Source of the DNA: Euzebya rosea
Lineage (GTDB): Bacteria; Actinomycetota; Nitriliruptoria; Euzebyales; Euzebyaceae
Reading direction: 5' to 3'
Length of the DNA: 64,000 bases
NCBI RefSeq assembly: GCF_003073135.1
Contig: NZ_PGDQ01000010.1
Coordinates: forward strand, 62,001-126,000
Positions 1 through 64,000 of this stretch are shown piece after piece. Position 1 is the first letter of the stretch. Each line of letters opens with the position of its first letter. The notes beneath the pieces were generated by a model, which was not told where the DNA came from, ran no database searches, and saw only the letters and a program-made list of their open reading frames with translations. The position numbers and the translations under genes are program-made.

Positions 1-2
1 GC

Positions 3-68
3 CGCTTCACCCTCACCTTCTCCGACGCCCGCTGCGTCGACGCGACCTACCACCCACCGCCGGACTGA
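3..68 (+). CDS. C-terminal end of an upstream gene (partial)
   Basis: An open frame enters from the left edge and stops at TGA 66-68. The last 21 residues include one cysteine (DARCVDAT) and end in HPPPD. Codon third positions are almost all G or C, as in the real genes nearby. The fragment is too short for a family assignment, and its start lies outside the window. Confidence 0.4.
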   Translation, partial: RFTLTFSDARCVDATYHPPPD

Positions 69-159
69 CCCCACGCGGGTCGGCCCGCCTCCCACAACTG
101 CATACGCCCAGCTCTGCTCGCGAGTTCAGCCAGACCGTTCAACCAGAGAGGCCACCCTG

Positions 160-1485
160 ATGGACAACCGGATCAGCTACGTCATCGACACGTGTGTGCT
201 GTTGGCCGACCCACAGGCGATGTATCGCTTCGACGAGCACGAGGTCGTGCTCCCGCTCGTGGTCGTGGAGGAGCTGGACCGGCAGAAGACGCGCATGGAC
301 GAGGTGGGGCGCAACGCCCGGCACGCCATCCGGCAGATCGAGGAGCTGCGCACCGGCAGCCCCGACGGGCTCGTGTCACCGGTGACCCTCAGCGGCGGCG
401 GGACCCTGCGGGTGGAGCGCAACCACGTCGACCAGGCGCTGCCGAAGTACCTGGACCCGATGAAGCCCGACCACCGGATCCTCGCCGTGGCGCTGGCGCT
501 CAACGGGACGCTGGTCACCAAGGACGCGGCCCTCCGGATCAAGGCCGCGCAGCTGGGAGCCCCGGCCGAGGACTACCGCGCAGACCAGGTGCAGGTCGAC
601 CACCACTACACCGGCATCGACGAGATCGAGGTCGCCGAGTCGTGGATGGCGGACTTCCACACCGACGGCAAGGCGGTGCTGGCGGACCGGGCGCACGCCC
701 ACTGGACCAACCAGTGCCTCGTGCTGAAGTCCGGCCAGTCCGGCTCCGGGCTGGCGCGCGTCACCGAGATCCGTGACGACGAGGTCGTCGTGACCCGCGT
801 CCCGGGGTCGCCGCGAGCCTTCGGCGTCCAGCCACGCGACGTCCGGCAGACCTTCGCGCTGGACCTCCTGACCGACCCGGCCGTGCCCTGTGTGTCGCTG
901 ATGGGCATGGCGGGGACCGGCAAGACCTTCCTGGCCCTGGCCGCCGGCCTCGAGCAGGTCGTGGAGCGGTCCACCTACCGACGGCTGAGCGTCTACCGCC
1001 CCCTGGTCGCGGTCGGTCGCCAGGAGGTCGGGTTCCTGCCCGGTGACCTCGACGACAAGCTGTCGCCGTGGATGGCGGCGGTCCACGACAACCTCTACAG
1101 CCTGTTCCGCAAGGACTCCGACAGCCCCTTCCACGGCCAGGGGCACGTCCAGCGCATGGTCGACGCGCTGCTGGACCGCGGTCAGCTGGAGATGGCGGCG
1201 ATCACGTACCTCCGCGGCCGCTCGATCACCGACGAGTTCGTGATCGTCGACGAGGCGCAGAACCTGGAGCTGCCGACCCTGAAGGTCATCCTGACGAGGA
1301 TGGCGCTGGGATCCAAGGTGGTGTTCTGCGGGGACCTGTCGCAGGTCGACAACCCCTACATCTCGCCCCACGGCGGCATGGCCGCGCTCATCGAGAAGCT
1401 GAAGGGCACCGAGCTGTTCGGCCACGTCACCATGGCCAAGGGGGTCAGGTCGCCGCTGGCCGAGCTGGCCGCGATGTCGTTCTGA
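160..1485 (+). CDS. phoH2: PIN domain-PhoH ATPase (PhoH2-type)
   Basis: This 441-residue protein has an N-terminal PIN nuclease domain (about residues 5-140, opening YVIDTCVLLADP with a metal-binding Asp) and a C-terminal PhoH NTPase domain. Walker A is GMAGTGKT at residues 249-256 and Walker B is EFVIVDEAQN near residues 360-368. In the family, PhoH2 proteins couple ATP-driven RNA unwinding to PIN ribonuclease activity; mycobacterial PhoH2 is the model. The ATG is preceded by GAGAGG about 9 nt upstream, so it starts with a normal ribosome site. The gene is not in an obvious operon; the next gene begins about 160 bp downstream. Family assignment is firm, but the cellular RNA target cannot be told from sequence. 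Confidence 0.93.
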   Translation: MDNRISYVIDTCVLLADPQAMYRFDEHEVVLPLVVVEELDRQKTRMDEVGRNARHAIRQIEELRTGSPDGLVSPVTLSGGGTLRVERNHVDQALPKYLDPMKPDHRILAVALALNGTLVTKDAALRIKAAQLGAPAEDYRADQVQVDHHYTGIDEIEVAESWMADFHTDGKAVLADRAHAHWTNQCLVLKSGQSGSGLARVTEIRDDEVVVTRVPGSPRAFGVQPRDVRQTFALDLLTDPAVPCVSLMGMAGTGKTFLALAAGLEQVVERSTYRRLSVYRPLVAVGRQEVGFLPGDLDDKLSPWMAAVHDNLYSLFRKDSDSPFHGQGHVQRMVDALLDRGQLEMAAITYLRGRSITDEFVIVDEAQNLELPTLKVILTRMALGSKVVFCGDLSQVDNPYISPHGGMAALIEKLKGTELFGHVTMAKGVRSPLAELAAMSF

Positions 1486-1641
1486 GCCCGATGCCGACGA
1501 CCGCGGGGAGGGACTAGCCCACTATGACGATGTGGAACCCCTCGAACGGATCATGGTGCAGCCGGCCGATGCGTACGATCCTTCTCTCGACGCACCTCGA
1601 CGTGGACGGGATCGAGGTGTCGACGAAACCGAAGGGTTGCG

Positions 1642-2577
1642 GTGCACCGGGTAGACGAAGCGACAGGCCATCCGGATGTGCAGTCAGCATCGTCGCCCGT
1701 GACCGCCGACACCAGGGCGACCGCGGTCCTGGCGGTGCTGGCGGGCGTCAGCGCTGAGCTGGTCGCGCAGCGCAACGGCGTCGCCCGTGAGGTGCTCGAC
1801 GGCTGGGTCGAGGTGTTCGTCACCGGTGGACGGCAGGGCCTGGCGGGCGAGTCCACCGCCGAGGCGGTCGTGCAGCGCGATCGCCACCTCGGGGTCGTCG
1901 CCCACGAGCTGCGGTCGCCGCTGCAGATGATCCGGGGGTGGGCCGAGCTGCTCGCCGACGAGGTCGACACCGACCTGATCCCCCGGGCGGCCGCCGGGAT
2001 CGTGGCCCAGGTCGACCGGCTGCAGCGGCTGTCCGACGACGCGGTGGATGCCACCGCGGTGGCGCTCGGCCGACTCCGGCTGTTCCCGACCACCCAGTCC
2101 CTGGCCGCGACGGTAGCCGCGATCGTGGGGGCCAGGTCGGTCGGGCGCCCCGTGCTGGTCGTCGACGACGACGCGAGGGTGGACATCGACGTCGACCGGT
2201 TCGGACAGATCGTCGACAACCTGCTGGAGAACGCCCGTGTGCACGGGGCGGGACGCGCGACGGTCACCGTGCGACGGGACGGCGACGACGCGGTCGTCAC
2301 CATCTCCTCACCGGGCGACCCGATCGACGCAGTCGACGTCCAGCGACTGTTCGAGCCGTTCCAGCGCGGCAGGACGACCGGCGACGGGGTCGGCCTCGGG
2401 CTGTACGTGTGCCGGTCCCTGATGACCGCCCACGGCGGCCAGCTGGGGCTGCGGACCAGCGTCGACGGCAACCACTTCTGGCTGCGGCTGCCGGTCTCGC
2501 CTCAGACGCGGTCGCCCGTGACGACGAAGGACACCTGCCGGGCGATCTCCACGCCGTGGTCGGCGATGCGCTCGTAG
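1642..2577 (+). CDS. Orphan cytoplasmic histidine kinase with transposase-like HTH N-terminus
   Basis: The 311-residue protein has no signal peptide or membrane segment. Residues about 25-65 (LAGVSAELVAQRNGVAR through DGWVEVFVTGGRQGLAG) read like the helix-turn-helix of transposases and HTH_23/29 regulators. Then come an H-box (VVAHELRSPLQM, His about residue 88), an N-box (DNLLENARVHG) and G-boxes (GDGVGLGLYVC). It starts at GTG with GAAGGG 5 nt upstream; a possible -10 (TACGAT) lies at 1573-1578. No response regulator is adjacent. The last 76 bp overlap the convergent phoU, and the final 20 or so residues look non-conserved. The kinase assignment is secure; the DNA-binding reading of the N-terminus is inference. 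Confidence 0.85.
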   Translation: MHRVDEATGHPDVQSASSPVTADTRATAVLAVLAGVSAELVAQRNGVAREVLDGWVEVFVTGGRQGLAGESTAEAVVQRDRHLGVVAHELRSPLQMIRGWAELLADEVDTDLIPRAAAGIVAQVDRLQRLSDDAVDATAVALGRLRLFPTTQSLAATVAAIVGARSVGRPVLVVDDDARVDIDVDRFGQIVDNLLENARVHGAGRATVTVRRDGDDAVVTISSPGDPIDAVDVQRLFEPFQRGRTTGDGVGLGLYVCRSLMTAHGGQLGLRTSVDGNHFWLRLPVSPQTRSPVTTKDTCRAISTPWSAMRS

Positions 2578-3191
2578 TACCGGGCGATCAGCGCCAGGCT
2601 GACGGCCTCCTCGACGGACTGCTCACCGGTGTACAGGTCGGTCAGCAGCACCTTCTGCAGCAGGTCGACCTGGTCGTCGGCGTCCTCGAGCTCGTTGGCG
2701 GCCAGGGCATCCTGTGACATCCAGGCCTCGACCCCGCCCTCGAACAGCTGCTGGCTGATCGTGCCCAGCTGCTGCACGGTCTCGCGCAGCTTGGGGTTCA
2801 GCGACGGCGGATGGATCCAGCGCAACGACTCGCCGACATGGCGCAGCAGGTCACCGGACCGCAGGACGTCGTTGACGCAGCGCAGGATGGCGATGACCCG
2901 ACGGAGGTCACGCGCCACCGGGCCCTGGCGGGCGATCAGCACGAAGCCCATCTCCTCCAGCTCCTGACAGCGGACGTCGATCTCGCGGTCCGCGGCCACG
3001 AGCTTCTGCGCGGTCAGCGTGTCGCCGGACAGGAACGCCTCGGTCATCGGGCCGATCGCGTCGGAGACCAGGTCGGCGACCGCCTTCAGGCGCCGATCGC
3101 ACTCGTCCATCGCTTCCTGCAGCAGCGGGCGCCCCTGCGGCGGCTCGCCCTCAAGCGCGGCGAACGGGTCGTCTGGCACGTCGCGACTCAT
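2502..3191 (-). CDS. phoU: PhoU phosphate signalling protein
   Basis: A 229-residue protein made of two tandem PhoU helical-bundle repeats. Each repeat has the acidic metal-binding motif: one around LRRVIAILRCVNDVLRSGD in the first half, and LALIARYYERIADHG near the C-terminus. PhoU proteins link the PstSCAB transporter to the SenX3/PhoR-type kinase and restrain the phosphate-starvation response. The frame is open far upstream on this strand, but homology begins at about MSRDVPDDPFAALEG, so the ATG at 3191 is chosen. No pst transport genes are nearby. It is one of two phoU paralogs in the window; the other is at 16593-17345. Confidence 0.92.
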   Translation of the reverse strand: MSRDVPDDPFAALEGEPPQGRPLLQEAMDECDRRLKAVADLVSDAIGPMTEAFLSGDTLTAQKLVAADREIDVRCQELEEMGFVLIARQGPVARDLRRVIAILRCVNDVLRSGDLLRHVGESLRWIHPPSLNPKLRETVQQLGTISQQLFEGGVEAWMSQDALAANELEDADDQVDLLQKVLLTDLYTGEQSVEEAVSLALIARYYERIADHGVEIARQVSFVVTGDRV

Positions 3192-3248
3192 GATGACGGG
3201 CACGTTAGCCCACCGTGACAGGGGCCGCAGGTTCACCGGCCGTTCCGC

Positions 3249-3254
3249 TAGGCT
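3249..3254 (+). promoter_or_regulatory. -10 element TAGGCT of a probable leaderless promoter
   Basis: TAGGCT ends 9 nt before the ATG at 3264. The GGGAG in between is too close to the ATG to be an ordinary ribosome site. The spacing puts the transcript start at or within a few nt of the start codon. Confidence 0.6.
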
Positions 3255-3263
3255 CGGGAGGTC

Positions 3264-4544
3264 ATGACTGCACGCAGCTGGCGCCTGCTCGCCCGCCGGA
3301 GCGAACCGTTCCTGCTGACGCAGCCGTGGACGCTGCCGCTGGAGTCGTGGGACCAACGGTCCTTCGTGGAGGTCGCCCGTGGGACCCACCGGCACGTCGT
3401 GCGGTTCCTGGTCGTCGGCGAGGGGATCTACGCCCTCAAGGAGCTGCCCGGCGACATCGCCCGGCGCGAGTACCGCCTGCTGCGCGAGATGGCTGCGGAC
3501 GGCCTGCCGGTCGTCGACGTGATCGGGGTCGTCCAGCGCGACGACCTCGACGACATCCTGGTGACCCGCTACCTCGACTACAGCCTGCCGTATCGCCACC
3601 TGTTCCTGACCCGCTGGGGCCAGGAGGAGGAAGAGGGCCGCATCCAGGGGCGGGCAGTCGGCGAGCGGCTGCTCGACGCACTCTCGCTGCTCATGGTCCG
3701 CATGCACCTCGCCGGGTACTTCTGGGGCGACTGCTCGCTCAACAACACGTTGCTGAAGCGGGATGCGGGGGCGCTGGCGGCCTACGTCGTGGACATGGAG
3801 ACCGGCGAGCGACACGCCTCGTTGTCCGACGGCCAGCGGCTGGTCGACCTCGAGATCGCCGAGACGAACATCGCCGGTGGACTCATGGACGTGCAGGCCG
3901 AGCTCGGGGTCGAGGAGGGGCTCGACCCGCTGGAGACCGCCGAAGGCCTGCGGACGCGGTACGACGCGCTGTGGGAGGAGCTGACCCGCGACGAGGTCGT
4001 GGGCACCGACGAGCGGTACCTGATCGACGAACGGATCCGTCGCCTCAACGAGCTGGGCTTCCACGTCGACGAGGTCGAGGTCGTCCCGCTGGAGGGCGGC
4101 GAACGCGGGAAGCTGCGGCTGCGCACGTCCGTCACCGAGCAGGGCCACCACTCCAGGCGGCTGACCGACCTGACCGGCATCCGTGCCCAGGAGGGGCAGG
4201 CGCGGGCGTTGCTCAACGACCTCGCCAGCTACCGGTCGTGGGTGGAGTCCACGACTGGGCACCAGCTGCCCACCAGCGCCGCGGCGTTCCGCTGGCTGAC
4301 CGAGGTCTTCGAGCCGACGGTCCAGGCCATCCCCGACACCCTTCAGGGCAAGCTGGAACCGGTCGAGGTCTTCATCGAGATCCTCCGACACAAGTGGATC
4401 CTGTCGGAGGAGGCAGGGCGGGACGTCGGCATGGAGCTCGCGGTCGAGAGCTACCTGGCCACCGTCCTCCCGTCGGCTCCGGACGAGAAGGTCATCGCCG
4501 TCAGCGGCGAGGACCTGGACACCGGGTTCATCGGCTACGGCTGA
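3264..4544 (+). CDS. DUF4032 domain-containing protein with kinase-like N-terminal fold
   Basis: This 426-residue protein matches the actinobacterial DUF4032 family. The N-terminal half resembles lipopolysaccharide-kinase-like folds: a beta-lobe with YALKELPG (a lysine in the ATP-lysine position), then HLAGYFWGDCSLNNTLL and AYVVDMETGERH, which look like catalytic-loop and metal-binding segments. The C-terminal half (about residue 240 on) is the DUF4032 part proper. No substrate is known for the family. There is no signal peptide or transmembrane helix. It is divergent from phoU (72 bp between the starts), and its promoter appears leaderless (TAGGCT). Family call is good; the kinase-fold idea is inference from motifs. 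Confidence 0.85.
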   Translation: MTARSWRLLARRSEPFLLTQPWTLPLESWDQRSFVEVARGTHRHVVRFLVVGEGIYALKELPGDIARREYRLLREMAADGLPVVDVIGVVQRDDLDDILVTRYLDYSLPYRHLFLTRWGQEEEEGRIQGRAVGERLLDALSLLMVRMHLAGYFWGDCSLNNTLLKRDAGALAAYVVDMETGERHASLSDGQRLVDLEIAETNIAGGLMDVQAELGVEEGLDPLETAEGLRTRYDALWEELTRDEVVGTDERYLIDERIRRLNELGFHVDEVEVVPLEGGERGKLRLRTSVTEQGHHSRRLTDLTGIRAQEGQARALLNDLASYRSWVESTTGHQLPTSAAAFRWLTEVFEPTVQAIPDTLQGKLEPVEVFIEILRHKWILSEEAGRDVGMELAVESYLATVLPSAPDEKVIAVSGEDLDTGFIGYG

Positions 4545-4598
4545 TCCCCCGAGCTCGACCATGCGATCGCCTGGAGTCGACGCACGGGCAGCTGGCGG

Positions 4599-4859
4599 TC
4601 AGCTCGCCCGCGGGACGTGCTGCTGCTCGACGTAGGCCTTGACGTCGGCGACCGGGATACGCCACGAGCGCCCGATCTTGCTGGCGCCGATGCGCCGGCT
4701 GCTGATCAAGCGGTAGACCGTCATCTCCGAGACCCGCAGGTAGTCCGCGACCTCGGTGACCGTCAGGAGCGACCCGAGGTCCGAGGACTGCGTCAGGGGC
4801 GTGTGGCCGGTGGCCAGGTCGTGAACGGAGGCGGTCGATTCGATGGGGGAAGCGTGCAT
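4599..4859 (-). CDS. Excisionase-family helix-turn-helix DNA-binding protein
   Basis: An 86-residue protein whose residues about 30-80 are a MerR-like winged helix of the excisionase type: LLTVTEVADYLRVSEMTVYR, then a wing and KIGRSWRIPVADVKAYVEQQ. Chromosomal members such as BldC are developmental or metabolic regulators rather than phage recombination factors. No integrase or attachment site is seen here, so a regulatory role is more likely. The ATG is preceded by an AGGAGA ribosome site about 9 nt upstream. A GTGTTC-N10-GAACAC inverted repeat lies about 25-50 bp upstream of the start and could be a self-regulatory operator. Confidence 0.82.
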   Translation of the reverse strand: MHASPIESTASVHDLATGHTPLTQSSDLGSLLTVTEVADYLRVSEMTVYRLISSRRIGASKIGRSWRIPVADVKAYVEQQHVPRAS

Positions 4860-4884
4860 GTCTGGTGTCTCCTGTGGTGAACGT

Positions 4885-4906
4885 GTGTTCTGATCACATG
4901 GAACAC
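4885..4906. promoter_or_regulatory. Inverted repeat GTGTTC-N10-GAACAC, candidate operator
   Basis: A 6-bp perfect inverted repeat separated by 10 bp, with TGATCA inside the spacer. It lies between the excisionase-type regulator gene and the divergent GDSL hydrolase gene. The spacing of the half-sites (about 16 bp centre to centre) allows binding by a dimer. Its function is inferred from position only. Confidence 0.35.
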
Positions 4907-5027
4907 CATGGGTGTGACATCGGGGGGCAGGGGCCCCACGAAACCCCGCGAACGAGGCGCATCGGGGCGACCGCGACCGGCCTGCCCGGGGGTGACGTGA
5001 GGTGTCCGAGATGAAGGGTACCGGTGG

Positions 5028-5043
5028 TTGATCGACCGATCAA
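5028..5043. promoter_or_regulatory. Perfect palindrome TTGATCG-AC-CGATCAA
   Basis: Seven-base half-sites surround a 2-bp centre. The repeat sits 43 bp upstream of the GDSL hydrolase start, immediately upstream of its probable -10 region, in a locally AT-richer stretch. This is where an operator for a dimeric repressor would be expected. No regulator is assigned; the neighbouring HTH protein (4599-4859) is one candidate. Confidence 0.45.
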
Positions 5044-5070
5044 TCAATCCACCTCCTCCAGGCGTGGTGC

Positions 5071-5076
5071 CATACT
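5071..5076 (+). promoter_or_regulatory. -10-like CATACT upstream of the GDSL hydrolase
   Basis: CATACT ends 9 nt before the ATG at 5086 and no Shine-Dalgarno sequence is visible in between. The arrangement matches the other leaderless genes of the window, with a weaker first base. Confidence 0.4.
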
Positions 5077-5085
5077 TCCGTCCCG

Positions 5086-5829
5086 ATGAGCTACCGCAGA
5101 TTCGTCGCCCTCGGTGACTCCCTGACCGAAGGAAAGGGCGACGCCTATCCCAACGGCGAGCTTCGTGGCTTCGCCGACATGGTCGCCCACGGGCTGCGGG
5201 CAACCGTTCCCGACGTCGTGTACGCCAACCTTGCCCGTCCGAGCGTGCGAGCCCACGAGATCCGACGGGACCAGGCACCACAGGCGGCGGCGATGGCCCC
5301 CGACCTCGTCACGGCCGTCGCCGGCATCAACGACGTCATCGCGCTCGCGTTCCCCCGCCGTCGCGTGCACGACGAGGTCCTCGCCCTGTTCGAGGACCTC
5401 CGTCGTGCGCTGCCCGACGCGACGATCGTCACGTGCACACTGCCCGACCTCGGGCACCTCAGCGCGGTGGCGCGCCTGTGGCGAGGCCGCGTGCGAGTGC
5501 TCAACGAATCCGCCCGTGCCGCGGCCCGGGCCCAGGACCTGGTCCTGGTCGACCTCGAGGACGACCTGCCGATGACCGCCGAGGAGCTGGCCCTGGACCG
5601 GGTCCACCCCTCGCCCCTCGGCCACCTGCGCTTCGCCCGACGGTTCGCCCGGGCGCTGGACGTCCCGCAACCGGACCCCAGCTACCTCGCCCGGCGTCCG
5701 CGGGCAGAACGCCTCTACCGCCTGTACCGCACCGCGGTCGTCGCCCCACGCTTCGTCACCAAGCGCGTGGCGCGCGACACCCTCATCGCCGGACAGCCGC
5801 CCAAGCGTCCCCAGCTCGAACTCGTCTGA
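5086..5829 (+). CDS. SGNH/GDSL-type hydrolase
   Basis: A 247-residue protein with the full set of SGNH blocks: VALGDSLTEG near residue 7-16 carries the nucleophilic Ser, NLAR and VAGINDVI supply the oxyanion-hole Gly/Asn, and DRVHPSPLGH near residue 175 holds the catalytic Asp-x-x-His. No signal peptide is seen, so it is probably cytoplasmic. Family members are esterases or lipases of broad specificity and the substrate cannot be predicted. After the catalytic block a tail of about 60 basic, Arg-rich residues follows, longer than the minimal fold. It stands alone, divergent from the HTH gene. Confidence 0.9.
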   Translation: MSYRRFVALGDSLTEGKGDAYPNGELRGFADMVAHGLRATVPDVVYANLARPSVRAHEIRRDQAPQAAAMAPDLVTAVAGINDVIALAFPRRRVHDEVLALFEDLRRALPDATIVTCTLPDLGHLSAVARLWRGRVRVLNESARAAARAQDLVLVDLEDDLPMTAEELALDRVHPSPLGHLRFARRFARALDVPQPDPSYLARRPRAERLYRLYRTAVVAPRFVTKRVARDTLIAGQPPKRPQLELV

Positions 5830-5997
5830 GCCCACGGATCCGTCCGATGGATGGCCGTTCGGGGAACACGGGACGAACAGCCACGACCCGAGCAGGAACC
5901 GCCGGGGTCGGCGGCGAACCCCCAGTGGAGGCGCCACCGACGCGCCGGGCCCGACGTACCCGCCACGTCGTGCCGAGCCGAAGCAGGAAGGGTTGTT

Positions 5998-6669
5998 GTG
6001 CACGCGCGTCTCGACGAGGGGATGTGGGCCGTCCACCGGGACGGCGAGATCCACCTCGGCATCCTCGAGGGTGGCCTCGACACCGGCTGGCACGCTCGCT
6101 TCGGCACCATCCCCTCCGGGGAGCTGGCGACCGTCGCCACGCACCTCAACACCGCCGGATCGTGGGCCAGCGGTCGGACCCGCATCCGCGCAGCCAAGGG
6201 CATGGCCTGCATCCACCTCGCGGAGGGGCCGGTCCGGCTGCTGCACCAGCACGCGGCTGCGCGCCTGCAGATCCTCTGCACGGTCGTCGACCGGGGCGTG
6301 CCGGAGGCCGATCCGGTCCCGACCCGCCCCGTCCGGGTCACTCCTCGTCGGGGTGGACTGGCCCTCGACGCCCGGGTTGTCGGGCACCCGCTGGCCGAGG
6401 GGACGGTGTCCGCGGACCCCAACGGTGGGGTCGGCCTGTCGGTCCCGACCTCCGCGGGTCCCCTGGACCTGCACCTCCCCGCCCTCCCGCTGCTCGTCGC
6501 GGCTGCGGAAGCGGCCAGGGACGACATGTCCCTGCGGCTGTGGGGAACGGCGGCCGACGGCACCGACGTGATCATCGTGGTGCCCACGGCCACGGCGCGG
6601 ACCGCCGCTGCCGAAGCGCAGTGGCTGCTGCCGGGGTTCGCGCGGCGGTTCGGCCAGAAGGCCGTCTGA
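5998..6669 (+). CDS. Hypothetical protein, no family recognised
   Basis: An open frame of 223 residues starting at GTG 5998, chosen because AGGAAGGG lies 5-8 nt upstream; the frame is open further upstream but with no ribosome site. The protein is soluble, without signal peptide or membrane segment, and predicted mostly beta/alpha. It begins HARLDEGMWAVHRDGEIHLG, has single Cys residues near MACIHLAEG and QILCTVVD, and ends in FARRFGQKAV. It sits between the GDSL hydrolase and the two-component signalling set, in the same direction as both. No function can be assigned. Confidence 0.65.
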   Translation: MHARLDEGMWAVHRDGEIHLGILEGGLDTGWHARFGTIPSGELATVATHLNTAGSWASGRTRIRAAKGMACIHLAEGPVRLLHQHAAARLQILCTVVDRGVPEADPVPTRPVRVTPRRGGLALDARVVGHPLAEGTVSADPNGGVGLSVPTSAGPLDLHLPALPLLVAAAEAARDDMSLRLWGTAADGTDVIIVVPTATARTAAAEAQWLLPGFARRFGQKAV

Positions 6670-6756
6670 CCCCGGATCGCATCGCAGGAGACAGCCCGGG
6701 ACGATCTCCCCGTCGCGGCGTCTCAGCTTCGCCTCGGGCAGGCCGATCGTGGTGGC

Positions 6757-7674
6757 ATGCATCGACGCCATCTGCACGTCCTCGTCGTCGAGGACAGTGA
6801 CGCCGACGCCGTCGTCGTCCATGAACGGCTGACCGAGGCGGCGCCGATCGACGTCCGTGTGGACCGTGTGCCGAGCCTCGGCCAGGCAGTGGCGTCCCTC
6901 GAGCAGACGGCCTTCGATGCGGTGATCTACGACATGGGGTTGCCCGACGCCCAGGGGCTGCCGGGCTTCCGCGAGCTCGCCCTGGCCGCACCAGACACCC
7001 CGATCGTGATCCTGACCGGCAACGACGATGCGGACACGGCCTCGACGGCGCTCGCCGAGCGCGCGCAGGAGTTCCTGCCCAAGCAGATGATGGACTCGCC
7101 GTGGTTGCTGCGCGCGGTCCAGCACGCCATCGAGCGCCACCGGCTGCTGGTGGAGGTCGAGTCCCTGGCCCTCGAGGACCCGGTCACGGGCCTGCACAAC
7201 CGACGCGGCCTGGACTTCCTCGGTCGACAGCACCTCCGGCATGCCGACCGCACGGGGTCGCCGGTGACGCTGCTGTACCTGGACCTCGATGCGTTCAAGG
7301 CCATCAACGACGCCCATGGCCATGCCTACGGCGATCAGGTGCTCCGTGCGGTCGGTGAGGTCCTGTCGAGCTGCTGTCGGGACGTCGACATCGCCGCCCG
7401 GGTGGGTGGCGACGAGTTCGCGCTCCTCGTGGTCGGCGACCAGCCGGCGGCAGGGGCCTCCATCGTCGAACGGGTCCGCGACGCCGTCGACGGGCTCGGG
7501 GATCGTGGACTGGTCCCACGGGACTTCGGGGTCAGCATCGGTGCGGCCCATCGGCCCTGCGGCGACCGCGAGATGGACCTCGAGCACCTGCTGCGGGTCG
7601 CCGACCTCGACATGTACCGCGACAAGGCCGCGCGGCGGGTCGCCAGGTCGACGCAGGGGATGCTGCGGTCGTGA
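6757..7674 (+). CDS. Response regulator with GGDEF output (REC-GGDEF diguanylate cyclase)
   Basis: A 305-residue protein. The N-terminal receiver (residues about 5-125) has acidic residues VVEDSDAD, the phospho-acceptor Asp in YDMGLPDA, Thr in ILTGND and Lys in LPKQ. The C-terminal GGDEF domain has DPVTGLHNRRGL and an intact active site GGDEF at residues 217-221. RDVD five residues before it is a textbook RxxD inhibitory site, so product inhibition by c-di-GMP is expected. Diguanylate cyclases make c-di-GMP from two GTP. Its stop overlaps the GTG of the next gene (GTGA), so it is co-translated with the CHASE kinase, which may phosphorylate it. Confidence 0.93.
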   Translation: MHRRHLHVLVVEDSDADAVVVHERLTEAAPIDVRVDRVPSLGQAVASLEQTAFDAVIYDMGLPDAQGLPGFRELALAAPDTPIVILTGNDDADTASTALAERAQEFLPKQMMDSPWLLRAVQHAIERHRLLVEVESLALEDPVTGLHNRRGLDFLGRQHLRHADRTGSPVTLLYLDLDAFKAINDAHGHAYGDQVLRAVGEVLSSCCRDVDIAARVGGDEFALLVVGDQPAAGASIVERVRDAVDGLGDRGLVPRDFGVSIGAAHRPCGDREMDLEHLLRVADLDMYRDKAARRVARSTQGMLRS

Positions 7675-9899
7675 GCGCGGTCGACGTCGCCTCCAGGTCC
7701 GACACTGGTGTCGAGGGGGCACCGGGGTCACGGGGGGCGGTTCCGGGGTCGGGTTCTCGATCGTCCGGATCCGGCCCGGACCGACCCTGGCCAGCGTGCG
7801 CGGCCATCCTCGTGGGTGTGCTGGCCTTCGGGCTGCTGCTGACCGCCCTCCTTGCCGGCGCGGTCGGCGCCGACCGACACCGCGACGACGACGAGCGGGT
7901 CGCGGCCGCGGCCGCACGTGTCGCGCAGGAGGTCGAGCACCGCATGGGTGCGGAGGTGTCGAGCCTCCAGGCGCTGCGCAACGAGATGATGCTCGACTGG
8001 CCCATGGACGTCGCGTCGTTCCATCGACGCCTCGACCTGCACACCGCCGAGGCGCTCTTCGCCAGCGCCGCCGCGGTCGAGTTCACCCGCGTGGTGCCCG
8101 CCGAGTCGGTCGGGGAGTTCCTCGCCACCCGGACGGACGATCCCACCCGTGCCGACCTGGGGTACCCCGAGCTGGACCTCCGGCTGGACGACGCCGAGCA
8201 GCACTACCTCATCGACTACGTCCATCCCGTCGAGGGCAACGAGGCCGCCTACGGCCTGGACCTCCTCCTCGTCCCGGGGCGCAGCGAGGTGACGGTCGCA
8301 GCGGGGGAGTCCGGCATGCCGTCCATCACCGCCCCGCTGGACCTGGTCCAGGGCGGACGGGCGGTCATCGTCGACGTGCCGGTCTACGACACCGAGGCGG
8401 TCCCGCCGACCGTCGAGGCGCGTCGGCGGGCGTTCGTCGGCGTGGCCGTCGTCGTGATCCGGATCGAGGACCTCCTCGGCCCTGCCCTCGACGGCGAACC
8501 CGATGTACTCGTGACGGTGACCGATGTCTCCGGGAGCACCGCGGGTGCGGACGCCGAGAACCGGGTCGTCGTCGCCGATGCGGCGGCGGACGGCGGGGTC
8601 GACGGTCCGATGCACGAGGTCGAGGTCGCGGCGGCCGACCGTGTGTGGGCGGTCCGGACCGTGCTCGCCCCCGGCGCCCGCGCCAGCGGGACCTCGCCGT
8701 CGGCCGTCTGGAGCATCGGGAGCCTCGTCTCGCTCGTCGTGGCCCTTGCCGCGGCGACGATGGAACGGTCGCGCAGGCGAACCCGGGCTGCCGCGCAGGA
8801 GGTGGCCGAGGCCACCCGGGAGATCCAGATGATCCTGGCGGCCTTCCCCGACATGCACTTCCGTGTGGCCGGCGACGGCACCCTCCTCGGCTTCCACCAG
8901 GGTGGTGGCGGACCGGCCCGGCTCAGCGACACCGACATCGGTCGACCGATGTCGGAGCTGCTGCCCGCCAACGTCCTCCAACGCGCCGACGCCGCGCGCG
9001 TCGCCGCACGCACGTCCGCACACCCCGTGTCCTTCGAGCACCTGATGGAGGTGGACGGTCGGAACCGGACCTTCCACGTGCGGTTCTCGCGGCTCGAGCA
9101 CGACGAGCTGGCGGTCTCCGTGCGCGACATCACCGAGCTGGCCGACGCCCGCCGCGAGCTGTCGCAGCTGAACGCCGAGCTCGAGCAGCGCATCGTCGAA
9201 CGAACCGCAGAGCTGGAACGCACCAACGCCGAGCTGGAGCAGTTCGCCTACCTCGCGTCCCATGACCTGCAGGAACCGCTGCGACACGTGTCGATGTTCG
9301 TCGACCGGCTGCAGACCAGGTACGGCGACGTCCTCGACGAACGCGGCCAGCAGTACCTCGGGTTCGTGACGGACGGCACCACCCGCATGCGGGCGATGAT
9401 CCAGGCCCTGCTGGAGTACTCGCGGGTCGGTCGCTCGGCGCTGGACATCGAGCTCGTCGACCTCGACGACCTCGTGGCCGACGTCGTGGCCACCATGGGC
9501 ACCACGATCGCCGAGGCAGGCGCGCGGATCGAGTGCCGCACCGGGCTGGTCGTGGCCACCGACGCCGCGCTGGTGCGTCGGGTCGTGCAGAACCTCGTCT
9601 CCAACGCCGTCCGCTACGGCCACCCCGACCGGCCCCCCGTCGTGACCATCACCGCCGCACGCGTGGGCGCCACGTGGACCTGCACCGTGGCCGACAACGG
9701 CATCGGCATCGACGACCGCTTCGCCGACCGTGCCTTCGACATGTTCGAGCGGCTCGGCTCGACACGAAGCGACAGCACCGGGATCGGCCTGGCGATCTGT
9801 CGTCGCTGCGTGGAGCTGCTCGGTGGTGTCATCGACGTCGAACGGGGTGTCGACGTCGGGACCCGGATCACCTTCACCCTCCAGGAGCCGCCGGTATGA
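7671..9899 (+). CDS. CHASE-PAS sensor histidine kinase
   Basis: A 742-residue membrane sensor. A Gly/Ser/Pro-rich cytoplasmic N-terminus leads to TM1 (about 44-66). A periplasmic CHASE ligand-binding domain (about 90-290) follows, with the typical DYVHPVEGNEAAYGLDL segment. TM2 lies near 340-362, a PAS domain near 385-495 and a coiled coil near 495-525. HisKA has its His at residue 531 (LASHDLQEPLRHV), and HATPase_c has IGIGLAICRRC-type G-boxes. The HDLQEPLR H-box is typical of phytochrome-like kinases that partner small single-domain receivers, and such a receiver is the next gene (ATGA overlap). CHASE ligands are usually small molecules; which one is unknown. GTG start is fixed by the 4-bp overlap. 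Confidence 0.92.
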   Translation: MSAVDVASRSDTGVEGAPGSRGAVPGSGSRSSGSGPDRPWPACAAILVGVLAFGLLLTALLAGAVGADRHRDDDERVAAAAARVAQEVEHRMGAEVSSLQALRNEMMLDWPMDVASFHRRLDLHTAEALFASAAAVEFTRVVPAESVGEFLATRTDDPTRADLGYPELDLRLDDAEQHYLIDYVHPVEGNEAAYGLDLLLVPGRSEVTVAAGESGMPSITAPLDLVQGGRAVIVDVPVYDTEAVPPTVEARRRAFVGVAVVVIRIEDLLGPALDGEPDVLVTVTDVSGSTAGADAENRVVVADAAADGGVDGPMHEVEVAAADRVWAVRTVLAPGARASGTSPSAVWSIGSLVSLVVALAAATMERSRRRTRAAAQEVAEATREIQMILAAFPDMHFRVAGDGTLLGFHQGGGGPARLSDTDIGRPMSELLPANVLQRADAARVAARTSAHPVSFEHLMEVDGRNRTFHVRFSRLEHDELAVSVRDITELADARRELSQLNAELEQRIVERTAELERTNAELEQFAYLASHDLQEPLRHVSMFVDRLQTRYGDVLDERGQQYLGFVTDGTTRMRAMIQALLEYSRVGRSALDIELVDLDDLVADVVATMGTTIAEAGARIECRTGLVVATDAALVRRVVQNLVSNAVRYGHPDRPPVVTITAARVGATWTCTVADNGIGIDDRFADRAFDMFERLGSTRSDSTGIGLAICRRCVELLGGVIDVERGVDVGTRITFTLQEPPV

Positions 9900-10339
9900 C
9901 CGTCGAACACCAGTTCAGGGTCCTGCTCGTCGACGACAGTCGCGCCGACGTCGTCTTCATCGACGAGTCCATGCAGGACGTCGGCTTCGACGCCGAGCTC
10001 CTCGTCGCGACCGATGGCCAGGCGGCCCTGGAGCTCCTGCGGGCGGTCGAGCGGGCCGAGGGCCCGCGTCCCGACCTGATCCTCCTCGACCTGAACCTGC
10101 CCTACATCGGCGGGCTGGAGCTACTGGACTACATCAAGGGCAGCGACGTGTTGGTCGAGGTGCCGGTGATCGTCCTCAGCACCTCCGACGCACCGGCCGA
10201 CATTGCCTCGTCCTACCGCGGCCACGCAAGCAGCTACATCGTCAAGCCGTCGGACGTCTCGGAGTACGACCGCCTGACCGACGCCCTCCGGCAGTACTGG
10301 ACGACGGTGGTCCGGCTGCCCGGCCCCGTGCGGGTCTGA
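9896..10339 (+). CDS. Single-domain response regulator (Rcp1-like)
   Basis: A 147-residue stand-alone receiver. It shows VLLVDDSRADVVF for the acidic pocket, the phospho-acceptor Asp in LILLDLNLPYIGG, Ser/Thr in VLSTSDAPAD and Lys in SYIVKPSDV. The frame is open further upstream, but the ATG at 9896 overlaps the kinase stop by 4 bp and homology begins there. Rcp-type receivers take phosphate from phytochrome-like or PAS kinases and relay it or act through protein contacts. It has no DNA-binding or enzymatic output domain, so its downstream partner (perhaps the REC-GGDEF protein two genes back) is inferred. Confidence 0.92.
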   Translation: MTVEHQFRVLLVDDSRADVVFIDESMQDVGFDAELLVATDGQAALELLRAVERAEGPRPDLILLDLNLPYIGGLELLDYIKGSDVLVEVPVIVLSTSDAPADIASSYRGHASSYIVKPSDVSEYDRLTDALRQYWTTVVRLPGPVRV

Positions 10340-10358
10340 CCTGTCGGCGAGGAGGCCG

Positions 10359-10364
10359 TAGCCT
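10359..10364 (+). promoter_or_regulatory. -10 element TAGCCT, probable leaderless promoter
   Basis: TAGCCT ends 8 nt before the ATG at 10373. The intervening bases are pyrimidine-rich and cannot pair with the 16S tail. Confidence 0.55.
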
Positions 10365-10372
10365 CCTCCTCC

Positions 10373-11173
10373 ATGCCGCTCGTCAACGCCACCGACCGTC
10401 CCATCGCCGCCGCCTCCGCCGAGAAGGTGCCCGACCGGGTCGTCCGCGTGCTGGAGCTCGACCGGCCGGACGCCCGCAACGCCATGAGCACCGCGCTGCT
10501 CGGACAGCTGCTCGATGCGGTCACCGACGCGCGTGAGGACGACGACGTCGCCGCGATCGTCCTGACCGGCGCCGCCGGGCACTTCTCCGGGGGTGCCGAC
10601 CTCAAGGAGGCCATGGACCGGGCCGGACAGGTCCGCCGCATGGAGCTGTTCGGGATGGTCTACGAGGCCGTCGCGACCAGTCCGAAGGCCACCGTGGCCG
10701 GCATCACCGGGTCGTGCGTGGGCGGGGGAGTGGAGGTGGCGGCCGCCTGCGACATCCGTGTGGCCGACGCCACGGCACGGTTCCGGTTCCCCGGCGCATC
10801 GCTGGGCTTCCCCGTCGGCCCCGCCAAGCTGGTCGGCCTCGTGGGACTGGGCACCGCCAAGGACCTGGTGCTGACCTCACGGATGATCGACGCGGCCGAG
10901 GCCCACCGGATCGGATTGGTCCAGCGGCTGGTCGACACCGATCCGCTGGAGGCGGCGGTGGACGTGGCAACCGCGATCGCGGGCAACCACCCCCACGCCA
11001 TCACCTACCTCAAGGCCCAGTTCGATCGGTTCTCGGGCCTCGGTGACCGGGTCGCCGCGGAGAACGACGCGCTGCACGCCCTGGCCGAGGCCGGCGGGGA
11101 CTTCACCGCGCTGACCGCCCCCAACCCGAAGACGACGTCGGGCTGGTCGGCGGTCGCTTGGAAACACCGCTAG
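10373..11173 (+). CDS. Enoyl-CoA hydratase/isomerase family protein
   Basis: A 266-residue crotonase-fold protein with the CoA oxyanion-hole segments GHFSGGADLKE and GSCVGGGVEVAAACDIRVA, and the family helix at the C-terminus (SAVAWKHR). In the position where classical hydratases have the second catalytic Glu, the sequence reads RFRFPGASLGF, without a Glu, so isomerase, hydrolase or another crotonase reaction is possible rather than hydration. Neighbours are GlpX and PPK1, which give no pathway clue. The ATG is set by a TAGCCT -10 eight bases upstream. Confidence 0.85.
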   Translation: MPLVNATDRPIAAASAEKVPDRVVRVLELDRPDARNAMSTALLGQLLDAVTDAREDDDVAAIVLTGAAGHFSGGADLKEAMDRAGQVRRMELFGMVYEAVATSPKATVAGITGSCVGGGVEVAAACDIRVADATARFRFPGASLGFPVGPAKLVGLVGLGTAKDLVLTSRMIDAAEAHRIGLVQRLVDTDPLEAAVDVATAIAGNHPHAITYLKAQFDRFSGLGDRVAAENDALHALAEAGGDFTALTAPNPKTTSGWSAVAWKHR

Positions 11174-11222
11174 CCGGCCGCCCTGGGCCAGCGGGGCACT
11201 CGGGATCGGCGCAGGAGTTGGG

Positions 11223-11228
11223 TAGCCT
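11223..11228 (+). promoter_or_regulatory. -10 element TAGCCT, probable leaderless promoter of glpX
   Basis: TAGCCT ends 6 nt before the ATG at 11235, so the predicted transcript start coincides with the A of the start codon. Confidence 0.6.
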
Positions 11229-11234
11229 GCCGTC

Positions 11235-12218
11235 ATGACCACCAAGCCGGATCGCAACCTTGCCCTCGAACTCGTCCGCGCCACCGAGGCGGCAGCCATC
11301 GCCGCCGGCCGCTGGATGGGCCGCAACAACAAGGAGGCCGGCGATCAGGCCGCCGTCGACGCGATGCGCCAGCTGCTGGACACCGTCGACATGGACGGCG
11401 TCGTGGTCATCGGCGAGGGCGAGAAGGACGAGGCGCCGATGCTGTTCAACGGCGAGGAGGTCGGGTCCGGCAACGGTCCCCAGACCGACATCGCCGTGGA
11501 CCCCATCGACGGCACGCGGCTGCTGGCGCAGGGTCGACCGGGGTCGCTGGCGGTCCTCGCGATGGCGCCCCGGGGCACCATGTTCAACCCGGGGCCCATG
11601 GTCTACATGAACAAGTGGATCGTCGGTGCCGAGGCCAAGGGCGCGGTCGACATCGACGCGCCGATCAAGGACAACCTGGCCCGGATCGCCAAGGCCAAGG
11701 GCAAGGCCGTCAACGACCTGACGGTGATGATGCTGGACCGCGACCGGCACGCCGAGATGGCCCAGGACGTCCGGGACGCCGGCGCGCGCCTGCGGCTGAT
11801 CATGGACGGCGACGTGGCCGGCGGACTGCTCGCGGCGATGCCCGACAAGGCCGTCGACGTGCTGATCGGCATCGGCGGCACACCCGAGGGTGTCACGACC
11901 GCCTGCGCCATCCGTGCGCTGGGTGGCGAGATGCTCGGCCGACTGTGGGCCCGCAACGACGAGGAGACCGCGGCCGCCAACGAGCAGGGCTACGACCTCG
12001 ACGAGGTCCTGACCACCGAGCGCCTGGTCTCCAGCCAGGACACCTTCTTCGTCTGCACCGGTGTCACGACCGGCGACCTGGTCCCCGGCGTGGACTACAC
12101 CGGGTCCGGCGTGACCACCGACTCGTTGTGCATGCGCGGCAAGTCCGGCACCGTCCGCTACATCCGCGCGATCCACACGGTGGAGAAGCTCCGGGAGCTG
12201 GGCGCCGAGGGGGTTTGA
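11235..12218 (+). CDS. glpX: Class II fructose-1,6-bisphosphatase
   Basis: A 327-residue GlpX-type phosphatase. Family signatures include AAGRWMGRNNKEAGDQAAVDAM near the start, VIGEGEKDEAPML (metal-binding Glu), and TDIAVDPIDGTRLLAQG (Asp and phosphate-binding loop, about residues 90-105). Later GGTPEGVTTACAIRALGGEM is present. It hydrolyses fructose-1,6-bisphosphate to fructose-6-phosphate, the committed step of gluconeogenesis, and is the usual FBPase of actinobacteria. Length is normal. It is transcribed alone or with ppk1, which starts about 55 bp downstream. Confidence 0.96.
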   Translation: MTTKPDRNLALELVRATEAAAIAAGRWMGRNNKEAGDQAAVDAMRQLLDTVDMDGVVVIGEGEKDEAPMLFNGEEVGSGNGPQTDIAVDPIDGTRLLAQGRPGSLAVLAMAPRGTMFNPGPMVYMNKWIVGAEAKGAVDIDAPIKDNLARIAKAKGKAVNDLTVMMLDRDRHAEMAQDVRDAGARLRLIMDGDVAGGLLAAMPDKAVDVLIGIGGTPEGVTTACAIRALGGEMLGRLWARNDEETAAANEQGYDLDEVLTTERLVSSQDTFFVCTGVTTGDLVPGVDYTGSGVTTDSLCMRGKSGTVRYIRAIHTVEKLRELGAEGV

Positions 12219-12273
12219 GGGGTGGGGCGCTGACGGACACCCGCCGTTCACCGGGGTGTGTCAGGCTGCGGGT

Positions 12274-14343
12274 GTGCACGACCACCTCGATCCGCTTGCC
12301 CCGTTCCCGCCTGCGCCCGAGGGGGCCCGCTACGGCGACCGTGAGCTGACACAGCTGGCCTTCAACGCCCGTGTCCTCGCCCTCGCCCTGGATCCGGCGC
12401 AGCCGCTGCTGGAGCGCGTGAAGTTCTGCGCCATCCACTCCGGCAACACCGACGAGTGGGTCCAGAAGCGCCTCGACCTGATCCGACAGGACGCCGACCT
12501 GGGCGAGGACGCACGTGGGTGGCTCAGCGCCGCCGGGCAGCTCGCGGCCATCCGGGCGATCCTCGGCGACGTGGCCCGCCGCCAGGGACGGATCCTCGAG
12601 GAGGTCCTGACCCCGGAGCTGGAGAAGGAGGGCATCGCGCTGGTCGACCACACCTCCCTCGACGAGGAGGCACGGGCCCACTGCACCGCGGTGTTCGAGG
12701 AACGGATGTACCCGATCCTCACCCCGCTGGCGATCGACCCCGGCCGCCCGTTCCCGCACATCTCCACCCTGTCGATGAACCTGGCGGTCCGTCTCCGGCT
12801 GGCCGACGGCGGCACGTCGCTGGCACGGGTCAAGATCCCCCACCAGCTGCCCCGCTTCGTGGCGCTCCCGCCCGAACCGGACGGCCACCTGCGGTTCGTC
12901 CCCACCGAGCAGGTCATCGCCGCCCACCTGCCGCGGCTGTTCCCCTCAGTGGAGGTCCTCGAGCACGGCATGTTCCGGGTCACCCGCCATGCCCACGGCG
13001 CCTTCGCGGAGGAGGAGGCCGAGGACCTGCTGGAGACCATCGAGTCGGGCCTGCTGGAGCGTCGCTTCGGCAAGGTCGTGCGCATCGAGGTCGCGGCGGA
13101 CTGCCACGAGGACCTGCTGGCCCCGTTCATGGCCGAGATGGACGTCGACGAGGCCGCCGTGGTCAGGATCGACGGCCTGCTCGACCACGGTGGCCTGTGG
13201 CAGCTCTACGGCCTGGACCGTCCCGACCTGAAGGACGCCAAGTGGACGCCCCGCGTCCCCGCCTCGATCGGCCGGGGGGAGGAGATGTGGTCGCGGATCC
13301 GCGCCGGCGACATCCTCGTGCACCACCCCTACGAGTCGTTCGAGCACACCACGCAGGCCTTCATCGAGCGGGCCGCCGACGATCCGAAGGTCGTGGCGAT
13401 CAAGCTCACGATCTACCGCACGACCGGGATCGACAGCCCGATCGTGGCCGCGCTGATCAGGGCTGCCGAAGCCGGCAAGCAGACCGTCGCCCTGGTCGAG
13501 CTCAAGGCACGGTTCGACGAGGAAGCCAACATCCGTCGGGCCCGGAACCTCGAGTCCGCGGGCGTGCACGTCGTCTACGGCCTGATCGGCCTGAAGACCC
13601 ACACCAAGACCTGCCTCGTGGTGAGGGAGGAGAACGGGCGGCTGCGTCGGTACGCCCACATCGGCACCGGCAACTACAACCCGGCGACGGCGGGCATCTA
13701 CGAGGACCTCGGCGTGTTCACCACCCGGCCGGACGTCGGCGGGGACCTGTCGCACCTGTTCAACATGCTGACCGGCTACTCCGCCACCGACGCCTACGAC
13801 ACGCTCCTGGTGGCGCCCCGGACCATGCGCGAGGGCCTCCTGCAGCGCATCCGTCGCGAGGTCGACGCGGGCCCCGAGGGCCGTATCGTCATCAAGTGCA
13901 ACAACCTGGTCGACCGGGAGATCATCGACGCCCTCTACGAGGCATCGGGGGCCGGGGTCGAGGTCGACCTCGTCGTGCGGTCGATGTGTGCGGTCCTGCC
14001 GGGCATCCCGGGCCTGAGCGAACGCATCCGGGTGCGGTCGGTTATCGGCCGGTTCCTCGAGCACTCCCGCATCTTCCGGTTCGGCACACCCGACCGGGGC
14101 GTGGACTACCTGATCGGGTCGGCCGACATGATGTCGCGCAACCTCGACCGGCGGGTCGAGGCGATCGTCCCGATCACCGACCCGGGCAACCGTGCGCGGC
14201 TGCAGGAGATCCTCGACGTGCTGCTGGCCGACGAGTCATCGGCGTGGATCCTCGATCCCGCAGGGCGGTGGCGCCGTGAGCAGGGCGACCCCTCCTCGGC
14301 CACCCACGACGTCCTCCAGCGGGCAGCCGTCGCGCGCCACTGA
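12274..14343 (+). CDS. ppk1: Polyphosphate kinase 1
   Basis: A 689-residue PPK1, full length for the family. The N-terminal and H domains are followed by two phospholipase-D-like halves. The catalytic-His region is GLKTHTKTCLVVR, followed by YAHIGTGNYNPATAG; IKLTIYRTTGIDSPIV and the C-terminal MSRNLDRRVEAIVP are also diagnostic. The enzyme polymerises the ATP gamma-phosphate into inorganic polyphosphate and runs in reverse. An in-frame GTG lies 18 bp upstream, but a CAGGCT -10 ends 6 nt before GTG 12274, matching other leaderless genes, so 12274 is preferred. It belongs to the loose phosphate theme with two phoU genes and regX3/senX3. Confidence 0.94.
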   Translation: MHDHLDPLAPFPPAPEGARYGDRELTQLAFNARVLALALDPAQPLLERVKFCAIHSGNTDEWVQKRLDLIRQDADLGEDARGWLSAAGQLAAIRAILGDVARRQGRILEEVLTPELEKEGIALVDHTSLDEEARAHCTAVFEERMYPILTPLAIDPGRPFPHISTLSMNLAVRLRLADGGTSLARVKIPHQLPRFVALPPEPDGHLRFVPTEQVIAAHLPRLFPSVEVLEHGMFRVTRHAHGAFAEEEAEDLLETIESGLLERRFGKVVRIEVAADCHEDLLAPFMAEMDVDEAAVVRIDGLLDHGGLWQLYGLDRPDLKDAKWTPRVPASIGRGEEMWSRIRAGDILVHHPYESFEHTTQAFIERAADDPKVVAIKLTIYRTTGIDSPIVAALIRAAEAGKQTVALVELKARFDEEANIRRARNLESAGVHVVYGLIGLKTHTKTCLVVREENGRLRRYAHIGTGNYNPATAGIYEDLGVFTTRPDVGGDLSHLFNMLTGYSATDAYDTLLVAPRTMREGLLQRIRREVDAGPEGRIVIKCNNLVDREIIDALYEASGAGVEVDLVVRSMCAVLPGIPGLSERIRVRSVIGRFLEHSRIFRFGTPDRGVDYLIGSADMMSRNLDRRVEAIVPITDPGNRARLQEILDVLLADESSAWILDPAGRWRREQGDPSSATHDVLQRAAVARH

Positions 14344-14366
14344 ACCATCGGGCGCAGCGCTCGACC

Positions 14367-15308
14367 TCAGGAGCGGGGGTCTGCGGGGTGGTGGTGCTGC
14401 AGGTGGCGCAGCACCGCCCGGTTGACCTCCGTGGAGGCTTCGAGGATCGCCCCGTGGGTGGTCTCGGGGATGACGACGAGGTCCGCGGCCGGCAGGTGGT
14501 CAGCCATGCGCTCGGCGGTGGCCAGCGGCGTGAACGGATCGTGTGATCCCGAGACGAGCAGGGTCGGCTGGTGCAGGGCCCGCAGCAGGTCACCGGGATC
14601 GTGGCGGTGCATGGCATGCAGGACGGAGGTGAAGTACGCCCCGCTCAGCTGCGCCGCGTGATCGGTGTAGGAGCGCAGCACGTCGGCCGGGGTCAACGGC
14701 CCGAACGCCGTGCTCGCCCGCGCGAGCGGCACGAACGGCAACGTGCGCCAGACGGTGCGGTACACGGCGGTGCCCATCGGTTCGCGCAGCAGCCGCAGGC
14801 CGCGCAGGACGGTGCTGACCAGCGGATGGGCCAGCCAGCCCGCGCCGTACAGGTCGCGGAACGGGGACCGGTCGGCGGCGGTCACCCCGACCATCGAGCG
14901 GATGCGACCGGGGATGCGGCGGGCCACCTCGACCATGACCTGCCCGCCCATGGAGTGCCCGACCAGCGAGACCTCGGCCACCCCCGCGGCGTGCAGCACG
15001 TCGAGCACGTCCTCGGCGAACCGCTCGACCGACAGGCCCCGGGGGTCCAGGCCGGTTCGCGGCAGACCGGACGTGGCGATGCCCCGGTAGTGCAGCAGCA
15101 GCACCCGGTAGCCGGCGTCCGACAGGGCCGGGGCCATGTCGTGCCACCAGGTGTCGGCGCAGAGGAACCCCGACAGCAACGCCACGGTCGGGCGGTCGTT
15201 GCCGCCCCGGTCGGACAGCGTCGTCCATCGAATCGTCGCGCCGTCGGCGGTCGTGGTCGAGCGGTCCTTGGGCCAGTACACGCCGGGGGAGAGCTGGGGT
15301 CGTGCCAT
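14367..15308 (-). CDS. Alpha/beta hydrolase
   Basis: A 313-residue alpha/beta hydrolase. The oxyanion segment ALLSGFLCADTWW comes early, the nucleophile elbow is VGHSMGGQV, the acid is in VSGSHDPFTPL, and the His lies in PETTHGAILEAS near the C-terminus. The serine-hydrolase triad is therefore complete. The start is placed at ATG 15308, where CACAGT lies 8 nt upstream; an alternative ATG 18 bp further up would add six residues. Substrate unknown. It is convergent with ppk1 (23 bp apart) and divergent from the PLP enzyme. Confidence 0.88.
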   Translation of the reverse strand: MARPQLSPGVYWPKDRSTTTADGATIRWTTLSDRGGNDRPTVALLSGFLCADTWWHDMAPALSDAGYRVLLLHYRGIATSGLPRTGLDPRGLSVERFAEDVLDVLHAAGVAEVSLVGHSMGGQVMVEVARRIPGRIRSMVGVTAADRSPFRDLYGAGWLAHPLVSTVLRGLRLLREPMGTAVYRTVWRTLPFVPLARASTAFGPLTPADVLRSYTDHAAQLSGAYFTSVLHAMHRHDPGDLLRALHQPTLLVSGSHDPFTPLATAERMADHLPAADLVVIPETTHGAILEASTEVNRAVLRHLQHHHPADPRS

Positions 15309-15421
15309 GACGGGGGACTGTGCCATGCGGCGACGGGCCCCGAGCAAACGACACGGCCCATCGGCGACACGGCCCGACGAACAACAGCGCCGGGGTGCCG
15401 ACACCGATGGGCGGGTTCTCG

Positions 15422-15427
15422 TATCGT
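15422..15427 (+). promoter_or_regulatory. -10 element TATCGT, probable leaderless promoter
   Basis: TATCGT ends 7 nt before the ATG at 15435; the spacer TCCGCGC has no ribosome site. Confidence 0.55.
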
Positions 15428-15434
15428 TCCGCGC

Positions 15435-16583
15435 ATGGTGGCTACCCCCCTGACCGACGCCGAGGTCGCGAGCTGGCGCGAGCGGTTCCCGATCCTGTCG
15501 ACGCAGACGTACCTGATCAACAACTCCCTGGGCGCGATGCCCGACACGGTGCCCGCGTCACTGCAGGCGTTCACCGACGCGTGGGCCACGGAGGGCGTGG
15601 AGGCGTGGCGCACCACGTGGCTGCCCGAGGTCCGGCGGGTCGCCGACCTGCTCGGGTCCCTCATGGGGGCGCCACAGGGCACCGTCACGGTCCACCAGAA
15701 CGTCGCGTCGTTGATGGCCATCGTGGTGAGCGGCATCGACTGGGGTGCCCGCGACACCGTCGTCATCTCCGAGATCGACTGGCCGAGCCACCACCACCTG
15801 CTCGAGCAGCACCGCCGTTCGCGGGTACACGTGGTCGACGAACCCGACGGGGCCATCGGCATCGACGCCGACCGGTTCTGCGCCAACATCGACGACCGCA
15901 CGGCGCTGGTCGTGGTCAGCCACGTCATCTTCCGGACCAGCGCCATCGTCGACGTGAAGAAGATCATCGCGAAGGCACACGAGATGGGCGCGGTCGTCGT
16001 GGTCGACGGCTATCACGCGATGGGCCACATGCCGGTGGACGTCATGTCGCTGGGTTGTGACTTCTACGTCGGCGGCAGCGTGAAGTGGCTGTGCGGCGGC
16101 CCCGGGGTGGGCTACATGTACGTCAACCCGGGGGTGCGCGAGCGCTGGCGCCCGTGGGCGGTCGGCTGGCTGGGCCACGACGACCCGTTCGGGTTCTCCA
16201 ACGAGTGGCGCCCCGGACCGGGGGCGCTCGGCTGGATGGGCGGCACGCCGTCGATCCCGTCGCTGTACAGCGCGCGGGCGGGGTACGAGATCATCGCCGA
16301 GGTCGGTACCGACCGGATCCGCGCCACCCACGAGGTGCTGACCAGCCACCTGGTCGCGGCCGCGCGGGGTCACGGGTTCACCGTCAACTCCCCCCTCACC
16401 GTCGAACACCGGGCCGGCGGCGTCACCCTCTCCCTCGGGGATCGCACCGCGGCGGCAGCCGAACGCCTCATCGCGGAGGGCATCGTCGTCGACTACCGCC
16501 CCGGTGGCGGCATCCGTGTCGGCGCCCACTTCTTCAACACCCTGGAGGAGCTGGACCGGCTGGTCCAGGCGATGCGTCGGTAA
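15435..16583 (+). CDS. Class V aminotransferase-fold PLP enzyme, kynureninase-like
   Basis: A 382-residue fold-type I PLP enzyme. VVSHVIFRTS and VVVDGYHAMGHMPVD hold the PLP-binding Asp and the His/Thr region. GGSVKWLCGGPGVGYMYV carries the Schiff-base Lys in a context close to the kynureninase HKWLCGGPG motif. The start ILSTQTYLINNSLGAMP is typical of the kynureninase/cysteine desulfurase-like clade. The reaction may be a kynureninase-type hydrolysis or another class V reaction. No tryptophan-degradation genes surround it, so the specific role is unassigned. Upstream in-frame sequence belongs to the leader; the ATG follows a TATCGT -10. Confidence 0.85.
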   Translation: MVATPLTDAEVASWRERFPILSTQTYLINNSLGAMPDTVPASLQAFTDAWATEGVEAWRTTWLPEVRRVADLLGSLMGAPQGTVTVHQNVASLMAIVVSGIDWGARDTVVISEIDWPSHHHLLEQHRRSRVHVVDEPDGAIGIDADRFCANIDDRTALVVVSHVIFRTSAIVDVKKIIAKAHEMGAVVVVDGYHAMGHMPVDVMSLGCDFYVGGSVKWLCGGPGVGYMYVNPGVRERWRPWAVGWLGHDDPFGFSNEWRPGPGALGWMGGTPSIPSLYSARAGYEIIAEVGTDRIRATHEVLTSHLVAAARGHGFTVNSPLTVEHRAGGVTLSLGDRTAAAAERLIAEGIVVDYRPGGGIRVGAHFFNTLEELDRLVQAMRR

Positions 16584-16592
16584 GGGCTGGCC

Positions 16593-17345
16593 CTAGCCGC
16601 GAGCGGCGCGGGGCGGGCGGCGTTCGCCGGTGGTGATCCACTGGCCCTTCTCGGCGATCCCGACCCCGTGGTCGCCGATCCGCTCCAGGTGACGGGCGAC
16701 CTGGATCATCATGATCGCCCATTCCGTGGCCCCCGTTCCCTCGGCGGCGTGGGTCATCAGTCGCCCGATCAGCCCGTCCCGCAGGCGGTCGAGCCGGTCC
16801 TCGACCTCGGCCATCTGCTCGACCCCACGCGGGTCCCGACGGCTGAACAGGTCCAGCGCCGTCCGGACCGCGCGTTCGGCGGCCAGCGCCATCTCGCGGA
16901 CCTGTGCGGTCAGGTCGTCGGGACCCCACCCGCGCAGTCCTCGGGTCAGCTTGGCGATGTTCACGGTGTAGTCGCCGATGCGTTCGACGCTGCGGGCGAG
17001 GGAGAGGAGGCTCAGGAGCAGGCGCAGCTCGTCGGCGATCGGTGCCTGGCGGGTGATCAGGCCGTGCACCACGTCCTCGGCCTCGTGGGTGCCCAGGTCG
17101 ATGGCGTCGTCGCGGCTGATGATCCGCTGGGCTTCCTCGACGTCACCCTGCAGCAGGGCGTCGGTGGCGGGCACGACGGCCGCTTCGACGGCTCGGCCGA
17201 GGCGGAGCAGGTCGTCCTCCACGTGCAGCAACGCGACGTGGTAGTCGACTCGCAGCATGCCCATGGCGCGGATGGTCCTCTCCTCGACGCTCTGTTCTGC
17301 GCGGGGGCCCTCGTCGGGCTGCGCGGGGTGGTCGGGGATGGTCAT
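16593..17345 (-). CDS. phoU: PhoU family protein (second copy)
   Basis: A 250-residue PhoU with two helical-bundle repeats, LLSLARSVERIGDYTVNIAKL and IMMIQVARHLERIGDHGVGIAEK, carrying the ExxxD/ERxGD metal-cluster motifs. The frame is open far upstream, but homology starts at MTIPDHPAQPDEG. CAAGAT six bases upstream of that ATG fits a leaderless start. It is divergent from regX3 with 150 bp between the starts, the classical arrangement of phoU next to the phosphate two-component system. It is expected to bridge the Pst transporter and the adjacent SenX3-like kinase. It shares only family-level similarity with the other PhoU at 2502-3191. Confidence 0.93.
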   Translation of the reverse strand: MTIPDHPAQPDEGPRAEQSVEERTIRAMGMLRVDYHVALLHVEDDLLRLGRAVEAAVVPATDALLQGDVEEAQRIISRDDAIDLGTHEAEDVVHGLITRQAPIADELRLLLSLLSLARSVERIGDYTVNIAKLTRGLRGWGPDDLTAQVREMALAAERAVRTALDLFSRRDPRGVEQMAEVEDRLDRLRDGLIGRLMTHAAEGTGATEWAIMMIQVARHLERIGDHGVGIAEKGQWITTGERRPPRAARG

Positions 17346-17480
17346 ACCCCGATCTTGCACGACCGAGTCTCGACCGGCAGGCTGGCGCCCACGCTGAACA
17401 CGGTTGGACAGGAACATGAACCGCCCATGAAATCGCCTGACCAGCGGGCTGCGAACAAGCTCGAACCGCGCCACGGCGCC

Positions 17481-17486
17481 TACCCT
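17481..17486 (+). promoter_or_regulatory. -10 element TACCCT, probable leaderless promoter of regX3
   Basis: TACCCT ends 9 nt before the ATG at 17496. The GGG between is too close to the ATG to be an effective ribosome site. Confidence 0.55.
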
Positions 17487-17495
17487 CGCGGGACG

Positions 17496-18179
17496 ATGCC
17501 CAAGATCATGGTGGTCGAAGACGAACCCGCAATCGTCGATGCGTTGGAGTACGGCCTGTCGGCCGAAGGCTTCGAGGTGGTGTCTGCCATGGACGGCAAG
17601 GCCTCCATGGAGATGTTCGACCGAGAGCGCCCCGACCTGGTCCTGCTCGACCTGATGCTGCCCGGCATGCCCGGCACCGAGGTCTGCAAGCAGCTGCGCA
17701 GCACGTCGGCCGTGCCGATCATCATGCTGACGGCCAAGGACTCCGAGATCGACAAGGTGGTCGGCCTCGAGCTGGGGGCCGACGACTACGTCACCAAGCC
17801 GTTCTCGATGCGTGAGGTGGCTGCACGGGTGCGTGCCGTCCTGCGGCGCGGCGCCGACTGGGACCTGCCCGACATGGGCGCGCCGCTGGAGGTCCAGGCC
17901 GTCCGCATCGACCCCGAGCGCCACGAGGTGTCGGTCCGGGGCGAGCTGGTCGACCTGCCGCCCAAGGAGTTCGCGCTCCTCGAGCTGCTGGTCCGCAACG
18001 CCGGCCGCGTCATGACCCGCGACCTCATCATCGACCGGGTCTGGGGCGCCGACTACGTGGGGGACACCAAGACCCTCGACGTGCACATCAAGCGCATCCG
18101 CGGACGCATCGAACACGACCCGCGCAACCCCGAGCTGATCGTCACCGTCCGAGGGGTCGGGTACAAGTTCACCGACTGA
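17496..18179 (+). CDS. regX3: OmpR/PhoB-family response regulator, RegX3-like
   Basis: A 227-residue regulator. The receiver (1-120) has VVEDEPAIVD, phospho-acceptor Asp52 in LVLLDLMLPG, Thr in IIMLTAKD and Lys in DYVTKPFSM. The winged-helix DNA-binding domain (about 130-227) includes LPPKEFALLELLVRN, DRVWGADYVGDTKTLDVHIKRI and the wing TVRGVGYKF. The order phoU < > regX3 senX3 matches the SenX3/RegX3 phosphate-starvation system, in which the phosphorylated regulator activates phosphate-uptake genes. The frame extends upstream, but homology begins at MPKIMVVEDEPA. The kinase gene follows after 27 bp. Confidence 0.92.
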   Translation: MPKIMVVEDEPAIVDALEYGLSAEGFEVVSAMDGKASMEMFDRERPDLVLLDLMLPGMPGTEVCKQLRSTSAVPIIMLTAKDSEIDKVVGLELGADDYVTKPFSMREVAARVRAVLRRGADWDLPDMGAPLEVQAVRIDPERHEVSVRGELVDLPPKEFALLELLVRNAGRVMTRDLIIDRVWGADYVGDTKTLDVHIKRIRGRIEHDPRNPELIVTVRGVGYKFTD

Positions 18180-18206
18180 CCGCACGGCGCGGGGGACGAT
18201 AGCGGC

Positions 18207-19532
18207 ATGCTGCGCCGCACCCGTTACCTGCTGCCGCTGGCGATGATGCTGGCTGCCCTCGTCGGGGCGGCCGGTCGCTCGGCCATGTGGTGGGTCGTCC
18301 CGCTGCTCGGCCTGGCGGGCCTGGGGCTGGACGCCCTGCTGCTGCGGATCTCCGAGGAACGCCTCCGGGGCGTGGCCGACCAGGTGGTGAAGTTCGCCTC
18401 CGACGTCGAGCAGCCGCAGACCCTCACCGCCGAGGGCGGGCGCGAGTGGCAGCGGCTGGTCCAGGCGCTCAACGACGTGGCAACGGTGCTGCGCGACCGC
18501 TTCGAGTCCCTCCGCGACGAACGCGAACGGGTGCAGCGCGTGCTCGACGCCATCCCCGCGTCGGTGATGTTGTTCACCGACGGTGTGCTGGCCTACGCCA
18601 ACCCCGCGGCCCGCGACACCTTCGCCCTCCCCGAGGACCTCGTCGACCTGACCCCGATGCGGGCCCTCGGGGTGGCCGGCCTGGCCGAGGCCGTCAGGGA
18701 GGTGCTGGAGACCGACCGGGTCGTCGACGTCTCCGTCACCCGCAACGGGCGCGAGCTGGAGGCCAACCTCAGCCGCATCGCGGTCAACGAGGTCGCGATC
18801 GTCGTGACCGACCTGACCGACATCCGCCGGGTCGAGCACATGCGCCGCGACTTCGTCGCCAACGCCTCCCACGAGCTGAAGACGCCCGTCACCGGCATGC
18901 AGGCGCTGGCGGACTCCCTGACCATGGCGATGGAGCGCGATCCGGAACGGGCCCGCACGATGGCCGAGCGGGTGCAGCTGGAGGCGACCAGGCTGGCGCA
19001 GCTGGTCCGCGACCTGCTGGACCTCACCCGCCTGGAGGAGGGCGTCGACGGCCGCGGCCAGCGGCGGGTCGACGTCACCGAGCTCGCGGAGGCCCAGGTC
19101 GAACGGGCACGGGAGACCGCCGAGGCGCGCGGGATCCGCCTGGCCTTCGACGCGACCCCCGACGTCAGCGTCATCGGCTACCCGGAGGACCTGAAGGTCA
19201 TCATCGGCAACCTGGTCCTCAACGCCATCCAGTACAACCGGGACGGCGGTCGGGTCGAGGTCAAGGTCAGGCGCCGCGCGTCGGAGGTGATGGTGCGTGT
19301 CACCGACACGGGGATCGGCATCCCCGAGGCCGACCAGGACCGGGTGTTCGAGCGGTTCTACCGAGTCGACAAGGCGCGCAGCCGGGCGGCGGGTGGCACC
19401 GGCCTCGGGCTGGCGCTCGTGCGCCACGCCGTCGAGCGGCACAAGGGCAAGGTGCGCGTGTCCAGCGTGCTCGGCGAGGGATCGACGTTCACGGTCATGT
19501 TGCCCGTCGACGGCGGGACCTCCGAGGGCTGA
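18207..19532 (+). CDS. senX3: Membrane sensor histidine kinase, SenX3/PhoR-like
   Basis: A 441-residue kinase with two N-terminal membrane helices (about 6-22 and 28-45) and almost no periplasmic loop, a PAS-like segment (about 100-200), and H-box NASHELKTPVTGM with His222. N-, G1- and G2-box sequences include NLVLNAIQYNRDGG, DTGIGIPEADQDRVFERFYRVD and GGTGLGLALVRHAVE. A kinase without a sensing loop is typical of SenX3/PhoR, which read phosphate status through PhoU and the Pst transporter rather than by binding phosphate. The partner RegX3 is 27 bp upstream and a PhoU gene is divergent to both. A GACGAT hexamer ends 6 nt before the ATG. Confidence 0.92.
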   Translation: MLRRTRYLLPLAMMLAALVGAAGRSAMWWVVPLLGLAGLGLDALLLRISEERLRGVADQVVKFASDVEQPQTLTAEGGREWQRLVQALNDVATVLRDRFESLRDERERVQRVLDAIPASVMLFTDGVLAYANPAARDTFALPEDLVDLTPMRALGVAGLAEAVREVLETDRVVDVSVTRNGRELEANLSRIAVNEVAIVVTDLTDIRRVEHMRRDFVANASHELKTPVTGMQALADSLTMAMERDPERARTMAERVQLEATRLAQLVRDLLDLTRLEEGVDGRGQRRVDVTELAEAQVERARETAEARGIRLAFDATPDVSVIGYPEDLKVIIGNLVLNAIQYNRDGGRVEVKVRRRASEVMVRVTDTGIGIPEADQDRVFERFYRVDKARSRAAGGTGLGLALVRHAVERHKGKVRVSSVLGEGSTFTVMLPVDGGTSEG

Positions 19533-19674
19533 TCGTCCGTCCGCTGGGCCGATCCCGGACGGGTCGTCGGCGTCGTCGTCGAGGGGGCAGGAGTTCCCGG
19601 ACCCGACGGCGAATGTCCCCACGACGACATCGACGTCGTGACGACGTCGGCCGAACCCGCCCCAAGGAACTCCC

Positions 19675-21090
19675 GTGTCGCGTACCAACGCCATCCTCTG
19701 CGCCCTGCTGCTGCTGGGCACCCTCGCCTTCGCCAGCCCCTTCCAGGCGATGTGGACCACCGACCAGCTGCGCGACCACGACCACAAGTCCGCCGCCATG
19801 CAGGGATCCCCGTCGGCCGTGCTGGCGGGCGTGACCGAGCCCCTCGGCGCCGCCGAGTGCACCGGTGGCGTGGCCGCGGTCACCGCCGAGATCGCCTTCT
19901 CCTGCGAGGGCGTCGACCTGCTCGCGTTCGTGCCGGTCGCGGGCCTCGGGCAGGAGTTCTACGGCGACAGCTCACCGGAGAAGCTGGAGGGCAGCGACGT
20001 GTGGGGCTGGACCTCGCCCACGACCGGCGAGGAGTACGTGCTGATGGGCAAGACCAACTCCACGGCCTTCTTCCGCATCGTCACCGACGCCGACACCGGC
20101 CTGCCGACCCTGGAGAACCTCGGTGAGCTGCCCAACCCGGCCACGGAGTTCAGCGTCTGGAAGGACATCAAGGTCCGCGGCAACCACGCCTACATCGTGG
20201 CCGAGGCATCGGCGCACGGCATGCAGGTGTTCGACCTGACCACCCTCGACGGCCTCGACGTCGACCCGACCCGCGAGCACGCCGCCCTCGCGCACTACCG
20301 CGACGCGTCCAACACCTCCCACAACATCGTCATCAACCCCGACACCGACTTCGCCTACATCGTGGGCGGCACCTCCGGGAACACCGTGAACGACGTGCTG
20401 TGCGGTCGCGGTGGCCTGCACTTCGTCGACATCTCCGATCCGGCGGTCCCGACCTCGGCTGGCTGCTCGGCGCTGGACCTGTACGTCCACGACGCCCAGT
20501 GCGTGACCTACCACGGTCCCGACACCCGGTTCACCGACCACGAGATCTGCTTCAACGCCGCCGAGGAATGGGTCTCCATCGTCGACGTCACCGACAAGGC
20601 CGCGCCCGTGCGCCTGGGCCTGTTCCCCTACACCCGGTCCAGCTACGTCCATCAGGGCTGGCTGACGGAGGACCACCGCTTCTTCCTGCTGGGCGACGAG
20701 ACCGACGAGCAGACCTTCGGCTTCAACACCCGCACGATGATCTTCGACTTCGAGGACCTGACCGCCCCGCAGCTGCCGGTGGAGTACTTCGGCCCGACGA
20801 CGGCCATCGACCACAACATGTACACACGCGACGGGCTGCTGTACCAGTCCAACTACGCCGCTGGCCTGCGCATCCTCGACACCGAGGGCCTCTACGACGG
20901 TGGCACCCTGGCCGAGATCGCCCACTTCGACGTGTTCCCCGACCACGACAACGCCAGCTTCGTGGGGACCTGGTCCAACTACCCCTACTTCGACGACGGG
21001 GTCGTGGCGGTCAACGCCTACGACGGCCTGTTCCTGCTGCAGGTCGACGCCGACCTGCTGGCCGCCGAGGCGTTCGTCCCCGGCGAATGA
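19675..21090 (+). CDS. Secreted LVIVD-repeat protein (choice-of-anchor B-like beta-propeller)
   Basis: A 471-residue exported protein with an N-terminal signal segment (ILCALLLLGTLAFASP). The body is a series of beta-propeller blades: DIKVRGNHAYIVAEASAHGM, HNIVINPDTDFAYIVGG, GLHFVDISDPAVPTSAG and WVSIVDVTDKAAPVRLG, typical of LVIVD and choice-of-anchor B proteins. Unlike many relatives it has no C-terminal anchor or sorting signal; it ends LLAAEAFVPGE, so it is probably released. Three Cys pairs may form disulfides. GTG start with AAGGA 7 nt upstream. The ligand or enzymatic role is unknown for the family. A second propeller protein is at 40572-43157. Confidence 0.85.
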   Translation: MSRTNAILCALLLLGTLAFASPFQAMWTTDQLRDHDHKSAAMQGSPSAVLAGVTEPLGAAECTGGVAAVTAEIAFSCEGVDLLAFVPVAGLGQEFYGDSSPEKLEGSDVWGWTSPTTGEEYVLMGKTNSTAFFRIVTDADTGLPTLENLGELPNPATEFSVWKDIKVRGNHAYIVAEASAHGMQVFDLTTLDGLDVDPTREHAALAHYRDASNTSHNIVINPDTDFAYIVGGTSGNTVNDVLCGRGGLHFVDISDPAVPTSAGCSALDLYVHDAQCVTYHGPDTRFTDHEICFNAAEEWVSIVDVTDKAAPVRLGLFPYTRSSYVHQGWLTEDHRFFLLGDETDEQTFGFNTRTMIFDFEDLTAPQLPVEYFGPTTAIDHNMYTRDGLLYQSNYAAGLRILDTEGLYDGGTLAEIAHFDVFPDHDNASFVGTWSNYPYFDDGVVAVNAYDGLFLLQVDADLLAAEAFVPGE

Positions 21091-21141
21091 ATGACGGGCG
21101 TCCCCGATGGCGGAGTGGCGGGCGTCGGGTGGGCGGGCCGG

Positions 21142-21147
21142 TAGGCT
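21142..21147 (+). promoter_or_regulatory. -10 element TAGGCT, probable leaderless promoter of nth
   Basis: TAGGCT ends 9 nt before the ATG at 21157. No ribosome site lies between. Confidence 0.6.
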
Positions 21148-21156
21148 GCCCGGCCG

Positions 21157-21918
21157 ATGACTGACTCCTCCGACGCCACCCCCTCCGTGCCCGCCACGGG
21201 CCGTCCGCTGGACCGCGACAGCGGCAAGACGCTGCGGGCACCCGTCATCGTCGATCGCCTGATGGCGACCTACGAGGGCGGGGTCATCGAGCTCGACCAC
21301 TCCAGCCCCTTCGAGCTGCTGATCGCCACGGTCATGTCCGCGCAGTCCACGGACAAGAAGATCAACGAGATCACCAAGACGCTGTTCGTGAAGTACCGCA
21401 CCCCCGAGGACTACCTGTCGGTCCCGGAGGAGGAGCTGCAGACCGACATCAAGTCCTCGGGCTTCTACCGGCAGAAGACCAAGTCGATCCGCGGGATCTG
21501 CCAGGCGCTCATCGAGGACTTCGACGGCGAGGTCCCGCTGCGGATGAAGGACCTGCTGACGTTGCCGGGGGTCGCCCGCAAGACCGCCAACGTCGTCCTC
21601 GCCGGCTCCGCACCGGAGGCCCTGCTGGAGGACCCCGATGCCGGCATCGCCGTCGACACCCACGTGACGCGGCTGTCCAAGCGGTTCGGCTTCACCCGCA
21701 ACGACGACGCGGTCAGGATCGAGAAGGACCTGATGCGGCTGTTCCCCCGGGAGCTGTACGGCCCGGCCAGCCTCGTCATCATCCTGCACGGTCGACGGGT
21801 CTGCGACGCCCTGCGTCCCCGGTGCGGCAGCTGCGTGGTCGAGGACCTCTGCCCGTCCTCGCTGATCGCGGGACGCCGCGACAAGGCCAAGCAGGCGCGC
21901 GCCGTCGGCACGGACTGA
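21157..21918 (+). CDS. nth: Endonuclease III (DNA glycosylase/AP lyase)
   Basis: A 253-residue HhH-GPD glycosylase. LLIATVMSAQSTDKKINEI is the N-terminal helix and LLTLPGVARKTANVVL the helix-hairpin-helix with the catalytic Lys. GIAVDTHVTRLSKRFGF holds the catalytic Asp. The [4Fe-4S] cluster motif C-x6-C-x2-C-x5-C (CDALRPRCGSCVVEDLC) is intact near the C-terminus. It removes oxidised pyrimidines and cleaves abasic sites in base-excision repair. It begins with about 25 extra residues before the conserved fold. The next gene is convergent, 10 bp away. Confidence 0.96.
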   Translation: MTDSSDATPSVPATGRPLDRDSGKTLRAPVIVDRLMATYEGGVIELDHSSPFELLIATVMSAQSTDKKINEITKTLFVKYRTPEDYLSVPEEELQTDIKSSGFYRQKTKSIRGICQALIEDFDGEVPLRMKDLLTLPGVARKTANVVLAGSAPEALLEDPDAGIAVDTHVTRLSKRFGFTRNDDAVRIEKDLMRLFPRELYGPASLVIILHGRRVCDALRPRCGSCVVEDLCPSSLIAGRRDKAKQARAVGTD

Positions 21919-21928
21919 GGTCGCGGGG

Positions 21929-22576
21929 TCAGGACGGCGTGCGCCGTCGACGCACGCCCACGACGCCCCACACCGCACCGGCAGCCAGCAGGACACTGCA
22001 CGTCGCCGCCGGCAGCGCGCCCAGCGGGAGCTCGTCCACCGACCGGCCGGTCTGCAGCACCCACATCTCCTCGGCGATGACCGCCGGGCCCCCCTGGTCC
22101 TCCGCCGCGGTCGTGTGGAACACCCCGACCACCTCGACGAGGTCCCCCCAGCGGTCGGGCCCACCGAGGACGGTGGGGTCCTGCCCGTCGGGCAGCAGCA
22201 CGGCGACGCCGCTGTTGGTCCCGAGGGTCTGGCCATGCACCGACAGGGGTCCGGCGGTGGCGTAGGCGTCGTCGTTGAGCTGCACCCAGCGGCGGGGCCC
22301 GCGGCCAAGCAGGTCGCCGACCGCCTCCCCCACGACGCGAACCCGGCGGCCGTCGAACCGTTCGGGGCAGCCGTGCAGCGTGCCGCTGGTCACCGGGACC
22401 GGCTCGACGATGGCGACCGGCGAGTCGCAGGTGCGGGCGGACAACGCCCCGCCGCGCAGCAGCGGCTCGCCGGGCGGCGGACGGACCGCGCCCGCCGACA
22501 CCGCCAGCACCGCGGCCACGCCCACGACGGCGAGCAGGATGGCCAGGCCCTGCAGGCGGGTGGGGACGCGGGTCAT
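21929..22576 (-). CDS. TrkH-associated membrane protein, unknown function (copy 2)
   Basis: A 215-residue protein with an N-terminal membrane helix (LAILLAVVGVAAVLAVSAGA), an external domain, and a C-terminal helix (CSVLLAAGAVWGVVGV) followed by RRRR. The external domain has CPERFDGRRVRVVGEAVGDLL, WVQLNDDAYA and GDLVEVVGVF, a beta pattern like an OB-fold. It is clearly paralogous to the product of 24078-24794, and both directly follow a trkH gene with a 4-bp overlap (here with trkH 22573-24081). Two Cys near residues 50 and 70 (TCDSP, HGCPERF) may pair. The family is unrecognised. Position suggests a TrkH partner or folding factor, but that is inference. Confidence 0.75.
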   Translation of the reverse strand: MTRVPTRLQGLAILLAVVGVAAVLAVSAGAVRPPPGEPLLRGGALSARTCDSPVAIVEPVPVTSGTLHGCPERFDGRRVRVVGEAVGDLLGRGPRRWVQLNDDAYATAGPLSVHGQTLGTNSGVAVLLPDGQDPTVLGGPDRWGDLVEVVGVFHTTAAEDQGGPAVIAEEMWVLQTGRSVDELPLGALPAATCSVLLAAGAVWGVVGVRRRRTPS

Positions 22577-24081
22577 CGGGTGCCCCGCACCATGGAGTGG
22601 ATGTAGCCCATCAGGGCGAGGGCCGAGATGAACTCCAGCCGACCCAGGTACATCTGGGCGACGTAGGTGGCCATCAGCGGGGCCGGCATCGTCGGTGACG
22701 TGATCCCGACGCTCAACCCCACGCCAGCGGCTGCCGAGGTCGACTCGAACAACGACTCCTCCAGGGGGTAGCCGTAGAACAACCCGACGGCGGTCCCGGA
22801 GAAGTAGAGCGCGCCGAACAGCAGCAGGACCATCGTCGCGGCCCGGGCGACGTCGGGGTTGAGGACGTGGCTGCTCAGGTGGTGGTACCGGCTGACGACG
22901 ACGGCATCACGGGGCAGGGCGACCTGGCGGGCGACCCGGGCCAGCTGCTTGCCGACCAGCCCCAGGCGGATGGCCTTGATGCCACCGGTGGTCGAACCGG
23001 ACATCCCGCCGATGGTCATCGCGAGGATCAGCGCGCCGGGGGCGAGGACCCCCCAGGCGCTGGAGAACAGGGCACCGGGGACCGAGGCGAAGCCGGCGCC
23101 GCTGTGTGCGCTGACCATCTGGAACAGCCCTCGTCGGAGCGTGGCCACGAAGTCCTCGTGCACCAGCTCGGTCACGAGGCCGGCGAACATCATCGTCGAC
23201 AACAACGTGAAGGTGACGGCCAGCACCTTGGTCTCCAGGTTGCGACGCATCTCCTTCGCGTCGCCCTGCCACAGCCGGTAGTGCAGGGCGAAGCTGAGGG
23301 CGCCCGCGACCATGAGGACGATCAGCACGCCCTCCACCGCAGCGGAGTGGTAATAGCCGACCGAGGACGACCGCGGGGCGAACCCACCGGTGTCGAACGC
23401 CGCGAAGAACAGGTTGGTGGCGTGGAAGGCCGCAGGCCAGAGGGCCATGCCGTCGCCGATGAGGGCGATCGTCAGGGCAGACCCGCCGATGGCGAAGTAG
23501 ACCAGCGAGGCGCGCCAGATGAACCGGGCCGTCCGGCGGACGTTCGGCAGGATCTTGTCCTCGCGGGCCTCGCCGGCGTACATGCCGACGGCGCCACCTC
23601 CGCCGGCGAAGAACGTCAGGACCACGAGGATGATCCCCTGGCCGCCCATGAACTGCATCAGGTGGCGCCACAGGTTGAGCGAGTCGGGCAGGTGGTCGAG
23701 GTCGTTGAGGACCGACAGGCCAGCGCACGTCAGCGCCGACATCGCGTCGAAGTAGGCGTGCAGGAACGTCGGGAAGTACCCGGAGGCGTACAGCGGTAGT
23801 GCGCACACCAGCGGGGCGACCAGCCACGACAAGCCGGCGGCGACCATGCCCTCGCCCCAGGTGACGTCGTCCACGGCGGGCAGCAGCAGCTCGGCGATGC
23901 CGCTGAGCAGCAGGCCGACCGCGGCGCCGAACAGCATGACCGCCGCCGCATCGCGTTCGCCGTTGACCACCCCGAGCAGCGACGGGACGAGCATCGCGAG
24001 GGACACGACCAGCACCACGCGCGAGACCAGGCGCGCGATGGTGGCCAGGTCGCCGAGGTCGGGTCTGAGGGTGAGGGTCAC
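22573..24081 (-). CDS. trkH: TrkH-family potassium uptake channel (copy 2)
   Basis: A 502-residue membrane protein with about ten helices, four of them in two-helix pore units characteristic of the Trk/Ktr/HKT superfamily. Pore-loop-like segments include CAGLSVLNDLDH, FFAAFDTGGFAPRSSS, VSAHSGAGFASVPG and TSAAAGVGLSVGIT; the glycines are the selectivity-filter residues. MTIGGMSGSTTGGIKAIRLG is a conserved loop. TrkH works with cytosolic TrkA nucleotide-binding proteins, two of which begin this operon. It overlaps the genes on both sides by 4 bp. It is a paralog of 24791-26296, and selectivity (potassium or sodium) cannot be settled from sequence alone. Confidence 0.94.
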   Translation of the reverse strand: MTLTLRPDLGDLATIARLVSRVVLVVSLAMLVPSLLGVVNGERDAAAVMLFGAAVGLLLSGIAELLLPAVDDVTWGEGMVAAGLSWLVAPLVCALPLYASGYFPTFLHAYFDAMSALTCAGLSVLNDLDHLPDSLNLWRHLMQFMGGQGIILVVLTFFAGGGGAVGMYAGEAREDKILPNVRRTARFIWRASLVYFAIGGSALTIALIGDGMALWPAAFHATNLFFAAFDTGGFAPRSSSVGYYHSAAVEGVLIVLMVAGALSFALHYRLWQGDAKEMRRNLETKVLAVTFTLLSTMMFAGLVTELVHEDFVATLRRGLFQMVSAHSGAGFASVPGALFSSAWGVLAPGALILAMTIGGMSGSTTGGIKAIRLGLVGKQLARVARQVALPRDAVVVSRYHHLSSHVLNPDVARAATMVLLLFGALYFSGTAVGLFYGYPLEESLFESTSAAAGVGLSVGITSPTMPAPLMATYVAQMYLGRLEFISALALMGYIHSMVRGTR

Positions 24082-24790
24082 CGCTCTCGCCGACGTCGCT
24101 CGATCACCACGATCGCGAGTGCTCCGGCGGCGGCGACCATGGCGACAGCCGCCCGGCCCGGCGCCTCGGGGATCTCGAAGGGTTCGCCCCGTCGGAGGAT
24201 CCGCATCGTCTCCACGTGCAGGATCGCGACCTCGGCGGTCTCGGGGTCGACGCGACGGAACTCCGCGACCACCTCCAGCAGGTCGCCGCGCTGGGTGGCG
24301 CCGCCGACGTTGTCGATGCGAGCCGCCTGGTCACGGGTCAGCCTGACCCCGACGCCGGCGTTGCCGCCACGGAAGTCCCGGTGCGTCGGCAGCGGGCCGA
24401 CCCCGTCGGCGTAGACGTCGTCGTTGAGCTGCACCCATGCGCCGTCGCGCCGTTCCAGCACCGCGCCGACGACCTCGCCGACGTACCGCACGCGCCGGCC
24501 GTCCCACGTGGAGGGGCAGTCGTACAGCTCGTTGGACGTGACCAGCTGTGGCAGCTCGGGGGCGGCGACCACGACCGGGCGTTCGGCGCCCTCCCGTCCT
24601 GCCGGCAGCTCGCACGGCACGTCCTCGCGAAGCGGGTCGATCTCCTCCGCCAGCTCGGGGGTCTGGGCGCCGGCGGCAGGGTGGTCGTGGCGCAGCGCCT
24701 CACCGAGGCCGACCAGGCCGGCGACCCCCGCGAGCGCGACGAGCACCCACAGGGCGACGACCCGGCGGCGTGTGGGGCGGTACTCCTCGT

Positions 24791-24794
<4 letters not shown>
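24078..24794 (-). CDS. TrkH-associated membrane protein, unknown function (copy 1)
   Basis: A 238-residue protein built like that of 21929-22576: cytoplasmic start, one membrane helix (ALWVLVALAGVAGLVGLGEAL), an external domain with CPSTWDGRRVRYVGEVVGAVL, GAWVQLNDDVYADG and GDLLEVVAEF, then a C-terminal helix (AVAMVAAAGALAIVVI) and a basic tail. The two copies share the RRVR-VGE-V, WVQLNDD-YA and GDLLEVV motifs at corresponding places. The start is GTG, fixed by a 4-bp GTGA overlap with the preceding trkH stop. It is a membrane-anchored, OB-like external domain of unknown role, tied to TrkH by gene order and duplication. Confidence 0.75.
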
Positions 24795-26296
<1,502 letters not shown>

Positions 26297-26300
26297 GGGG

Positions 26301-26462
26301 TCAGCCGGCGACCAGCAGCATCACGCCGACGAGGCCCGCGGCCACGACGGCCATGGCGAGCGTGGCGAGGGCCACCAGGAGGATGCCGGTCAGGCCCCCC
26401 TGGAAGGGGTGCTCGTCGACGACGTCGCGCAGCCGGCGCTTGCCCGGGGGAGTGGTGCTCAT
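26301..26462 (-). CDS. Small single-span membrane protein within the trk operon
   Basis: A 53-residue open frame lies between trkA2 and trkH. The ATG overlaps the trkA2 stop by 4 bp (ATGA) and the TGA ends 4 bp before the trkH GTG, so it is tightly embedded in the operon. The sequence begins MSTTPPGKRRLRDVVDEHPF, a cytoplasmic basic region, followed by about 30 hydrophobic residues (GILLVALATLAMAVVAAGL and on) forming one long or two short helices. No family is recognised. It resembles the small regulatory subunits of other ion transporters in size and topology only, so that role is inference. Confidence 0.65.
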   Translation of the reverse strand: MSTTPPGKRRLRDVVDEHPFQGGLTGILLVALATLAMAVVAAGLVGVMLLVAG

Positions 26463-27124
26463 GGTGCCGTGGGATCCAGGATCGATGCGCGCAGCGCGTC
26501 CTCGAGGTCCGGCGTGGTCAGGGCGATGACCTGGTCGCCGGCGGCGAGGCGGGTGTCACCGCGGGGGATCAGGGTGGCCTCGCCCCGGAACACGCACACG
26601 AGCACCGACTCCATCGGCAGGGTCAGCTCGCTGACGTTGCGCTTGTAGCCGGGGAAGTCGTGGGGGACGTCGATCTCCACGAGGTTCACCTGGCCGGCCC
26701 GAAGGGTGTAGAGGTGGATCAGCTCGCCCACCGTCGCCTGCTCGCGGATCAGGCGGGAGATCAGCGTCGTGGTCGACACGGCCTCGATGCCCATGGTCTG
26801 GAACAGCGCCTCGTTGCGCGGCGAGTTCACCCGGCTCAGCACCCGTGGCACGTCGAAGGAGATCTTGGCCAGCTGGCAGGAGACGTAGTTGACGTCGTCG
26901 GTGCGGGTGGTCGCCACGAACACGTCGGCGCGCTGCAGGCGGGTCTGCTCGAGGTAGCGCACGTCGGTGGCGTCGCCGGCGATGACGAGCAGGTCGTGGC
27001 GTTGCTGCAGCGCCTCGAGCCGCTCGGGGATCATCTCGATGACCGCGACCTCGTTGCCCTCGGCCAGCAGGTCGCCGGCGATGGCGCGCCCGACCTTGCC
27101 GCCGCCGGCGATGACGGCGTACAT
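26459..27124 (-). CDS. trkA: TrkA-type potassium channel regulatory subunit (second)
   Basis: A 221-residue RCK protein. The N-terminal Rossmann domain has YAVIAGGGKVGRAIAGDLL (GxGxxG loop) and an acidic end of beta-2 (VAVIEMIPERLEAL), so it should bind NAD(H) or ATP. A C-terminal TrkA_C domain (about 140-221) includes QVNLVEIDVP and TLIPRGDTRLAAGDQVIAL. Such subunits form rings under the TrkH pore and gate it in response to nucleotides. Its ATG overlaps the last base of the upstream trkA stop. It corresponds to CeoC of mycobacteria. Confidence 0.94.
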   Translation of the reverse strand: MYAVIAGGGKVGRAIAGDLLAEGNEVAVIEMIPERLEALQQRHDLLVIAGDATDVRYLEQTRLQRADVFVATTRTDDVNYVSCQLAKISFDVPRVLSRVNSPRNEALFQTMGIEAVSTTTLISRLIREQATVGELIHLYTLRAGQVNLVEIDVPHDFPGYKRNVSELTLPMESVLVCVFRGEATLIPRGDTRLAAGDQVIALTTPDLEDALRASILDPTAP

Positions 27125-27777
27125 CAGTCCCTCCCCAGCAGCAGGTGGCGCAGGCGACGTTCCCCGCTGCGCTTGACCGAGCAGACGACCAGGTCGCCGT
27201 TGCGGAAGCGGTCGTCGAGCCGGGGGATCTGCATGCGCACGCCCCGCTGCAGCTTCGCGACGCGGGCATCGCCGTCCCGCTCGACCTCGGCGACCGAGAC
27301 CCCACGGCCGTGGTCGCCGATGGTGACCTCGACCAGCGAGACGTCGTCGTCGGCGCGGGACAGGTGCACCGGGAAGGACTCTGGCTCGAGGTCGTTGCGG
27401 ATGGCCGAGACGATCATCGACGTCTCGGGCACGTACCGGATCCCCATCTTGCGGTAGCTGGGCTCGCGCTGCGGGTTGAACAGTCGGGCGACGGTGTTGG
27501 GGACGTCGAAGAGCTCCTTGGCGATCTGCACCGCCATCAGGTTGGCGTTGTCGGAGGGGGTGACGGCGGCCAGCGCGTCCGCCCGCTCGACGCCGGCGCG
27601 CGACAGGACTTCCTTGTCGGTGATGTCCCCGACCAGCGCCTCGCCGTTGAACGTGGTGCCGATCCGCCTGAACGACTCGTCGCTCGCGTCGATGACCACG
27701 ACGTCGTGGCCCTCGTCGCTGAGCCGTTCGGCCAGATCGGCGCCCACGCGCCCGCAACCTCCAACGATGATGTGCAT
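27124..27777 (-). CDS. trkA: TrkA-type potassium channel regulatory subunit (first)
   Basis: A 217-residue RCK subunit: MHIIVGGCGRVGADLAERL gives the GxGxxG nucleotide loop, VVVIDASDESFRRI the beta-2 acidic residue, and residues about 135-217 are a TrkA_C domain. This is the first gene of a seven-gene operon (trkA, trkA, small protein, trkH, X, trkH, X). It corresponds to CeoB of mycobacteria. The ATG lies 9 nt after a TACACT -10 element, so the operon mRNA probably starts leaderless. All later genes are translated through overlapping stop/start pairs. Confidence 0.94.
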   Translation of the reverse strand: MHIIVGGCGRVGADLAERLSDEGHDVVVIDASDESFRRIGTTFNGEALVGDITDKEVLSRAGVERADALAAVTPSDNANLMAVQIAKELFDVPNTVARLFNPQREPSYRKMGIRYVPETSMIVSAIRNDLEPESFPVHLSRADDDVSLVEVTIGDHGRGVSVAEVERDGDARVAKLQRGVRMQIPRLDDRFRNGDLVVCSVKRSGERRLRHLLLGRD

Positions 27778-27786
27778 CGGTTGGGG

Positions 27787-27792
27787 AGTGTA
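27787..27792 (-). promoter_or_regulatory. -10 element TACACT (reverse strand) of the trk operon
   Basis: TACACT on the reverse strand ends 9 nt before the trkA ATG at 27777, with a C-rich spacer and no ribosome site. Confidence 0.55.
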
Positions 27793-27849
27793 GGTTCGCC
27801 GGCGGCCCCGGCCGTGCTGCCGGCCCGGGCCGCTGGGCGCATCCGGCTG

Positions 27850-28161
27850 CTAGGCGCTGTCGCCGAGCATCATCTCCGCGGAGTTGCCGTACTTCTTCAG
27901 CATGCCGATGGCGTGGCTGCTGGCCTCCATCAGGGACGGGTCCTTCATGGCCTCGAACATCTCCGCCTCCGACGCCCACTCCGCCTCGAACAGCAGGAAG
28001 TAGGCCGGCTCGGTGCGGCGCGGGGTGGACTTCAGCACCGTCAACGACTGACGAGTCGTGTTGGGGAACTTCGCAGCGATCGGCAGGTGGTCGGCCTTGT
28101 ACTCCGCGAGGAAGCCCTCGGCGTCCTCGGGCTTGGTGTACATGGCGATGAAGCTGGCCAT
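27850..28161 (-). CDS. EthD-domain (dimeric alpha/beta barrel) protein
   Basis: A 103-residue protein with the ferredoxin-like fold of EthD proteins: ASFIAMYTKPEDAEGFLAEY, an HLPIAAKFP segment with the conserved His, PAYFLLFEAEW and FEAMKDPSLMEASSHAIGML. EthD proteins are small dimeric beta-barrels linked to ether or aromatic degradation, but many have unknown roles. The start is ATG 28161, because AGAGGA sits 8-9 nt upstream; the frame continues further up without support. It is divergent from ispH and has its own ribosome site, so it is not part of the trk operon. Confidence 0.85.
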   Translation of the reverse strand: MASFIAMYTKPEDAEGFLAEYKADHLPIAAKFPNTTRQSLTVLKSTPRRTEPAYFLLFEAEWASEAEMFEAMKDPSLMEASSHAIGMLKKYGNSAEMMLGDSA

Positions 28162-28240
28162 TCGGGTGGTCCTCTCGTGGTCGGGTTGTGTGCGGCGCAC
28201 CATAGGTCACCGGAGCGGTTGGGGCAGGTGCCGGGATGGC

Positions 28241-28246
28241 TAGGCT
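28241..28246 (+). promoter_or_regulatory. -10 element TAGGCT, probable leaderless promoter of ispH
   Basis: TAGGCT ends 7 nt before the ATG at 28254. An in-frame ATG at 28236 lies upstream of this element and so would not be transcribed. A TTGGGG hexamer about 16 bp further up may be the -35. Confidence 0.6.
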
Positions 28247-28253
28247 GGCGGTG

Positions 28254-29219
28254 ATGAGCGCAACTTCTCCCCGTACCGTCCTGCTGGCCGCGCCGCGCGG
28301 GTTCTGCGCCGGTGTCGACCGGGCCATCGAGATCGTCGACATCGCCCTGGAGCACTACGGCGCCCCCGTGTACGTCCGGCACGCGATCGTGCACAACACC
28401 CACGTCGTCGCCGACCTCGAGTCACGCGGCGCGGTGTTCGTGGAGGACGAGGACGAGGTGCCCGAGGGCGGGGTCATCGTCTTCTCGGCCCACGGCATCC
28501 CCCCGGAGGTCCGCGAACGGGCCGCTGCGCGTGGCCTGGACCAGATCGACGCGACCTGCCCGCTGGTCACCAAGGTGCACTTCGAGGCCCGTGAGTACGC
28601 CGAGAAGGGCATGTCGATCATCCTCATCGGCCACGAGGGCCATCAGGAGGTCGTCGGCACGATGGGGCAGGCGCCGGAGTCCATCAACCTCGTCGAGACC
28701 CCCGAGGACGTCGCCCAGCTCGACCTGCCGGATCCCACGAAGGTCGCCTACGTCAGCCAGACCACCCTCAGCGTCGACGAGACGACCGGCATCATCGCGG
28801 CCATCAAGGAGCGGTACCCGCTGGCCCGTGGGCCCAAGGGCGACGACATCTGCTACGCCACCCAGAACCGGCAGGACGCCACGAAGGTGCTCAGCGAGCG
28901 CAGCGACCTCGTGCTGGTCGTGGGCAGCGAGAACTCCTCCAACTCCCAGCGCATGGTCGAGGTGGCCCTGGGCCACGGCGCAGCGGCGGCCCACCTCATC
29001 GACGACGCCTCCCACATCGACCCGGCGTGGCTGGAGGGTGTGGACACCGTCGGGCTGACCTCCGGCGCCAGCGCCCCCGACCAGCTCGTGACCGGCGTGA
29101 TCGAGTGGCTGCAGGCCCAGGATCGTGGCGCCGTCGTCGAACGCCTCGACGTGGTCGAGGAGGACATGCACTTCGCCCTGCCGGCCAAGCTCCGCAACCT
29201 GCCCGTCGTCGGCGTCTGA
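28254..29219 (+). CDS. ispH: 4-hydroxy-3-methylbut-2-enyl diphosphate reductase
   Basis: A 321-residue IspH/LytB. The three conserved Cys that hold the [4Fe-4S] cluster are in [24 protein letters not shown] and [13 protein letters not shown]. Catalytic [14 protein letters not shown] and [11 protein letters not shown] are also present. It performs the last step of the MEP pathway, giving isopentenyl and dimethylallyl diphosphate. The second in-frame ATG is chosen because the TAGGCT promoter element lies between the two candidates. The gene is monocistronic by context: EthD divergent upstream, REC-PAS with its own ribosome site downstream. Confidence 0.96.
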
Positions 29220-29276
29220 CACGAGGCATGCTTCGGCTCGGCCGTTGGCAACGGCTGTGCAGCTGAAGGGAGTCCC

Positions 29277-29993
29277 ATGGCCAACCGGGTGGAGGGGATC
29301 GACGTCGTCCTGCTCGACGACGAGCCGGGTGATCGTGCGTTGATCCTGGCGTTGCTGGAGGGCAGCGCGGTCACCGTGACGGCGGCCTACGACGCGCTGT
29401 CGGCGTTGCTGGAGGGGCTGGACCGCATGGTCGAGCCGCCCGACGTGCTCCTGGTCGACCTGAACCTGCCGGACAGCACCGGCCTGGGCACGGTCAGGTC
29501 GCTGCGCACCGCCCATCCCCGCATCCCGATGGTCGTCGTGACGGGCGACCGCCTCGCCGCACGCGACGCGATCGTGGCCGGCGCCGACGACGTGGTGCTC
29601 AAGGACGTCCTCGAGGCCGACCTCGAACGCGCGGTCGTGCACAGCCGGCAGCGGGCGGTCGGACGGACGGGGGCCCCGGGGACCGGCTTCCACCTCGCCG
29701 ACGCCCCGCTGGTGGTGCTGGACAACACCGACGAGACGATGGCGGTCAACAGCGCCGCCCATCAGCTGCTGGGGTTCGTCCCCGGTCCGGAGGTGACGTT
29801 CACGATGCTGTTCCACCCCGACGACCGCATGGAGGTCGCGACGTTCCTGGCCTCGATGTCGGAGGCGTCGGGCATGCGTGTGTGGGCCGAGGCGCGGCTG
29901 ACGACGCCGTCGGGTCCGGTCGAGTGCAGCATGACCGGCACCCTCGACCCCTCCACCGACCTCGGGCACATCACCCTCAAGCCGGTCGGCTGA
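29277..29993 (+). CDS. Receiver-PAS protein without output domain
   Basis: A 238-residue protein. Residues about 8-125 are a response-regulator receiver (VVLLDDEPGD, phospho-acceptor Asp in VLLVDLNLPDSTG, Thr in VVVTGDR, Lys in VVLKDVLEAD). Residues about 135-238 look like a PAS domain (APLVVLDNTDETMAVNSAAHQLLGF, FHPDDRMEV). There is neither kinase, GGDEF nor DNA-binding domain. Such REC-PAS proteins may act as phospho-dependent scaffolds. The start has a good AAGGGAG ribosome site 5-6 nt upstream. It is related in its receiver to those at 6757 and 46963. It is convergent with rnd, and short tandem repeats fill the gap. Confidence 0.85.
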   Translation: MANRVEGIDVVLLDDEPGDRALILALLEGSAVTVTAAYDALSALLEGLDRMVEPPDVLLVDLNLPDSTGLGTVRSLRTAHPRIPMVVVTGDRLAARDAIVAGADDVVLKDVLEADLERAVVHSRQRAVGRTGAPGTGFHLADAPLVVLDNTDETMAVNSAAHQLLGFVPGPEVTFTMLFHPDDRMEVATFLASMSEASGMRVWAEARLTTPSGPVECSMTGTLDPSTDLGHITLKPVG

Positions 29994-30021
29994 CGCGATT
30001 CGGCTCGGTTCGACCCGTGGA

Positions 30022-30089
30022 CCTCGGTCGGCCTGTGGTCCTCGGTCGGCTTCAGTCGTCCCCTGCCGTCTTCAGTCGTCCTCTGCCGG
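30022..30089. repeat. Short tandem repeats at the 3' end of rnd
   Basis: Two imperfect tandem repeats lie back to back. CCTCGGTCGGC occurs twice (30022 and 30040), 18 bp apart. The 20-base unit beginning CTTCAGTCGTCC occurs at 30050-30069 and 30070-30089 with two mismatches. The second copy contains the rnd stop codon, so the duplication extends rnd's last codons into the intergenic gap. Confidence 0.8.
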
Positions 30090-31196
30090 CTCGAAGAGCG
30101 CGTCGAGGAACGGATCGGCGAGCAGCCGCCACTGCCAGTCGCGCAGGCCCAGGGCCTCGCGGAACTCCGCTGGCGTCTGGGGGTCGGCGACCACGGCCTT
30201 GAGCAGGTGTCGGCTGGGGCACAGCAGGCCCGCGTCCAGCCCGACCTCCTCCGCGACCTCGGCCCGGATGACGCGGAGCTGGTCGGCCAGCTCCCGGTCG
30301 GCGTCGGTGGACCGGCGGCCGTTTCGTTCCGCCGGAACGGGGTCGGCGTTGGCGCCCTGCTCGAGGGCGGTCACGATGTCCTCCCCGAACGTGCGGACGG
30401 CCTGGCGGCGCACCCCCCGGCGGCCCAGCTCGCGGACCGCCTTCGGGGGCTTCTGGGCCAGGTCGACGAGGGTCTTGTCGTTGACGATCCGGCCGGGGGC
30501 CGTGTCGGTGTCCTTGGCGAGGTCCTCGCGGGCCTCCCACAGCGCCTTCGCCCGGGCCCGTGCCCGGGGGTCCAGCCGCCCGACGCCCTTGGTCCGGGTC
30601 CAGTCACGGCGATCCTCCACCGTGGGCTGGTCGATGGTGGCGGCGAGCTCCTCGACGTACCAGTCCCAGCGGTCGGCTTCGACGAGCTTGTCGCGCAGGA
30701 CCGCCCACAGCCGGGGCAGGTCGGCGACGTCACCCGCGGCGTAGACCAGCATCTCCTCGGTCAGGGGACGCTTCTCCCAGTCGGCTCGCTGCATCGCGGC
30801 CTTGTCGGACTCCAGCGCCACGCCGAGGACCTCCGACAGGAGGGTCTCCAGACCCGTCGGCATGCCCAGCAGGGCAGCGGCGATGGCGGTGTCGTGGACG
30901 ACCGGCGGGTCGACCCCGAGCGCCTGCATCGGCGCCACGTCGTTCTCCAGCGCGTGGAGGACGACCTCGCGCTCGGCGCAGAAGGCAGCGACCGGCGACC
31001 AGTCCTCCAGGCGCAGCGGGTCCAGCATCGCGACGCGGCCGTCACCGCCGATCTGGACCAGCGCGGCGGCCCGGTAGTAGCGGTTCCAGTCGGCGCGCTC
31101 GACGTCGATCCCGATGGGGTCGAGGTCGGCAAGCCAGTCAAGGGCCGACTGGAGGTCGGCCTGGTCGTCGATCAGTTCGTAACGGTCCAGAGGCAT
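30072..31196 (-). CDS. rnd: Ribonuclease D (DEDDy 3'-5' exonuclease with HRDC)
   Basis: A 374-residue protein. The exonuclease domain (about 1-175) has the metal-binding residues in IGIDVERADWN (Asp, Glu), LHALENDVAPM (Asp) and LVYAAGDVADLPRLW (Tyr and Asp of the DEDDy type). An HRDC domain (about 215-295) and a second helical repeat follow. RNase D trims the 3' ends of stable RNAs including tRNA. ExoI/ExoII motifs are in the usual order and length is typical. The last few codons lie in a 20-bp tandem repeat, so the C-terminus (EPAEDD) may vary between strains. Confidence 0.93.
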   Translation of the reverse strand: MPLDRYELIDDQADLQSALDWLADLDPIGIDVERADWNRYYRAAALVQIGGDGRVAMLDPLRLEDWSPVAAFCAEREVVLHALENDVAPMQALGVDPPVVHDTAIAAALLGMPTGLETLLSEVLGVALESDKAAMQRADWEKRPLTEEMLVYAAGDVADLPRLWAVLRDKLVEADRWDWYVEELAATIDQPTVEDRRDWTRTKGVGRLDPRARARAKALWEAREDLAKDTDTAPGRIVNDKTLVDLAQKPPKAVRELGRRGVRRQAVRTFGEDIVTALEQGANADPVPAERNGRRSTDADRELADQLRVIRAEVAEEVGLDAGLLCPSRHLLKAVVADPQTPAEFREALGLRDWQWRLLADPFLDALFEPAEDD

Positions 31197-31257
31197 GTGT
31201 TGCCCATGAGGATAGGCCCGTGCGCCTCGATCGTCCCGATGGCGCGACGATGGGCGC

Positions 31258-31263
31258 TAGGCT
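31258..31263 (+). promoter_or_regulatory. -10 element TAGGCT, probable leaderless promoter of mca
   Basis: TAGGCT ends 7 nt before the ATG at 31271, with spacer GCGGCCG and no ribosome site. Upstream in-frame start codons therefore belong to untranscribed sequence. Confidence 0.6.
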
Positions 31264-31270
31264 GCGGCCG

Positions 31271-32131
31271 ATGCCTGACACGCACGGTCTGCTCGCGATC
31301 CACGCCCACCCCGACGACGAGGTCATCACCACCGGGGGTGTGCTGCGCGACGGTGTCGTCCGCGGGTTCAGGGTGAAGGTCGTCACGTGCACCGACGGGT
31401 CACGTGGTGAGGTGGTCGGGGAGGGCATGGACCCCGACGAGGTCTTCCCGCGCCTGGCCGAGGTGCGCCGGGGCGAGATCGCCAACGCCCTGGGTGCGCT
31501 CGGCGTGACGGAGCACGAGTTCCTCGGCTACGCCGACTCGGGGATGATGGGGACAGAGGGCAACGAGGATCCCGCCTCGTTCTGGCAGGCGGACATGCAC
31601 GAGGCGATCGGTCGCGTCGTTGCGATCATCCGCAGCTTCCAGCCGGCGGTGTTCCTCACCTACGACCCGTTCGGCGGATACGGCCACCCCGACCACATCC
31701 AGACCCACCGGGTCGGGGTGCTCGCGGTGGAGGCTGCGTCGATGGCGGCGCTGTACCCCGAGGCCGGGCCGGCCTGGCGGACCCCGAAGGTCTACTACAC
31801 CGCCATCCCCAAGTCGGGGATCGTGAAGATGAACCAGATGTTCCTGGACCGTGGCCTGCCCTCGCCGTTCGGTGAGGAGGTCGACCCGGCGGACATCCCC
31901 ATGGGGACCGACGACGACCTGATCACCAGCCTGGTCGACGTCAGCGAGCACATCGAGGACAAGCAGGCCGCGCTGAAGGCCCACCACAGCCAGATCTCCC
32001 CCGAGTCGTTCTTCCTCAACGTCCCCGACGACCTCGTCCCCACCCTCTACGGCACCGAGTCCTTCGTCCGCGTCCGCAGCGACGTCCCGGTCCACGACGA
32101 CCTCGAGAAGGACCTGTTCACGGGGTTGTGA
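31271..32131 (+). CDS. mca: Mycothiol S-conjugate amidase (PIG-L deacetylase family)
   Basis: A 286-residue zinc deacetylase of the PIG-L family. The zinc site is HAHPDDE near residue 11-17 plus GHPDHIQTHR near residue 140. TCTDGSRGEV, EFLGYADSGM and the C-terminal AALKAHHSQISPESFFL are the features seen in Mca and MshB. The GYADSGM block and the length favour Mca, which cleaves mycothiol-toxin conjugates to a mercapturic acid and GlcN-Ins; MshB (mycothiol biosynthesis) is the alternative. It implies that the organism uses mycothiol as its thiol buffer. The 1.07-kb repeat element starts right after its stop. Confidence 0.88.
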   Translation: MPDTHGLLAIHAHPDDEVITTGGVLRDGVVRGFRVKVVTCTDGSRGEVVGEGMDPDEVFPRLAEVRRGEIANALGALGVTEHEFLGYADSGMMGTEGNEDPASFWQADMHEAIGRVVAIIRSFQPAVFLTYDPFGGYGHPDHIQTHRVGVLAVEAASMAALYPEAGPAWRTPKVYYTAIPKSGIVKMNQMFLDRGLPSPFGEEVDPADIPMGTDDDLITSLVDVSEHIEDKQAALKAHHSQISPESFFLNVPDDLVPTLYGTESFVRVRSDVPVHDDLEKDLFTGL

Positions 32132-32150
32132 CGCTGGTCCTCGCGTTGTT

Positions 32151-32251
32151 CGTTGGTCCTCGCTCCGCTCGTCGGGTCCTCGGGCTCGTGACCGGCGATG
32201 TTCGTTGGTCCTCGCTCCGCTCGTCGGGTCCTCGGGCTCGTGACCGGCGAT
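32151..32251. repeat. 52-bp near-perfect tandem duplication in element 1
   Basis: The unit beginning CGTTGGTCCTCGCTCCGCTC at 32151 recurs at 32203, exactly 52 bp later, identical through to GGCGAT. It duplicates the terminal block of the element, probably by slippage or recombination. Confidence 0.9.
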
Positions 32252-32364
32252 CCGCTCCGCCGATTCTCGCCCCTCGCGAGCTCGTGGCTGCGAGTCTTGC
32301 TCACGGATCGCCGGCGCCCTGCGGCGGTGCGTGGGGGCCGCGGTGGGTCGGGCACGCGAACGGC

Positions 32365-32455
32365 GTGTGCGATGGGGGCCTCAGGGGGCGGTCGGCCGCA
32401 CGCGGGGTCGGCGTTCGTGGGGGTTGCCGGCCCCTGGGCGGCGTCGATCGCACAC
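32365..32455. repeat. Hairpin module A1 of element 1
   Basis: A 91-nt unit bounded by GTGTGCGATGGG and GGCGTCGATCGCACAC, whose outer nine bases are reverse complements. The same design recurs at 32674-32766 and 32812-32902; the copy at 32812 lies exactly 447 bp away. Confidence 0.8.
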
Positions 32456-32673
32456 CTGCGTTGAGGGTGGGTGGGCTGCCCACCCCCCGGCGGCGTCGAT
32501 CGCACACACCGCCCTGCGGTGAGTGGCGTGGGGTGGGTCAGTGACGATGAACCGCTCCACCGGTCTCGCGTGGGCGCGATGCGGGGCTGGCGGGTCGTCC
32601 CCTCGTCCGACGGTCGTCGGGGTCCGACAACGGGTGCGTGCGCGGGCTCAGCGGGTCGGGCACACGAACGGCC

Positions 32674-32766
32674 GTGTGCGATGGGCGCCCTCGGGGGTGG
32701 TCCAGCCCACCCGGGGTCCGGCCACGTGTGTGTGGCGCCGGCCGCCTGGCGGCGTCGATCGCTCAC
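32674..32766. repeat. Hairpin module A2 of element 1
   Basis: A 93-nt module with GTGTGCGATGGGC at its left end and GGCGTCGATCGCTCAC at its right end (one mismatch in the closing stem). The middle has the same GGGGTC-GGCC-CGT-GTGG order as the other modules. A GCACACG-AACGGC-CGTGTGC hairpin overlaps its left edge. Confidence 0.75.
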
Positions 32767-32811
32767 GCAGGGTGAGGGGTGACCGCCGAGCGGGGTGGGT
32801 GCCCGTCCGGC

Positions 32812-32902
32812 GTGTGCGATGGGCACCCCTGTGCGTGGTCGGATGCACGCGGGGTCTGGCCTCGTGGGGGTTGCCGGCCGCCTGACGGCGTCGATCGCAC
32901 AC
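32812..32902. repeat. Hairpin module A3 of element 1
   Basis: A 91-nt module, the 447-bp-displaced copy of 32365-32455. It is followed, as in that copy, by a second hairpin GGTGGGTG-CGCTG-CCCACC and another CGTCGATCGCACAC end at 32936-32954. Confidence 0.8.
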
Positions 32903-33210
32903 GCGGGTCGAGGGTGGGTGCGCTGCCCACCCCCTGGCGGCGTCGATCGCACACACCGCCCGGGCGAACGTCGCTGCGGGTGGTCAGCCGCGTGGAACGC
33001 CCCGCCGGCTACGCGTGGGTGCGATGCAGCGGGTCCGGACGGGGCGGGGCACACCCGGCTCCGAGGGTGGGTGCGATCGTCCGCTCACCGGGCTGTCGAA
33101 CGCACACACCGGTCGTGTGCCCGACAACCATGGTGTGCCGACCGCACCGAGGTGCCCACCCACCGCCGCAGGTCACGAGCCCGAGGACCGTCGGCTCGAA
33201 GAGACGACAA

Positions 33211-33840
33211 TCAGAACGTGCCGAAGAGCCGGTCGCCGAAGTCGCCGAGCCCGGGGACGATGTAGCCGACATCGTTGAGGCCCTCGTCGATGGAGGCCGT
33301 GACGATGCGGATGTCCGGGTCGGACTCCGTCAGGCGGGCGATGCCCTCGGGTGCGGCGATGATGCAGACCAGCGTCAGGTCGGTCGCGCCGCGGTCGCGC
33401 AGCAGCTTGGCGGCGAAGGCCGCCGAGCCGCCGGTCGCGAGCATCGGGTCCAGCAGCAGGACGCTGGCGTCGTCCAGCGACGGCGCCTTGTAGTAGTACT
33501 CGGTGGGCTGGAGGGTCTCCTCGTTGCGCTCCAGCCCCACGTAGCCCACGCCGATGTCGGGCAGCAGGTCGGTCGCTGCGCTGAGCATGCCGAGCCCGGC
33601 CCGGAGGATCGGGACCGCGACGACGTGGCGGCCGATGCGGGTCACCTCGGTGGCGGTGATCGGCGTCCGGACGGTTTCCGTCACGGTGGGCAGCGACCGG
33701 GTGGCCTCGAGCACGAGGACCGAGGTCAGGCGCTCGGCCAGCGCCCGGTAGCGCTCGGGCTCGGTGTCGGCATCGCGCAGGTCGGCCAGCAGATGGCCGG
33801 CGAGCGGGTGGTCAACGACTGTCACACGGTCCTGGGGCAT
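33211..33840 (-). CDS. upp: Uracil phosphoribosyltransferase
   Basis: A 209-residue UPRTase. It has VVAVPILRAGLGM (substrate loop), EYYYKAP, the PRPP-binding loop LLLDPMLATGGSA, and the C-terminal uracil-binding GYIVPGLGDFGDRLFGT. It makes UMP from uracil and PRPP in pyrimidine salvage. The frame opens 30 bp further up, but the family starts at about MPQDRVTVVDHPL. CAGGGT ends 8 nt before that ATG, like the leaderless genes. It is divergent from the BMP-type nucleoside transporter, fitting a salvage role. Confidence 0.95.
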   Translation of the reverse strand: MPQDRVTVVDHPLAGHLLADLRDADTEPERYRALAERLTSVLVLEATRSLPTVTETVRTPITATEVTRIGRHVVAVPILRAGLGMLSAATDLLPDIGVGYVGLERNEETLQPTEYYYKAPSLDDASVLLLDPMLATGGSAAFAAKLLRDRGATDLTLVCIIAAPEGIARLTESDPDIRIVTASIDEGLNDVGYIVPGLGDFGDRLFGTF

Positions 33841-33912
33841 GGCCGCCAACCCTGCCAGACACGGGGACATCCGGCCACCGGTCCGTGGTTAACTACCACG
33901 ATCGGAGGTCGC

Positions 33913-33918
33913 TAGAAT
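33913..33918 (+). promoter_or_regulatory. -10 element TAGAAT of the BMP transporter, with -35 TTAACT
   Basis: TAGAAT with TTAACT 18 bp upstream (33889-33894) is the most canonical promoter in the window. It gives a leader of about 60 nt ending in GAAAAGGA before the ATG at 33980. The inverted repeat GTGGT-TAACT-ACCAC (33885-33899) overlaps the -35 and could be an operator. Confidence 0.65.
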
Positions 33919-33979
33919 TCCCGGCGACATCCCGCCAAAACTGAGGGCGTTGCGACGCCCAGGAACGAAAAGGATCGAC

Positions 33980-35254
33980 ATGAGCGCTCTCGCGCGCCGC
34001 ATGGGGCTGCTTGCCCTGCTGCTGGCCCTGTCCATGATCACGGCTGCCTGTGCCAACGACACGGCCGACGACGAGGCCACCGAGGACACCGCTGAGGTGG
34101 CCGAGGAGGAGGCCGAGCCGACCGAGGACGAGATGGCCGAGGAGGAGCCGACCGAGGACGAGATGGCCGAGGAGGAGCCCACCGAGGACGAGATGGCGGA
34201 AGAGGAGCCCACCGAGGACGAGGCAACCGAGGACGACGCCGCTGACGCCTCCGAGGGTGGCGTCTCCATCGAGGACTCGTGCGCGCAGTACGAGGGCGTC
34301 GAGGTCCCCGAGGACTTCAACGTGGTCCTCGTGACCGACATCGGCAAGGTCGACGACGGCACCTTCAACCAGTTCGCGAACGACGGCATGGTCGCCGCTG
34401 CTGACTGCCTCGGCTTCGAGTCCCAGGCCATCGAGACGGCCTCCGAGGCCGACTACGGCACCAACATCGCCACCGCCCTCGAGGCCGACCCGGAGATCAT
34501 CGTCACGGTCGGGTTCCTGATCGCCGACGCCACCCTCGAGGCCGCTGAGGCCAACCCGGAGGTCAACTTCATCGGCATCGACCAGTTCCAGGCCGAGTAC
34601 CCGGCCAACTACGTCGGCGTGCTGTTCCGCGAGGACCAGGGCGGCTTCCTGGCCGGTGCCATGGCGGGTCTGCTGACCGAGTCCAACACCATCGGTGTCG
34701 TCGGCGGCCTCGAGGTCGTCCCGCCGGTCGTGCGCCTGGTCAACGGCTACGAGGCCGGTGCCCACTACATCGACGAGTCCATCAACGTCCTCAAGGTCTA
34801 CACCGACTCCTTCACCGACCCTGCCCAGGGCGCCTCGGCGGCCCAGCAGTTCCTCGGCGAGGGTGCCGACGTGATCTTCGGTGCTGGCGGCCAGACCGGT
34901 TCCGGTGGCGTGTCCGCGGCGACCGAGGCCGGTGCCTGGGGCATCGGGGTCGACCAGGACGAGTACTTCACCACCTTCGGTGGCGGCTCCTCGCCCGGGT
35001 CGGAGTTCCTGGCCACCTCGGCCGTGAAGCGCGTCGACCTGGGTGTCTTCAACCAGATCGGTGAGGTCCTCGCCGGTTCCTTCGCCGGTGGCATCTACAC
35101 GCTGGACGCGGCCAACGGTGGCATCAGCTACGCGCCGTTCCACGACGCGGACATCCCCGAGGACGTCGCGACGCAGCTCGAGGAGGTCCGCCAGGGCCTC
35201 GCCGACGGCTCCATCGAGACGGGCATCGACCCGGCCACGGGCCTGCCCCTGTAG
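33980..35254 (+). CDS. BMP-family ABC transporter substrate-binding lipoprotein
   Basis: A 424-residue lipoprotein. The signal peptide ends in a lipobox (MITAAC) at about residue 20. Then comes an acidic linker of about 70 residues containing 10-residue repeats PTEDEMAEEE (nearly four copies, DNA unit 30 bp from 34118). The BMP/Med substrate-binding domain (about 100-424) has VVLVTDIGKVDDGTFNQFAN, VNFIGIDQFQ and GVLFREDQGGFLAGAMAG. The family binds purine and other nucleosides. ABC ATPase and two permeases follow. An in-frame ATG 30 bp upstream is rejected because GAAAAGGA is placed for ATG 33980. A strong stem-loop follows the gene. Confidence 0.93.
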   Translation: MSALARRMGLLALLLALSMITAACANDTADDEATEDTAEVAEEEAEPTEDEMAEEEPTEDEMAEEEPTEDEMAEEEPTEDEATEDDAADASEGGVSIEDSCAQYEGVEVPEDFNVVLVTDIGKVDDGTFNQFANDGMVAAADCLGFESQAIETASEADYGTNIATALEADPEIIVTVGFLIADATLEAAEANPEVNFIGIDQFQAEYPANYVGVLFREDQGGFLAGAMAGLLTESNTIGVVGGLEVVPPVVRLVNGYEAGAHYIDESINVLKVYTDSFTDPAQGASAAQQFLGEGADVIFGAGGQTGSGGVSAATEAGAWGIGVDQDEYFTTFGGGSSPGSEFLATSAVKRVDLGVFNQIGEVLAGSFAGGIYTLDAANGGISYAPFHDADIPEDVATQLEEVRQGLADGSIETGIDPATGLPL

Positions 35255-35280
35255 CCAGCGCCCGCACAGCCAGCCAACTC

Positions 35281-35308
35281 GGGCCCCGCACGGCGACGTG
35301 CGGGGCCC
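35281..35308 (+). terminator. Strong stem-loop between binding protein and ATPase genes
   Basis: Perfect 11-bp stem GGGCCCCGCAC / GTGCGGGGCCC with a 6-nt loop, starting 27 bp after the lipoprotein stop. No T-run follows. Such structures commonly act as partial terminators or RNA stabilisers that leave binding-protein mRNA in excess over permease mRNA. Confidence 0.7.
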
Positions 35309-35334
35309 GCGTGTGTCGGACGCTGGGTTCCGAC

Positions 35335-35340
35335 TACGCT
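35335..35340 (+). promoter_or_regulatory. -10 element TACGCT upstream of the transporter ATPase
   Basis: TACGCT lies 29 nt before the ATG at 35369 and downstream of the stem-loop, so the ATPase-permease genes may have their own promoter. The leader carries GGAGG close to the start. Confidence 0.4.
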
Positions 35341-35368
35341 CCCTGCTGGCAACGAACACGGAGGTGTG

Positions 35369-36931
35369 ATGCAGGACGAGAGGGTTCCGGTCCTCGAGGT
35401 CGAGGGTGTGACCAAGCGGTTCCCGGGTGTGGTGGCCAACGCCGACGTCAACTTCGCCCTTCATCGTGGAGAGATCCACTGCCTGCTGGGCGAGAACGGG
35501 GCAGGCAAGTCGACGCTGATGAACGTCGTGTTCGGGCTGTACCAGCCGTCGGAGGGGCGCATCCTCGTCAACGGCGAACCCCAGCGGTTCACGTCCTCCC
35601 GTGACGCCATCGCGGCGGGCATCGGCATGGTCCACCAGCACTTCCAGCTGATCCCCGTGCTGACGGTCGCGGAGAACGTGATCCTCGGCGTGGAGACCAC
35701 CCGCCGCGGCCAGCTCGACCTCGAGTTGGCAAGGGAGCGCATCGCCGAGCTCAGCCAGGCTTACGGCCTCGGCGTGGACCCCGATGCGCTCGTCGGCTCA
35801 CTCAGCGTCGGCGCGCAGCAACGTGTGGAGCTGATCAAGGCGCTCTACCGCGACGCCGACATCCTGATCCTCGACGAACCCACCGCCGTGCTGACCCCGG
35901 GCGAGGTCGACGAGTTCTTCGCCGTGGTCCGCAGCCTCGTCGACGACGGCAAGTCCATCGTCTTCATCACCCACAAGCTGCGGGAGGTGCTGGCGGTCGC
36001 CGACCGCATCACCGTCCTGCGCCGTGGTCGCGTCGTCGGCAGCGCCGACCCGTCGACGAGTACCACCGCCCAGCTCGCCGAGCTCATGGTCGGCCGCGAG
36101 GTGTCCTTCCAGGTCCCAAAGACCCCGGCGGAACCGGGCCCGGTCGTCCTGGACGTCAAGGCGCTCGGCGTGACCGACGACCGCGAGGTCGTGACCGTCG
36201 CCGACTGCAACTTCCGGGTGCGTGCCGGGGTCATCTACGGCATCGCCGGCGTGGAGGGCAACGGCCAGCGCGAGCTCGTCGAGGCCATCGCCGGCATGCG
36301 CGCCGCAGCGGACGGGCACATCCACATCGACGGCACCGACATCGTCGGCATGTCGCCGCGCAAGGTCGAGCGCCTCGGCGTCGGCCACGTGCCCGAGGAC
36401 CGCAACAAGCACGGCGTCGTGGGCGCCTTCACCATCACCGAGAACCTGGTGCTGAACGGCTACTACCGCTCGCCCTTCTCGCGAGGCTGGGTGATGCGCC
36501 GCGAGCCGATGGCCGAGCAGGCCGAACGCCTCGTCGAGGCCTACGACGTGCGCACGCCGGGGACCGAGATCACCGTCAGCACGCTGTCGGGTGGCAACCA
36601 GCAGAAGGTCGTCGTCGCCCGGGAGCTGTCCAGGCCGCTGAAGCTGCTGATCGTCGCCCAGCCCACCCGCGGGCTGGACGTCGGCTCCATCGAGTTCATC
36701 CATTCCCAGATCGTCGCCAAGCGCGACGAGGGGTGCGCGGTGCTGCTGGTGTCCGCGGAGCTGGACGAGATCCTGTCGCTCGCCGACCACATCGGTGTGC
36801 TGTATCGGGGGACGATCGTGGCAGAGATGCCACGCGAGGAAGCCAGCCGCGAACGGCTGGGCTGCCTGATGGCAGGTACCGAGGACCCCGGGCCGCCCGA
36901 GCAGCCCGACGCGGTGGAGGAGCTGGTGTGA
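35369..36931 (+). CDS. ABC transporter ATP-binding protein, nucleoside/BMP type (double NBD)
   Basis: A 520-residue protein with two ATPase domains, as in RbsA/NupA. The first NBD has Walker A GENGAGKST, signature LSVGAQQRVEL and Walker B DILILDEPTAVLTPGE. The second NBD has a degenerate Walker A (GVEGNGQREL) and signature LSGGNQQKVVVA, the usual asymmetry of the family. It drives uptake by the permeases encoded next. GTG-ATG occur in tandem at 35366-35371; ATG is preferred because it leaves more room after GGAGG. The stop overlaps the next start (GTGA). Confidence 0.94.
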   Translation: MQDERVPVLEVEGVTKRFPGVVANADVNFALHRGEIHCLLGENGAGKSTLMNVVFGLYQPSEGRILVNGEPQRFTSSRDAIAAGIGMVHQHFQLIPVLTVAENVILGVETTRRGQLDLELARERIAELSQAYGLGVDPDALVGSLSVGAQQRVELIKALYRDADILILDEPTAVLTPGEVDEFFAVVRSLVDDGKSIVFITHKLREVLAVADRITVLRRGRVVGSADPSTSTTAQLAELMVGREVSFQVPKTPAEPGPVVLDVKALGVTDDREVVTVADCNFRVRAGVIYGIAGVEGNGQRELVEAIAGMRAAADGHIHIDGTDIVGMSPRKVERLGVGHVPEDRNKHGVVGAFTITENLVLNGYYRSPFSRGWVMRREPMAEQAERLVEAYDVRTPGTEITVSTLSGGNQQKVVVARELSRPLKLLIVAQPTRGLDVGSIEFIHSQIVAKRDEGCAVLLVSAELDEILSLADHIGVLYRGTIVAEMPREEASRERLGCLMAGTEDPGPPEQPDAVEELV

Positions 36932-38106
36932 GCGGTCCCGACGACCCGAAGACGACGCCGCGCGAGACCGAGGACGGAGGTGTTCCGGCAACCACCATCA
37001 CCGGGCGCCTGGAGCCGTGGGTCGCGCTGAGTCCCGTCCTGGTCCTGCTGGCCGCGTTCCTGTGCGCGGTCGTGATCGGTGGCGTCGTGATGGTGCTGAC
37101 CGGCGCCAACCCGGTCGAGGCCTACTGGGCGCTGCTGCGTGGCGCCGTGGGCTCGCCCGACCGGATCGCGTCGTCGCTGGCGCGCGCCACGCCGTTCATC
37201 GGCGCGTCGCTGGCGCTGGCGTTCGCGTTCAAGGCCGGCCTGTTCAACATCGGCGCCGAGGGGCAGCTGCTCATCGGCGCGCTGTTCGGTGGCTGGGCCG
37301 GGACGTGGTCGTGGATGGCCGGTGCCCCCAGCATCGTGGCCATCCCGGTCGTGATCGGCATGGGCATGCTGGGCGGTGCGCTGTACGGCGGCTTCCCCGG
37401 CTTCCTGAAGGCCAAGACGGGGGCCCACGAGGTCATCGTCACGATCATGCTCAACACCATCGCGCTCCGGCTGGTCGAGTGGCTGGTGCTGAGCCGCGAT
37501 CCGGTGATCCTGCTGGACCAGACCGCGTCGGTCCCGCATTCGCGCGAGATCGCTGAGAGCGCCAAGCTCCCGCACCTCCCCTTCGCCGGATCGTCCTCCC
37601 TGCACTGGGGGCTGGCGCTGGGGATCGTGGCCTGCGCGGTGATGTGGTTCGTGATGGAGCGGACCACGACCGGCTTCGAGATCAAGACCGTCGGACTGAA
37701 CCCCTCGGCCGCCGTCTACGCCGGCATGAGCGTGTCGAAGGTCTGGATCCTGGCCATGGCCGGTTCCGGGGCGTTCGCCGGGCTCGCCGGTGCAGCGGAG
37801 GTCTCGGGGTCGGTTGGCTTCATCCAGCCGGGGGTGTTCCGCAACATCGGCTTCGACTCGATCGCCATCGCCCTGCTGGCCCGCGCGAACCCGTGGGCGA
37901 TCATCCCGGCTGCCCTGCTGTGGGGTGCGCTGCTGTCCGGCGCGCCGCTGATGCAGCTGGAGGCCAACCTGTCCATCGACCTCGTCCGCATCGTGCAGGC
38001 GCTGATCCTGCTGTTCGTCGCCGCCGACCTGATCGTCCGGCGCCTGTTCCGCATCCGCGGTGAACGCGGCGAGGGTGCCGCGCTGGCCGCAGGGTGGGGA
38101 GGCTGA
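36928..38106 (+). CDS. ABC transporter permease, nucleoside/BMP type (first)
   Basis: A 392-residue membrane protein with about ten helices of the BPD_transp_2 (LivM/RbsC-like) family. Markers are ATPFIGASLALAFAFKAGLFNIGAEGQLLIGAL and LIGALFGGW, and the EAA-like region AAVYAGMSVSKVWILAMAGSGAFAGLAGA. A cytoplasmic N-terminus of about 28 residues precedes the first helix. GTG start is set by the 4-bp overlap with the ATPase stop. It pairs with the permease of 38109-39497 to form the channel for the BMP lipoprotein's ligand, likely nucleosides. Confidence 0.93.
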   Translation: MSGPDDPKTTPRETEDGGVPATTITGRLEPWVALSPVLVLLAAFLCAVVIGGVVMVLTGANPVEAYWALLRGAVGSPDRIASSLARATPFIGASLALAFAFKAGLFNIGAEGQLLIGALFGGWAGTWSWMAGAPSIVAIPVVIGMGMLGGALYGGFPGFLKAKTGAHEVIVTIMLNTIALRLVEWLVLSRDPVILLDQTASVPHSREIAESAKLPHLPFAGSSSLHWGLALGIVACAVMWFVMERTTTGFEIKTVGLNPSAAVYAGMSVSKVWILAMAGSGAFAGLAGAAEVSGSVGFIQPGVFRNIGFDSIAIALLARANPWAIIPAALLWGALLSGAPLMQLEANLSIDLVRIVQALILLFVAADLIVRRLFRIRGERGEGAALAAGWGG

Positions 38107-38108
38107 CC

Positions 38109-39497
38109 GTGAGCACCACCATCGTCCCCGCACCCGCACCCGAGCAGCAAGCGCTCGCCGCCCAGAACGTGCATCCCCGACGGACCCGGTTCGTCGTCAT
38201 CGGCTGGGTCTACAGCATCATCGGCGTCCTGCTGATCGAGCTGGCCGGCCGCGTGCCCAGCGACGACATCACCTTCACCTTCGGCATCCCGCCGGACGTG
38301 CCGCAGGTCACGGTCGACCCGCCGGGCATGGTGCTGCTGGCCGGCCTGCTGCTGCTCGCCGGCGGCATCACCGGGATATTCGAGCATCGGCTGGGCAACG
38401 TCACCCGTGTGGGGCTCGGCGTCGCGACGGCCGTGTTCGTCCCGCTGCTGCTGGTGCTGTCCCTTGCCTACTCGACGTCGTCGAAGCAGACCAACCTCAT
38501 CCCGATCCTCGTGGAGTCGCTGCGCCAGGGCACACCGATCGCCCTCGGTGCCCTTGCGGGCCTGTGGTGCGAGCGCTCCGGTGTCGTCAACATCGGCATC
38601 GAGGGCATGATGCTGGCCGCGGCCGGCGGGGGCTTCGTCGCCTACGCCGTGCTCGGCGGGGCCGAAGGCGGCTTCTGGCTGTGGGCGTCGGTCCTGATCG
38701 CCGTGCTCATCGGCGGGCTCATGGCCCTCCTCCACGCGGTGCTGTGCGTGACGTTCAGGACCGACCAGATCATCTCCGGTGTGGTCATCAACCTGCTCGC
38801 GCTCGGGATCACGTCCTACCTGCGGCAACAGGTCATCGTGCCCTCCGGCGAGGGCGGTGGCGGCATCACGCTGCCGACGTGGAACATCCCGCTGCTGTCG
38901 GACGTCCCGATCATCGGCCCGGTCTTCAGCGGCAAGCCGATCTACTTCGCGATGTTCCTGCTGGTGGCCCTGACGACCTGGGTGCTGTTCCGCACCCCGT
39001 TCGGACTGCGTGTGCGGTCCGTCGGTGAGAACCCCCACGCCGCCGAGACGCTGGGCGTGGATCCCATCCGCATCCGCTACCTGGCCGTCGTCATCGGTGG
39101 CCTCATCGCCGGCCTCGGTGGCGCGTGGTTCTCCCTCGAGACCGTCGGGTCCTTCGAGGACAACATGACCAACGGCACGGGCTTCATCGCCCTGGCCGCG
39201 CTGATCTTCGGCAAGTGGCGTCCGTGGCAGTCCTTCGGCGGCGCCATGCTGTTCGGCTTCGCCGCAGCGCTGGGCACCCGTCTGCAGATCCTGTCCGTCC
39301 GGCTCGAGGACTTCCGCTTGCTGGACCTGTCCCGCTTCGGCCTGGACGTGTCGGTCGTCCGCATCACCGGGCTGGAGATCCCCTCCCAGGCGCTTCAGTC
39401 CCTGCCGTTCGCCGTGACCATCGTCGTGCTTGCCGGCGCCATCGGACGGGCCATCGCGCCCGCCGCCGACGGCGTGCCGTTCGAGCGGTCGAAGTGA
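38109..39497 (+). CDS. ABC transporter permease, nucleoside/BMP type (second)
   Basis: A 462-residue BPD_transp_2 permease. The N-terminal portion (about 1-120) adds three helices before the conserved core, which starts at LRQGTPIALGALAGLWCERSG with the VVNIGIEGMMLAA motif. The core ends with GTGFIALAALIFGKWRPW and an inner helix at ALQSLPFAVTIVVLAGAIG. Start GTG 38109 lies 2 bp after the upstream stop. It is the partner of the first permease. A 15-bp tandem repeat array begins inside its stop codon. Confidence 0.92.
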   Translation: MSTTIVPAPAPEQQALAAQNVHPRRTRFVVIGWVYSIIGVLLIELAGRVPSDDITFTFGIPPDVPQVTVDPPGMVLLAGLLLLAGGITGIFEHRLGNVTRVGLGVATAVFVPLLLVLSLAYSTSSKQTNLIPILVESLRQGTPIALGALAGLWCERSGVVNIGIEGMMLAAAGGGFVAYAVLGGAEGGFWLWASVLIAVLIGGLMALLHAVLCVTFRTDQIISGVVINLLALGITSYLRQQVIVPSGEGGGGITLPTWNIPLLSDVPIIGPVFSGKPIYFAMFLLVALTTWVLFRTPFGLRVRSVGENPHAAETLGVDPIRIRYLAVVIGGLIAGLGGAWFSLETVGSFEDNMTNGTGFIALAALIFGKWRPWQSFGGAMLFGFAAALGTRLQILSVRLEDFRLLDLSRFGLDVSVVRITGLEIPSQALQSLPFAVTIVVLAGAIGRAIAPAADGVPFERSK

Positions 39498-39555
39498 TCG
39501 CGGGATCAGTGATCGCGGGATCGGTGGTCGCGGGATCGGTGGTCGCGGGATCGGT
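39496..39555. repeat. 15-bp tandem repeat, four copies, starting in a stop codon
   Basis: Four copies of GRTCGCGGGATCRGT run without spacers (39496, 39511, 39526, 39541). The first overlaps the permease TGA. A fifth, decayed unit (GACTGCGAACGACGT) follows up to the NudC leader. Confidence 0.9.
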
Positions 39556-39579
39556 GACTGCGAACGACGTGGTCGGACG

Positions 39580-40461
39580 ATGAGCGACGCCGACGGCGGG
39601 GATGCCCTGCTGGCGTCGGAGCACGCCGAACCGGGTGTGTCCGCCGACGCGGCCCTGGACGCCCTCGCCGACGAGGCGACGATGGTCGTGGCGGTGCGGA
39701 CCGACGGCAAGGCCGCGATCCGGCGGGGGCTGCCAGCCGGCATCGAGGCTGCCGGGCTGTCCGCGCCCGTGCTGGCCGGCACGGCCGTGGCGATCGTGCT
39801 GGACATGGGTGCCGACACCGAGGCGATCGCCCTGTTCGGCCGGTTCCAGGACCCGCGGGCCGCGCTGGTCGGGACCGAGGATCCGGCAGCGGTCCTCGGC
39901 GCGCTCGGCTTCGGGCAGTGGCGGGTCAGGCATCGGTTCTGCAGCCGCTGCGGGGCGCCGCTCGAACCGCGCGCCGACGGACGGGTCCTGCGCTGCACCG
40001 CGGAGGACACCGAGCAGTTCCCCCGGCTGGAACCCGCCGTGATCATGCGGGTCGTCGACGTCGACGACCGGATCCTGCTCGGTCGCCAGCCCATGTGGCC
40101 GCCGGGTCGCTTCAGCGTGCTGGCCGGCTTCGTCGACCCGGGCGAGTCGCTGGAGGCCGCCGTGGTCCGGGAGATCATGGAGGAGGTCGGTGTGCCCGTG
40201 CGCGACGTCGCCTACCACTCCTCGCAGCCGTGGCCGTTCCCCGCCAGCCTCATGCTCGGGTTCACCGCTACGGCGACGTCGACCGACTTGGTGCTCGAGG
40301 ACGAGATCGCCGAGGCCCTGTGGTTCTCGCGGGAGGAGCTGGCCGAGGCGATGGACCGGGGCCAGGCGTACGTGCCCCCCGACGTCTCGATCGCCCACCA
40401 CCTGCTCGTCGACTGGCTGGGCGCCGACGTGCCCCTCGCGACCTGGTACGACCAGCGCTGA
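39580..40461 (+). CDS. nudC: NudC-like NAD(H)/NAD-RNA Nudix hydrolase
   Basis: A 293-residue Nudix enzyme. The N-terminal NUDIX-like domain precedes a zinc-ribbon region and the Nudix box GFVDPGESLEAAVVREIMEEVGV, matching the consensus. NudC-specific SQPWPFPASLM follows, and the C-terminus has VPPDVSIAHHLL. NudC cleaves NAD(H) to NMN and AMP and removes NAD caps from RNA. The ribbon has CSRCG and one later Cys (LRCT), but the fourth expected Cys is absent, so zinc binding may be altered. Upstream lie the nucleoside transporter genes. 16-bp tandem repeats overlap the stop codon. Confidence 0.9.
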   Translation: MSDADGGDALLASEHAEPGVSADAALDALADEATMVVAVRTDGKAAIRRGLPAGIEAAGLSAPVLAGTAVAIVLDMGADTEAIALFGRFQDPRAALVGTEDPAAVLGALGFGQWRVRHRFCSRCGAPLEPRADGRVLRCTAEDTEQFPRLEPAVIMRVVDVDDRILLGRQPMWPPGRFSVLAGFVDPGESLEAAVVREIMEEVGVPVRDVAYHSSQPWPFPASLMLGFTATATSTDLVLEDEIAEALWFSREELAEAMDRGQAYVPPDVSIAHHLLVDWLGADVPLATWYDQR

Positions 40462-40534
40462 TCACGGCCGGCGCTGATCACGGCCGGCGCTGATCACGGC
40501 CGGCGCTGATCACGGCCGGCGCTGACCACGACCG
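40455..40534. repeat. 16-bp tandem repeat, five copies, over the nudC stop codon
   Basis: Four perfect copies of GCGCTGATCACGGCCG and a fifth with two changes run head to tail from 40455. Each unit holds TGATCA and, at the junction, CGGCCGGCG. An inverted partial copy (CAGCGCCGGCCGTCAGCGATCAG) follows at 40552-40574, reaching the stop of the convergent gene. The array could fold into alternative hairpins and serve as a two-way terminator. Confidence 0.9.
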
Positions 40535-40571
40535 GCGCTGACCCGTTCGGACCAGCGCCGGCCGTCAGCGA

Positions 40572-43157
40572 TCAGGTGTCCTGCACGGCGATCAGGCAGC
40601 GCGGCGCTGCCTGGTCACCCAGCGAGTACCCGTTGGTGAGGAGCGCACGCTCGGCCATGGTGATGGCGGTCGGCTGGTTGACCCACCGGCCGGCGAACGC
40701 CTCGCCCATCTCCTCGGTGGCGGTCTCCACCGACGCGTCGAAGCGGTAGACGTCCAGGCCGCGGTTGATGTCGTTGCCGAAGCCGTAGAACGACCCGTCC
40801 TCCTCGAACGTGTTGGTCTTGAACGACCAGGTGTCGGAGTTGGAGAAGTAGAAGAAGCCGAGCGTCTCGATGGGCATCGACGCCGGGTTGGTCGCGGCGT
40901 CGGCCAGGCCGTTGATGTCCAGGACCCACACGCCGGCGTTGTACCAGGCGATCGTGATGATGCCCTGCTCGGGGTAGATGCGGAACACGTGCGCGGTGCA
41001 GGTCAACGCCTCGCCCTGGCCGGAGCCGGAGCCGGCCGGACGGAACTCGGGGATGAAGTAGGTCCCGACCTTGTGCGTCTGCGGGTCCAGCTCGTTGTCG
41101 CCGGTGATGTCGTAGACGTGCATGCCACCGCCGGGGCAGAAGCCGTTGCCGGCGGCACCCGCCAGCTCGTCCTCCACGATCAGCAGCGTCCGCTCGTTGC
41201 CGTCGCTGTCGGTGACGGTCACCGGGTCGGCCTGGTGCTCGACGTTGATGGCCGGGTCCACGAAGTTGGAGATGACCTCGGGGTTCGCGGGGTCCTCGGT
41301 GTTGATGATCACCGTGTTCGACAGCGCCGCGGAGTAGGCCCGGGTGCCGTCGGCGGAGAACGTGATGTCGTGGGACTCCGTGCCCAGCCCGGGCAGGACC
41401 GGCATGTCGAGCTGGCCGATTCGGCGGATGTCGTCGAGGTCGGAGATGTCGTAGTACTCGATGTAGGTGGTCTCCGACCCGCCGCTGGTGATCGGGTTGA
41501 TGATCAGCGAGGAGTTGGAGTTGTAGGCGTAGTCACCGGAGGGGTGCACGGTCATGTTGTGCGACCCCTCGGGCACCGGGATGAAGCCGGCGTACGTCGG
41601 CTCGTAGGGGTTGGTCAGCTCGATGACGTAGGTGCCGTAGGCCGGGGTCAGGTCGTCGGGGACCCCGTCGGGCTGGTCATCGTCCTCGCCGCCACCGACC
41701 TCGTCGACGAAGGCGATGTCCCCGTCCGCGACGGCCTGGCGGACGCAGTCGGAGCGGATGTCGAGCGCGCTCGTGTCCTCGGAGGTGAACGTGGTGAACG
41801 TGCGACCGTCACGGCTGAACACCTGGGTGTCGCCCTGGACGGTCACGCAGTCGTAGTAGGCGACGATCTCGGTCTGCTCGGGGTCGGCGATGTCGGCGAT
41901 CTGCAGGCCGTTGTACTCCGCACCGGCGATGGCGTAGTCCTGCATCGACCCCACGCGGTCGGCGACCAGCGCCGACAGCACGTCGGCTGCGGCCTCGTCG
42001 ATCGCGGCGGTGCCACCGGCCAGGCGGAGGACCCCGACGGTGGCGTCGGACAGGGCGTCGACGGCCTGGGGCGTCGACTGGACGTCGAGGCCGTCGACCA
42101 GGTACAGCACACCACCGGTCCTGCCGATGGCCGCCGCGGTGGTCAGGCCGTCGGCGAAGGCACGGCTCGTGGCGACGTGCGTGCGGGCCCGGATGGCGCC
42201 GCGGGCGAAGGACTCCGCGGCTGCGGCTGCAGCGACGTCGTGCACGTCGTCACCCTCGATGCGGGTGGCCGTGGCGTCACCGGCGGCCGTTTCGGCCGCG
42301 GTCACGACCTCGTCCGACACCTGGCCGGTCGTGGCGACCACGGTCAGGGCCGGCGCGTCCGGCGTCAGCAGCGGGTTGTCGGACGCGACGCTGGCCTCCA
42401 GGACGGCAGCCGTTTCCTCGGGCAGGCGATCCTCGCCCAGCAGCAGCAACGGCACGTCGTGTGCAGCCCCGAGCGCTGCCGCGGCCAGGGCGGTCTCCCA
42501 GCCGCGCTCGGGGTCGGCGTCCTCGCCGACGGCCAGCAGGAACTCGTTGGCCCCGGTGATGCGGTCGGCGATCGCGGCGGCGGTGCCGAAGCGGTTGTCG
42601 CCCTCGATCCGCTCGACGTCCAGACCGGCGTCGGTCAGCTGGGCGAGGGCGGCCGGGGACACGGCGGCCTCGCCACCGAGGACGACCGCACGGCGGGCGC
42701 CGAGGCGGGTGATCTCCTGCAACGTCACCTGCGGCACCTCCTCCACCGTGGTCAGCAGGATGGGCGCTCGCAGGGTCGCGGCCAGGGGAGCTCCGGCCAG
42801 CGCGTCAGCGTAGGTGTACGCGGTGGCGATGACGACGTCGTCGGCGGCGATGAAGGTGTCGGCGGACACGGCCACCGCCGTCTCGATGCGGGTCGGTCCC
42901 TCGAGCCGGACCGTCCGCCCCAGGCCCGCGTCGACGGTGGCGAACTCGATGTCGGTGCCGTACGGGATGGTGGTGTCGGCGCGGTCCAGAACCCGGTAGG
43001 CCAGGTTGTCGATGTGCGACATGTTGGCCGAGGAGAACGGTTCGGCCGCATCGTTGGCGGCGGCGTCCTGGGCCGTGACGGGGGCGGGGGACAGGAGGGT
43101 GGCGATCAGCAGGATCGACAGCAGCAGGGCTGGTCTGGGCAGGGCTGGACTGGGCAC
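40572..43157 (-). CDS. Secreted cell-wall-binding-repeat and LVIVD beta-propeller protein
   Basis: An 861-residue exported protein. The signal peptide (about 1-29, cut after PVTAQ) is followed by about three cell-wall-binding repeat 2 units (about 80-390), each with the VRLEGPTRIETAVAVSADTF or VERIEGDNRFGTAAAIAD pattern and VVLGGEAAVS. The rest is an LVIVD-type beta-propeller: TYVIELTNPYEPTYAGF, DGTRAYSAALSNTVIINTED, MHVYDITGDNELDP and VWVLDINGLADA. CWB2 repeats attach proteins non-covalently to wall polymers. GTG start is set by the signal peptide. It is the largest of the four secreted or membrane proteins of this cluster; the ligand of the propeller is unknown. Confidence 0.88.
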   Translation of the reverse strand: MPSPALPRPALLLSILLIATLLSPAPVTAQDAAANDAAEPFSSANMSHIDNLAYRVLDRADTTIPYGTDIEFATVDAGLGRTVRLEGPTRIETAVAVSADTFIAADDVVIATAYTYADALAGAPLAATLRAPILLTTVEEVPQVTLQEITRLGARRAVVLGGEAAVSPAALAQLTDAGLDVERIEGDNRFGTAAAIADRITGANEFLLAVGEDADPERGWETALAAAALGAAHDVPLLLLGEDRLPEETAAVLEASVASDNPLLTPDAPALTVVATTGQVSDEVVTAAETAAGDATATRIEGDDVHDVAAAAAAESFARGAIRARTHVATSRAFADGLTTAAAIGRTGGVLYLVDGLDVQSTPQAVDALSDATVGVLRLAGGTAAIDEAAADVLSALVADRVGSMQDYAIAGAEYNGLQIADIADPEQTEIVAYYDCVTVQGDTQVFSRDGRTFTTFTSEDTSALDIRSDCVRQAVADGDIAFVDEVGGGEDDDQPDGVPDDLTPAYGTYVIELTNPYEPTYAGFIPVPEGSHNMTVHPSGDYAYNSNSSLIINPITSGGSETTYIEYYDISDLDDIRRIGQLDMPVLPGLGTESHDITFSADGTRAYSAALSNTVIINTEDPANPEVISNFVDPAINVEHQADPVTVTDSDGNERTLLIVEDELAGAAGNGFCPGGGMHVYDITGDNELDPQTHKVGTYFIPEFRPAGSGSGQGEALTCTAHVFRIYPEQGIITIAWYNAGVWVLDINGLADAATNPASMPIETLGFFYFSNSDTWSFKTNTFEEDGSFYGFGNDINRGLDVYRFDASVETATEEMGEAFAGRWVNQPTAITMAERALLTNGYSLGDQAAPRCLIAVQDT

Positions 43158-43283
43158 GGGCGGAGCCTTCGGGACGACGAACGGACGGTGTCTCCCCTTA
43201 CACGTTCCTGGACCGACGATCGTTACGGTCCGCGTCGTCCGTGGGGGACGAGGGTGGGCCGTCGGATCCTCGCGGACAGGGTC

Positions 43284-44297
43284 TCAGGCGAGGGCACCGT
43301 TCGTGGCTGGGGGCTGCTCGTGCACGAGCTCGGCGTTGACGATGAGGTTGCCCAGGTAGCTGCCGTCGGCGAAGTCGCCGTCGCAGGTGATCAACCGGAG
43401 CCACGGTTCGGTCGTTGCGCCGTAGACCATCTCCGTCGGGAAGTCGTCCTTGCTGACCCGCATGATGCTGCGCACCGCGAAGGTGGCGGAGGATCCGTCG
43501 ACCCTGTCGATGGTGATCTCGTCGCCCGCCACGAGGTCGCGCAGGCGGAAGAACACCGCCGGTCCGCGGAAGGAGTCCACGTGGCCCACGACGACGGCGG
43601 CGCCGACCTCGCCGGGTTCGGGTCCGTCCTGCCACCAGCCGGTCTCGGCGAAGTCCTCCGGGACGTCCAGGCTGCTGTCGGTCACGCCCAGCGGGATGAC
43701 CGACGCGTCGACGTCGATCGCCGGGATGGACACGGTGGCGGGATCCGCCCGTTCGACCCGCCCCGCATCGCCAGCCGACGGCGCGACGGCGGTCGAGCCC
43801 TGACGGACGGTGCTCCTGGTGTCCGATGGGGGCACGGCCGTCGCAGTGGGTCCCGGTCGGGCGACGGAGCCGGTGGCGTCGATCGCCCCGACGAGCACCT
43901 CGCTCGCACCCACGTCCCGGGAGGGGAGGAGACCCGCGGACACCATGCCGACGACGAGCAGCGCCACCAACGACAGCAGGCCGACGGCCCCGGCCACGGA
44001 CCTGACGACGTGCCGCCCTCGCCCCTCCCGCTGCGCGGTGTCCGGCGTCAGTGGCCCGGGCGTGTCAGCCACGTGGCCGGGTCGGCCGTCCGCGCCCTCG
44101 ACCTCGTGGTCCTCCTCGGCAGCGTCGGCCTCGGTGGCGGGCCCGGTGTCCGCAGGGCCGGCCGGCTGGTCCGACGGCAGGCCCGGGCGGCCACCGGGCC
44201 GGGTCGACCGGCCCGGTCGGCGGGAGAGGAGCAGGGCCGCGGAGGTAGCAGCCGCCGAGGTGACGAGGCCGATGACGACGTACCTGGATCTGCGCAT
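43284..44297 (-). CDS. Class F sortase-like transpeptidase
   Basis: A 337-residue membrane protein with two predicted helices (about 7-25 and 100-122) separated by a Gly/Pro/acidic linker, then a sortase domain (about 190-337). The His is in VVVGHVDSFRGPAVFFRL and the Cys in WLRLITCDGDF, as in class F sortases. The Arg expected after the Cys is not evident; the region reads GSYLGNLIV. Sortases join sorting-signal proteins to the wall; the fasciclin protein encoded just upstream on the same strand may be a substrate. Start ATG 44297 has GGAAGG 8 nt upstream. Confidence 0.85.
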   Translation of the reverse strand: MRRSRYVVIGLVTSAAATSAALLLSRRPGRSTRPGGRPGLPSDQPAGPADTGPATEADAAEEDHEVEGADGRPGHVADTPGPLTPDTAQREGRGRHVVRSVAGAVGLLSLVALLVVGMVSAGLLPSRDVGASEVLVGAIDATGSVARPGPTATAVPPSDTRSTVRQGSTAVAPSAGDAGRVERADPATVSIPAIDVDASVIPLGVTDSSLDVPEDFAETGWWQDGPEPGEVGAAVVVGHVDSFRGPAVFFRLRDLVAGDEITIDRVDGSSATFAVRSIMRVSKDDFPTEMVYGATTEPWLRLITCDGDFADGSYLGNLIVNAELVHEQPPATNGALA

Positions 44298-44399
44298 CGG
44301 TGTTGCCTTCCGTCGGTTGGGGCCGGACACGGGCCTGCCCCGGCCCAGCGACAGGAGTCACCGGACCGGGGCAGGTGGGCGCGGCGAACGCGGCAGCGG

Positions 44400-45203
44400 C
44401 TAGGCGCGGCTGCGGACGACGAAGGCGGCGGCGGCGACGGTGGCCAGCAGGCCCATCGCCACGAAGGGCAGGGTCGAGCCGGTGTCGGCGGTGCCGCCGG
44501 CACCGGTCGCCACGCCTCCGGTCGGGGCCGGGCCGCTGTCGGTGGTCGCAGCATCGTCGGCCGTGGTGGTCGCAGCGTCGTCGGCGGTCGCGTCGTCGGC
44601 GGTCGCGGCGTCACCGGTGTCGGCCTGGGCCGCCTCGGTCACGCTCGGCGGCAGCATCACGGTGTCGATCAGGTGCACGGTGGCGTTGGCGGTCTGGATG
44701 TCGGGGACGACGATCTCGGCCTGGCCGTCGACGTCGGTGCCGTTGATGGTGATGGTCTCGCCGGTGAAGGTCTCGTAGTCACCGGACAGGTCGGCGGAGG
44801 CGATGCGCTCGCCGGCGATGACGTGGAAGCCGAGGACGGTGGTCAGCAGGCCGGTCGGGTCGGCCAGGGCAGCCTCGAGGGTGGCGGCGTCCAGCGCGGC
44901 GAAGGCGCAGTCGGTGGGGGCGAAGACCGTGAGGGCCTCGGCGGAGTTCAGGGTGTCCACCAGGCCGGCCTCGGACACGGCGGTGACCAGCGTGGTCAGG
45001 ACCGGGTTGGAGGAGGCGGCGGTCCCGACGGGGTCGTCGGCCATGCCCTCCAGCGTGCCCTCCTCGGCACCGCTCTGGACGGCCTCGACCAGGCCGTCGG
45101 TGTCACAGATCGTCGTGGAGTCCTGGGCCGCCGCGCCGGAGGCCGGGAGCAGCAGGAGACCGGCCAGCAGGCCGAGAAGGAGACGGGCGGAGCGTGTGCG
45201 CAT
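44400..45203 (-). CDS. Fasciclin-domain surface protein with C-terminal anchor
   Basis: A 267-residue exported protein. A signal peptide ends near residue 25 (PASGAAAQD). A fasciclin (FAS1) domain spans about 45-175: [40 protein letters not shown] and [13 protein letters not shown]. Then comes a low-complexity T/A/D-rich stalk and a C-terminal region [16 protein letters not shown], a hydrophobic helix and RSRA. That tail resembles a degenerate sorting signal. FAS1 domains mediate adhesion. It precedes the class F sortase gene (102 bp gap), so enzyme and substrate may be paired. ATG 45203 has GAGGA 7 nt upstream. Confidence 0.88.
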
Positions 45204-45360
45204 TGGATGTCCTCGAGTTCGGGGTGTCGGGGGACCCCGGTCGGTGGGATCCACGTTTGCCGGTTCGGAGCCGACGGCCCGCCGGATGGCGACGATGTGG
45301 TTCACTGCGCGACCGCGATTGTTGCTTCGAGCGACAATCCCGCCGAAGGGTGTGAGCCTC

Positions 45361-45366
45361 TAGGCT
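45361..45366 (+). promoter_or_regulatory. -10 element TAGGCT of pyruvate kinase gene
   Basis: TAGGCT at 40 nt before the GTG start gives a short leader with GAAGGA 6 nt upstream of the start. This one uses the same -10 motif but is not leaderless. Confidence 0.5.
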
Positions 45367-45405
45367 GACCTGCACCGAACCGTCTCCCCCCATGAAGGAA
45401 GTCAC

Positions 45406-46848
45406 GTGGCTCGTCGAGCGAAGATCGTCGCCACCCTTGGTCCGGCCCTGGACGACCGCGAGAAGCTGCGCGCGGCCATCGAGGCCGGCATCGACGTCGT
45501 CCGGCTGAACTTCAGCCACGGCGACCACGACACGCACGCCCGGCGGCTCGAGACCGTCCTCGAGCTCGGGGCCCGCCTGGGACGCAACGTCGGCTCCCTC
45601 GCGGACCTGCAGGGCCCGAAGATGCGGCTCGGGCTGATGCCCGATGACGGCCTGGAGATCGAGACGGGCTCGGAGGTCTACCTCCTTCCCGGCGTCGAGG
45701 AGCTGGAGAGCTACGAGAGCGAGGGCCTCAAGGCCCTTCCCGTGGTGTACGACGCGCTCGCCGAGGACGTCGAGCCGGGGGCGCTGCTGCTGATCGACGA
45801 CGGGTCCCTCCGGCTGGTGGCCTCCCGGGTCGAGAACGGGACGGTGCGGGCCCGGGTCGTGGCCGGCGGCCGGGCCAAGTCCCGCAAGGGCCTGAACCTG
45901 CCGGGTGTGGCCGTCTCGGCCGCTTGCCTGACCGACAAGGACCTCGAGGACCTCAAGTTCGCCATGGAGCTCGGGGCGGACTGGGTCGCCCTGTCCTTCG
46001 TCCGTGGCCCCGACGACATCATCGACGTGCGCAACCGCATCCATGCGCTGGGTGGCGAGTCGCCGGTCATCGCCAAGCTCGAGCGTCCCGAGGCGATCGA
46101 ACGGCTGACCGACATCATCGACGTCACCGACGCCGTGATGGTGGCCCGTGGCGACCTGGGTGTGGAGATCGGCCCCGAACGTGTCCCGGCGATCCAGAAG
46201 GAGATCATCGCCGAGGCCAACGCCGAGTCCCGACCCGTCATCACCGCCACGGAGATGCTGGACTCGATGATCAGCTCGCCCCGTCCGACACGGGCCGAGG
46301 CCAGCGACGTCGCCAACGCCATCTTCGACGGCACCGACGCGGTCATGCTGTCGGGCGAGACGGCTGCGGGGGCCTTCCCCGTCGAAGCCGTCCGGACGAT
46401 GGCACGCATCGTCGAGGTTGCCGAACGTTCCCCTCACCTCATCCACCCCAGCCCGCCGCCCCACTCCGAGCTGAGCGTCCCGAAGGTGGTCTCCCAGTCC
46501 GCCGTCCAGGTCGCCCGCGATGTCCGGGCGACCGCGATCGTGGTGTTCTCCATGACCGGGTGGTCGGTGCAGCTCGTCAGCAAGTGCCGTCCGGAGATGC
46601 CCCTCGTCGGGTTGACCCCATCGGACCGCGCCCGGCGGCGGACCTCGATGATGTGGGGGACCGAGGCGGCGCTCGTGCCGATGAAGGATCGCGCGCAGGA
46701 GCTGCTCGAAGCCGCCGAACGCGTCCTGCTGGACGGCAACTGGGCGGCGCACGGCGACATGATCGTCCTCGTCACGGGCCCGCCGGGGTCCCTCGGAGGG
46801 ACCAGCCGGATCTGGGTCCACCGCATCGGTGACGAGATCGTGAGCTGA
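45406..46848 (+). CDS. pyk: Pyruvate kinase
   Basis: A 480-residue enzyme, normal length for the bacterial short form. Substrate and metal motifs are VRLNFSHGDHD, LADLQGPKMRLG, VIAKLERPEAIE, VARGDLGVEIGPERVP and TATEMLDSMISSPRPTRAE with SDVANAIFDGTDAVMLSGE. The C-terminal allosteric domain (about 350-480) is present. The enzyme converts phosphoenolpyruvate and ADP to pyruvate and ATP. GTG start follows GAAGGA. It stands alone and no other glycolysis gene adjoins, though glpX is in the same window. Confidence 0.96.
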   Translation: MARRAKIVATLGPALDDREKLRAAIEAGIDVVRLNFSHGDHDTHARRLETVLELGARLGRNVGSLADLQGPKMRLGLMPDDGLEIETGSEVYLLPGVEELESYESEGLKALPVVYDALAEDVEPGALLLIDDGSLRLVASRVENGTVRARVVAGGRAKSRKGLNLPGVAVSAACLTDKDLEDLKFAMELGADWVALSFVRGPDDIIDVRNRIHALGGESPVIAKLERPEAIERLTDIIDVTDAVMVARGDLGVEIGPERVPAIQKEIIAEANAESRPVITATEMLDSMISSPRPTRAEASDVANAIFDGTDAVMLSGETAAGAFPVEAVRTMARIVEVAERSPHLIHPSPPPHSELSVPKVVSQSAVQVARDVRATAIVVFSMTGWSVQLVSKCRPEMPLVGLTPSDRARRRTSMMWGTEAALVPMKDRAQELLEAAERVLLDGNWAAHGDMIVLVTGPPGSLGGTSRIWVHRIGDEIVS

Positions 46849-46950
46849 CGCACGTACGCACGCTGGCGCGGTCGGCTACGTACGGCCCAGCCAACGCCGG
46901 ACCCGATTCACTAGGCCTATGTTCCCAGATACGGGCACGGGACACGGGGG

Positions 46951-46956
46951 TAGCGT
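46951..46956 (+). promoter_or_regulatory. -10 element TAGCGT, probable leaderless promoter
   Basis: TAGCGT ends 6 nt before the GTG at 46963; the spacer TGTCTC has no ribosome site. Confidence 0.6.
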
Positions 46957-46962
46957 TGTCTC

Positions 46963-48321
46963 GTGAAAGACGCCTCCGAACTCCGGGTGCTCGTCGTGGA
47001 GGATGCCGGCTCGGACCGGCTCCTCATCGATGCAGCGCTGACCGAACAGCTCGACGGCAGCCCCGTCGTCCTGTGGGCCGAGACCGTCCCCGAGGCCGTG
47101 CGCCAGCTGGCGGGCGACCCGATCGATGTGGTGCTGCTGGACCTCGGCCTCCCCGACACCACGGGCCTCGGGACCATCGCGGCCCTGCGGGCTGCGGACG
47201 CCGACGTCCCTATCGTGGTGGTGACCGGTACGGCGGGTGAGGCCGACCGCCGGCTGGCCGTCCGGCTCGGCGTCGACGACGTGATCGGCAAGGACCAGCT
47301 CGAGCATCGACACCACCCCCTGGGCCACAGCATCCGCAACGCCGTCGACCGGCCTCGTCCCGAGGTCGACCGCCGGACCTCGCCGGCCACGATCGGCCCG
47401 GGCAGCAGCATCCACATCGCGGTGCTGGATCCCGAGAACCGGGCGGACACCGACCTCGACCGCGTCGTCGCAGAGGTCGCCGAACGCAACGGCTGGCGAC
47501 TGACCCTCAGCCGGACGACCACCATGGATGGCCTGTCCGACGTGTCTGCAGCGGGTGGCGGGCCGGACCTGCTGATCGTCGACATCGACGTCACCGAACC
47601 ACGGGGGTTGGCGACCCTCCGACAGGCTCGGCTCAGGATGCCACGGTGCGAGATCATCGTGGCCAGCGACACCCATCCGGCCGTCATGGCGCTCGCGGCG
47701 CTCGACCTCGGCGCGGCCGACGTACTGCTGCGTGAGCTGATGGACGGCCCTTCGGTCGAACGGGCCATCCTCTTCGCCCTTCGGCGTCGCCGTCGGGAGA
47801 TCGAGCTCTCCAGCGCGGCCGACAAGGACGCGCTCACCGGCCTGCCGTCACGGGGCGTGGTCCTGGAGCACCTCGAGATCTCCATGCGCAACATCGAGAC
47901 CGGGCAGAGCGACTGCTGCACGGTGGTGTTCATGGGCCTGGACGGCCTCTCCCAGGTCAACGCCCAGTTCGGCCATCGGGTGGGCGACCATGTCCTGCGG
48001 GTCGTGGCGGGGCGCATGACCCATGTCGCACGTCGGGGCGACCTGCTGGCCCATCTCGGCGGATGCGAGTTCGTGCTGGTGCTCGACGACTTCGACCGGA
48101 CGCGGGCCCTCGACGTCGTCGAGCGACTGGTCGACGCGGTGGGCAGTCCGATCGCCATCGACGCCGACTACCGGGTCCTGGTCGGGGTTCGTGCCGGTAT
48201 GGCCTCGACCGACATGCCCATCGAGCCCACGGAGCTCCTGGACGCTGCTGATCGCGACCTGTACCAGCTCGCTCGGCAGCAGGCTGTCAACGAGGGCCGA
48301 CAGGTGTCCGGCCGCGAGTAG
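46963..48321 (+). CDS. Receiver protein with degenerate GGDEF (GGCEF) domain
   Basis: A 452-residue protein. Residues about 5-120 are a receiver (VLVVEDAGSD, VVLLDLGLPDTTG, VVVTGTAG, IGKDQ). A second receiver-like region without clear phospho-acceptor spans about 145-275 (LLIVDIDVTEPRG, EIIVASDT). A GGDEF domain (about 290-445) has KDALTGLPSRGVV and FMGLDGLSQVN, but the active-site signature is GGCEF instead of GGDEF. RRGD five residues before it preserves the RxxD inhibitory site. It is therefore likely a c-di-GMP-binding receptor rather than an active cyclase. It is convergent with a GGDEF-EAL gene 43 bp away. Confidence 0.87.
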   Translation: MKDASELRVLVVEDAGSDRLLIDAALTEQLDGSPVVLWAETVPEAVRQLAGDPIDVVLLDLGLPDTTGLGTIAALRAADADVPIVVVTGTAGEADRRLAVRLGVDDVIGKDQLEHRHHPLGHSIRNAVDRPRPEVDRRTSPATIGPGSSIHIAVLDPENRADTDLDRVVAEVAERNGWRLTLSRTTTMDGLSDVSAAGGGPDLLIVDIDVTEPRGLATLRQARLRMPRCEIIVASDTHPAVMALAALDLGAADVLLRELMDGPSVERAILFALRRRRREIELSSAADKDALTGLPSRGVVLEHLEISMRNIETGQSDCCTVVFMGLDGLSQVNAQFGHRVGDHVLRVVAGRMTHVARRGDLLAHLGGCEFVLVLDDFDRTRALDVVERLVDAVGSPIAIDADYRVLVGVRAGMASTDMPIEPTELLDAADRDLYQLARQQAVNEGRQVSGRE

Positions 48322-48364
48322 TCGTCCAGGGGGCAGGCGGGTCGGGACGCAGACGTCGAGCAGG

Positions 48365-50794
48365 TCAGCTCGGCAGGGTGGGGGACGCTGATCCGAACAG
48401 GTGACCCTGGGCGAAGTCACACCCCCGTGCGACGAGCCAGTCCCGCTGCGCCGCCGTCTCCACACCCTCCGCGACCGTCTTCAGGCCCAGGGCCGTGGCC
48501 ATCCCGAGGATGCCAGCGACGAGGGCGAGGCTGTCGGCGTCGTGGGGCAGCCCGGCAACCAACGACTTGTCGATCTTCACGACGTCGACACCGAACTGAC
48601 GCAGCTGCACGAGCGACGACAGGCCGGTCCCGAAGTCATCCAGGGCCACGCGCACACCCATGGCCCGCAGCTCGGCGATCTGGACCTCGATGTCCCCGGT
48701 CCCTGTGAGCAGGACGTCCTCGGTCAGGTCCAGCACCACCCGGTGCGGGTCGAGGACGGCCTGTTCCTGGAGGGTCCGCAGCACGCGGGCGTACCGCCCG
48801 TCGACCAGCTCGGCGGTGGAGCAGTTGAGGTGGAGGTCGAGCGCGACGTCGCCGTCGTGTCGGCTCGAGGTGTCCGCAGCGTGCCGCAGCAGGGTGTCGC
48901 CCAGCTCGGCCATGAGGCCGGCGTCCTCCGCCAGGCCCAGGAAGCGGTCCGGCCCCAGCACGTCGGTTCCCCGGTCCCATCTCGCGAGGGCTTCGGCCGC
49001 GACGACGCGGCCGGTCCGGAGGTCCACGACGGGCTGGAACCACGGGACGACCTCGCCCGCGCGTACCCCCGTGCGCAGGCCAGCCTGCAGCGTCCGGCGG
49101 ACGGCCGCGGCACGGCGATGCTCGGGGCCGAACAGCTCGGTGCGGCCCTTGCCGCGTTCCTTGGCGGCGTACATGGCGCTGTCGGCGTCCCGCAGGAGCG
49201 CCTGCGGATCGGCGGTCTCGGGGTTGGCCATGACGATGCCGATGCTGAACCCCGGCCGCAGCCGCGTGCCGCCCCGGACCTCGATCCCCTCCCGTGCGGC
49301 TGCATGGATGCGCTTGGCGATTTCCCACACGTTGTCGACCGAGTCGATGTCGCAGACGAGCACGAACTCGTCGCCGCCGAGACGGGCCACGGTGTCGTCG
49401 GGGCGGACGGCTGCCCGGAGGATCCGTGCGACTGACACGAGTACGGCGTCGCCGGCGTCGTGCCCCAGCGTGTCGTTGATCGCCTTGAAGTCGTCGAGGT
49501 CGATGAACAGCACGGCCACGTGTCCACCGTGGCGGCGAGCCCGTTGGAGCGCTTGCGCCATCCGATCCACGAGCAGCGTGCGGTTGGCGAGCCCGGTCAG
49601 TCCGTCGTGCAGCATCTGGTGCCGCATCCGTGTCTGTGCGCGGTGGCTCGCGGTGACGTCGACGATGATCGTGACCGCCGCCAGCTCGGCGTCACGCGCG
49701 GGATGGCGGGAACGGAGGGTCAACCACCGCACGTCAGCACCGTCGCGGACGCGCACGAGGCGGACCTCGGCATCGTCGATGTCCATCGCGGATCGGGCAT
49801 GTCGTCGCAGGAACCCGGGCCCGAGCTCCTCGCCTTCGGAACCGCGCACGAGGATGTCGTCGAGCTCTGCCACGGCGTCGATGCCGAGCAACCGGCCGGC
49901 CGCGGGGTTCATCGCCATCGGGGTCAGGGCGGCTTCGCCCTCCCAGAGGATGACGCCCTCCTCCAGCTCCTCCACGACCGTCTGGAAGCGCATCGCGAGG
50001 ATCGTCGCCTCCTGCTGGGACGCGGTCAGCAGGCGATGCTGCTCTCGGGAACGAATCGCGCCGGAGATGCGTTCGGCTGCGGACTCGAGCTGCGCGTCGT
50101 CCACGGGAGGGACGCTCGGGTCAGCCCAGGCCCAGCAGACGGCCCCGATCGTGGATCCGTCCGCGGTGAGGGGCATGACGACGCCGCCTTCCATTCCCTC
50201 GAGCTGGGAGTGATCCCACTGTGGGTACCGCCGGACGAGCTCGTCGGTCGAGGTCCACCTGATGGGCTGCCCGGCGTCGAGGACGTCGCCGAGGTGCGGG
50301 TACCTGCTGCGATCCACGCGGAGGGCGATGGGGTGGGCGGTGCCGTCGAGGTGGGTGGTGGACACCTCGAGGTGGGCGCCCTTGTCCTGGACGAGCCAGG
50401 TCCGCGCTGCTCCCGTCAGGGCCCCCGCGAGGGCGAGCACCGGCCCGAGTGACTCGGAGGTGTCCTGGATCATCGGTTCCAGCCGCACCCACCTGGTGTG
50501 GTCGTGCTCCAGCCCTCCGAACAGGGCGATGCCCCAGGTCGGTTCGCCGCCGTCGGGGCGGAAGCGCTGGATCATCCGCCGTTCGGCGTCCCGGTCCATG
50601 TCCGTGGACGCCAACAGCTCCATGGCTCGTTCCGGGGTCTCGATCAGGTCGGTGTAGTGGCGGCCCACGAGCAACGCCTGGGGGCTCCGCAGGAACCGCC
50701 CTGCGGCACGGTTGGCGTACAGCACGACCCCCGTCTCGGTGAGCCGGAGAAGCGCTGCCGGCACGCCATCAAGAATCTGGGGGTCCCTCTGCAT
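48365..50794 (-). CDS. PAS-GAF-like-PAS-GGDEF-EAL c-di-GMP turnover protein
   Basis: An 809-residue soluble protein. An N-terminal PAS domain (about 8-110) is followed by a GAF-like domain (about 120-250), a second PAS (about 265-385), GGDEF (about 390-555) and EAL (about 565-800). The GGDEF active site is intact at residues 473-477, with RPDD as an I-site. EAL has VAAEALARWD (Glu about 601), HLNCSTAEL, ALDDFGTG and VKIDKSLV, so phosphodiesterase activity is plausible. Both synthesis and breakdown of c-di-GMP are possible, probably set by the sensors. No membrane helix. No partner regulator is adjacent; the degenerate GGDEF protein is convergent. Confidence 0.93.
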   Translation of the reverse strand: MQRDPQILDGVPAALLRLTETGVVLYANRAAGRFLRSPQALLVGRHYTDLIETPERAMELLASTDMDRDAERRMIQRFRPDGGEPTWGIALFGGLEHDHTRWVRLEPMIQDTSESLGPVLALAGALTGAARTWLVQDKGAHLEVSTTHLDGTAHPIALRVDRSRYPHLGDVLDAGQPIRWTSTDELVRRYPQWDHSQLEGMEGGVVMPLTADGSTIGAVCWAWADPSVPPVDDAQLESAAERISGAIRSREQHRLLTASQQEATILAMRFQTVVEELEEGVILWEGEAALTPMAMNPAAGRLLGIDAVAELDDILVRGSEGEELGPGFLRRHARSAMDIDDAEVRLVRVRDGADVRWLTLRSRHPARDAELAAVTIIVDVTASHRAQTRMRHQMLHDGLTGLANRTLLVDRMAQALQRARRHGGHVAVLFIDLDDFKAINDTLGHDAGDAVLVSVARILRAAVRPDDTVARLGGDEFVLVCDIDSVDNVWEIAKRIHAAAREGIEVRGGTRLRPGFSIGIVMANPETADPQALLRDADSAMYAAKERGKGRTELFGPEHRRAAAVRRTLQAGLRTGVRAGEVVPWFQPVVDLRTGRVVAAEALARWDRGTDVLGPDRFLGLAEDAGLMAELGDTLLRHAADTSSRHDGDVALDLHLNCSTAELVDGRYARVLRTLQEQAVLDPHRVVLDLTEDVLLTGTGDIEVQIAELRAMGVRVALDDFGTGLSSLVQLRQFGVDVVKIDKSLVAGLPHDADSLALVAGILGMATALGLKTVAEGVETAAQRDWLVARGCDFAQGHLFGSASPTLPS

Positions 50795-50845
50795 CCCGCG
50801 AAGGCTTCCACTGTCGCGTACAGCGCAAACCGGAGCGAACGGAAT

Positions 50846-51112
50846 TCAGTACGAATTCCTTCGATCTCGCCGGGGAGGGGCCGGAGGCACCGTCTTCCCG
50901 GCCACCAGCGTCTGCTCGTCGACGGTGACGAGGTGCCCGTCCCGATGTCGGATGGACAGCCAGCCGTCCTCCCATGCCTCGAGCTCGCCGAGGGCATCGG
51001 TGAGGGCCGGTTCGCCCGGACCGCGTTCCGCCGCGCCGTCACGCCAGTACCGCACGCTCACGCGCTGGCCGACGTCGGCCGGGGTGATCCGCACGACGTA
51101 GCGGGCCCTCAT
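50846..51112 (-). CDS. Small SH3-like domain protein (Rv0428c N-terminal type)
   Basis: An 88-residue protein: ARYVVRITPADVGQRVSVRY, then DALGELEAWEDGWLSIRHRDG and LVTVDEQTLVAGKTVPPAPPRR. The end pattern and spacing recall the SH3-like N-terminal domain of actinobacterial GNAT proteins such as Rv0428c. Here it stands alone, without the acetyltransferase part. The ATG overlaps the stop of the upstream alpha/beta hydrolase by 4 bp, so the two are co-translated. Function is unknown; a small protein-interaction or nucleic-acid-binding module is possible. Confidence 0.7.
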   Translation of the reverse strand: MRARYVVRITPADVGQRVSVRYWRDGAAERGPGEPALTDALGELEAWEDGWLSIRHRDGHLVTVDEQTLVAGKTVPPAPPRRDRRNSY

Positions 51113-51750
51113 CGGTCGGACGTCCCGGGAAGCGCGTGCAGGACGGCCGCGGCGACGTCCTGGTCACGATCGAAGAAGAAGTGGTCGGTATCCGGCAGCA
51201 CGGTGACCTCGTCGGGACGGAGGATGTGGAGGGTGTCGGGCGGGAAGAACTGGTCGTGCTCGCCGACCACGACGTGGCGTTTCGGCGGCAGCACGTCCGG
51301 CACGAGGGGGCCGAGCAGCGGGGCGTCGTCGAGGGTACGGGTCGGTGGCGCGATGCCCACCCACGTGTCGACCGACGAGCCCAAGCGGAGGGTGATCATG
51401 GCGCCGAACGACCAGCCGACCGCCGCCAGCGGGACTCCCGGGTGGGCGGCTCGAAGGTGGGCGATCCCGGCCTCGGCATCGAGGTGTTCGAGGACGCCGC
51501 CGGTCTGCGTGCCCTGCGACCCCTCGACGCCGCGGAAGTTCAGGCGGAGGGTCGCCCAGCCGGCTTCCGACAGCGCTGCGGCGATCGTGGGAAGCAGCCA
51601 GACGTCCATGTGGCCGCCGAACGCCGGGTGGGGGTGGCACAGCAGCGCCGCACCGACCGGTGGCGTGTCGGGCCGTCGGTGACGGGCCTGCAGGGACACC
51701 CCGTCGGCGGTGACGAGGGTGGCTTCGGCTGTCGGGTTGCGTGGGTGCAC
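51109..51750 (-). CDS. Alpha/beta hydrolase (dienelactone hydrolase-like)
   Basis: A 213-residue small alpha/beta hydrolase. ALLCHPHPAFGGHMD contributes the oxyanion region, LNFRGVEGSQG follows, the nucleophile elbow is VGWSFGAMI, HVVVGEHDQFFPPD carries the acid, and VLPDTDHFFFD the His. The HPHPxxGG plus GxSxG layout is that of the small hydrolases often annotated as dienelactone hydrolase. The substrate is unknown. GTG start follows a TACCCT -10 by 8 nt (leaderless). It is divergent from fdxA with overlapping promoter elements. Confidence 0.88.
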   Translation of the reverse strand: MHPRNPTAEATLVTADGVSLQARHRRPDTPPVGAALLCHPHPAFGGHMDVWLLPTIAAALSEAGWATLRLNFRGVEGSQGTQTGGVLEHLDAEAGIAHLRAAHPGVPLAAVGWSFGAMITLRLGSSVDTWVGIAPPTRTLDDAPLLGPLVPDVLPPKRHVVVGEHDQFFPPDTLHILRPDEVTVLPDTDHFFFDRDQDVAAAVLHALPGTSDR

Positions 51751-51758
51751 GGGTCCTC

Positions 51759-51764
51759 AGGGTA
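51759..51764 (-). promoter_or_regulatory. -10 element TACCCT (reverse strand) for the alpha/beta hydrolase
   Basis: TACCCT on the reverse strand ends 8 nt before the GTG at 51750. It shares two bases with the forward TAGAGT. Confidence 0.55.
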
Positions 51765-51768
51765 GAGT
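51763..51768 (+). promoter_or_regulatory. -10 element TAGAGT (forward strand) for fdxA
   Basis: TAGAGT gives a leader of about 75 nt that ends in CCAGGAGG before the GTG at 51847. It overlaps the -10 of the divergent hydrolase promoter. Confidence 0.5.
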
Positions 51769-51846
51769 GTTGGCCGACGCGCCCGACCGGGCCCACCGTG
51801 CACCGCACGATGACCAACACGCGACCCCAACCAGGAGGCCAAACAC

Positions 51847-52167
51847 GTGACCTACACGATCTGCGAGCCCTGCATCGACGTGAAGGACAAGGCCTGCATC
51901 GAGGAATGCCCCGTGGACTGCATCTACGAGGGTGACCGGATGCTCTACATCCACCCCGATGAGTGCGTGGACTGCGGTGCCTGCGAGCCCGCATGCCCCG
52001 TCGAGGCCATCTTCTACGAGGACGACGTCCCGGACGAGTGGAAGGAATTCACTCCCTGGAACGCCGAGTACTTCGAGGACGGCGTCTCCGGCGTCGGTTC
52101 CCCCGGCGGTGCCGCCAAGGTCGGCGCCTCCGGCGTCGACCACCCGAAGGTCGCCGCCTGGGAGTAA
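51847..52167 (+). CDS. fdxA: 7Fe ferredoxin
   Basis: A 106-residue ferredoxin of the actinobacterial FdxA type. The N-terminal cluster region [20 protein letters not shown] combines ligands for a [3Fe-4S] and a [4Fe-4S] cluster; the second motif [12 protein letters not shown] is CX2CX2CX3CP. A C-terminal extension of about 35 residues ends PKVAAWE, as in mycobacterial FdxA. It transfers single electrons, for example to cytochromes P450 or oxidoreductases. AGGAGG lies about 9 nt before GTG. A perfect 12-bp terminator follows after 18 bp, so it is monocistronic. Confidence 0.96.
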
Positions 52168-52185
52168 CTCCCACGCAGAACCCAC

Positions 52186-52213
52186 GAACCCCGCGTCCCA
52201 CGACGCGGGGTTC
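52186..52213 (+). terminator. Intrinsic terminator of fdxA
   Basis: Perfect 12-bp stem GAACCCCGCGTC / GACGCGGGGTTC around a 4-nt loop, with the T-rich stretch GACTCTTT after it. It lies 18 bp downstream of the fdxA stop. Confidence 0.88.
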
Positions 52214-52222
52214 GACTCTTTG

Positions 52223-53046
52223 CATGGCCTCGCTGCGCTCGGACGGTCCTCGGGCTCGTGACCGACGATCCGCTCCGCCGATTTCGCCCCTCACGAGCTC
52301 GTGGCTGCGAGTCCTGCTCACGGAGCGTCGGCGCCCTGCGGCGGTCGGTGGTGGTGGGTTCGGTCGCGGAGGTCGGTTCGGTCGCGGTGGTCGGTTCGGT
52401 CGCGGTGGTCGGTTCGGTCGCGGTGGTCGGGCTGGCGTGTGGCTTGGGCGTCTCTGAGGGTGGTCGATCGCACCCGGGGTGGGGCCTCGTGCGCGATGCA
52501 CGCCCTCCAGCGGCGGGGATAGCCCACGGCGGCCGAGGGTGGGTGTCATTCCCTCCACCTGGGGATGTCCAACGCACACACCAGCTGTGTGCGGGGCTCG
52601 CCGAGGCGCTCACCCGCCGCCGTACGGCGTGGCGTTCGGCCGCCCGGCGTGGCGTCCGGCCGCCCGTGGTCGGGATGGCGTGTGGCCTGGGCGCCGCTGA
52701 GGGTGGCCGGTCCCACCCGCGGTGAGGCCGCGTGTGCGATGCACGCCTTCCAGCGGCGTGGATGCCAAACACCGGCCGAGGGCGTGCGCGATGGACAGCC
52801 CCCACCGAGGGGAATCGCACACACCGTTCGTGTGCGGGGCCCTCCGAGGTCCACACGCACCGCCGCAGGGCGCCGACGACTCCGTGGTGGCTCCCGCAGT
52901 GCCCCGATGCGAAGCGAGGGGTCGAGGAAGCCGCCGCGGATCGTCGGTTACGAGCCCGAGGACCGTCCGAACGGAGTGAGGACCAACGAACAACGCGAGG
53001 ACCAGCAACAACGCGAGGACCAACCAACAACGCAAGGACCGACAGC
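52223..53046. repeat. Non-coding palindromic repeat element, copy 2
   Basis: This stretch of about 820 bp fills the gap between fdxA and the convergent sirtuin gene. Its ends are inverted repeats of roughly 100 bp. The left end reads CGGTCCTCGGGCTCGTGACCG, GACGATCCG and, after about 70 bp, CGTCGGCGCCCTGCGGCGG; the right end is the reverse complement of these blocks (CCGCCGCAGGGCGCCGACG, CGGATCGTCGGTTACGAGCCC). Inside is a 243-bp imperfect tandem duplication (52434-52620 and 52677-52862) with CGCACACACC/GTGTGCG hairpins, and an 18-bp microsatellite. The right flank repeats AACAACGCGAGGACC three times. The ends match copy 1 at 32135-33200. No coding potential is seen. Confidence 0.82.
52357..52428. 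repeat. 18-bp tandem repeat, four copies, inside element 2
   Basis: GGTTCGGTCGCGGTGGTC is repeated head to tail at 52357, 52375, 52393 and 52411; only the first copy has a mismatch. There are no spacers, so this is a minisatellite and not CRISPR. Confidence 0.92.
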
Positions 53047-53077
53047 GAGCCGGAGCCGCCACCGGCAGAACAACCGC

Positions 53078-53839
53078 TTACCCCAGGACGTCGCCGGCGC
53101 TGCCGTGGACGACGACGTCGGCCAGGTGGTCGAGGGGGGTGGGTTCGCGGTTGACGATGGCGAGGGGGAGGCCGCGGTCGACCGCATCCACCGGCATGCC
53201 GGCGACGGGGTGGACCTGGAGGGAGGATCCGACGACCAGCATCGCGTCGGCCCTGGCCATCAGCTCGGCGGCGGCGTCCATGGACGTGGTGTCCATGGCC
53301 TGGCCGAAGCTGATCGTGGCCGACTTGACCAGCCCACCGCAGGTGGGGCAGGCAGGGTCGGGATCACCCTCGTCGATGCGCTGGAACGCCCACGTCGTGT
53401 CGGCGCTGAACCCGCACCCGTCGGGGGTGCCCCAGCGGGGCCGTCGACCGATGCAGCCCACCGTCCTGGCCGTGCCGTGGATCTCCACCACGGTCTGCGA
53501 GCCGGCTTCCTGGTGGAGCCCGTCGATGTTCTGGGTGATCACCCCGACGCTGCGCCCCTCGGCCTCCATCGCAGCGATGGCCAGGTGCCCCCGGTTCGGT
53601 CGTGCCCCGGCGGCGAAGAACTCCCGTCGCATCGCCCAGGACATGGCGCGGACCTCGGCGGACTCGACGTACCGGTCGAACGTCATCTGCCGCGGGTCGT
53701 AACGCGTCCACACCCCGCCGGGTGAGCGGAAGTCGGGGATGCCCGACTCCGTGGAGATGCCCGCGCCCGTCAGGACCAGGAGGCGTTCGGCGCGGCGCAG
53801 GAAGTCCGCGAGGGTGGCGTCAGCAGGCGGGTCGACCAT
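53078..53839 (-). CDS. Sirtuin NAD-dependent protein deacylase
   Basis: A 253-residue sirtuin. It has LLVLTGAGISTESGIPDFRSPGG (NAD-binding), VITQNIDGLHQEAG, the catalytic His in VVEIHGTA, and VGSSLQVHPVAGMP. It removes acyl groups from lysines using NAD+, releasing nicotinamide. The zinc ribbon is unusual: the second pair is a normal CPTC, but the first two Cys are 13 positions apart (GCIGRRPRWGTPDGC) instead of close together. Whether zinc binds normally is open. Start ATG gives the usual length. It is convergent with fdxA across element 2. Confidence 0.93.
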   Translation of the reverse strand: MVDPPADATLADFLRRAERLLVLTGAGISTESGIPDFRSPGGVWTRYDPRQMTFDRYVESAEVRAMSWAMRREFFAAGARPNRGHLAIAAMEAEGRSVGVITQNIDGLHQEAGSQTVVEIHGTARTVGCIGRRPRWGTPDGCGFSADTTWAFQRIDEGDPDPACPTCGGLVKSATISFGQAMDTTSMDAAAELMARADAMLVVGSSLQVHPVAGMPVDAVDRGLPLAIVNREPTPLDHLADVVVHGSAGDVLG

Positions 53840-53876
53840 GCACGAGGTCTACCCGATCAGCGGACCGACCCACAGC

Positions 53877-54518
53877 TCAGGCGATCAGGGGTTGCTCGCA
53901 GGGCGAGCTCGCTGCCCCGACCAGGAGGCGGAAGACCCGTGGGCGTTCGGGCACGCCCTTGGCCACGAGTCGGCCGGCCTCGACGGCACGGAGGGGGTCC
54001 GACAGCACCACGGAGTCGTGGAGCGCACCGGTGATCAACGCCTCGCCGCCCGAGGCGTGCTCGGCGACGCGGGCGGCCACGTTGACGTGGTAGCCGATGA
54101 GGTCGTCTCCCCGGCTGCGGACGACGCCGCGGTGTGCCCCGACGCGCAGGCGCAGGGGGTGGGGGGTCTCGGCCAGCCGGCAGGCGAACGCGCCGGGCAG
54201 CGCAGCGGCGACGAGGACGCCGTCGCCGGGGTCGTCGGCAGCGATCATGACCCCGTCGCCGAGGCGCTTGACCACCCTCGCTCCGGTGGGTGCGACCGCA
54301 GCCTCGACCGCGGCGTCGAGCTGGTCGAGAACGGCAGCAGCCGCGTCGTCGCCCTCGCGGGCCACGACGTCGGAGAACCCTTCGATGTCGGCGAAGACGA
54401 TGGTGGCGTCCACGGACACGTCGGTCGGGTCGATGGGGTTGGTGTCGTCGGCGAACATGTCCGCGAGGTGGCGCAGCGCATGTTCGGAGACTTTCCGGAT
54501 GCCGATGAGATCTCTCAT
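53877..54518 (-). CDS. Class III adenylate/guanylate cyclase-domain protein
   Basis: A 213-residue protein whose main part (about 35-170) is a class III nucleotidyl cyclase domain: ATIVFADIEGFSDVVA with the first metal Asp, VVKRLGDGVMIAA with the second, and GYHVNVAARVAEHASGGEALIT with the Asn/Arg transition-state residues. It should form a homodimer and make a cyclic nucleotide, probably cAMP (the Lys in VKRLGDG favours ATP). The N-terminal 35 residues (ALRHLADMFADD) may be a short regulatory stub; there is no membrane helix. An excellent AAGGAGG ribosome site lies about 6 nt before the ATG. Confidence 0.9.
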   Translation of the reverse strand: MRDLIGIRKVSEHALRHLADMFADDTNPIDPTDVSVDATIVFADIEGFSDVVAREGDDAAAAVLDQLDAAVEAAVAPTGARVVKRLGDGVMIAADDPGDGVLVAAALPGAFACRLAETPHPLRLRVGAHRGVVRSRGDDLIGYHVNVAARVAEHASGGEALITGALHDSVVLSDPLRAVEAGRLVAKGVPERPRVFRLLVGAASSPCEQPLIA

Positions 54519-54846
54519 GCGGGCCTCCTTCCTGCAGGCGGGCAGCGGTGGTCCGAGTTCGTATTAGCTGATGGCAAGCGAACCGCTGTTTCTTGCAAGC
54601 ATGGTACCCGGGGGCCGCAACGGTCACCCCCTGTACGGTTAACGGTGCGTGAAGTTCTACGCACTCAACGGCGGTTGACGTTGCCCTGAGTGGTATCCGA
54701 CAGGGAAGTCCTACAGGGGCCCATCGGACGTGCCGACATGTGAGGGAGTTGGTGGATTCCCCCCGCCGTGTACCGGTAGTCTTCGGAAACGAGCGTCGTT
54801 TCCCGGTCGCCGGTGCCATCACCGACGAACTCCCGGAGGAGCGACG
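54519..54846. other. Divergent intergenic region with structured leader
   Basis: These 328 bp between the divergent cyclase and secreted-protein genes contain no open frame with coding signals. The left third is AT-richer and holds the palindrome CTTGCAAG and a direct pair of GCAAGC. The right part is probably a leader of the secreted-protein mRNA, with a perfect hairpin GGAAACGA-GCG-TCGTTTCC (54785-54803) 44 bp before the start and GGGAG/CCCCCC elements before it. No known riboswitch consensus was matched. Confidence 0.55.
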
Positions 54847-55812
54847 ATGGCCGAACGTTTGAAGGTACTTCTCCATATGCACGATCTGACGGGCGCCGGA
54901 GAGCGTCGAACGACTCTGCTGCTGGCGTTGCTGGTCGCCGGCATCCTGCTGCTGCCGCTGTCGCCCTCCGCTGCACAGATCGCCCGCCCCGGTGACCCGG
55001 CGGATGCCTCGACCGAGGCCGCTCCGACCCCCACGCCGACCCCGACGCCGACGGCCACCCCCACTCCCACGCCGACCACCGCTCCGCCGCCGCTCGCCGA
55101 GGACGACGGCGAGCCCACGTTGGCTGACATGCTCGAGGACTTCGAGGAGCAGCTCGCCGATGGCGAGGGTGACGACCCCGCGCGCCCGGCCGAACCCGGG
55201 ACCGGTGGTGGATCCGGTGAGGTCGAGGCCGAGGGTGGTGACGCCCAGGAGGTCGTCGAGGCGCCGCAGGCGCCCCAGCCCGCCGAGGGCGAGGTCGCTG
55301 CCGAGGGGGAGGGTGTGCCCGCCGATGCCCCTGTGGAGGGTGAGGAGGCTGCAGCGGAGGACGCCGGTGTCGCACCCCCGCCGATCGAGACCTACGGCGT
55401 CAGCGTGGTGCCGTCCCTCGGCACCGCCGCGCGTCCGCTGACCGACCCCGTCTCCGGTGAACCGCTGGTCCTCGCCCCCATGGTGGCCGGCCAGCAGATC
55501 GTCCCCGGCACGACCGATGTCGCCGTTTCCGCTGAGGACGCGTCGATCCTTCGGGTGGCCGCGGAACCGGTACGCAACGTGGCGGCGGCGAGCCTGAGCG
55601 TCGTCCAGCCGTCCTGGTACGCCACCACCCTCGCGCTGCTGGTCCTGCTCGGCGCCGCCAGCTACGGCGCGGTGCTCCGTCGTCGTGGCGAGGAGGTGCC
55701 CGAGGCGATCGCCTTCACGGGCGCCGTCCGTCCGGGTGACCGCCGGCCGTCCGCGGCGCGCTCCGTGCGGCCGGTCGACATGCAGCGTTCGGTTCGGTCC
55801 GTCAGGCCCTGA
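54847..55812 (+). CDS. Secreted, acidic Pro/Thr-rich membrane-anchored protein
   Basis: A 321-residue protein of no recognised family. A signal segment (about 24-45, LLLALLVAGILLLPLSPSAAQ) is followed by a TPTPTPTP stalk, a long acidic E/G/A-rich region (about 85-185), a short conserved-looking region (about 185-265: YGVSVVPSLGTAARPLTDPV, PLVLAPMVAGQQIVPGTTD) and a C-terminal helix (WYATTLALLVLLGAASYGAVL) with a basic cytoplasmic tail rich in RSVRP. It is probably attached by its C-terminus to the membrane and extends into the wall. The ATG follows GGAGGA by 6 nt. A terminator follows at 55838. Confidence 0.8.
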   Translation: MAERLKVLLHMHDLTGAGERRTTLLLALLVAGILLLPLSPSAAQIARPGDPADASTEAAPTPTPTPTPTATPTPTPTTAPPPLAEDDGEPTLADMLEDFEEQLADGEGDDPARPAEPGTGGGSGEVEAEGGDAQEVVEAPQAPQPAEGEVAAEGEGVPADAPVEGEEAAAEDAGVAPPPIETYGVSVVPSLGTAARPLTDPVSGEPLVLAPMVAGQQIVPGTTDVAVSAEDASILRVAAEPVRNVAAASLSVVQPSWYATTLALLVLLGAASYGAVLRRRGEEVPEAIAFTGAVRPGDRRPSAARSVRPVDMQRSVRSVRP

Positions 55813-55837
55813 CCCACGCGTTCGATCACACATCACG

Positions 55838-55857
55838 GGCGGCCCGAACGGGCCGCC
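55838..55857 (+). terminator. Terminator-like hairpin after the secreted protein gene
   Basis: Perfect 8-bp GC stem GGCGGCCC / GGGCCGCC with a GAAC tetraloop, 25 bp after the stop codon. A short TGTGCG tail follows; there is no long T-run. Confidence 0.7.
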
Positions 55858-55907
55858 TGTGCGCTGTCCGGAGGCTTCGCGTCGGTCGCCTGACCGGACG
55901 GGTCGGA

Positions 55908-56468
55908 TCAGCCGTGGAGCTCGATGGGCTGCGCGTAGGTGGTGACGAACGCCTCGATGGCGCTTGTGTCCACGGCGGTGCAGCGCTGCAGGGCACCCCA
56001 TGACGCCAGCGCCACCTCCCCGTCGGACAGCTCGGCGTAGGGCGTGAGGACCACGCGGTCGGCCCAGCGCGACTCGACGGTGTCGACCAGCTCGTCCCGC
56101 ACGGACTCCTCCAGCGGGCCGTGTGTGATGACGACCCCGCCTGCCTCGAGCGTGGCGACCTGCTGCGGCTCGGACAGGCCCGGTGGTGACTCGTGGATTC
56201 CGATGGGAGGGGCGCCGGAGGTGTGCCAGCCGCTGCTCGGCGGTGTCGAGCTGTAGTCGACCGGCGGCTCGGCGTCGCCGATCAGGTGGCTGCCGAACTG
56301 CACCGGCGGGAACTCCACCTCGCTGCAGCTGGCCGTGGCCGACGGGGCGCCCGTCGGGGTGGGGTCGCCACCGCACGAGACGGCGAGGACGGCGAGCACG
56401 GCGGCCGCAGCAGCCGACGCCCGAGGGGCCGGCCGACGCGTGGGGGAGGGGCAACGGTTCGGACGCAC
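55908..56468 (-). CDS. DUF3105 family putative lipoprotein
   Basis: A 186-residue protein with an N-terminal hydrophobic segment and a lipobox-like LAVSC (about residue 25-29). The DUF3105 domain reads VDYSSTPPSSGWHTSGAPP and VATLEAGGVVITHGPLEE; relatives usually have LEHGGVVI, so the His here is replaced by Ala. VESRWADRVVLTPYAEL and VALASWGALQRC complete the pattern. The function of DUF3105 is unknown. The start is one of two consecutive GTG codons; GTG 56468 lies 6 nt after TACGGT, matching leaderless spacing. A gap of 70 bp separates it from the membrane protein gene upstream. Confidence 0.8.
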   Translation of the reverse strand: MRPNRCPSPTRRPAPRASAAAAAVLAVLAVSCGGDPTPTGAPSATASCSEVEFPPVQFGSHLIGDAEPPVDYSSTPPSSGWHTSGAPPIGIHESPPGLSEPQQVATLEAGGVVITHGPLEESVRDELVDTVESRWADRVVLTPYAELSDGEVALASWGALQRCTAVDTSAIEAFVTTYAQPIELHG

Positions 56469-56538
56469 CACTCGACCGTAACGCCAACGACCGACCCCGC
56501 TCGAAACCGGGTCGGCCGTGGCTGCGGACGGTGGAGCG

Positions 56539-57018
56539 TCAGGCACGCCGGTGGCGCCGGGCCGGCGCCATCCAGCCACCCAGGGCCAACGCCGCGGCAC
56601 CGGCCAGGACCGGCAGGTGCGAGAGCTCGGCGACGCCGTTCTCCACGGCCGTCCTGGTGTCGCTGGCGGTGGGCAGGACCAGCAACACCGCCGCCGCCAT
56701 CGCCACCGGCACCATGCCCCTGGCGTACCGCTCGGGCCGCCGGGCCGCGATGAGGAACCCGATGGACAGGGCGGTGTGCAGCACCGCGACGTCCTGGGAG
56801 GTGTGGGCCGAGCCGCCGAGGATCACCGGCACCTCCAGCAGCAGGCCGATGGCGCCCGCCAGCAGCAGCACGATCCGTGCGCCGGTCCACGCGTGCTGGC
56901 GACCCCGGGCTCGGAAGGCGGTCACCGCGGCGTCGGTGACGGCGGGGGGCGCCTCACCGAGCTGGGAGCGATAGGCACGGCTGATCTCCTCCAGCCTCGT
57001 GTCATCCATGGCGGTCAC
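56539..57018 (-). CDS. Four-helix membrane protein, probable partner of the ECF sigma factor
   Basis: A 159-residue protein. A cytoplasmic N-terminus of about 45 residues (LEEISRAYRSQLGEAPPAVTDAAV) is followed by four hydrophobic segments (about 47-68, 75-92, 99-117 and 130-148) and a basic tail RRHRRA. It lies 15 bp after the ECF sigma gene and is presumably co-transcribed, the usual place for an anti-sigma factor. The zinc-binding HxxxCxxC motif of common anti-sigma factors is missing, so it would be a different type. GTG 57018 is chosen because AGGAG lies 5 nt upstream; ATG 57009 is an alternative. Confidence 0.7.
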   Translation of the reverse strand: MTAMDDTRLEEISRAYRSQLGEAPPAVTDAAVTAFRARGRQHAWTGARIVLLLAGAIGLLLEVPVILGGSAHTSQDVAVLHTALSIGFLIAARRPERYARGMVPVAMAAAVLLVLPTASDTRTAVENGVAELSHLPVLAGAAALALGGWMAPARRHRRA

Positions 57019-57033
57019 GTCCTCTCCTGTGGG

Positions 57034-57588
57034 TCATCGTTCGGGGGTGTGGTCGGCTTCCGCGGCGGCGATGGCCTCGGCGAGTCGCTCGCGGGCGCGG
57101 AAGACGCGGGATCGGATGGTGCCGACCGCCACACCCGCGACGTCCGCGGCCTCCTCGTAGGGCAGGCCGATCACCTGGGTCAGCACGAACGCCTGCCGGT
57201 GGTCGTCGGCCAGCTGGTTGATCAGCTCCGTCACCTCGATCGTCCCGGTGTGCTGCGGTGCCGCGACGACCGGTTCGACGGCCACGTCGGCGATGCGCCG
57301 CCGGCGCTGCTCTCCGCGGATGAGGTCGGCCACGGCCCGGCGGGCGAGGACCAGCACGAAGACCCGCACGGGGGCGTCGCCACGCCACTTGGGGATGGCC
57401 CGAACACAACGCAGGAAGGTGTCCTGCGCGGCGTCGAAGGCCTGTTCCCGGTCACGGAGGAGGGCGTAGCAGTACCGCCACACGTCGTCCCGGAGGAGGC
57501 GACACAGGTCGTCGAACGCATCGGCATCGCCGGTGCGGGCACGTGCGGCAAGCGCGTCAGCCGCTGCATCGAACTCCTCCCTGCTCAT
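57034..57588 (-). CDS. ECF-family RNA polymerase sigma factor
   Basis: A 184-residue sigma-70 factor with region 2 (about 25-90: LLRDDVWRYCYALLRDREQAFDAAQDTF, then RVFVLVLARRAVADLIR) and region 4 (about 125-180: INQLADDHRQAFVLTQVIGLPYEEAADVAGVAVGTIRSRVFRARERL). It directs RNA polymerase to stress or envelope promoters; targets are unknown. The ATG has GGGGTG about 7-12 nt upstream. A membrane protein gene follows after 15 bp and could hold the factor inactive. The thioesterase gene lies upstream on the same strand (81-bp gap). Confidence 0.93.
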   Translation of the reverse strand: MSREEFDAAADALAARARTGDADAFDDLCRLLRDDVWRYCYALLRDREQAFDAAQDTFLRCVRAIPKWRGDAPVRVFVLVLARRAVADLIRGEQRRRRIADVAVEPVVAAPQHTGTIEVTELINQLADDHRQAFVLTQVIGLPYEEAADVAGVAVGTIRSRVFRARERLAEAIAAAEADHTPER

Positions 57589-57669
57589 GTGGTGATCACC
57601 CCAGGGGTCGCAGGTCGGAGGGCCGGAGTTCCCCGGGGGACACGATCCGTCGGATCGTGGTCGTGACGG

Positions 57670-58158
57670 TCATCCCCAGCCCTCGGGAAGGCGGTCGGCG
57701 TCGACGTGGTATCGGGAGGTGCGGTAGGCGAGGGCGAGGTAGCTGATCAGGACCGTCCCCTCCTCGTCGGTGACCTGAAGGCGATAGGTGGCGGTGCGGC
57801 CGCCACGGGACACCTCCCAGCCGTCGGCGCGGGCGAGCCGGCCGAGGGCGAGCGGCCGGTGGTAGTGGCAGGTGGTCTCCAGCGCCACGGCGAGGCGTCC
57901 CCACGAGTTGCAGGCGACCTCGAACGCCGCGTCGGCGAGCGTGAAGGCCGCCCCCCCGTGCACGCTGCCGGCGAGGTTGCCGGTCGCGGCCGTCGGCGTC
58001 ATCGACAGCTGCGCCCATCCCGGGCCCCAGCGGTCGAGGGAGATGCCCATCGTGGCGTACATCGGCGTGGCCACGAACAGCTCGTGCAGGTCTTCGCGGA
58101 CGGCAGCCATGTCCTCGGGGAACGTGGGGCGTGACTCGATCGGTGGTGGTGTGTCCAT
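57670..58158 (-). CDS. PaaI-type hotdog thioesterase
   Basis: A 162-residue single-hotdog protein. AGSVHGGAAFTLADAAFEVA contains the HGG motif and the helix with the catalytic Asp; YHRPLALGRLARADGWEV and TVLISYLALAYRTS complete the fold. PaaI-like enzymes hydrolyse acyl-CoA thioesters; the phenylacetate pathway is not seen here. The frame continues far upstream on this strand but homology starts at about residue 20. ATG 58158 is the last start before that. TATGGT lies 11 nt upstream. Confidence 0.9.
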   Translation of the reverse strand: MDTPPPIESRPTFPEDMAAVREDLHELFVATPMYATMGISLDRWGPGWAQLSMTPTAATGNLAGSVHGGAAFTLADAAFEVACNSWGRLAVALETTCHYHRPLALGRLARADGWEVSRGGRTATYRLQVTDEEGTVLISYLALAYRTSRYHVDADRLPEGWG

Positions 58159-58240
58159 TGTGCAGCGAGACCATAGTCGCCGGTCGCCTCGGTCCGTGGT
58201 CGGGGGTCGCTGGAGCTCGGGTGCACGAGGACACGAGAAG

Positions 58241-59110
58241 ATGGGTGGCGTGCACATGCCAGAGGCGGAGCTTCGCGCGTTCCTCCGGGTCTTCCTGCCC
58301 GAGGAACGAGTCGAACCTGCCCTGGACTCCATCGCCCTGATGGGGCTGGAGATCGAGGCGACCGATCCGCTCGAGCTGTTCGTGCTGGCCCACATGGAGG
58401 TCGAGCCGGACCCGCGGGTCACGCTGGAGTCCGAAGCGGTCGTGCTGGTGGAGGAGGTGGGGCTCGACGCGGTCGACGTGTCGGCGATCCTCGGCATCGA
58501 GGAGTCGGCCGTCATCGAGGCCGTCGACCGTGCGTGGGCCGACCACGGCAACCCCGAGGCATCGGTGGACGCCGACGCCGAGGTCGTCCCCGACGCTGCG
58601 CCCGACGTCGATGTCGAGCCCGAGGTCGACGCTGCGCCCGAGGTCGATGTCGAGCCCGAGGTCGACGCTGCGCCCGAGGTCGACGTCGAGCCCGAGTCGA
58701 TGGACCGGACCGTCGAGCTGCCGGGCCTGCCGCTGCAGACCGTCGAGTCCTCGGCGTCGGCCCCCGACATCGAGGCCGTCGAGGGCGACGCACCCCCAGT
58801 GCTGGTGGCGCCCCGGCGTCGCCCCTGGGGGGCCATCATCGGCACGGTCGCGGCCGTCGTCACGATCGGCGGACTGGGCCTGGTCGCCACCTCCGAGGCC
58901 GGCCAGCAGATCCTCGCCATGCAGGGCATCGACCCGTTCGTCTTCGTGGCCGTCATCTTCGGGCTGGTGTTCGGCGGCATCGCCTTCGTGCGAGCGGGCA
59001 GCACCCCGCCACCGGTCGACCAGCCCGTGGGGCCGGACCCCGACGGATCCGACACCGCTGCGGCTCGCGACGAGGTTCCCCACGAGCCGGCAGGGTCACC
59101 GACGAAGTAG
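58241..59110 (+). CDS. Membrane protein with DUF-like helical N-terminus and VEPEVDAAPE repeats
   Basis: A protein of about 289 residues, unrecognised family. The N-terminus (LRAFLRVFLPEERVEPALDS and on to about 95) is helical and soluble. An acidic linker follows with 12-residue repeats PEVDVEPEVDAA (36-bp DNA unit, 58601-58696), then two membrane helices (about 195-220 and 230-250) and a hydrophilic tail. Start options are ATG 58241, GTG 58250 and ATG 58256; GAAGAT just before GTG 58250 would suit a leaderless start there. Its end overlaps the convergent permease gene by 15 bp. Confidence 0.65.
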   Translation: MGGVHMPEAELRAFLRVFLPEERVEPALDSIALMGLEIEATDPLELFVLAHMEVEPDPRVTLESEAVVLVEEVGLDAVDVSAILGIEESAVIEAVDRAWADHGNPEASVDADAEVVPDAAPDVDVEPEVDAAPEVDVEPEVDAAPEVDVEPESMDRTVELPGLPLQTVESSASAPDIEAVEGDAPPVLVAPRRRPWGAIIGTVAAVVTIGGLGLVATSEAGQQILAMQGIDPFVFVAVIFGLVFGGIAFVRAGSTPPPVDQPVGPDPDGSDTAAARDEVPHEPAGSPTK

Positions 59111-59974
59111 CTGCCAGCGGCGGGCCAGCAGGACCATGACGCCCACCAGCACGGTGCTCAGCGCCATCAGCGCGATCGTGAGCAGCGCCGCGTAGCCGAA
59201 GCCGGAGAACTCGAAGGCCTGGTCGTAGATGTAGACCGGCAGGTAGCGGGTGGCGTTGCCCGGACCGCCGTCGGTCAGCAGGTACGCGGGTACGAAGTTG
59301 ACCTGCAACGTCAGGATCACGTCACGCACGGCCAGCAGGACCAGCACGGGGGCGAGGAGTGGCAACGTGATGCGTCGCAGCTGGCCGAACGGGCCGTAGC
59401 CCTCCAGCGCCGCCGCGTCGTACAGCGACGGCGGGATGCGCCGGCGCATCGCCAGGACGACGACGAACGCCTCGCCGATGGGGAACAGCAGCATCACCAC
59501 GACCGCCCATCGCGCCCCCCAGGGAGTGGCCAACCACACCGGCTCGGGCAGGCCGAACGCCCCCAGGACCTGGTTGACGGGGCCGTAGAGCGGGTTGAAC
59601 GCCCACAGCGCGAGCAGGGCCATGGCCATGTCGGGCATCACCGTCGGGACGTACACCGCCACGCGGTACCACCGCGCCCCTCGCCGTTGGCCGGCCAGCA
59701 GCAGTCCGAGGGTCACCGCCACCAGCAGGCGCAGCGGCACGGCAAGCCCGACGTGGATCAACGATGCGCGGATGGAGGCGGGCAGGAACGGGTCGGCCTG
59801 CATCCGGGAGACGTTGGCCAGCCCGGTGAACGACGGCTCGTTCAGGCCGGTGGCGTTGGTGAAGGCGTAGGCGAACGTCAACCCCGCGGGCACGAGGACC
59901 AGCAGCACCACCCCAAGGGCGTAGGGGGCCAGGTACGGCCGTGCTCCCGACCTCAGTGGATCACCCGCGCGCAC
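59096..59974 (-). CDS. Sugar ABC transporter permease (MalF type)
   Basis: A 292-residue permease with six helices and the EAA loop ALEGYGPFGQLRRITLPLLAPV (the usual EAAxxDGAxxxQ-F motif is slightly changed). Last gene of a four-gene reverse-strand operon: permease, binding protein, ATPase, permease. It pairs with the 62404-63252 permease to form the channel. GTG 59974 overlaps the end of the ATPase gene by 14 bp. The typical NxxxxxxxxP region at PSLYDAAALEG is present. Confidence 0.92.
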   Translation of the reverse strand: MRAGDPLRSGARPYLAPYALGVVLLVLVPAGLTFAYAFTNATGLNEPSFTGLANVSRMQADPFLPASIRASLIHVGLAVPLRLLVAVTLGLLLAGQRRGARWYRVAVYVPTVMPDMAMALLALWAFNPLYGPVNQVLGAFGLPEPVWLATPWGARWAVVVMLLFPIGEAFVVVLAMRRRIPPSLYDAAALEGYGPFGQLRRITLPLLAPVLVLLAVRDVILTLQVNFVPAYLLTDGGPGNATRYLPVYIYDQAFEFSGFGYAALLTIALMALSTVLVGVMVLLARRWQLLRR

Positions 59975-61037
59975 CGGGTCCCCCCTCGACCGTCGACAGG
60001 CGCTGACCGTCGGCGTCGAACCGGTGGATGCGCCCGCCGGGTGCCAGCGCGAGCGTCACCGCAGGCTCCTGCGGCAACGGCTCCCGGACGCCGCGGCGGA
60101 CGTGCACGATGCCGTGCTCGGTCTCGACGAGGACCACGACCTCGCTGCCCAGGTCCTCCACCTGCAGCACGCGGCCGGCCAGCTGCCCCTCCTCGGCGAA
60201 CACGAGGTCCTCGGGTCGCACCCCCACGGTGTCGGTGTCGGCTGGGGTCGTGCCCGCCAGCGCCACCGAGCCGGGCAGCAGGTTCATGGGGGGCATGCCG
60301 AGGAAGGACGCCACGAAGGTGGTCGCCGGCTCGTCGTAGACCTCACGGGGGGTGCCGACCTGCTCCAGGCGGCCGTCGCGCAGCACCGCGATGCGGTCGC
60401 CCATCGTCATCGCCTCGGTCTGGTCGTGGGTGACGTGGACCATGGTGATCCCCAACCGGCGCTGCAGGGCGACGATCCGGGTCCGGGCGTCCAGGCGCAG
60501 GCGGGCGTCGAGGTTGGACAGGGGTTCGTCCAGCAGGAACACCGCCGGCTTGCGGACCAGGGCACGGGCCAGGGCGACCCGTTGCTGCTGGCCGCCCGAC
60601 AGCTCCGACGGACGCCGGTCGAGTAGGTCCCGGAGGTCCAGCTGCTCGGCGACGTCGGCCAGCACCGTGCGCTGCTCGGCCTCGGGCAGGCGACGCAACG
60701 ACGCCCCGAACAGGACGTTGTCGGCGACGGTCATGTGCGGGAACAACGCAAGGTCCTGGAAGACCATGGCGACGTCCCGCTCGTGCGCCGCGACCGCGGT
60801 GACGTCGGCACCGTCGATGTGGACCGATCCCGCGTCGAGCGGTTCGATGCCGGCCAGGGCCCGCAGGGCGGTGGACTTCCCCGACCCCGACGGCCCCACC
60901 AGCACCAGCAGCTCGCCCGGTGGGCCCTCGAGCGTCAGGCCGTCGAGGGCGACGACGTCTGGGCGGCCACGACGCCCGGGATGCACCCGGCGCACGTCGT
61001 GCCACGCCACCCCCGCGTGCCGACCCTCGACCGCCAC
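59961..61037 (-). CDS. Sugar ABC transporter ATP-binding protein (MalK/UgpC/MsmK type)
   Basis: A 358-residue ATPase. Walker A GPSGSGKST, Q-loop VFQDLALFPHM, signature LSGGQQQRVALARAL, Walker B VFLLDEPLSNLD and H-loop VTHDQTEAM are followed by a C-terminal TOBE/OB regulatory domain (about 240-358: VGVRPEDLVFAEEG, HVRRG). MalK-type ATPases energise carbohydrate uptake and may be shared between transporters. GTG 61037 is just after the binding-protein stop (2-bp gap), so they are translationally close. Some 20 N-terminal residues precede the NBD. Confidence 0.93.
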   Translation of the reverse strand: MAVEGRHAGVAWHDVRRVHPGRRGRPDVVALDGLTLEGPPGELLVLVGPSGSGKSTALRALAGIEPLDAGSVHIDGADVTAVAAHERDVAMVFQDLALFPHMTVADNVLFGASLRRLPEAEQRTVLADVAEQLDLRDLLDRRPSELSGGQQQRVALARALVRKPAVFLLDEPLSNLDARLRLDARTRIVALQRRLGITMVHVTHDQTEAMTMGDRIAVLRDGRLEQVGTPREVYDEPATTFVASFLGMPPMNLLPGSVALAGTTPADTDTVGVRPEDLVFAEEGQLAGRVLQVEDLGSEVVVLVETEHGIVHVRRGVREPLPQEPAVTLALAPGGRIHRFDADGQRLSTVEGGPGARG

Positions 61038-61039
61038 GA

Positions 61040-62407
61040 TCAGCTGCCGTCCAGCGCGAACGTCGCCTCGGCGGTGCTGATCATGTCGGTGATCCCCTGC
61101 TCGCGGTCGATGCGCCCGTAGAAGGCGTCGGTGAGGACCGAGTCGACCTGGTTCTGCATCTGCGACCACGTGCCGGTGTGTGGCAGGGACCGGATCGTCG
61201 GGATGACGTCGACGAACACGTGCGAGCTGGCCGGCGGCTCGTCGGGCTCGAGGAAGACCGGGGAGGACGCCACGTCCAGGCGCGAGGGGACCGTCCGGCC
61301 GCTCTCGGCGAGGATCTCCTGCCCGGTGGCGGTCATGGCGTGCTCGATGAACCGCCAGGAGGCCTCGGTGTTGCCGTCGGCGCTCATGCAGTAGGCGTCG
61401 CCGTGCAGGATCGTGGCCGGGGTACCACCGGGGGCGGTCGGCATCGGGCCGACGTCCCAGGTGAAGTCGGTGATGCCCTCCCGCAGCGACGGGACGGACT
61501 TGCGGCTGTTCAGGTACATGCCGAGCTGGCCGGCGACGAACCGCTCCTCGGACTCCAGGGACTGCTCCTCGGCGTCCGGCGGGGCGACCCCGTGCACGAG
61601 CTGCAGGTCGAGGAAGAAGTCCAGCGCCTCGCGGGCCGGTCCCTCGTCGAGCGTCAGCGTCGTGGGGGCGAGCTGGTCATCGACCACGTCGCCGCCGTTG
61701 GACCACACGAACGGGGCGATGCGCTGCAGGGACGGCTCCACGCCGACGCCGTAGCGCCCCTCCTCCGCGTCGGTCAGGGCCTGTGCGGCGGCCAGGAAGT
61801 CGTCCCACGTCCACCCCTCCGCGGGGTGCTCGAGGCCTGCCGCGTCGAAGGCGTCGACGTTGTAGTAGACCTCGAGGGAGGAGATGTTCTGCGGCATGCA
61901 CGTCAGCGTCTCGCCGTCGAAGCGGAACGCCTCCAGCGGCGGCTCGGCGAACTCCTCGACGCTGATGACGTCGCTGTCGTCGAGGAAGGGCTGCACGTCG
62001 GCGAGCACGCCCTGCGACGCGAACTGCCCGTACTTCAGGTAGTTGACGAGGAACACGTCCGGCGGTGCGCCACCGGCGAAGGACGTCGTCAGGTTGGCCA
62101 GCAGGTCGTCCTGCTTGGCGACCGGGTTCAGCGTCACGGTGACGTCGGGGTTGGCGGACTCGAAGGAGTCGACAAGCGCCTGGTACCCGGCGATCTCGGC
62201 CGGCCCCCCGAAGAGGGTGACCTCGATGTCGACGGCCTCGCCGTCGACCGGGTCGGTGTCCGCCGAGGTGTCGCCACCGGCGTCGGTCGCGGTGTCGGTC
62301 GCCGTGTCGTCGCTGCCGGCGTCGGTGCCCGAGCAGGCCGTGGCGAGGATCGCCATGGTGAGGAGAAGCGCGAGGAGGCCGATCGACCGGCGCAGCATCG
62401 AGGTCAC
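61040..62407 (-). CDS. Sugar ABC transporter substrate-binding lipoprotein
   Basis: A 455-residue lipoprotein (family 1 carbohydrate-binding). A hydrophobic signal ends in lipobox LATAC near residue 25; a T/D/G-rich linker follows. Binding-domain features are LFGGPAEIAGYQALVDSFES, NPDVTVTLNPV, FAGGAPPDVFLVNYLKYGQFA and the late WRFIEHAMTATGQEILAESGRTVPSR. The start is GTG 62407, overlapping the upstream permease stop by 4 bp, with AAAGGGG about 8 nt upstream; an ATG 9 bp further in is possible. The ligand is a carbohydrate or related polyol, not identifiable here. Confidence 0.93.
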   Translation of the reverse strand: MTSMLRRSIGLLALLLTMAILATACSGTDAGSDDTATDTATDAGGDTSADTDPVDGEAVDIEVTLFGGPAEIAGYQALVDSFESANPDVTVTLNPVAKQDDLLANLTTSFAGGAPPDVFLVNYLKYGQFASQGVLADVQPFLDDSDVISVEEFAEPPLEAFRFDGETLTCMPQNISSLEVYYNVDAFDAAGLEHPAEGWTWDDFLAAAQALTDAEEGRYGVGVEPSLQRIAPFVWSNGGDVVDDQLAPTTLTLDEGPAREALDFFLDLQLVHGVAPPDAEEQSLESEERFVAGQLGMYLNSRKSVPSLREGITDFTWDVGPMPTAPGGTPATILHGDAYCMSADGNTEASWRFIEHAMTATGQEILAESGRTVPSRLDVASSPVFLEPDEPPASSHVFVDVIPTIRSLPHTGTWSQMQNQVDSVLTDAFYGRIDREQGITDMISTAEATFALDGS

Positions 62408-63252
62408 GTGGAGGTCCCCTTTCTCAGGGTGTCGAGGGGGTTGTCGTCGAACAGTCGGTGGGCCAGCAGGAAGACCGCGACGCTGGGAAGGCTGAACACG
62501 ACCGCACCGGCCATGAGGAGCGGGAACTCCGTCGGCCGCAGCAGCTTGAGGGTGTCCAGGCCCAGCGGAAGTGTGTAGTTCTCCTGCCCGCGCAGGTACA
62601 GCAGGGCGTCCACGAAGTTCCCCCAGTGGAACGTGAACGCCAGTATGGCCACGGCGAGGGTCGCGGTGCGAACCTGCGGCATCGCGATGCGTCGCCAGAT
62701 GGTCCACGTCGATGCACCCTCGAGCCGGGCCGCATGCAGCTGGGAGTCGCTGATGCCGTGGAACGCCCATGCGTAGACGAGGACGAGGAACGGCGACGTG
62801 CCGAGCAGGGCCGGGGCGATCAGCGGCAGGATCGAGCCGATCAGGTCGAACCAGGCGTAGACGCGGAACCGGGTGGCCCACAGGGCGCTCGCGGGGACCA
62901 GCATGACCAGCAGGCTCGCCAGCACCGCCAGCCGCTTGGCCCGGTCCTGGAGCAGCCGGATCCCGAAACCGGCCCACGAGGCGACCAGCACGGTGAGCGG
63001 GACCGCGACCAGCGCCACGACGACGGAGTTGCGCAGGTAGGTGGTGACGGGAAGCAGGTCGGTGAGCAGGCCGTAGGCACGGAGGGTGGCGCCGGGCGGC
63101 ACGAACTCCACACCGCCCGGCGGCGGGGCGCCGAGGGGTCGCAGGCTGCCCATGACCATCGCGATCAGGGGGACGACGAACAGCCCGGCCAGCAGACCGG
63201 GCAGCAGATAACGCAGGGCGAAGGCTCCCGGTCCGGTCCGTCTCGACTGCAT
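62404..63252 (-). CDS. Sugar ABC transporter permease (MalG type)
   Basis: A 282-residue six-helix permease of the MalG type. The EAA loop is AARLEGASTWTIWRRIAMPQVRT near residue 175. An N-terminal helix (LLPGLLAGLFVVPLIAMVMG) and LLVMLVPASALWATRFRVY are typical. First gene of the sugar transporter operon; TACACT upstream of the ATG gives a very short leader. It is divergent from the alkaline-phosphatase-family gene. Confidence 0.92.
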   Translation of the reverse strand: MQSRRTGPGAFALRYLLPGLLAGLFVVPLIAMVMGSLRPLGAPPPGGVEFVPPGATLRAYGLLTDLLPVTTYLRNSVVVALVAVPLTVLVASWAGFGIRLLQDRAKRLAVLASLLVMLVPASALWATRFRVYAWFDLIGSILPLIAPALLGTSPFLVLVYAWAFHGISDSQLHAARLEGASTWTIWRRIAMPQVRTATLAVAILAFTFHWGNFVDALLYLRGQENYTLPLGLDTLKLLRPTEFPLLMAGAVVFSLPSVAVFLLAHRLFDDNPLDTLRKGTST

Positions 63253-63280
63253 GTGCGCCTGTCAGTGTAGGTCCAGCCCG

Positions 63281-63286
63281 TAGGCT
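63281..63286 (+). promoter_or_regulatory. -10 element TAGGCT, probable leaderless promoter
   Basis: TAGGCT ends 8 nt before the GTG at 63295, with spacer TGGTCGCC and no ribosome site. Confidence 0.6.
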
Positions 63287-63294
63287 TGGTCGCC

Positions 63295-64000
63295 GTGCCC
63301 CAACGCCCCACCCCCGTTCGACCCGCCTACGACGGCGCCTGGATCGGCGGCATCGTCCCCGGCCTGCAGTCGCCGACCCCGCCCGAGTGGCTGCCGGACG
63401 TCGCCGCCGCGGCCAGCCGCGTCGTCGTGCTGGTGCTCGACGGGCTGGGCTGGACCATGCTGCGCGACCATGCGGATCGGATGCCGACCCTGGCCGGCAT
63501 GGACGGTGGCCACATCACCTGCGCTGCGCCGTCCACCACGGCTGCCGGCCTGCCCTCGATCACGACGGGCCTGACGCCTGCCGAGCACGGTTTGCTCGGC
63601 TACCGAATCGGCCTGGACGCGGGTGTGCTCAACGTGCTGGCGTGGCGGCTGGACACGGGCAAGCGTGGCCCCGAACCCGACACGATCCAGCCCCACCCCT
63701 CCTTCGGCGGTCGCACCGTCCCCGTGGTCGTGAAGGCCGAGTTCGAGGGGTCCGGCTTCACCGGTGCGCACCTGCCCGGCAACTCAATGCGTGGCTGGCA
63801 GACCCCGGCGGTGCTGCGCGAGCAGGTTCGCACGGCCCTGGCCGAGGACGCCCGCGTCGTCTACGCCTACTACGACGGCATCGACAAGGTCGCCCATCCC
63901 CACGGCCTGCACGGCCCCTTCTTCACCGCCGAGCTCGGTGACACCGACCGGCTGGTCGGCGAGCTGCTGGACATCATCCCCCGCGACGGTGCCCTCGTCG
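63295..64000 (+). CDS. Alkaline phosphatase-superfamily protein (partial, runs off the end)
   Basis: An open frame of at least 235 residues continues past the right edge. VVVLVLDGLGW gives the first metal Asp, and CAAPSTTAAGLPSITTGLTP holds the Thr nucleophile in the style of nucleotide pyrophosphatase/phosphodiesterases. EHGLLGYRI and YAYYDGIDKVAHPHGLHGP supply further metal-binding Asp and His. No signal peptide is visible, so it is probably cytoplasmic. It may be a phosphodiesterase or phosphatase; the C-terminal metal residues are outside the window. GTG is chosen because TAGGCT lies 8 nt upstream. Confidence 0.85.
   Translation, partial: MPQRPTPVRPAYDGAWIGGIVPGLQSPTPPEWLPDVAAAASRVVVLVLDGLGWTMLRDHADRMPTLAGMDGGHITCAAPSTTAAGLPSITTGLTPAEHGLLGYRIGLDAGVLNVLAWRLDTGKRGPEPDTIQPHPSFGGRTVPVVVKAEFEGSGFTGAHLPGNSMRGWQTPAVLREQVRTALAEDARVVYAYYDGIDKVAHPHGLHGPFFTAELGDTDRLVGELLDIIPRDGALV

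What the first reader, a model, noticed from the sequence alone, without database searches (positions are those of the whole stretch)
52223..53046. Second copy of the same element, with roughly 100-bp terminal inverted repeats
The left end (from CGGTCCTCGGGCTCGTGACCG to CCTGCGGCGG) and the reverse complement of the right end align over roughly 100 bp. The outer 28 bases differ at only one position, and the inner 19 are identical. Both ends also match element 1, including CTGGTCCTCGCGTTGTTCG. This shows a dispersed repeat family and not one-off low-complexity DNA.
Basis: seen in the sequence. Interest (0 to 1): 0.78.

Follow-up and report, generated by a model that had tools for sequence, protein, structure and literature searches.

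The report
Dispersed palindrome-array elements at gene ends
This stretch is one of dozens of non-coding repeat elements scattered at the downstream ends of genes in two sister actinobacterial species; their cores are triple palindromes whose key bases are kept by selection, which suggests a previously undescribed set of chromosome-wide protein-binding sites rather than inert repeat DNA.

Summary
52229-52345 and 52858-52980 form a ~120-bp inverted repeat (alignment score 105; best of 1000 shuffles 35). Element 1 is related, and the family is dispersed. The 'terminal inverted repeat plus filler' picture is incomplete, because the middle is the more informative part. R3 is a 143-bp unit of three 39-bp palindromes at exact 52-bp steps. 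The own genome holds ~57-60 R3 units and one sister species ~35-40; two other congeners and 57 further relatives have no credible match. Elements sit at gene 3' ends (34 convergent, 32 tandem, 1 divergent). Palindrome arms do not covary, so R3 is not a conserved hairpin. Yet between orthologous R3 units lacking E, half-site bases change in 6% of cases, against 35% for other R3 bases and 23% at third codon positions. E copies are homogenised within each genome (28 of 30 closest to a paralogue). No ORF, autonomous relative or REP transposase was found. Best reading: a REP/BIME-like composite repeat whose core is a selected array of binding sites for an unidentified protein. New variant of a known kind; no experiment supports the function.

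The parts
51847..52167 (+). ferredoxin gene, left neighbour; convergent with Sir2
   Evidence: Pfam Fer4 4.8e-10; gene call
52185..52214 (+). GC-rich 13-bp hairpin after the ferredoxin stop codon, probably the gene's own terminator; hairpins also present in congeners that lack the element
   Evidence: fold -27.2 kcal/mol; equivalents in G001-G003; the tool's strict terminator scan does not list it
52229..52345 (+). left end unit E, subtype A (outer tail from 52223)
   Evidence: profile and alignment
52350..52439 (+). spacer of ~18-bp tandem repeats (GGTCGGTTCGGTCGCGGT) between left E and first R3
   Evidence: family D11
52437..52579 (+). first R3 unit: palindromes 52437-52475, 52489-52527, 52541-52579
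52680..52822 (+). second R3 unit: palindromes 52680-52718, 52732-52770, 52784-52822
52858..52980 (-). right end unit E, subtype B, inverted relative to the left E
   Evidence: hairpin z = -3.9
52981..53046 (-). outer tail of the right E: repeats of GGTCCTYGCGTTGTTGGT
   Evidence: sequence; arm I1
53078..53839 (-). Sir2-family gene, right neighbour
   Evidence: Pfam SIR2 1.9e-41
32159..32329 (+). element 1: partial plus full E unit (subtype A) right after the PIG-L-type gene (stop at 32131)
32365..32507 (+). element 1: first R3 unit
32674..32766 (+). element 1: degenerate palindrome pair (54-bp spacing)
32812..32954 (+). element 1: second intact R3 unit
33069..33107 (+). element 1: isolated single palindrome
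33157..33195 (-). element 1: remnant right E with its hairpin deleted, before the uracil phosphoribosyltransferase gene (33211-33870 -)
   Evidence: sequence; I5 and I9; UPRTase

Best explanation
The element is a composite, non-coding extragenic repeat, E-(R3)n-E. Shown: R3 is a 143-bp array of three 39-bp palindromes spaced exactly 52 bp apart, found in dozens of copies at gene 3' ends in two sister species, with half-site bases (GnGnGnnnTnnnCnnC and its mirror) kept under constraint while the rest drifts. Inferred: each palindrome is the site of a dimeric DNA-binding protein, and three sites on one face of the helix (52 bp is about five turns) act together. The likeliest role is architectural, for example isolating neighbouring transcription units or organising the chromosome at gene ends; these sites avoid promoters, so classical promoter regulation is unlikely. 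E units are the part that spreads and is homogenised between loci, most simply by ectopic gene conversion through the long repeats. Elements that lose E persist as R3-only sites because R3 itself is useful.
For: Fixed architecture: pair spacings 52 (122 times) and 104 (63 times) dominate, as expected for triplets. Census: strict 12-base pattern 105 in G000 and 66 in G003 against 2 reversed controls each; R1 profile hits of full length, 57 and 35 units in the fetched loci. Constraint: in 12 orthologous locus pairs without E, half-site positions differ 6.2%/5.6%, other R3 positions 35%, third codon positions 23% (regions aligned without the R3 model); the same positions are 89-99% fixed in E-bearing loci, an independent set. 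Not a hairpin: 66.6% of cells paired against 67.9% in shuffles, 493/500 shuffles at least as high. Position: 34 convergent/32 tandem/1 divergent against 67/174/63 background; divergent depletion p = 2e-5, convergent enrichment p = 7e-6. Homogenisation of E: 28 of 30 closest to a paralogue at another locus, often 95-99%, orthologues mostly 53-94%. Orthologous sites that lost E keep an E 3' remnant and R3 (L167).
Against: No binding protein is identified and no binding, expression or deletion data exist. Loci entered the constraint test only if both species still show an R3, so loss is under-counted (at L066 the G003 orthologue lacks R3). R3 single strands fold more stably than shuffles (mean z -2.5), so an RNA or ssDNA role is not fully excluded. 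The sister species mostly share sites, so the number of independent observations is limited. Gene calls come from a home-made finder.
Confidence: 0.5

Rival explanations
1. A miniature non-autonomous mobile element (MITE- or REPIN-like). E units are terminal inverted repeats used by a transposase acting in trans, R3 is passenger DNA, and gene 3' ends are merely where insertion is tolerated.
For: ~120-bp terminal inverted repeats. Dispersed copies, subfamilies and within-genome similarity. The element lies inverted at one orthologous locus (L059/L141). R3 locus L066 is absent from G001, G002 and G003, and in G001 the two genes are nearly abutting.
Against: No transposase between E units and no autonomous copy, 7 hits. 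No target-site duplication seen. Y1_Tnp (RAYT) absent from all four congeneric genomes. Most loci are shared between species. Constraint on half-sites in E-less relics is not expected of dead passengers.
Confidence: 0.3
2. A bidirectional transcription terminator or 3'UTR stability element that works as RNA hairpins read from both convergent genes.
For: Position after stop codons, mostly convergent or tandem. Subtype B of E folds as a long hairpin (z about -2 to -5) and the outer stem is kept in all three subtypes with exchanged pairs. R3 mean z -2.5.
Against: Palindrome arms in R3 do not covary. Subtypes A and C of E mostly fold little better than shuffles. The ferredoxin gene already has its own hairpin, with counterparts in congeners that lack the element. 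E is lost at several loci.
Confidence: 0.13
3. A strong gyrase (topoisomerase) site, BIME-2-like, that absorbs positive supercoils between convergent genes.
For: R3 length (143 bp), overall dyad symmetry and 3'-end location resemble the ~130-bp symmetrical gyrase motif and gyrase-cut BIME-2 elements (PMC6379681).
Against: No ~10.5-bp periodicity of A+T in aligned R3 units, whereas the E. coli gyrase motif is defined by 10.75-bp GC periodicity (PMC6379681). Sharp base-specific invariants look like direct readout. Half of the loci are not convergent.
Confidence: 0.07

Closest known systems
REP / BIME elements (REP-type extragenic palindromes in mosaic arrays)
   Same: Short palindromes in dozens of extragenic copies, arrayed with fixed spacing, at gene 3' ends, avoiding divergent promoters, and used as an insertion target by an IS element (PMC3733652, PMC1525189).
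   Different: 39-bp palindromes always in triplets at 52-bp steps, no GTAG/CGTC tag, no arm covariation, flanked by separate ~120-bp E units, no REP-associated transposase in the genomes.
REPINs
   Same: Inverted doublet arrangement with a central segment, within-genome homogeneity and solo relics (PMC3116915).
   Different: REPINs show common compensatory changes and a RAYT gene; here arms vary independently and Y1_Tnp is absent. The solo relics here are constrained.
MITEs
   Same: Short, non-coding, long terminal inverted repeats, dispersed.
   Different: No target-site duplication, related transposase or new insertion demonstrated.
E. coli strong gyrase sites / BIME-2
   Same: Length near 130-145 bp, dyad symmetry, 3'-end position.
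   Different: No helical A+T phasing; strict base-specific half-sites instead.

Membership tests
REP / BIME | 20-40-bp palindrome in many extragenic copies, mostly between convergent or co-directional genes | tested here: met
   39-bp palindrome, 105 strict copies; 34 convergent, 32 tandem, 1 divergent
REP / BIME | unpaired GTAG or CGTC tag at one end | tested here: not met
   module consensus GTGTG...CACAC with no such tag
REP / BIME | RAYT (Y1_Tnp) gene, for the GTAG class | tested here: not met
   PF01797: 0 of 4 genomes; found in 5 of 14 control genomes
REPIN | hairpin of two inverted REPs with compensatory changes | tested here: not met
   R3 pairing no better than shuffles
MITE | terminal inverted repeats, no coding capacity, dispersed | tested here: met
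   no gene called inside the finding
MITE | target-site duplication at filled sites | tested here: inconclusive
   none visible at the finding or at L066 against G001; inspection only, old insertions
MITE | autonomous relative sharing the terminal inverted repeats | tested here: not met
   all E matches examined flank non-coding DNA or stand alone; draft genome, so not exhaustive
Intrinsic bidirectional terminator | conserved base-pairing with T tract | tested here: not met
   no arm covariation in R3; no terminator match inside the element
Strong gyrase site | ~130-bp motif with ~10.75-bp GC periodicity | tested here: not met
   no peak near 10.5 bp in 39 R3 units
Strong gyrase site | gyrase binding or cleavage in cells | not testable with these tools
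   needs Topo-seq
Known Rfam RNA family | match at gathering score | tested here: not met
   0 matches in the window

The most novel reading that the evidence does not exclude
R3 is the binding array of an unknown, lineage-specific architectural DNA-binding protein that marks dozens of gene ends around the chromosome. It was spread by the E-flanked composite repeat and then kept by selection after the E units decayed: a selfish or recombinogenic repeat domesticated into a chromosome-organising system.
Probability: 0.35. Interest if true: 0.75.

Novelty: new variant of a known kind. Interest (0 to 1): 0.52.

Why it matters
What selection, if any, maintains REP/BIME-type repeats is an old question. 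Here orthologous copies in two species allow it to be tested directly, and one part of the element (regularly phased half-sites) is kept while the rest drifts. If confirmed, this family gives an actinobacterial system in which a repeat has become a set of selected binding sites at gene ends, and a precise 143-bp bait for finding the protein.

Tried and rejected
Rfam: no match. tRNA/tmRNA: none. RNA hairpin for R3: rejected by arm independence. RNAalifold on the E alignment gave a weak, mixed structure because the three subtypes misalign; type-by-type folding was used instead. RAYT: absent. Gyrase phasing: absent. Plasmid collection: no match. Spread outside the genus: the 19-mer gives 20 isolated hits among 84,980 species, consistent with chance; R1 gives only two marginal hits (E about 5e-4 and 1e-3) in G021 and G013. 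An attempt to name the organism through a remembered plasmid accession failed. Two 400-kb samples of G002 held no strict palindrome, so its 9 pattern hits stay unlocated.

Full report
OBSERVATION. The finding is correct. The two ends of 52223-53046 are a ~120-bp inverted repeat far above chance (score 105, best of 1000 shuffles 35), and both match element 1. In the whole draft genome (5.5 Mb, 40 contigs) the element matches about 20 loci. The 19-mer GGTCCTCGGGCTCGTGACC occurs exactly 15 times and 23 times with up to two mismatches, with no reversed-pattern control hits.

ANATOMY. Iterated profiles show two building blocks. E is the inverted-repeat end, about 120 bp, pointing outward with its outer end towards the neighbouring gene, in three subtypes (A, B, C) that differ in the arms of an internal hairpin. 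R3 is a 143-bp unit of three 39-bp palindromes, GTGTGnnnT...AnnnCACAC, repeated at exactly 52 bp; the whole unit also matches its own reverse complement. The finding is EA - R3 - R3 - EB. Element 1 is EA - R3 - degenerate pair - R3 - single palindrome - remnant E. Pair spacings in all fetched loci are 52 (122 times) and 104 (63 times), the ratio expected for triplets. No gene is called inside the finding or element 1.

DISTRIBUTION. A sequence-only profile of R3 (R1) finds full-length units only in the own genome and in its close relative G003; G001 and G002 of the same genus have none. Among 60 relatives searched only two marginal matches appear elsewhere. The strict 12-base palindrome pattern gives 105 (G000), 66 (G003), 9 (G002) and 0 (G001), against 2, 2, 0 and 0 reversed controls. 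None was found in 400 kb of the 0.57-Mb second replicon of G003. The 19-mer has 20 isolated hits in 84,980 species.

LOCATION. A home-made periodic Markov gene finder trained on 464 kb gave the background (67 convergent, 174 tandem, 63 divergent gaps). Element clusters lie in 34 convergent, 32 tandem and 1 divergent gap (4 at contig ends). Divergent gaps are avoided (p = 2e-5) and convergent ones enriched (p = 7e-6). At the finding the neighbours are a ferredoxin and a Sir2-family gene, at element 1 a PIG-L-type gene and a uracil phosphoribosyltransferase, both pairs convergent.

NOT A HAIRPIN. If R3 worked as RNA or cruciform hairpins, variable positions in the two arms should change together. 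They do not: 66.6% of cells are paired against 67.9% after shuffling, and 493 of 500 shuffles do as well or better (per-position test). R3 strands do fold somewhat better than shuffles (mean z -2.5), which can follow from the symmetric conserved bases. The ferredoxin gene has its own hairpin ahead of the element, with counterparts in congeners that lack the element.

CONSTRAINT. The positions G1, G3, G5, T9, C13 and C16 of each half-site are 89-99% fixed in E-bearing loci. Tested on a separate set, 12 orthologous locus pairs without E, aligned as whole regions without the R3 model, they differ in 6.2% or 5.6% of cases (two directions), other R3 positions in 35-36%, third codon positions in 23% (similar). 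The linker GGG triplets are also kept. Drift, homogenisation or hairpin pairing would not spare just these bases. The limit of the test is that only loci with a recognisable R3 in both species enter it.

EVOLUTION. About 25 of the loci are shared between the two species, yet 28 of 30 E units with an orthologue are closer to a copy elsewhere in the same genome (p = 9e-7), and R3 in E-bearing loci behaves likewise (23 of 27), whereas in R3-only loci 23 of 37 are closest to the orthologue. At several orthologous loci one genome has subtype B and the other C, or the element lies inverted. Sites that lost E keep sequence resembling its 3' end (L167 clearly; L145 and L057 more weakly). At L066 the R3 is absent from G001, G002 and G003: in G001 the two genes nearly abut, and in G003 another gene lies there. 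I infer old sites, ectopic gene conversion through E, and decay to R3-only copies. New insertion is possible but unproven; Y1_Tnp is absent.

MECHANISM. Shown: architecture, distribution, location, absence of covariation, constraint, homogenisation. Inferred: a dimeric protein binds each palindrome, three dimers align on one face (52 bp is about five turns), and the array acts at gene ends in an architectural or insulating way. Rivals are a mobile element, a terminator and a gyrase site; the last two each fail a defining test. An IS element with an rve-type transposase has inserted in the middle palindrome of R3 at the orthologue of the finding in G003, flanked by a direct repeat of about 15 bp read by eye, a parallel to IS elements that target REPs (PMC1525189).

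PLACEMENT. It works like a REP/BIME-type repeat in position and copy number, but fails the tag, RAYT and compensatory-change features of REPs and REPINs (PMC3733652, PMC3116915), so it is a new variant and not a member.

Noticed in passing
L132:1560-2870 (G003 orthologue of the finding): An IS element with an rve-type transposase (ORF 1899-2786) sits in the middle palindrome of R3, with ~28-bp inverted ends and a ~15-bp direct repeat CGTCTCCTCGGGGCG read by eye at both junctions.
   Followed up: partly
G002, positions not listed: Nine strict 39-bp palindrome matches against 0 controls although the R3 profile finds none there; 800 kb sampled without locating any.
   Followed up: partly
G003:C1:1035017-2443349: A 1.4-Mb stretch without R3 loci (P about 0.025 for 26 random loci); R3 is also absent from 400 kb of the second replicon.
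   Followed up: partly
L066:1360-1540: A 54-bp direct duplication that includes the 3' end of the upstream gene, beside the R3 unit.
   Followed up: no
L134 (G001): The Sir2-like gene next to ferredoxin lies in tandem rather than convergent, and in G002 it is elsewhere, so this junction has been rearranged in the genus.
   Followed up: no
window 40432-40557: Six-copy 16-bp tandem repeat (ATCACGGCCGGCGCTG) between genes, unrelated to the finding.
   Followed up: no
window 58555-58696: 18-bp repeats inside an apparent coding region, giving an acidic repeat.
   Followed up: no
window 52185-52214 and congeners: The ferredoxin 3' hairpin differs in sequence but is present in all four congeners, a candidate conserved terminator.
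   Followed up: partly
L135:905-990 (G001): A different short repeated palindromic sequence (GGCGTCAGCCGNGGGAGGCCCCGATCG) after the uracil phosphoribosyltransferase gene in G001.
   Followed up: no
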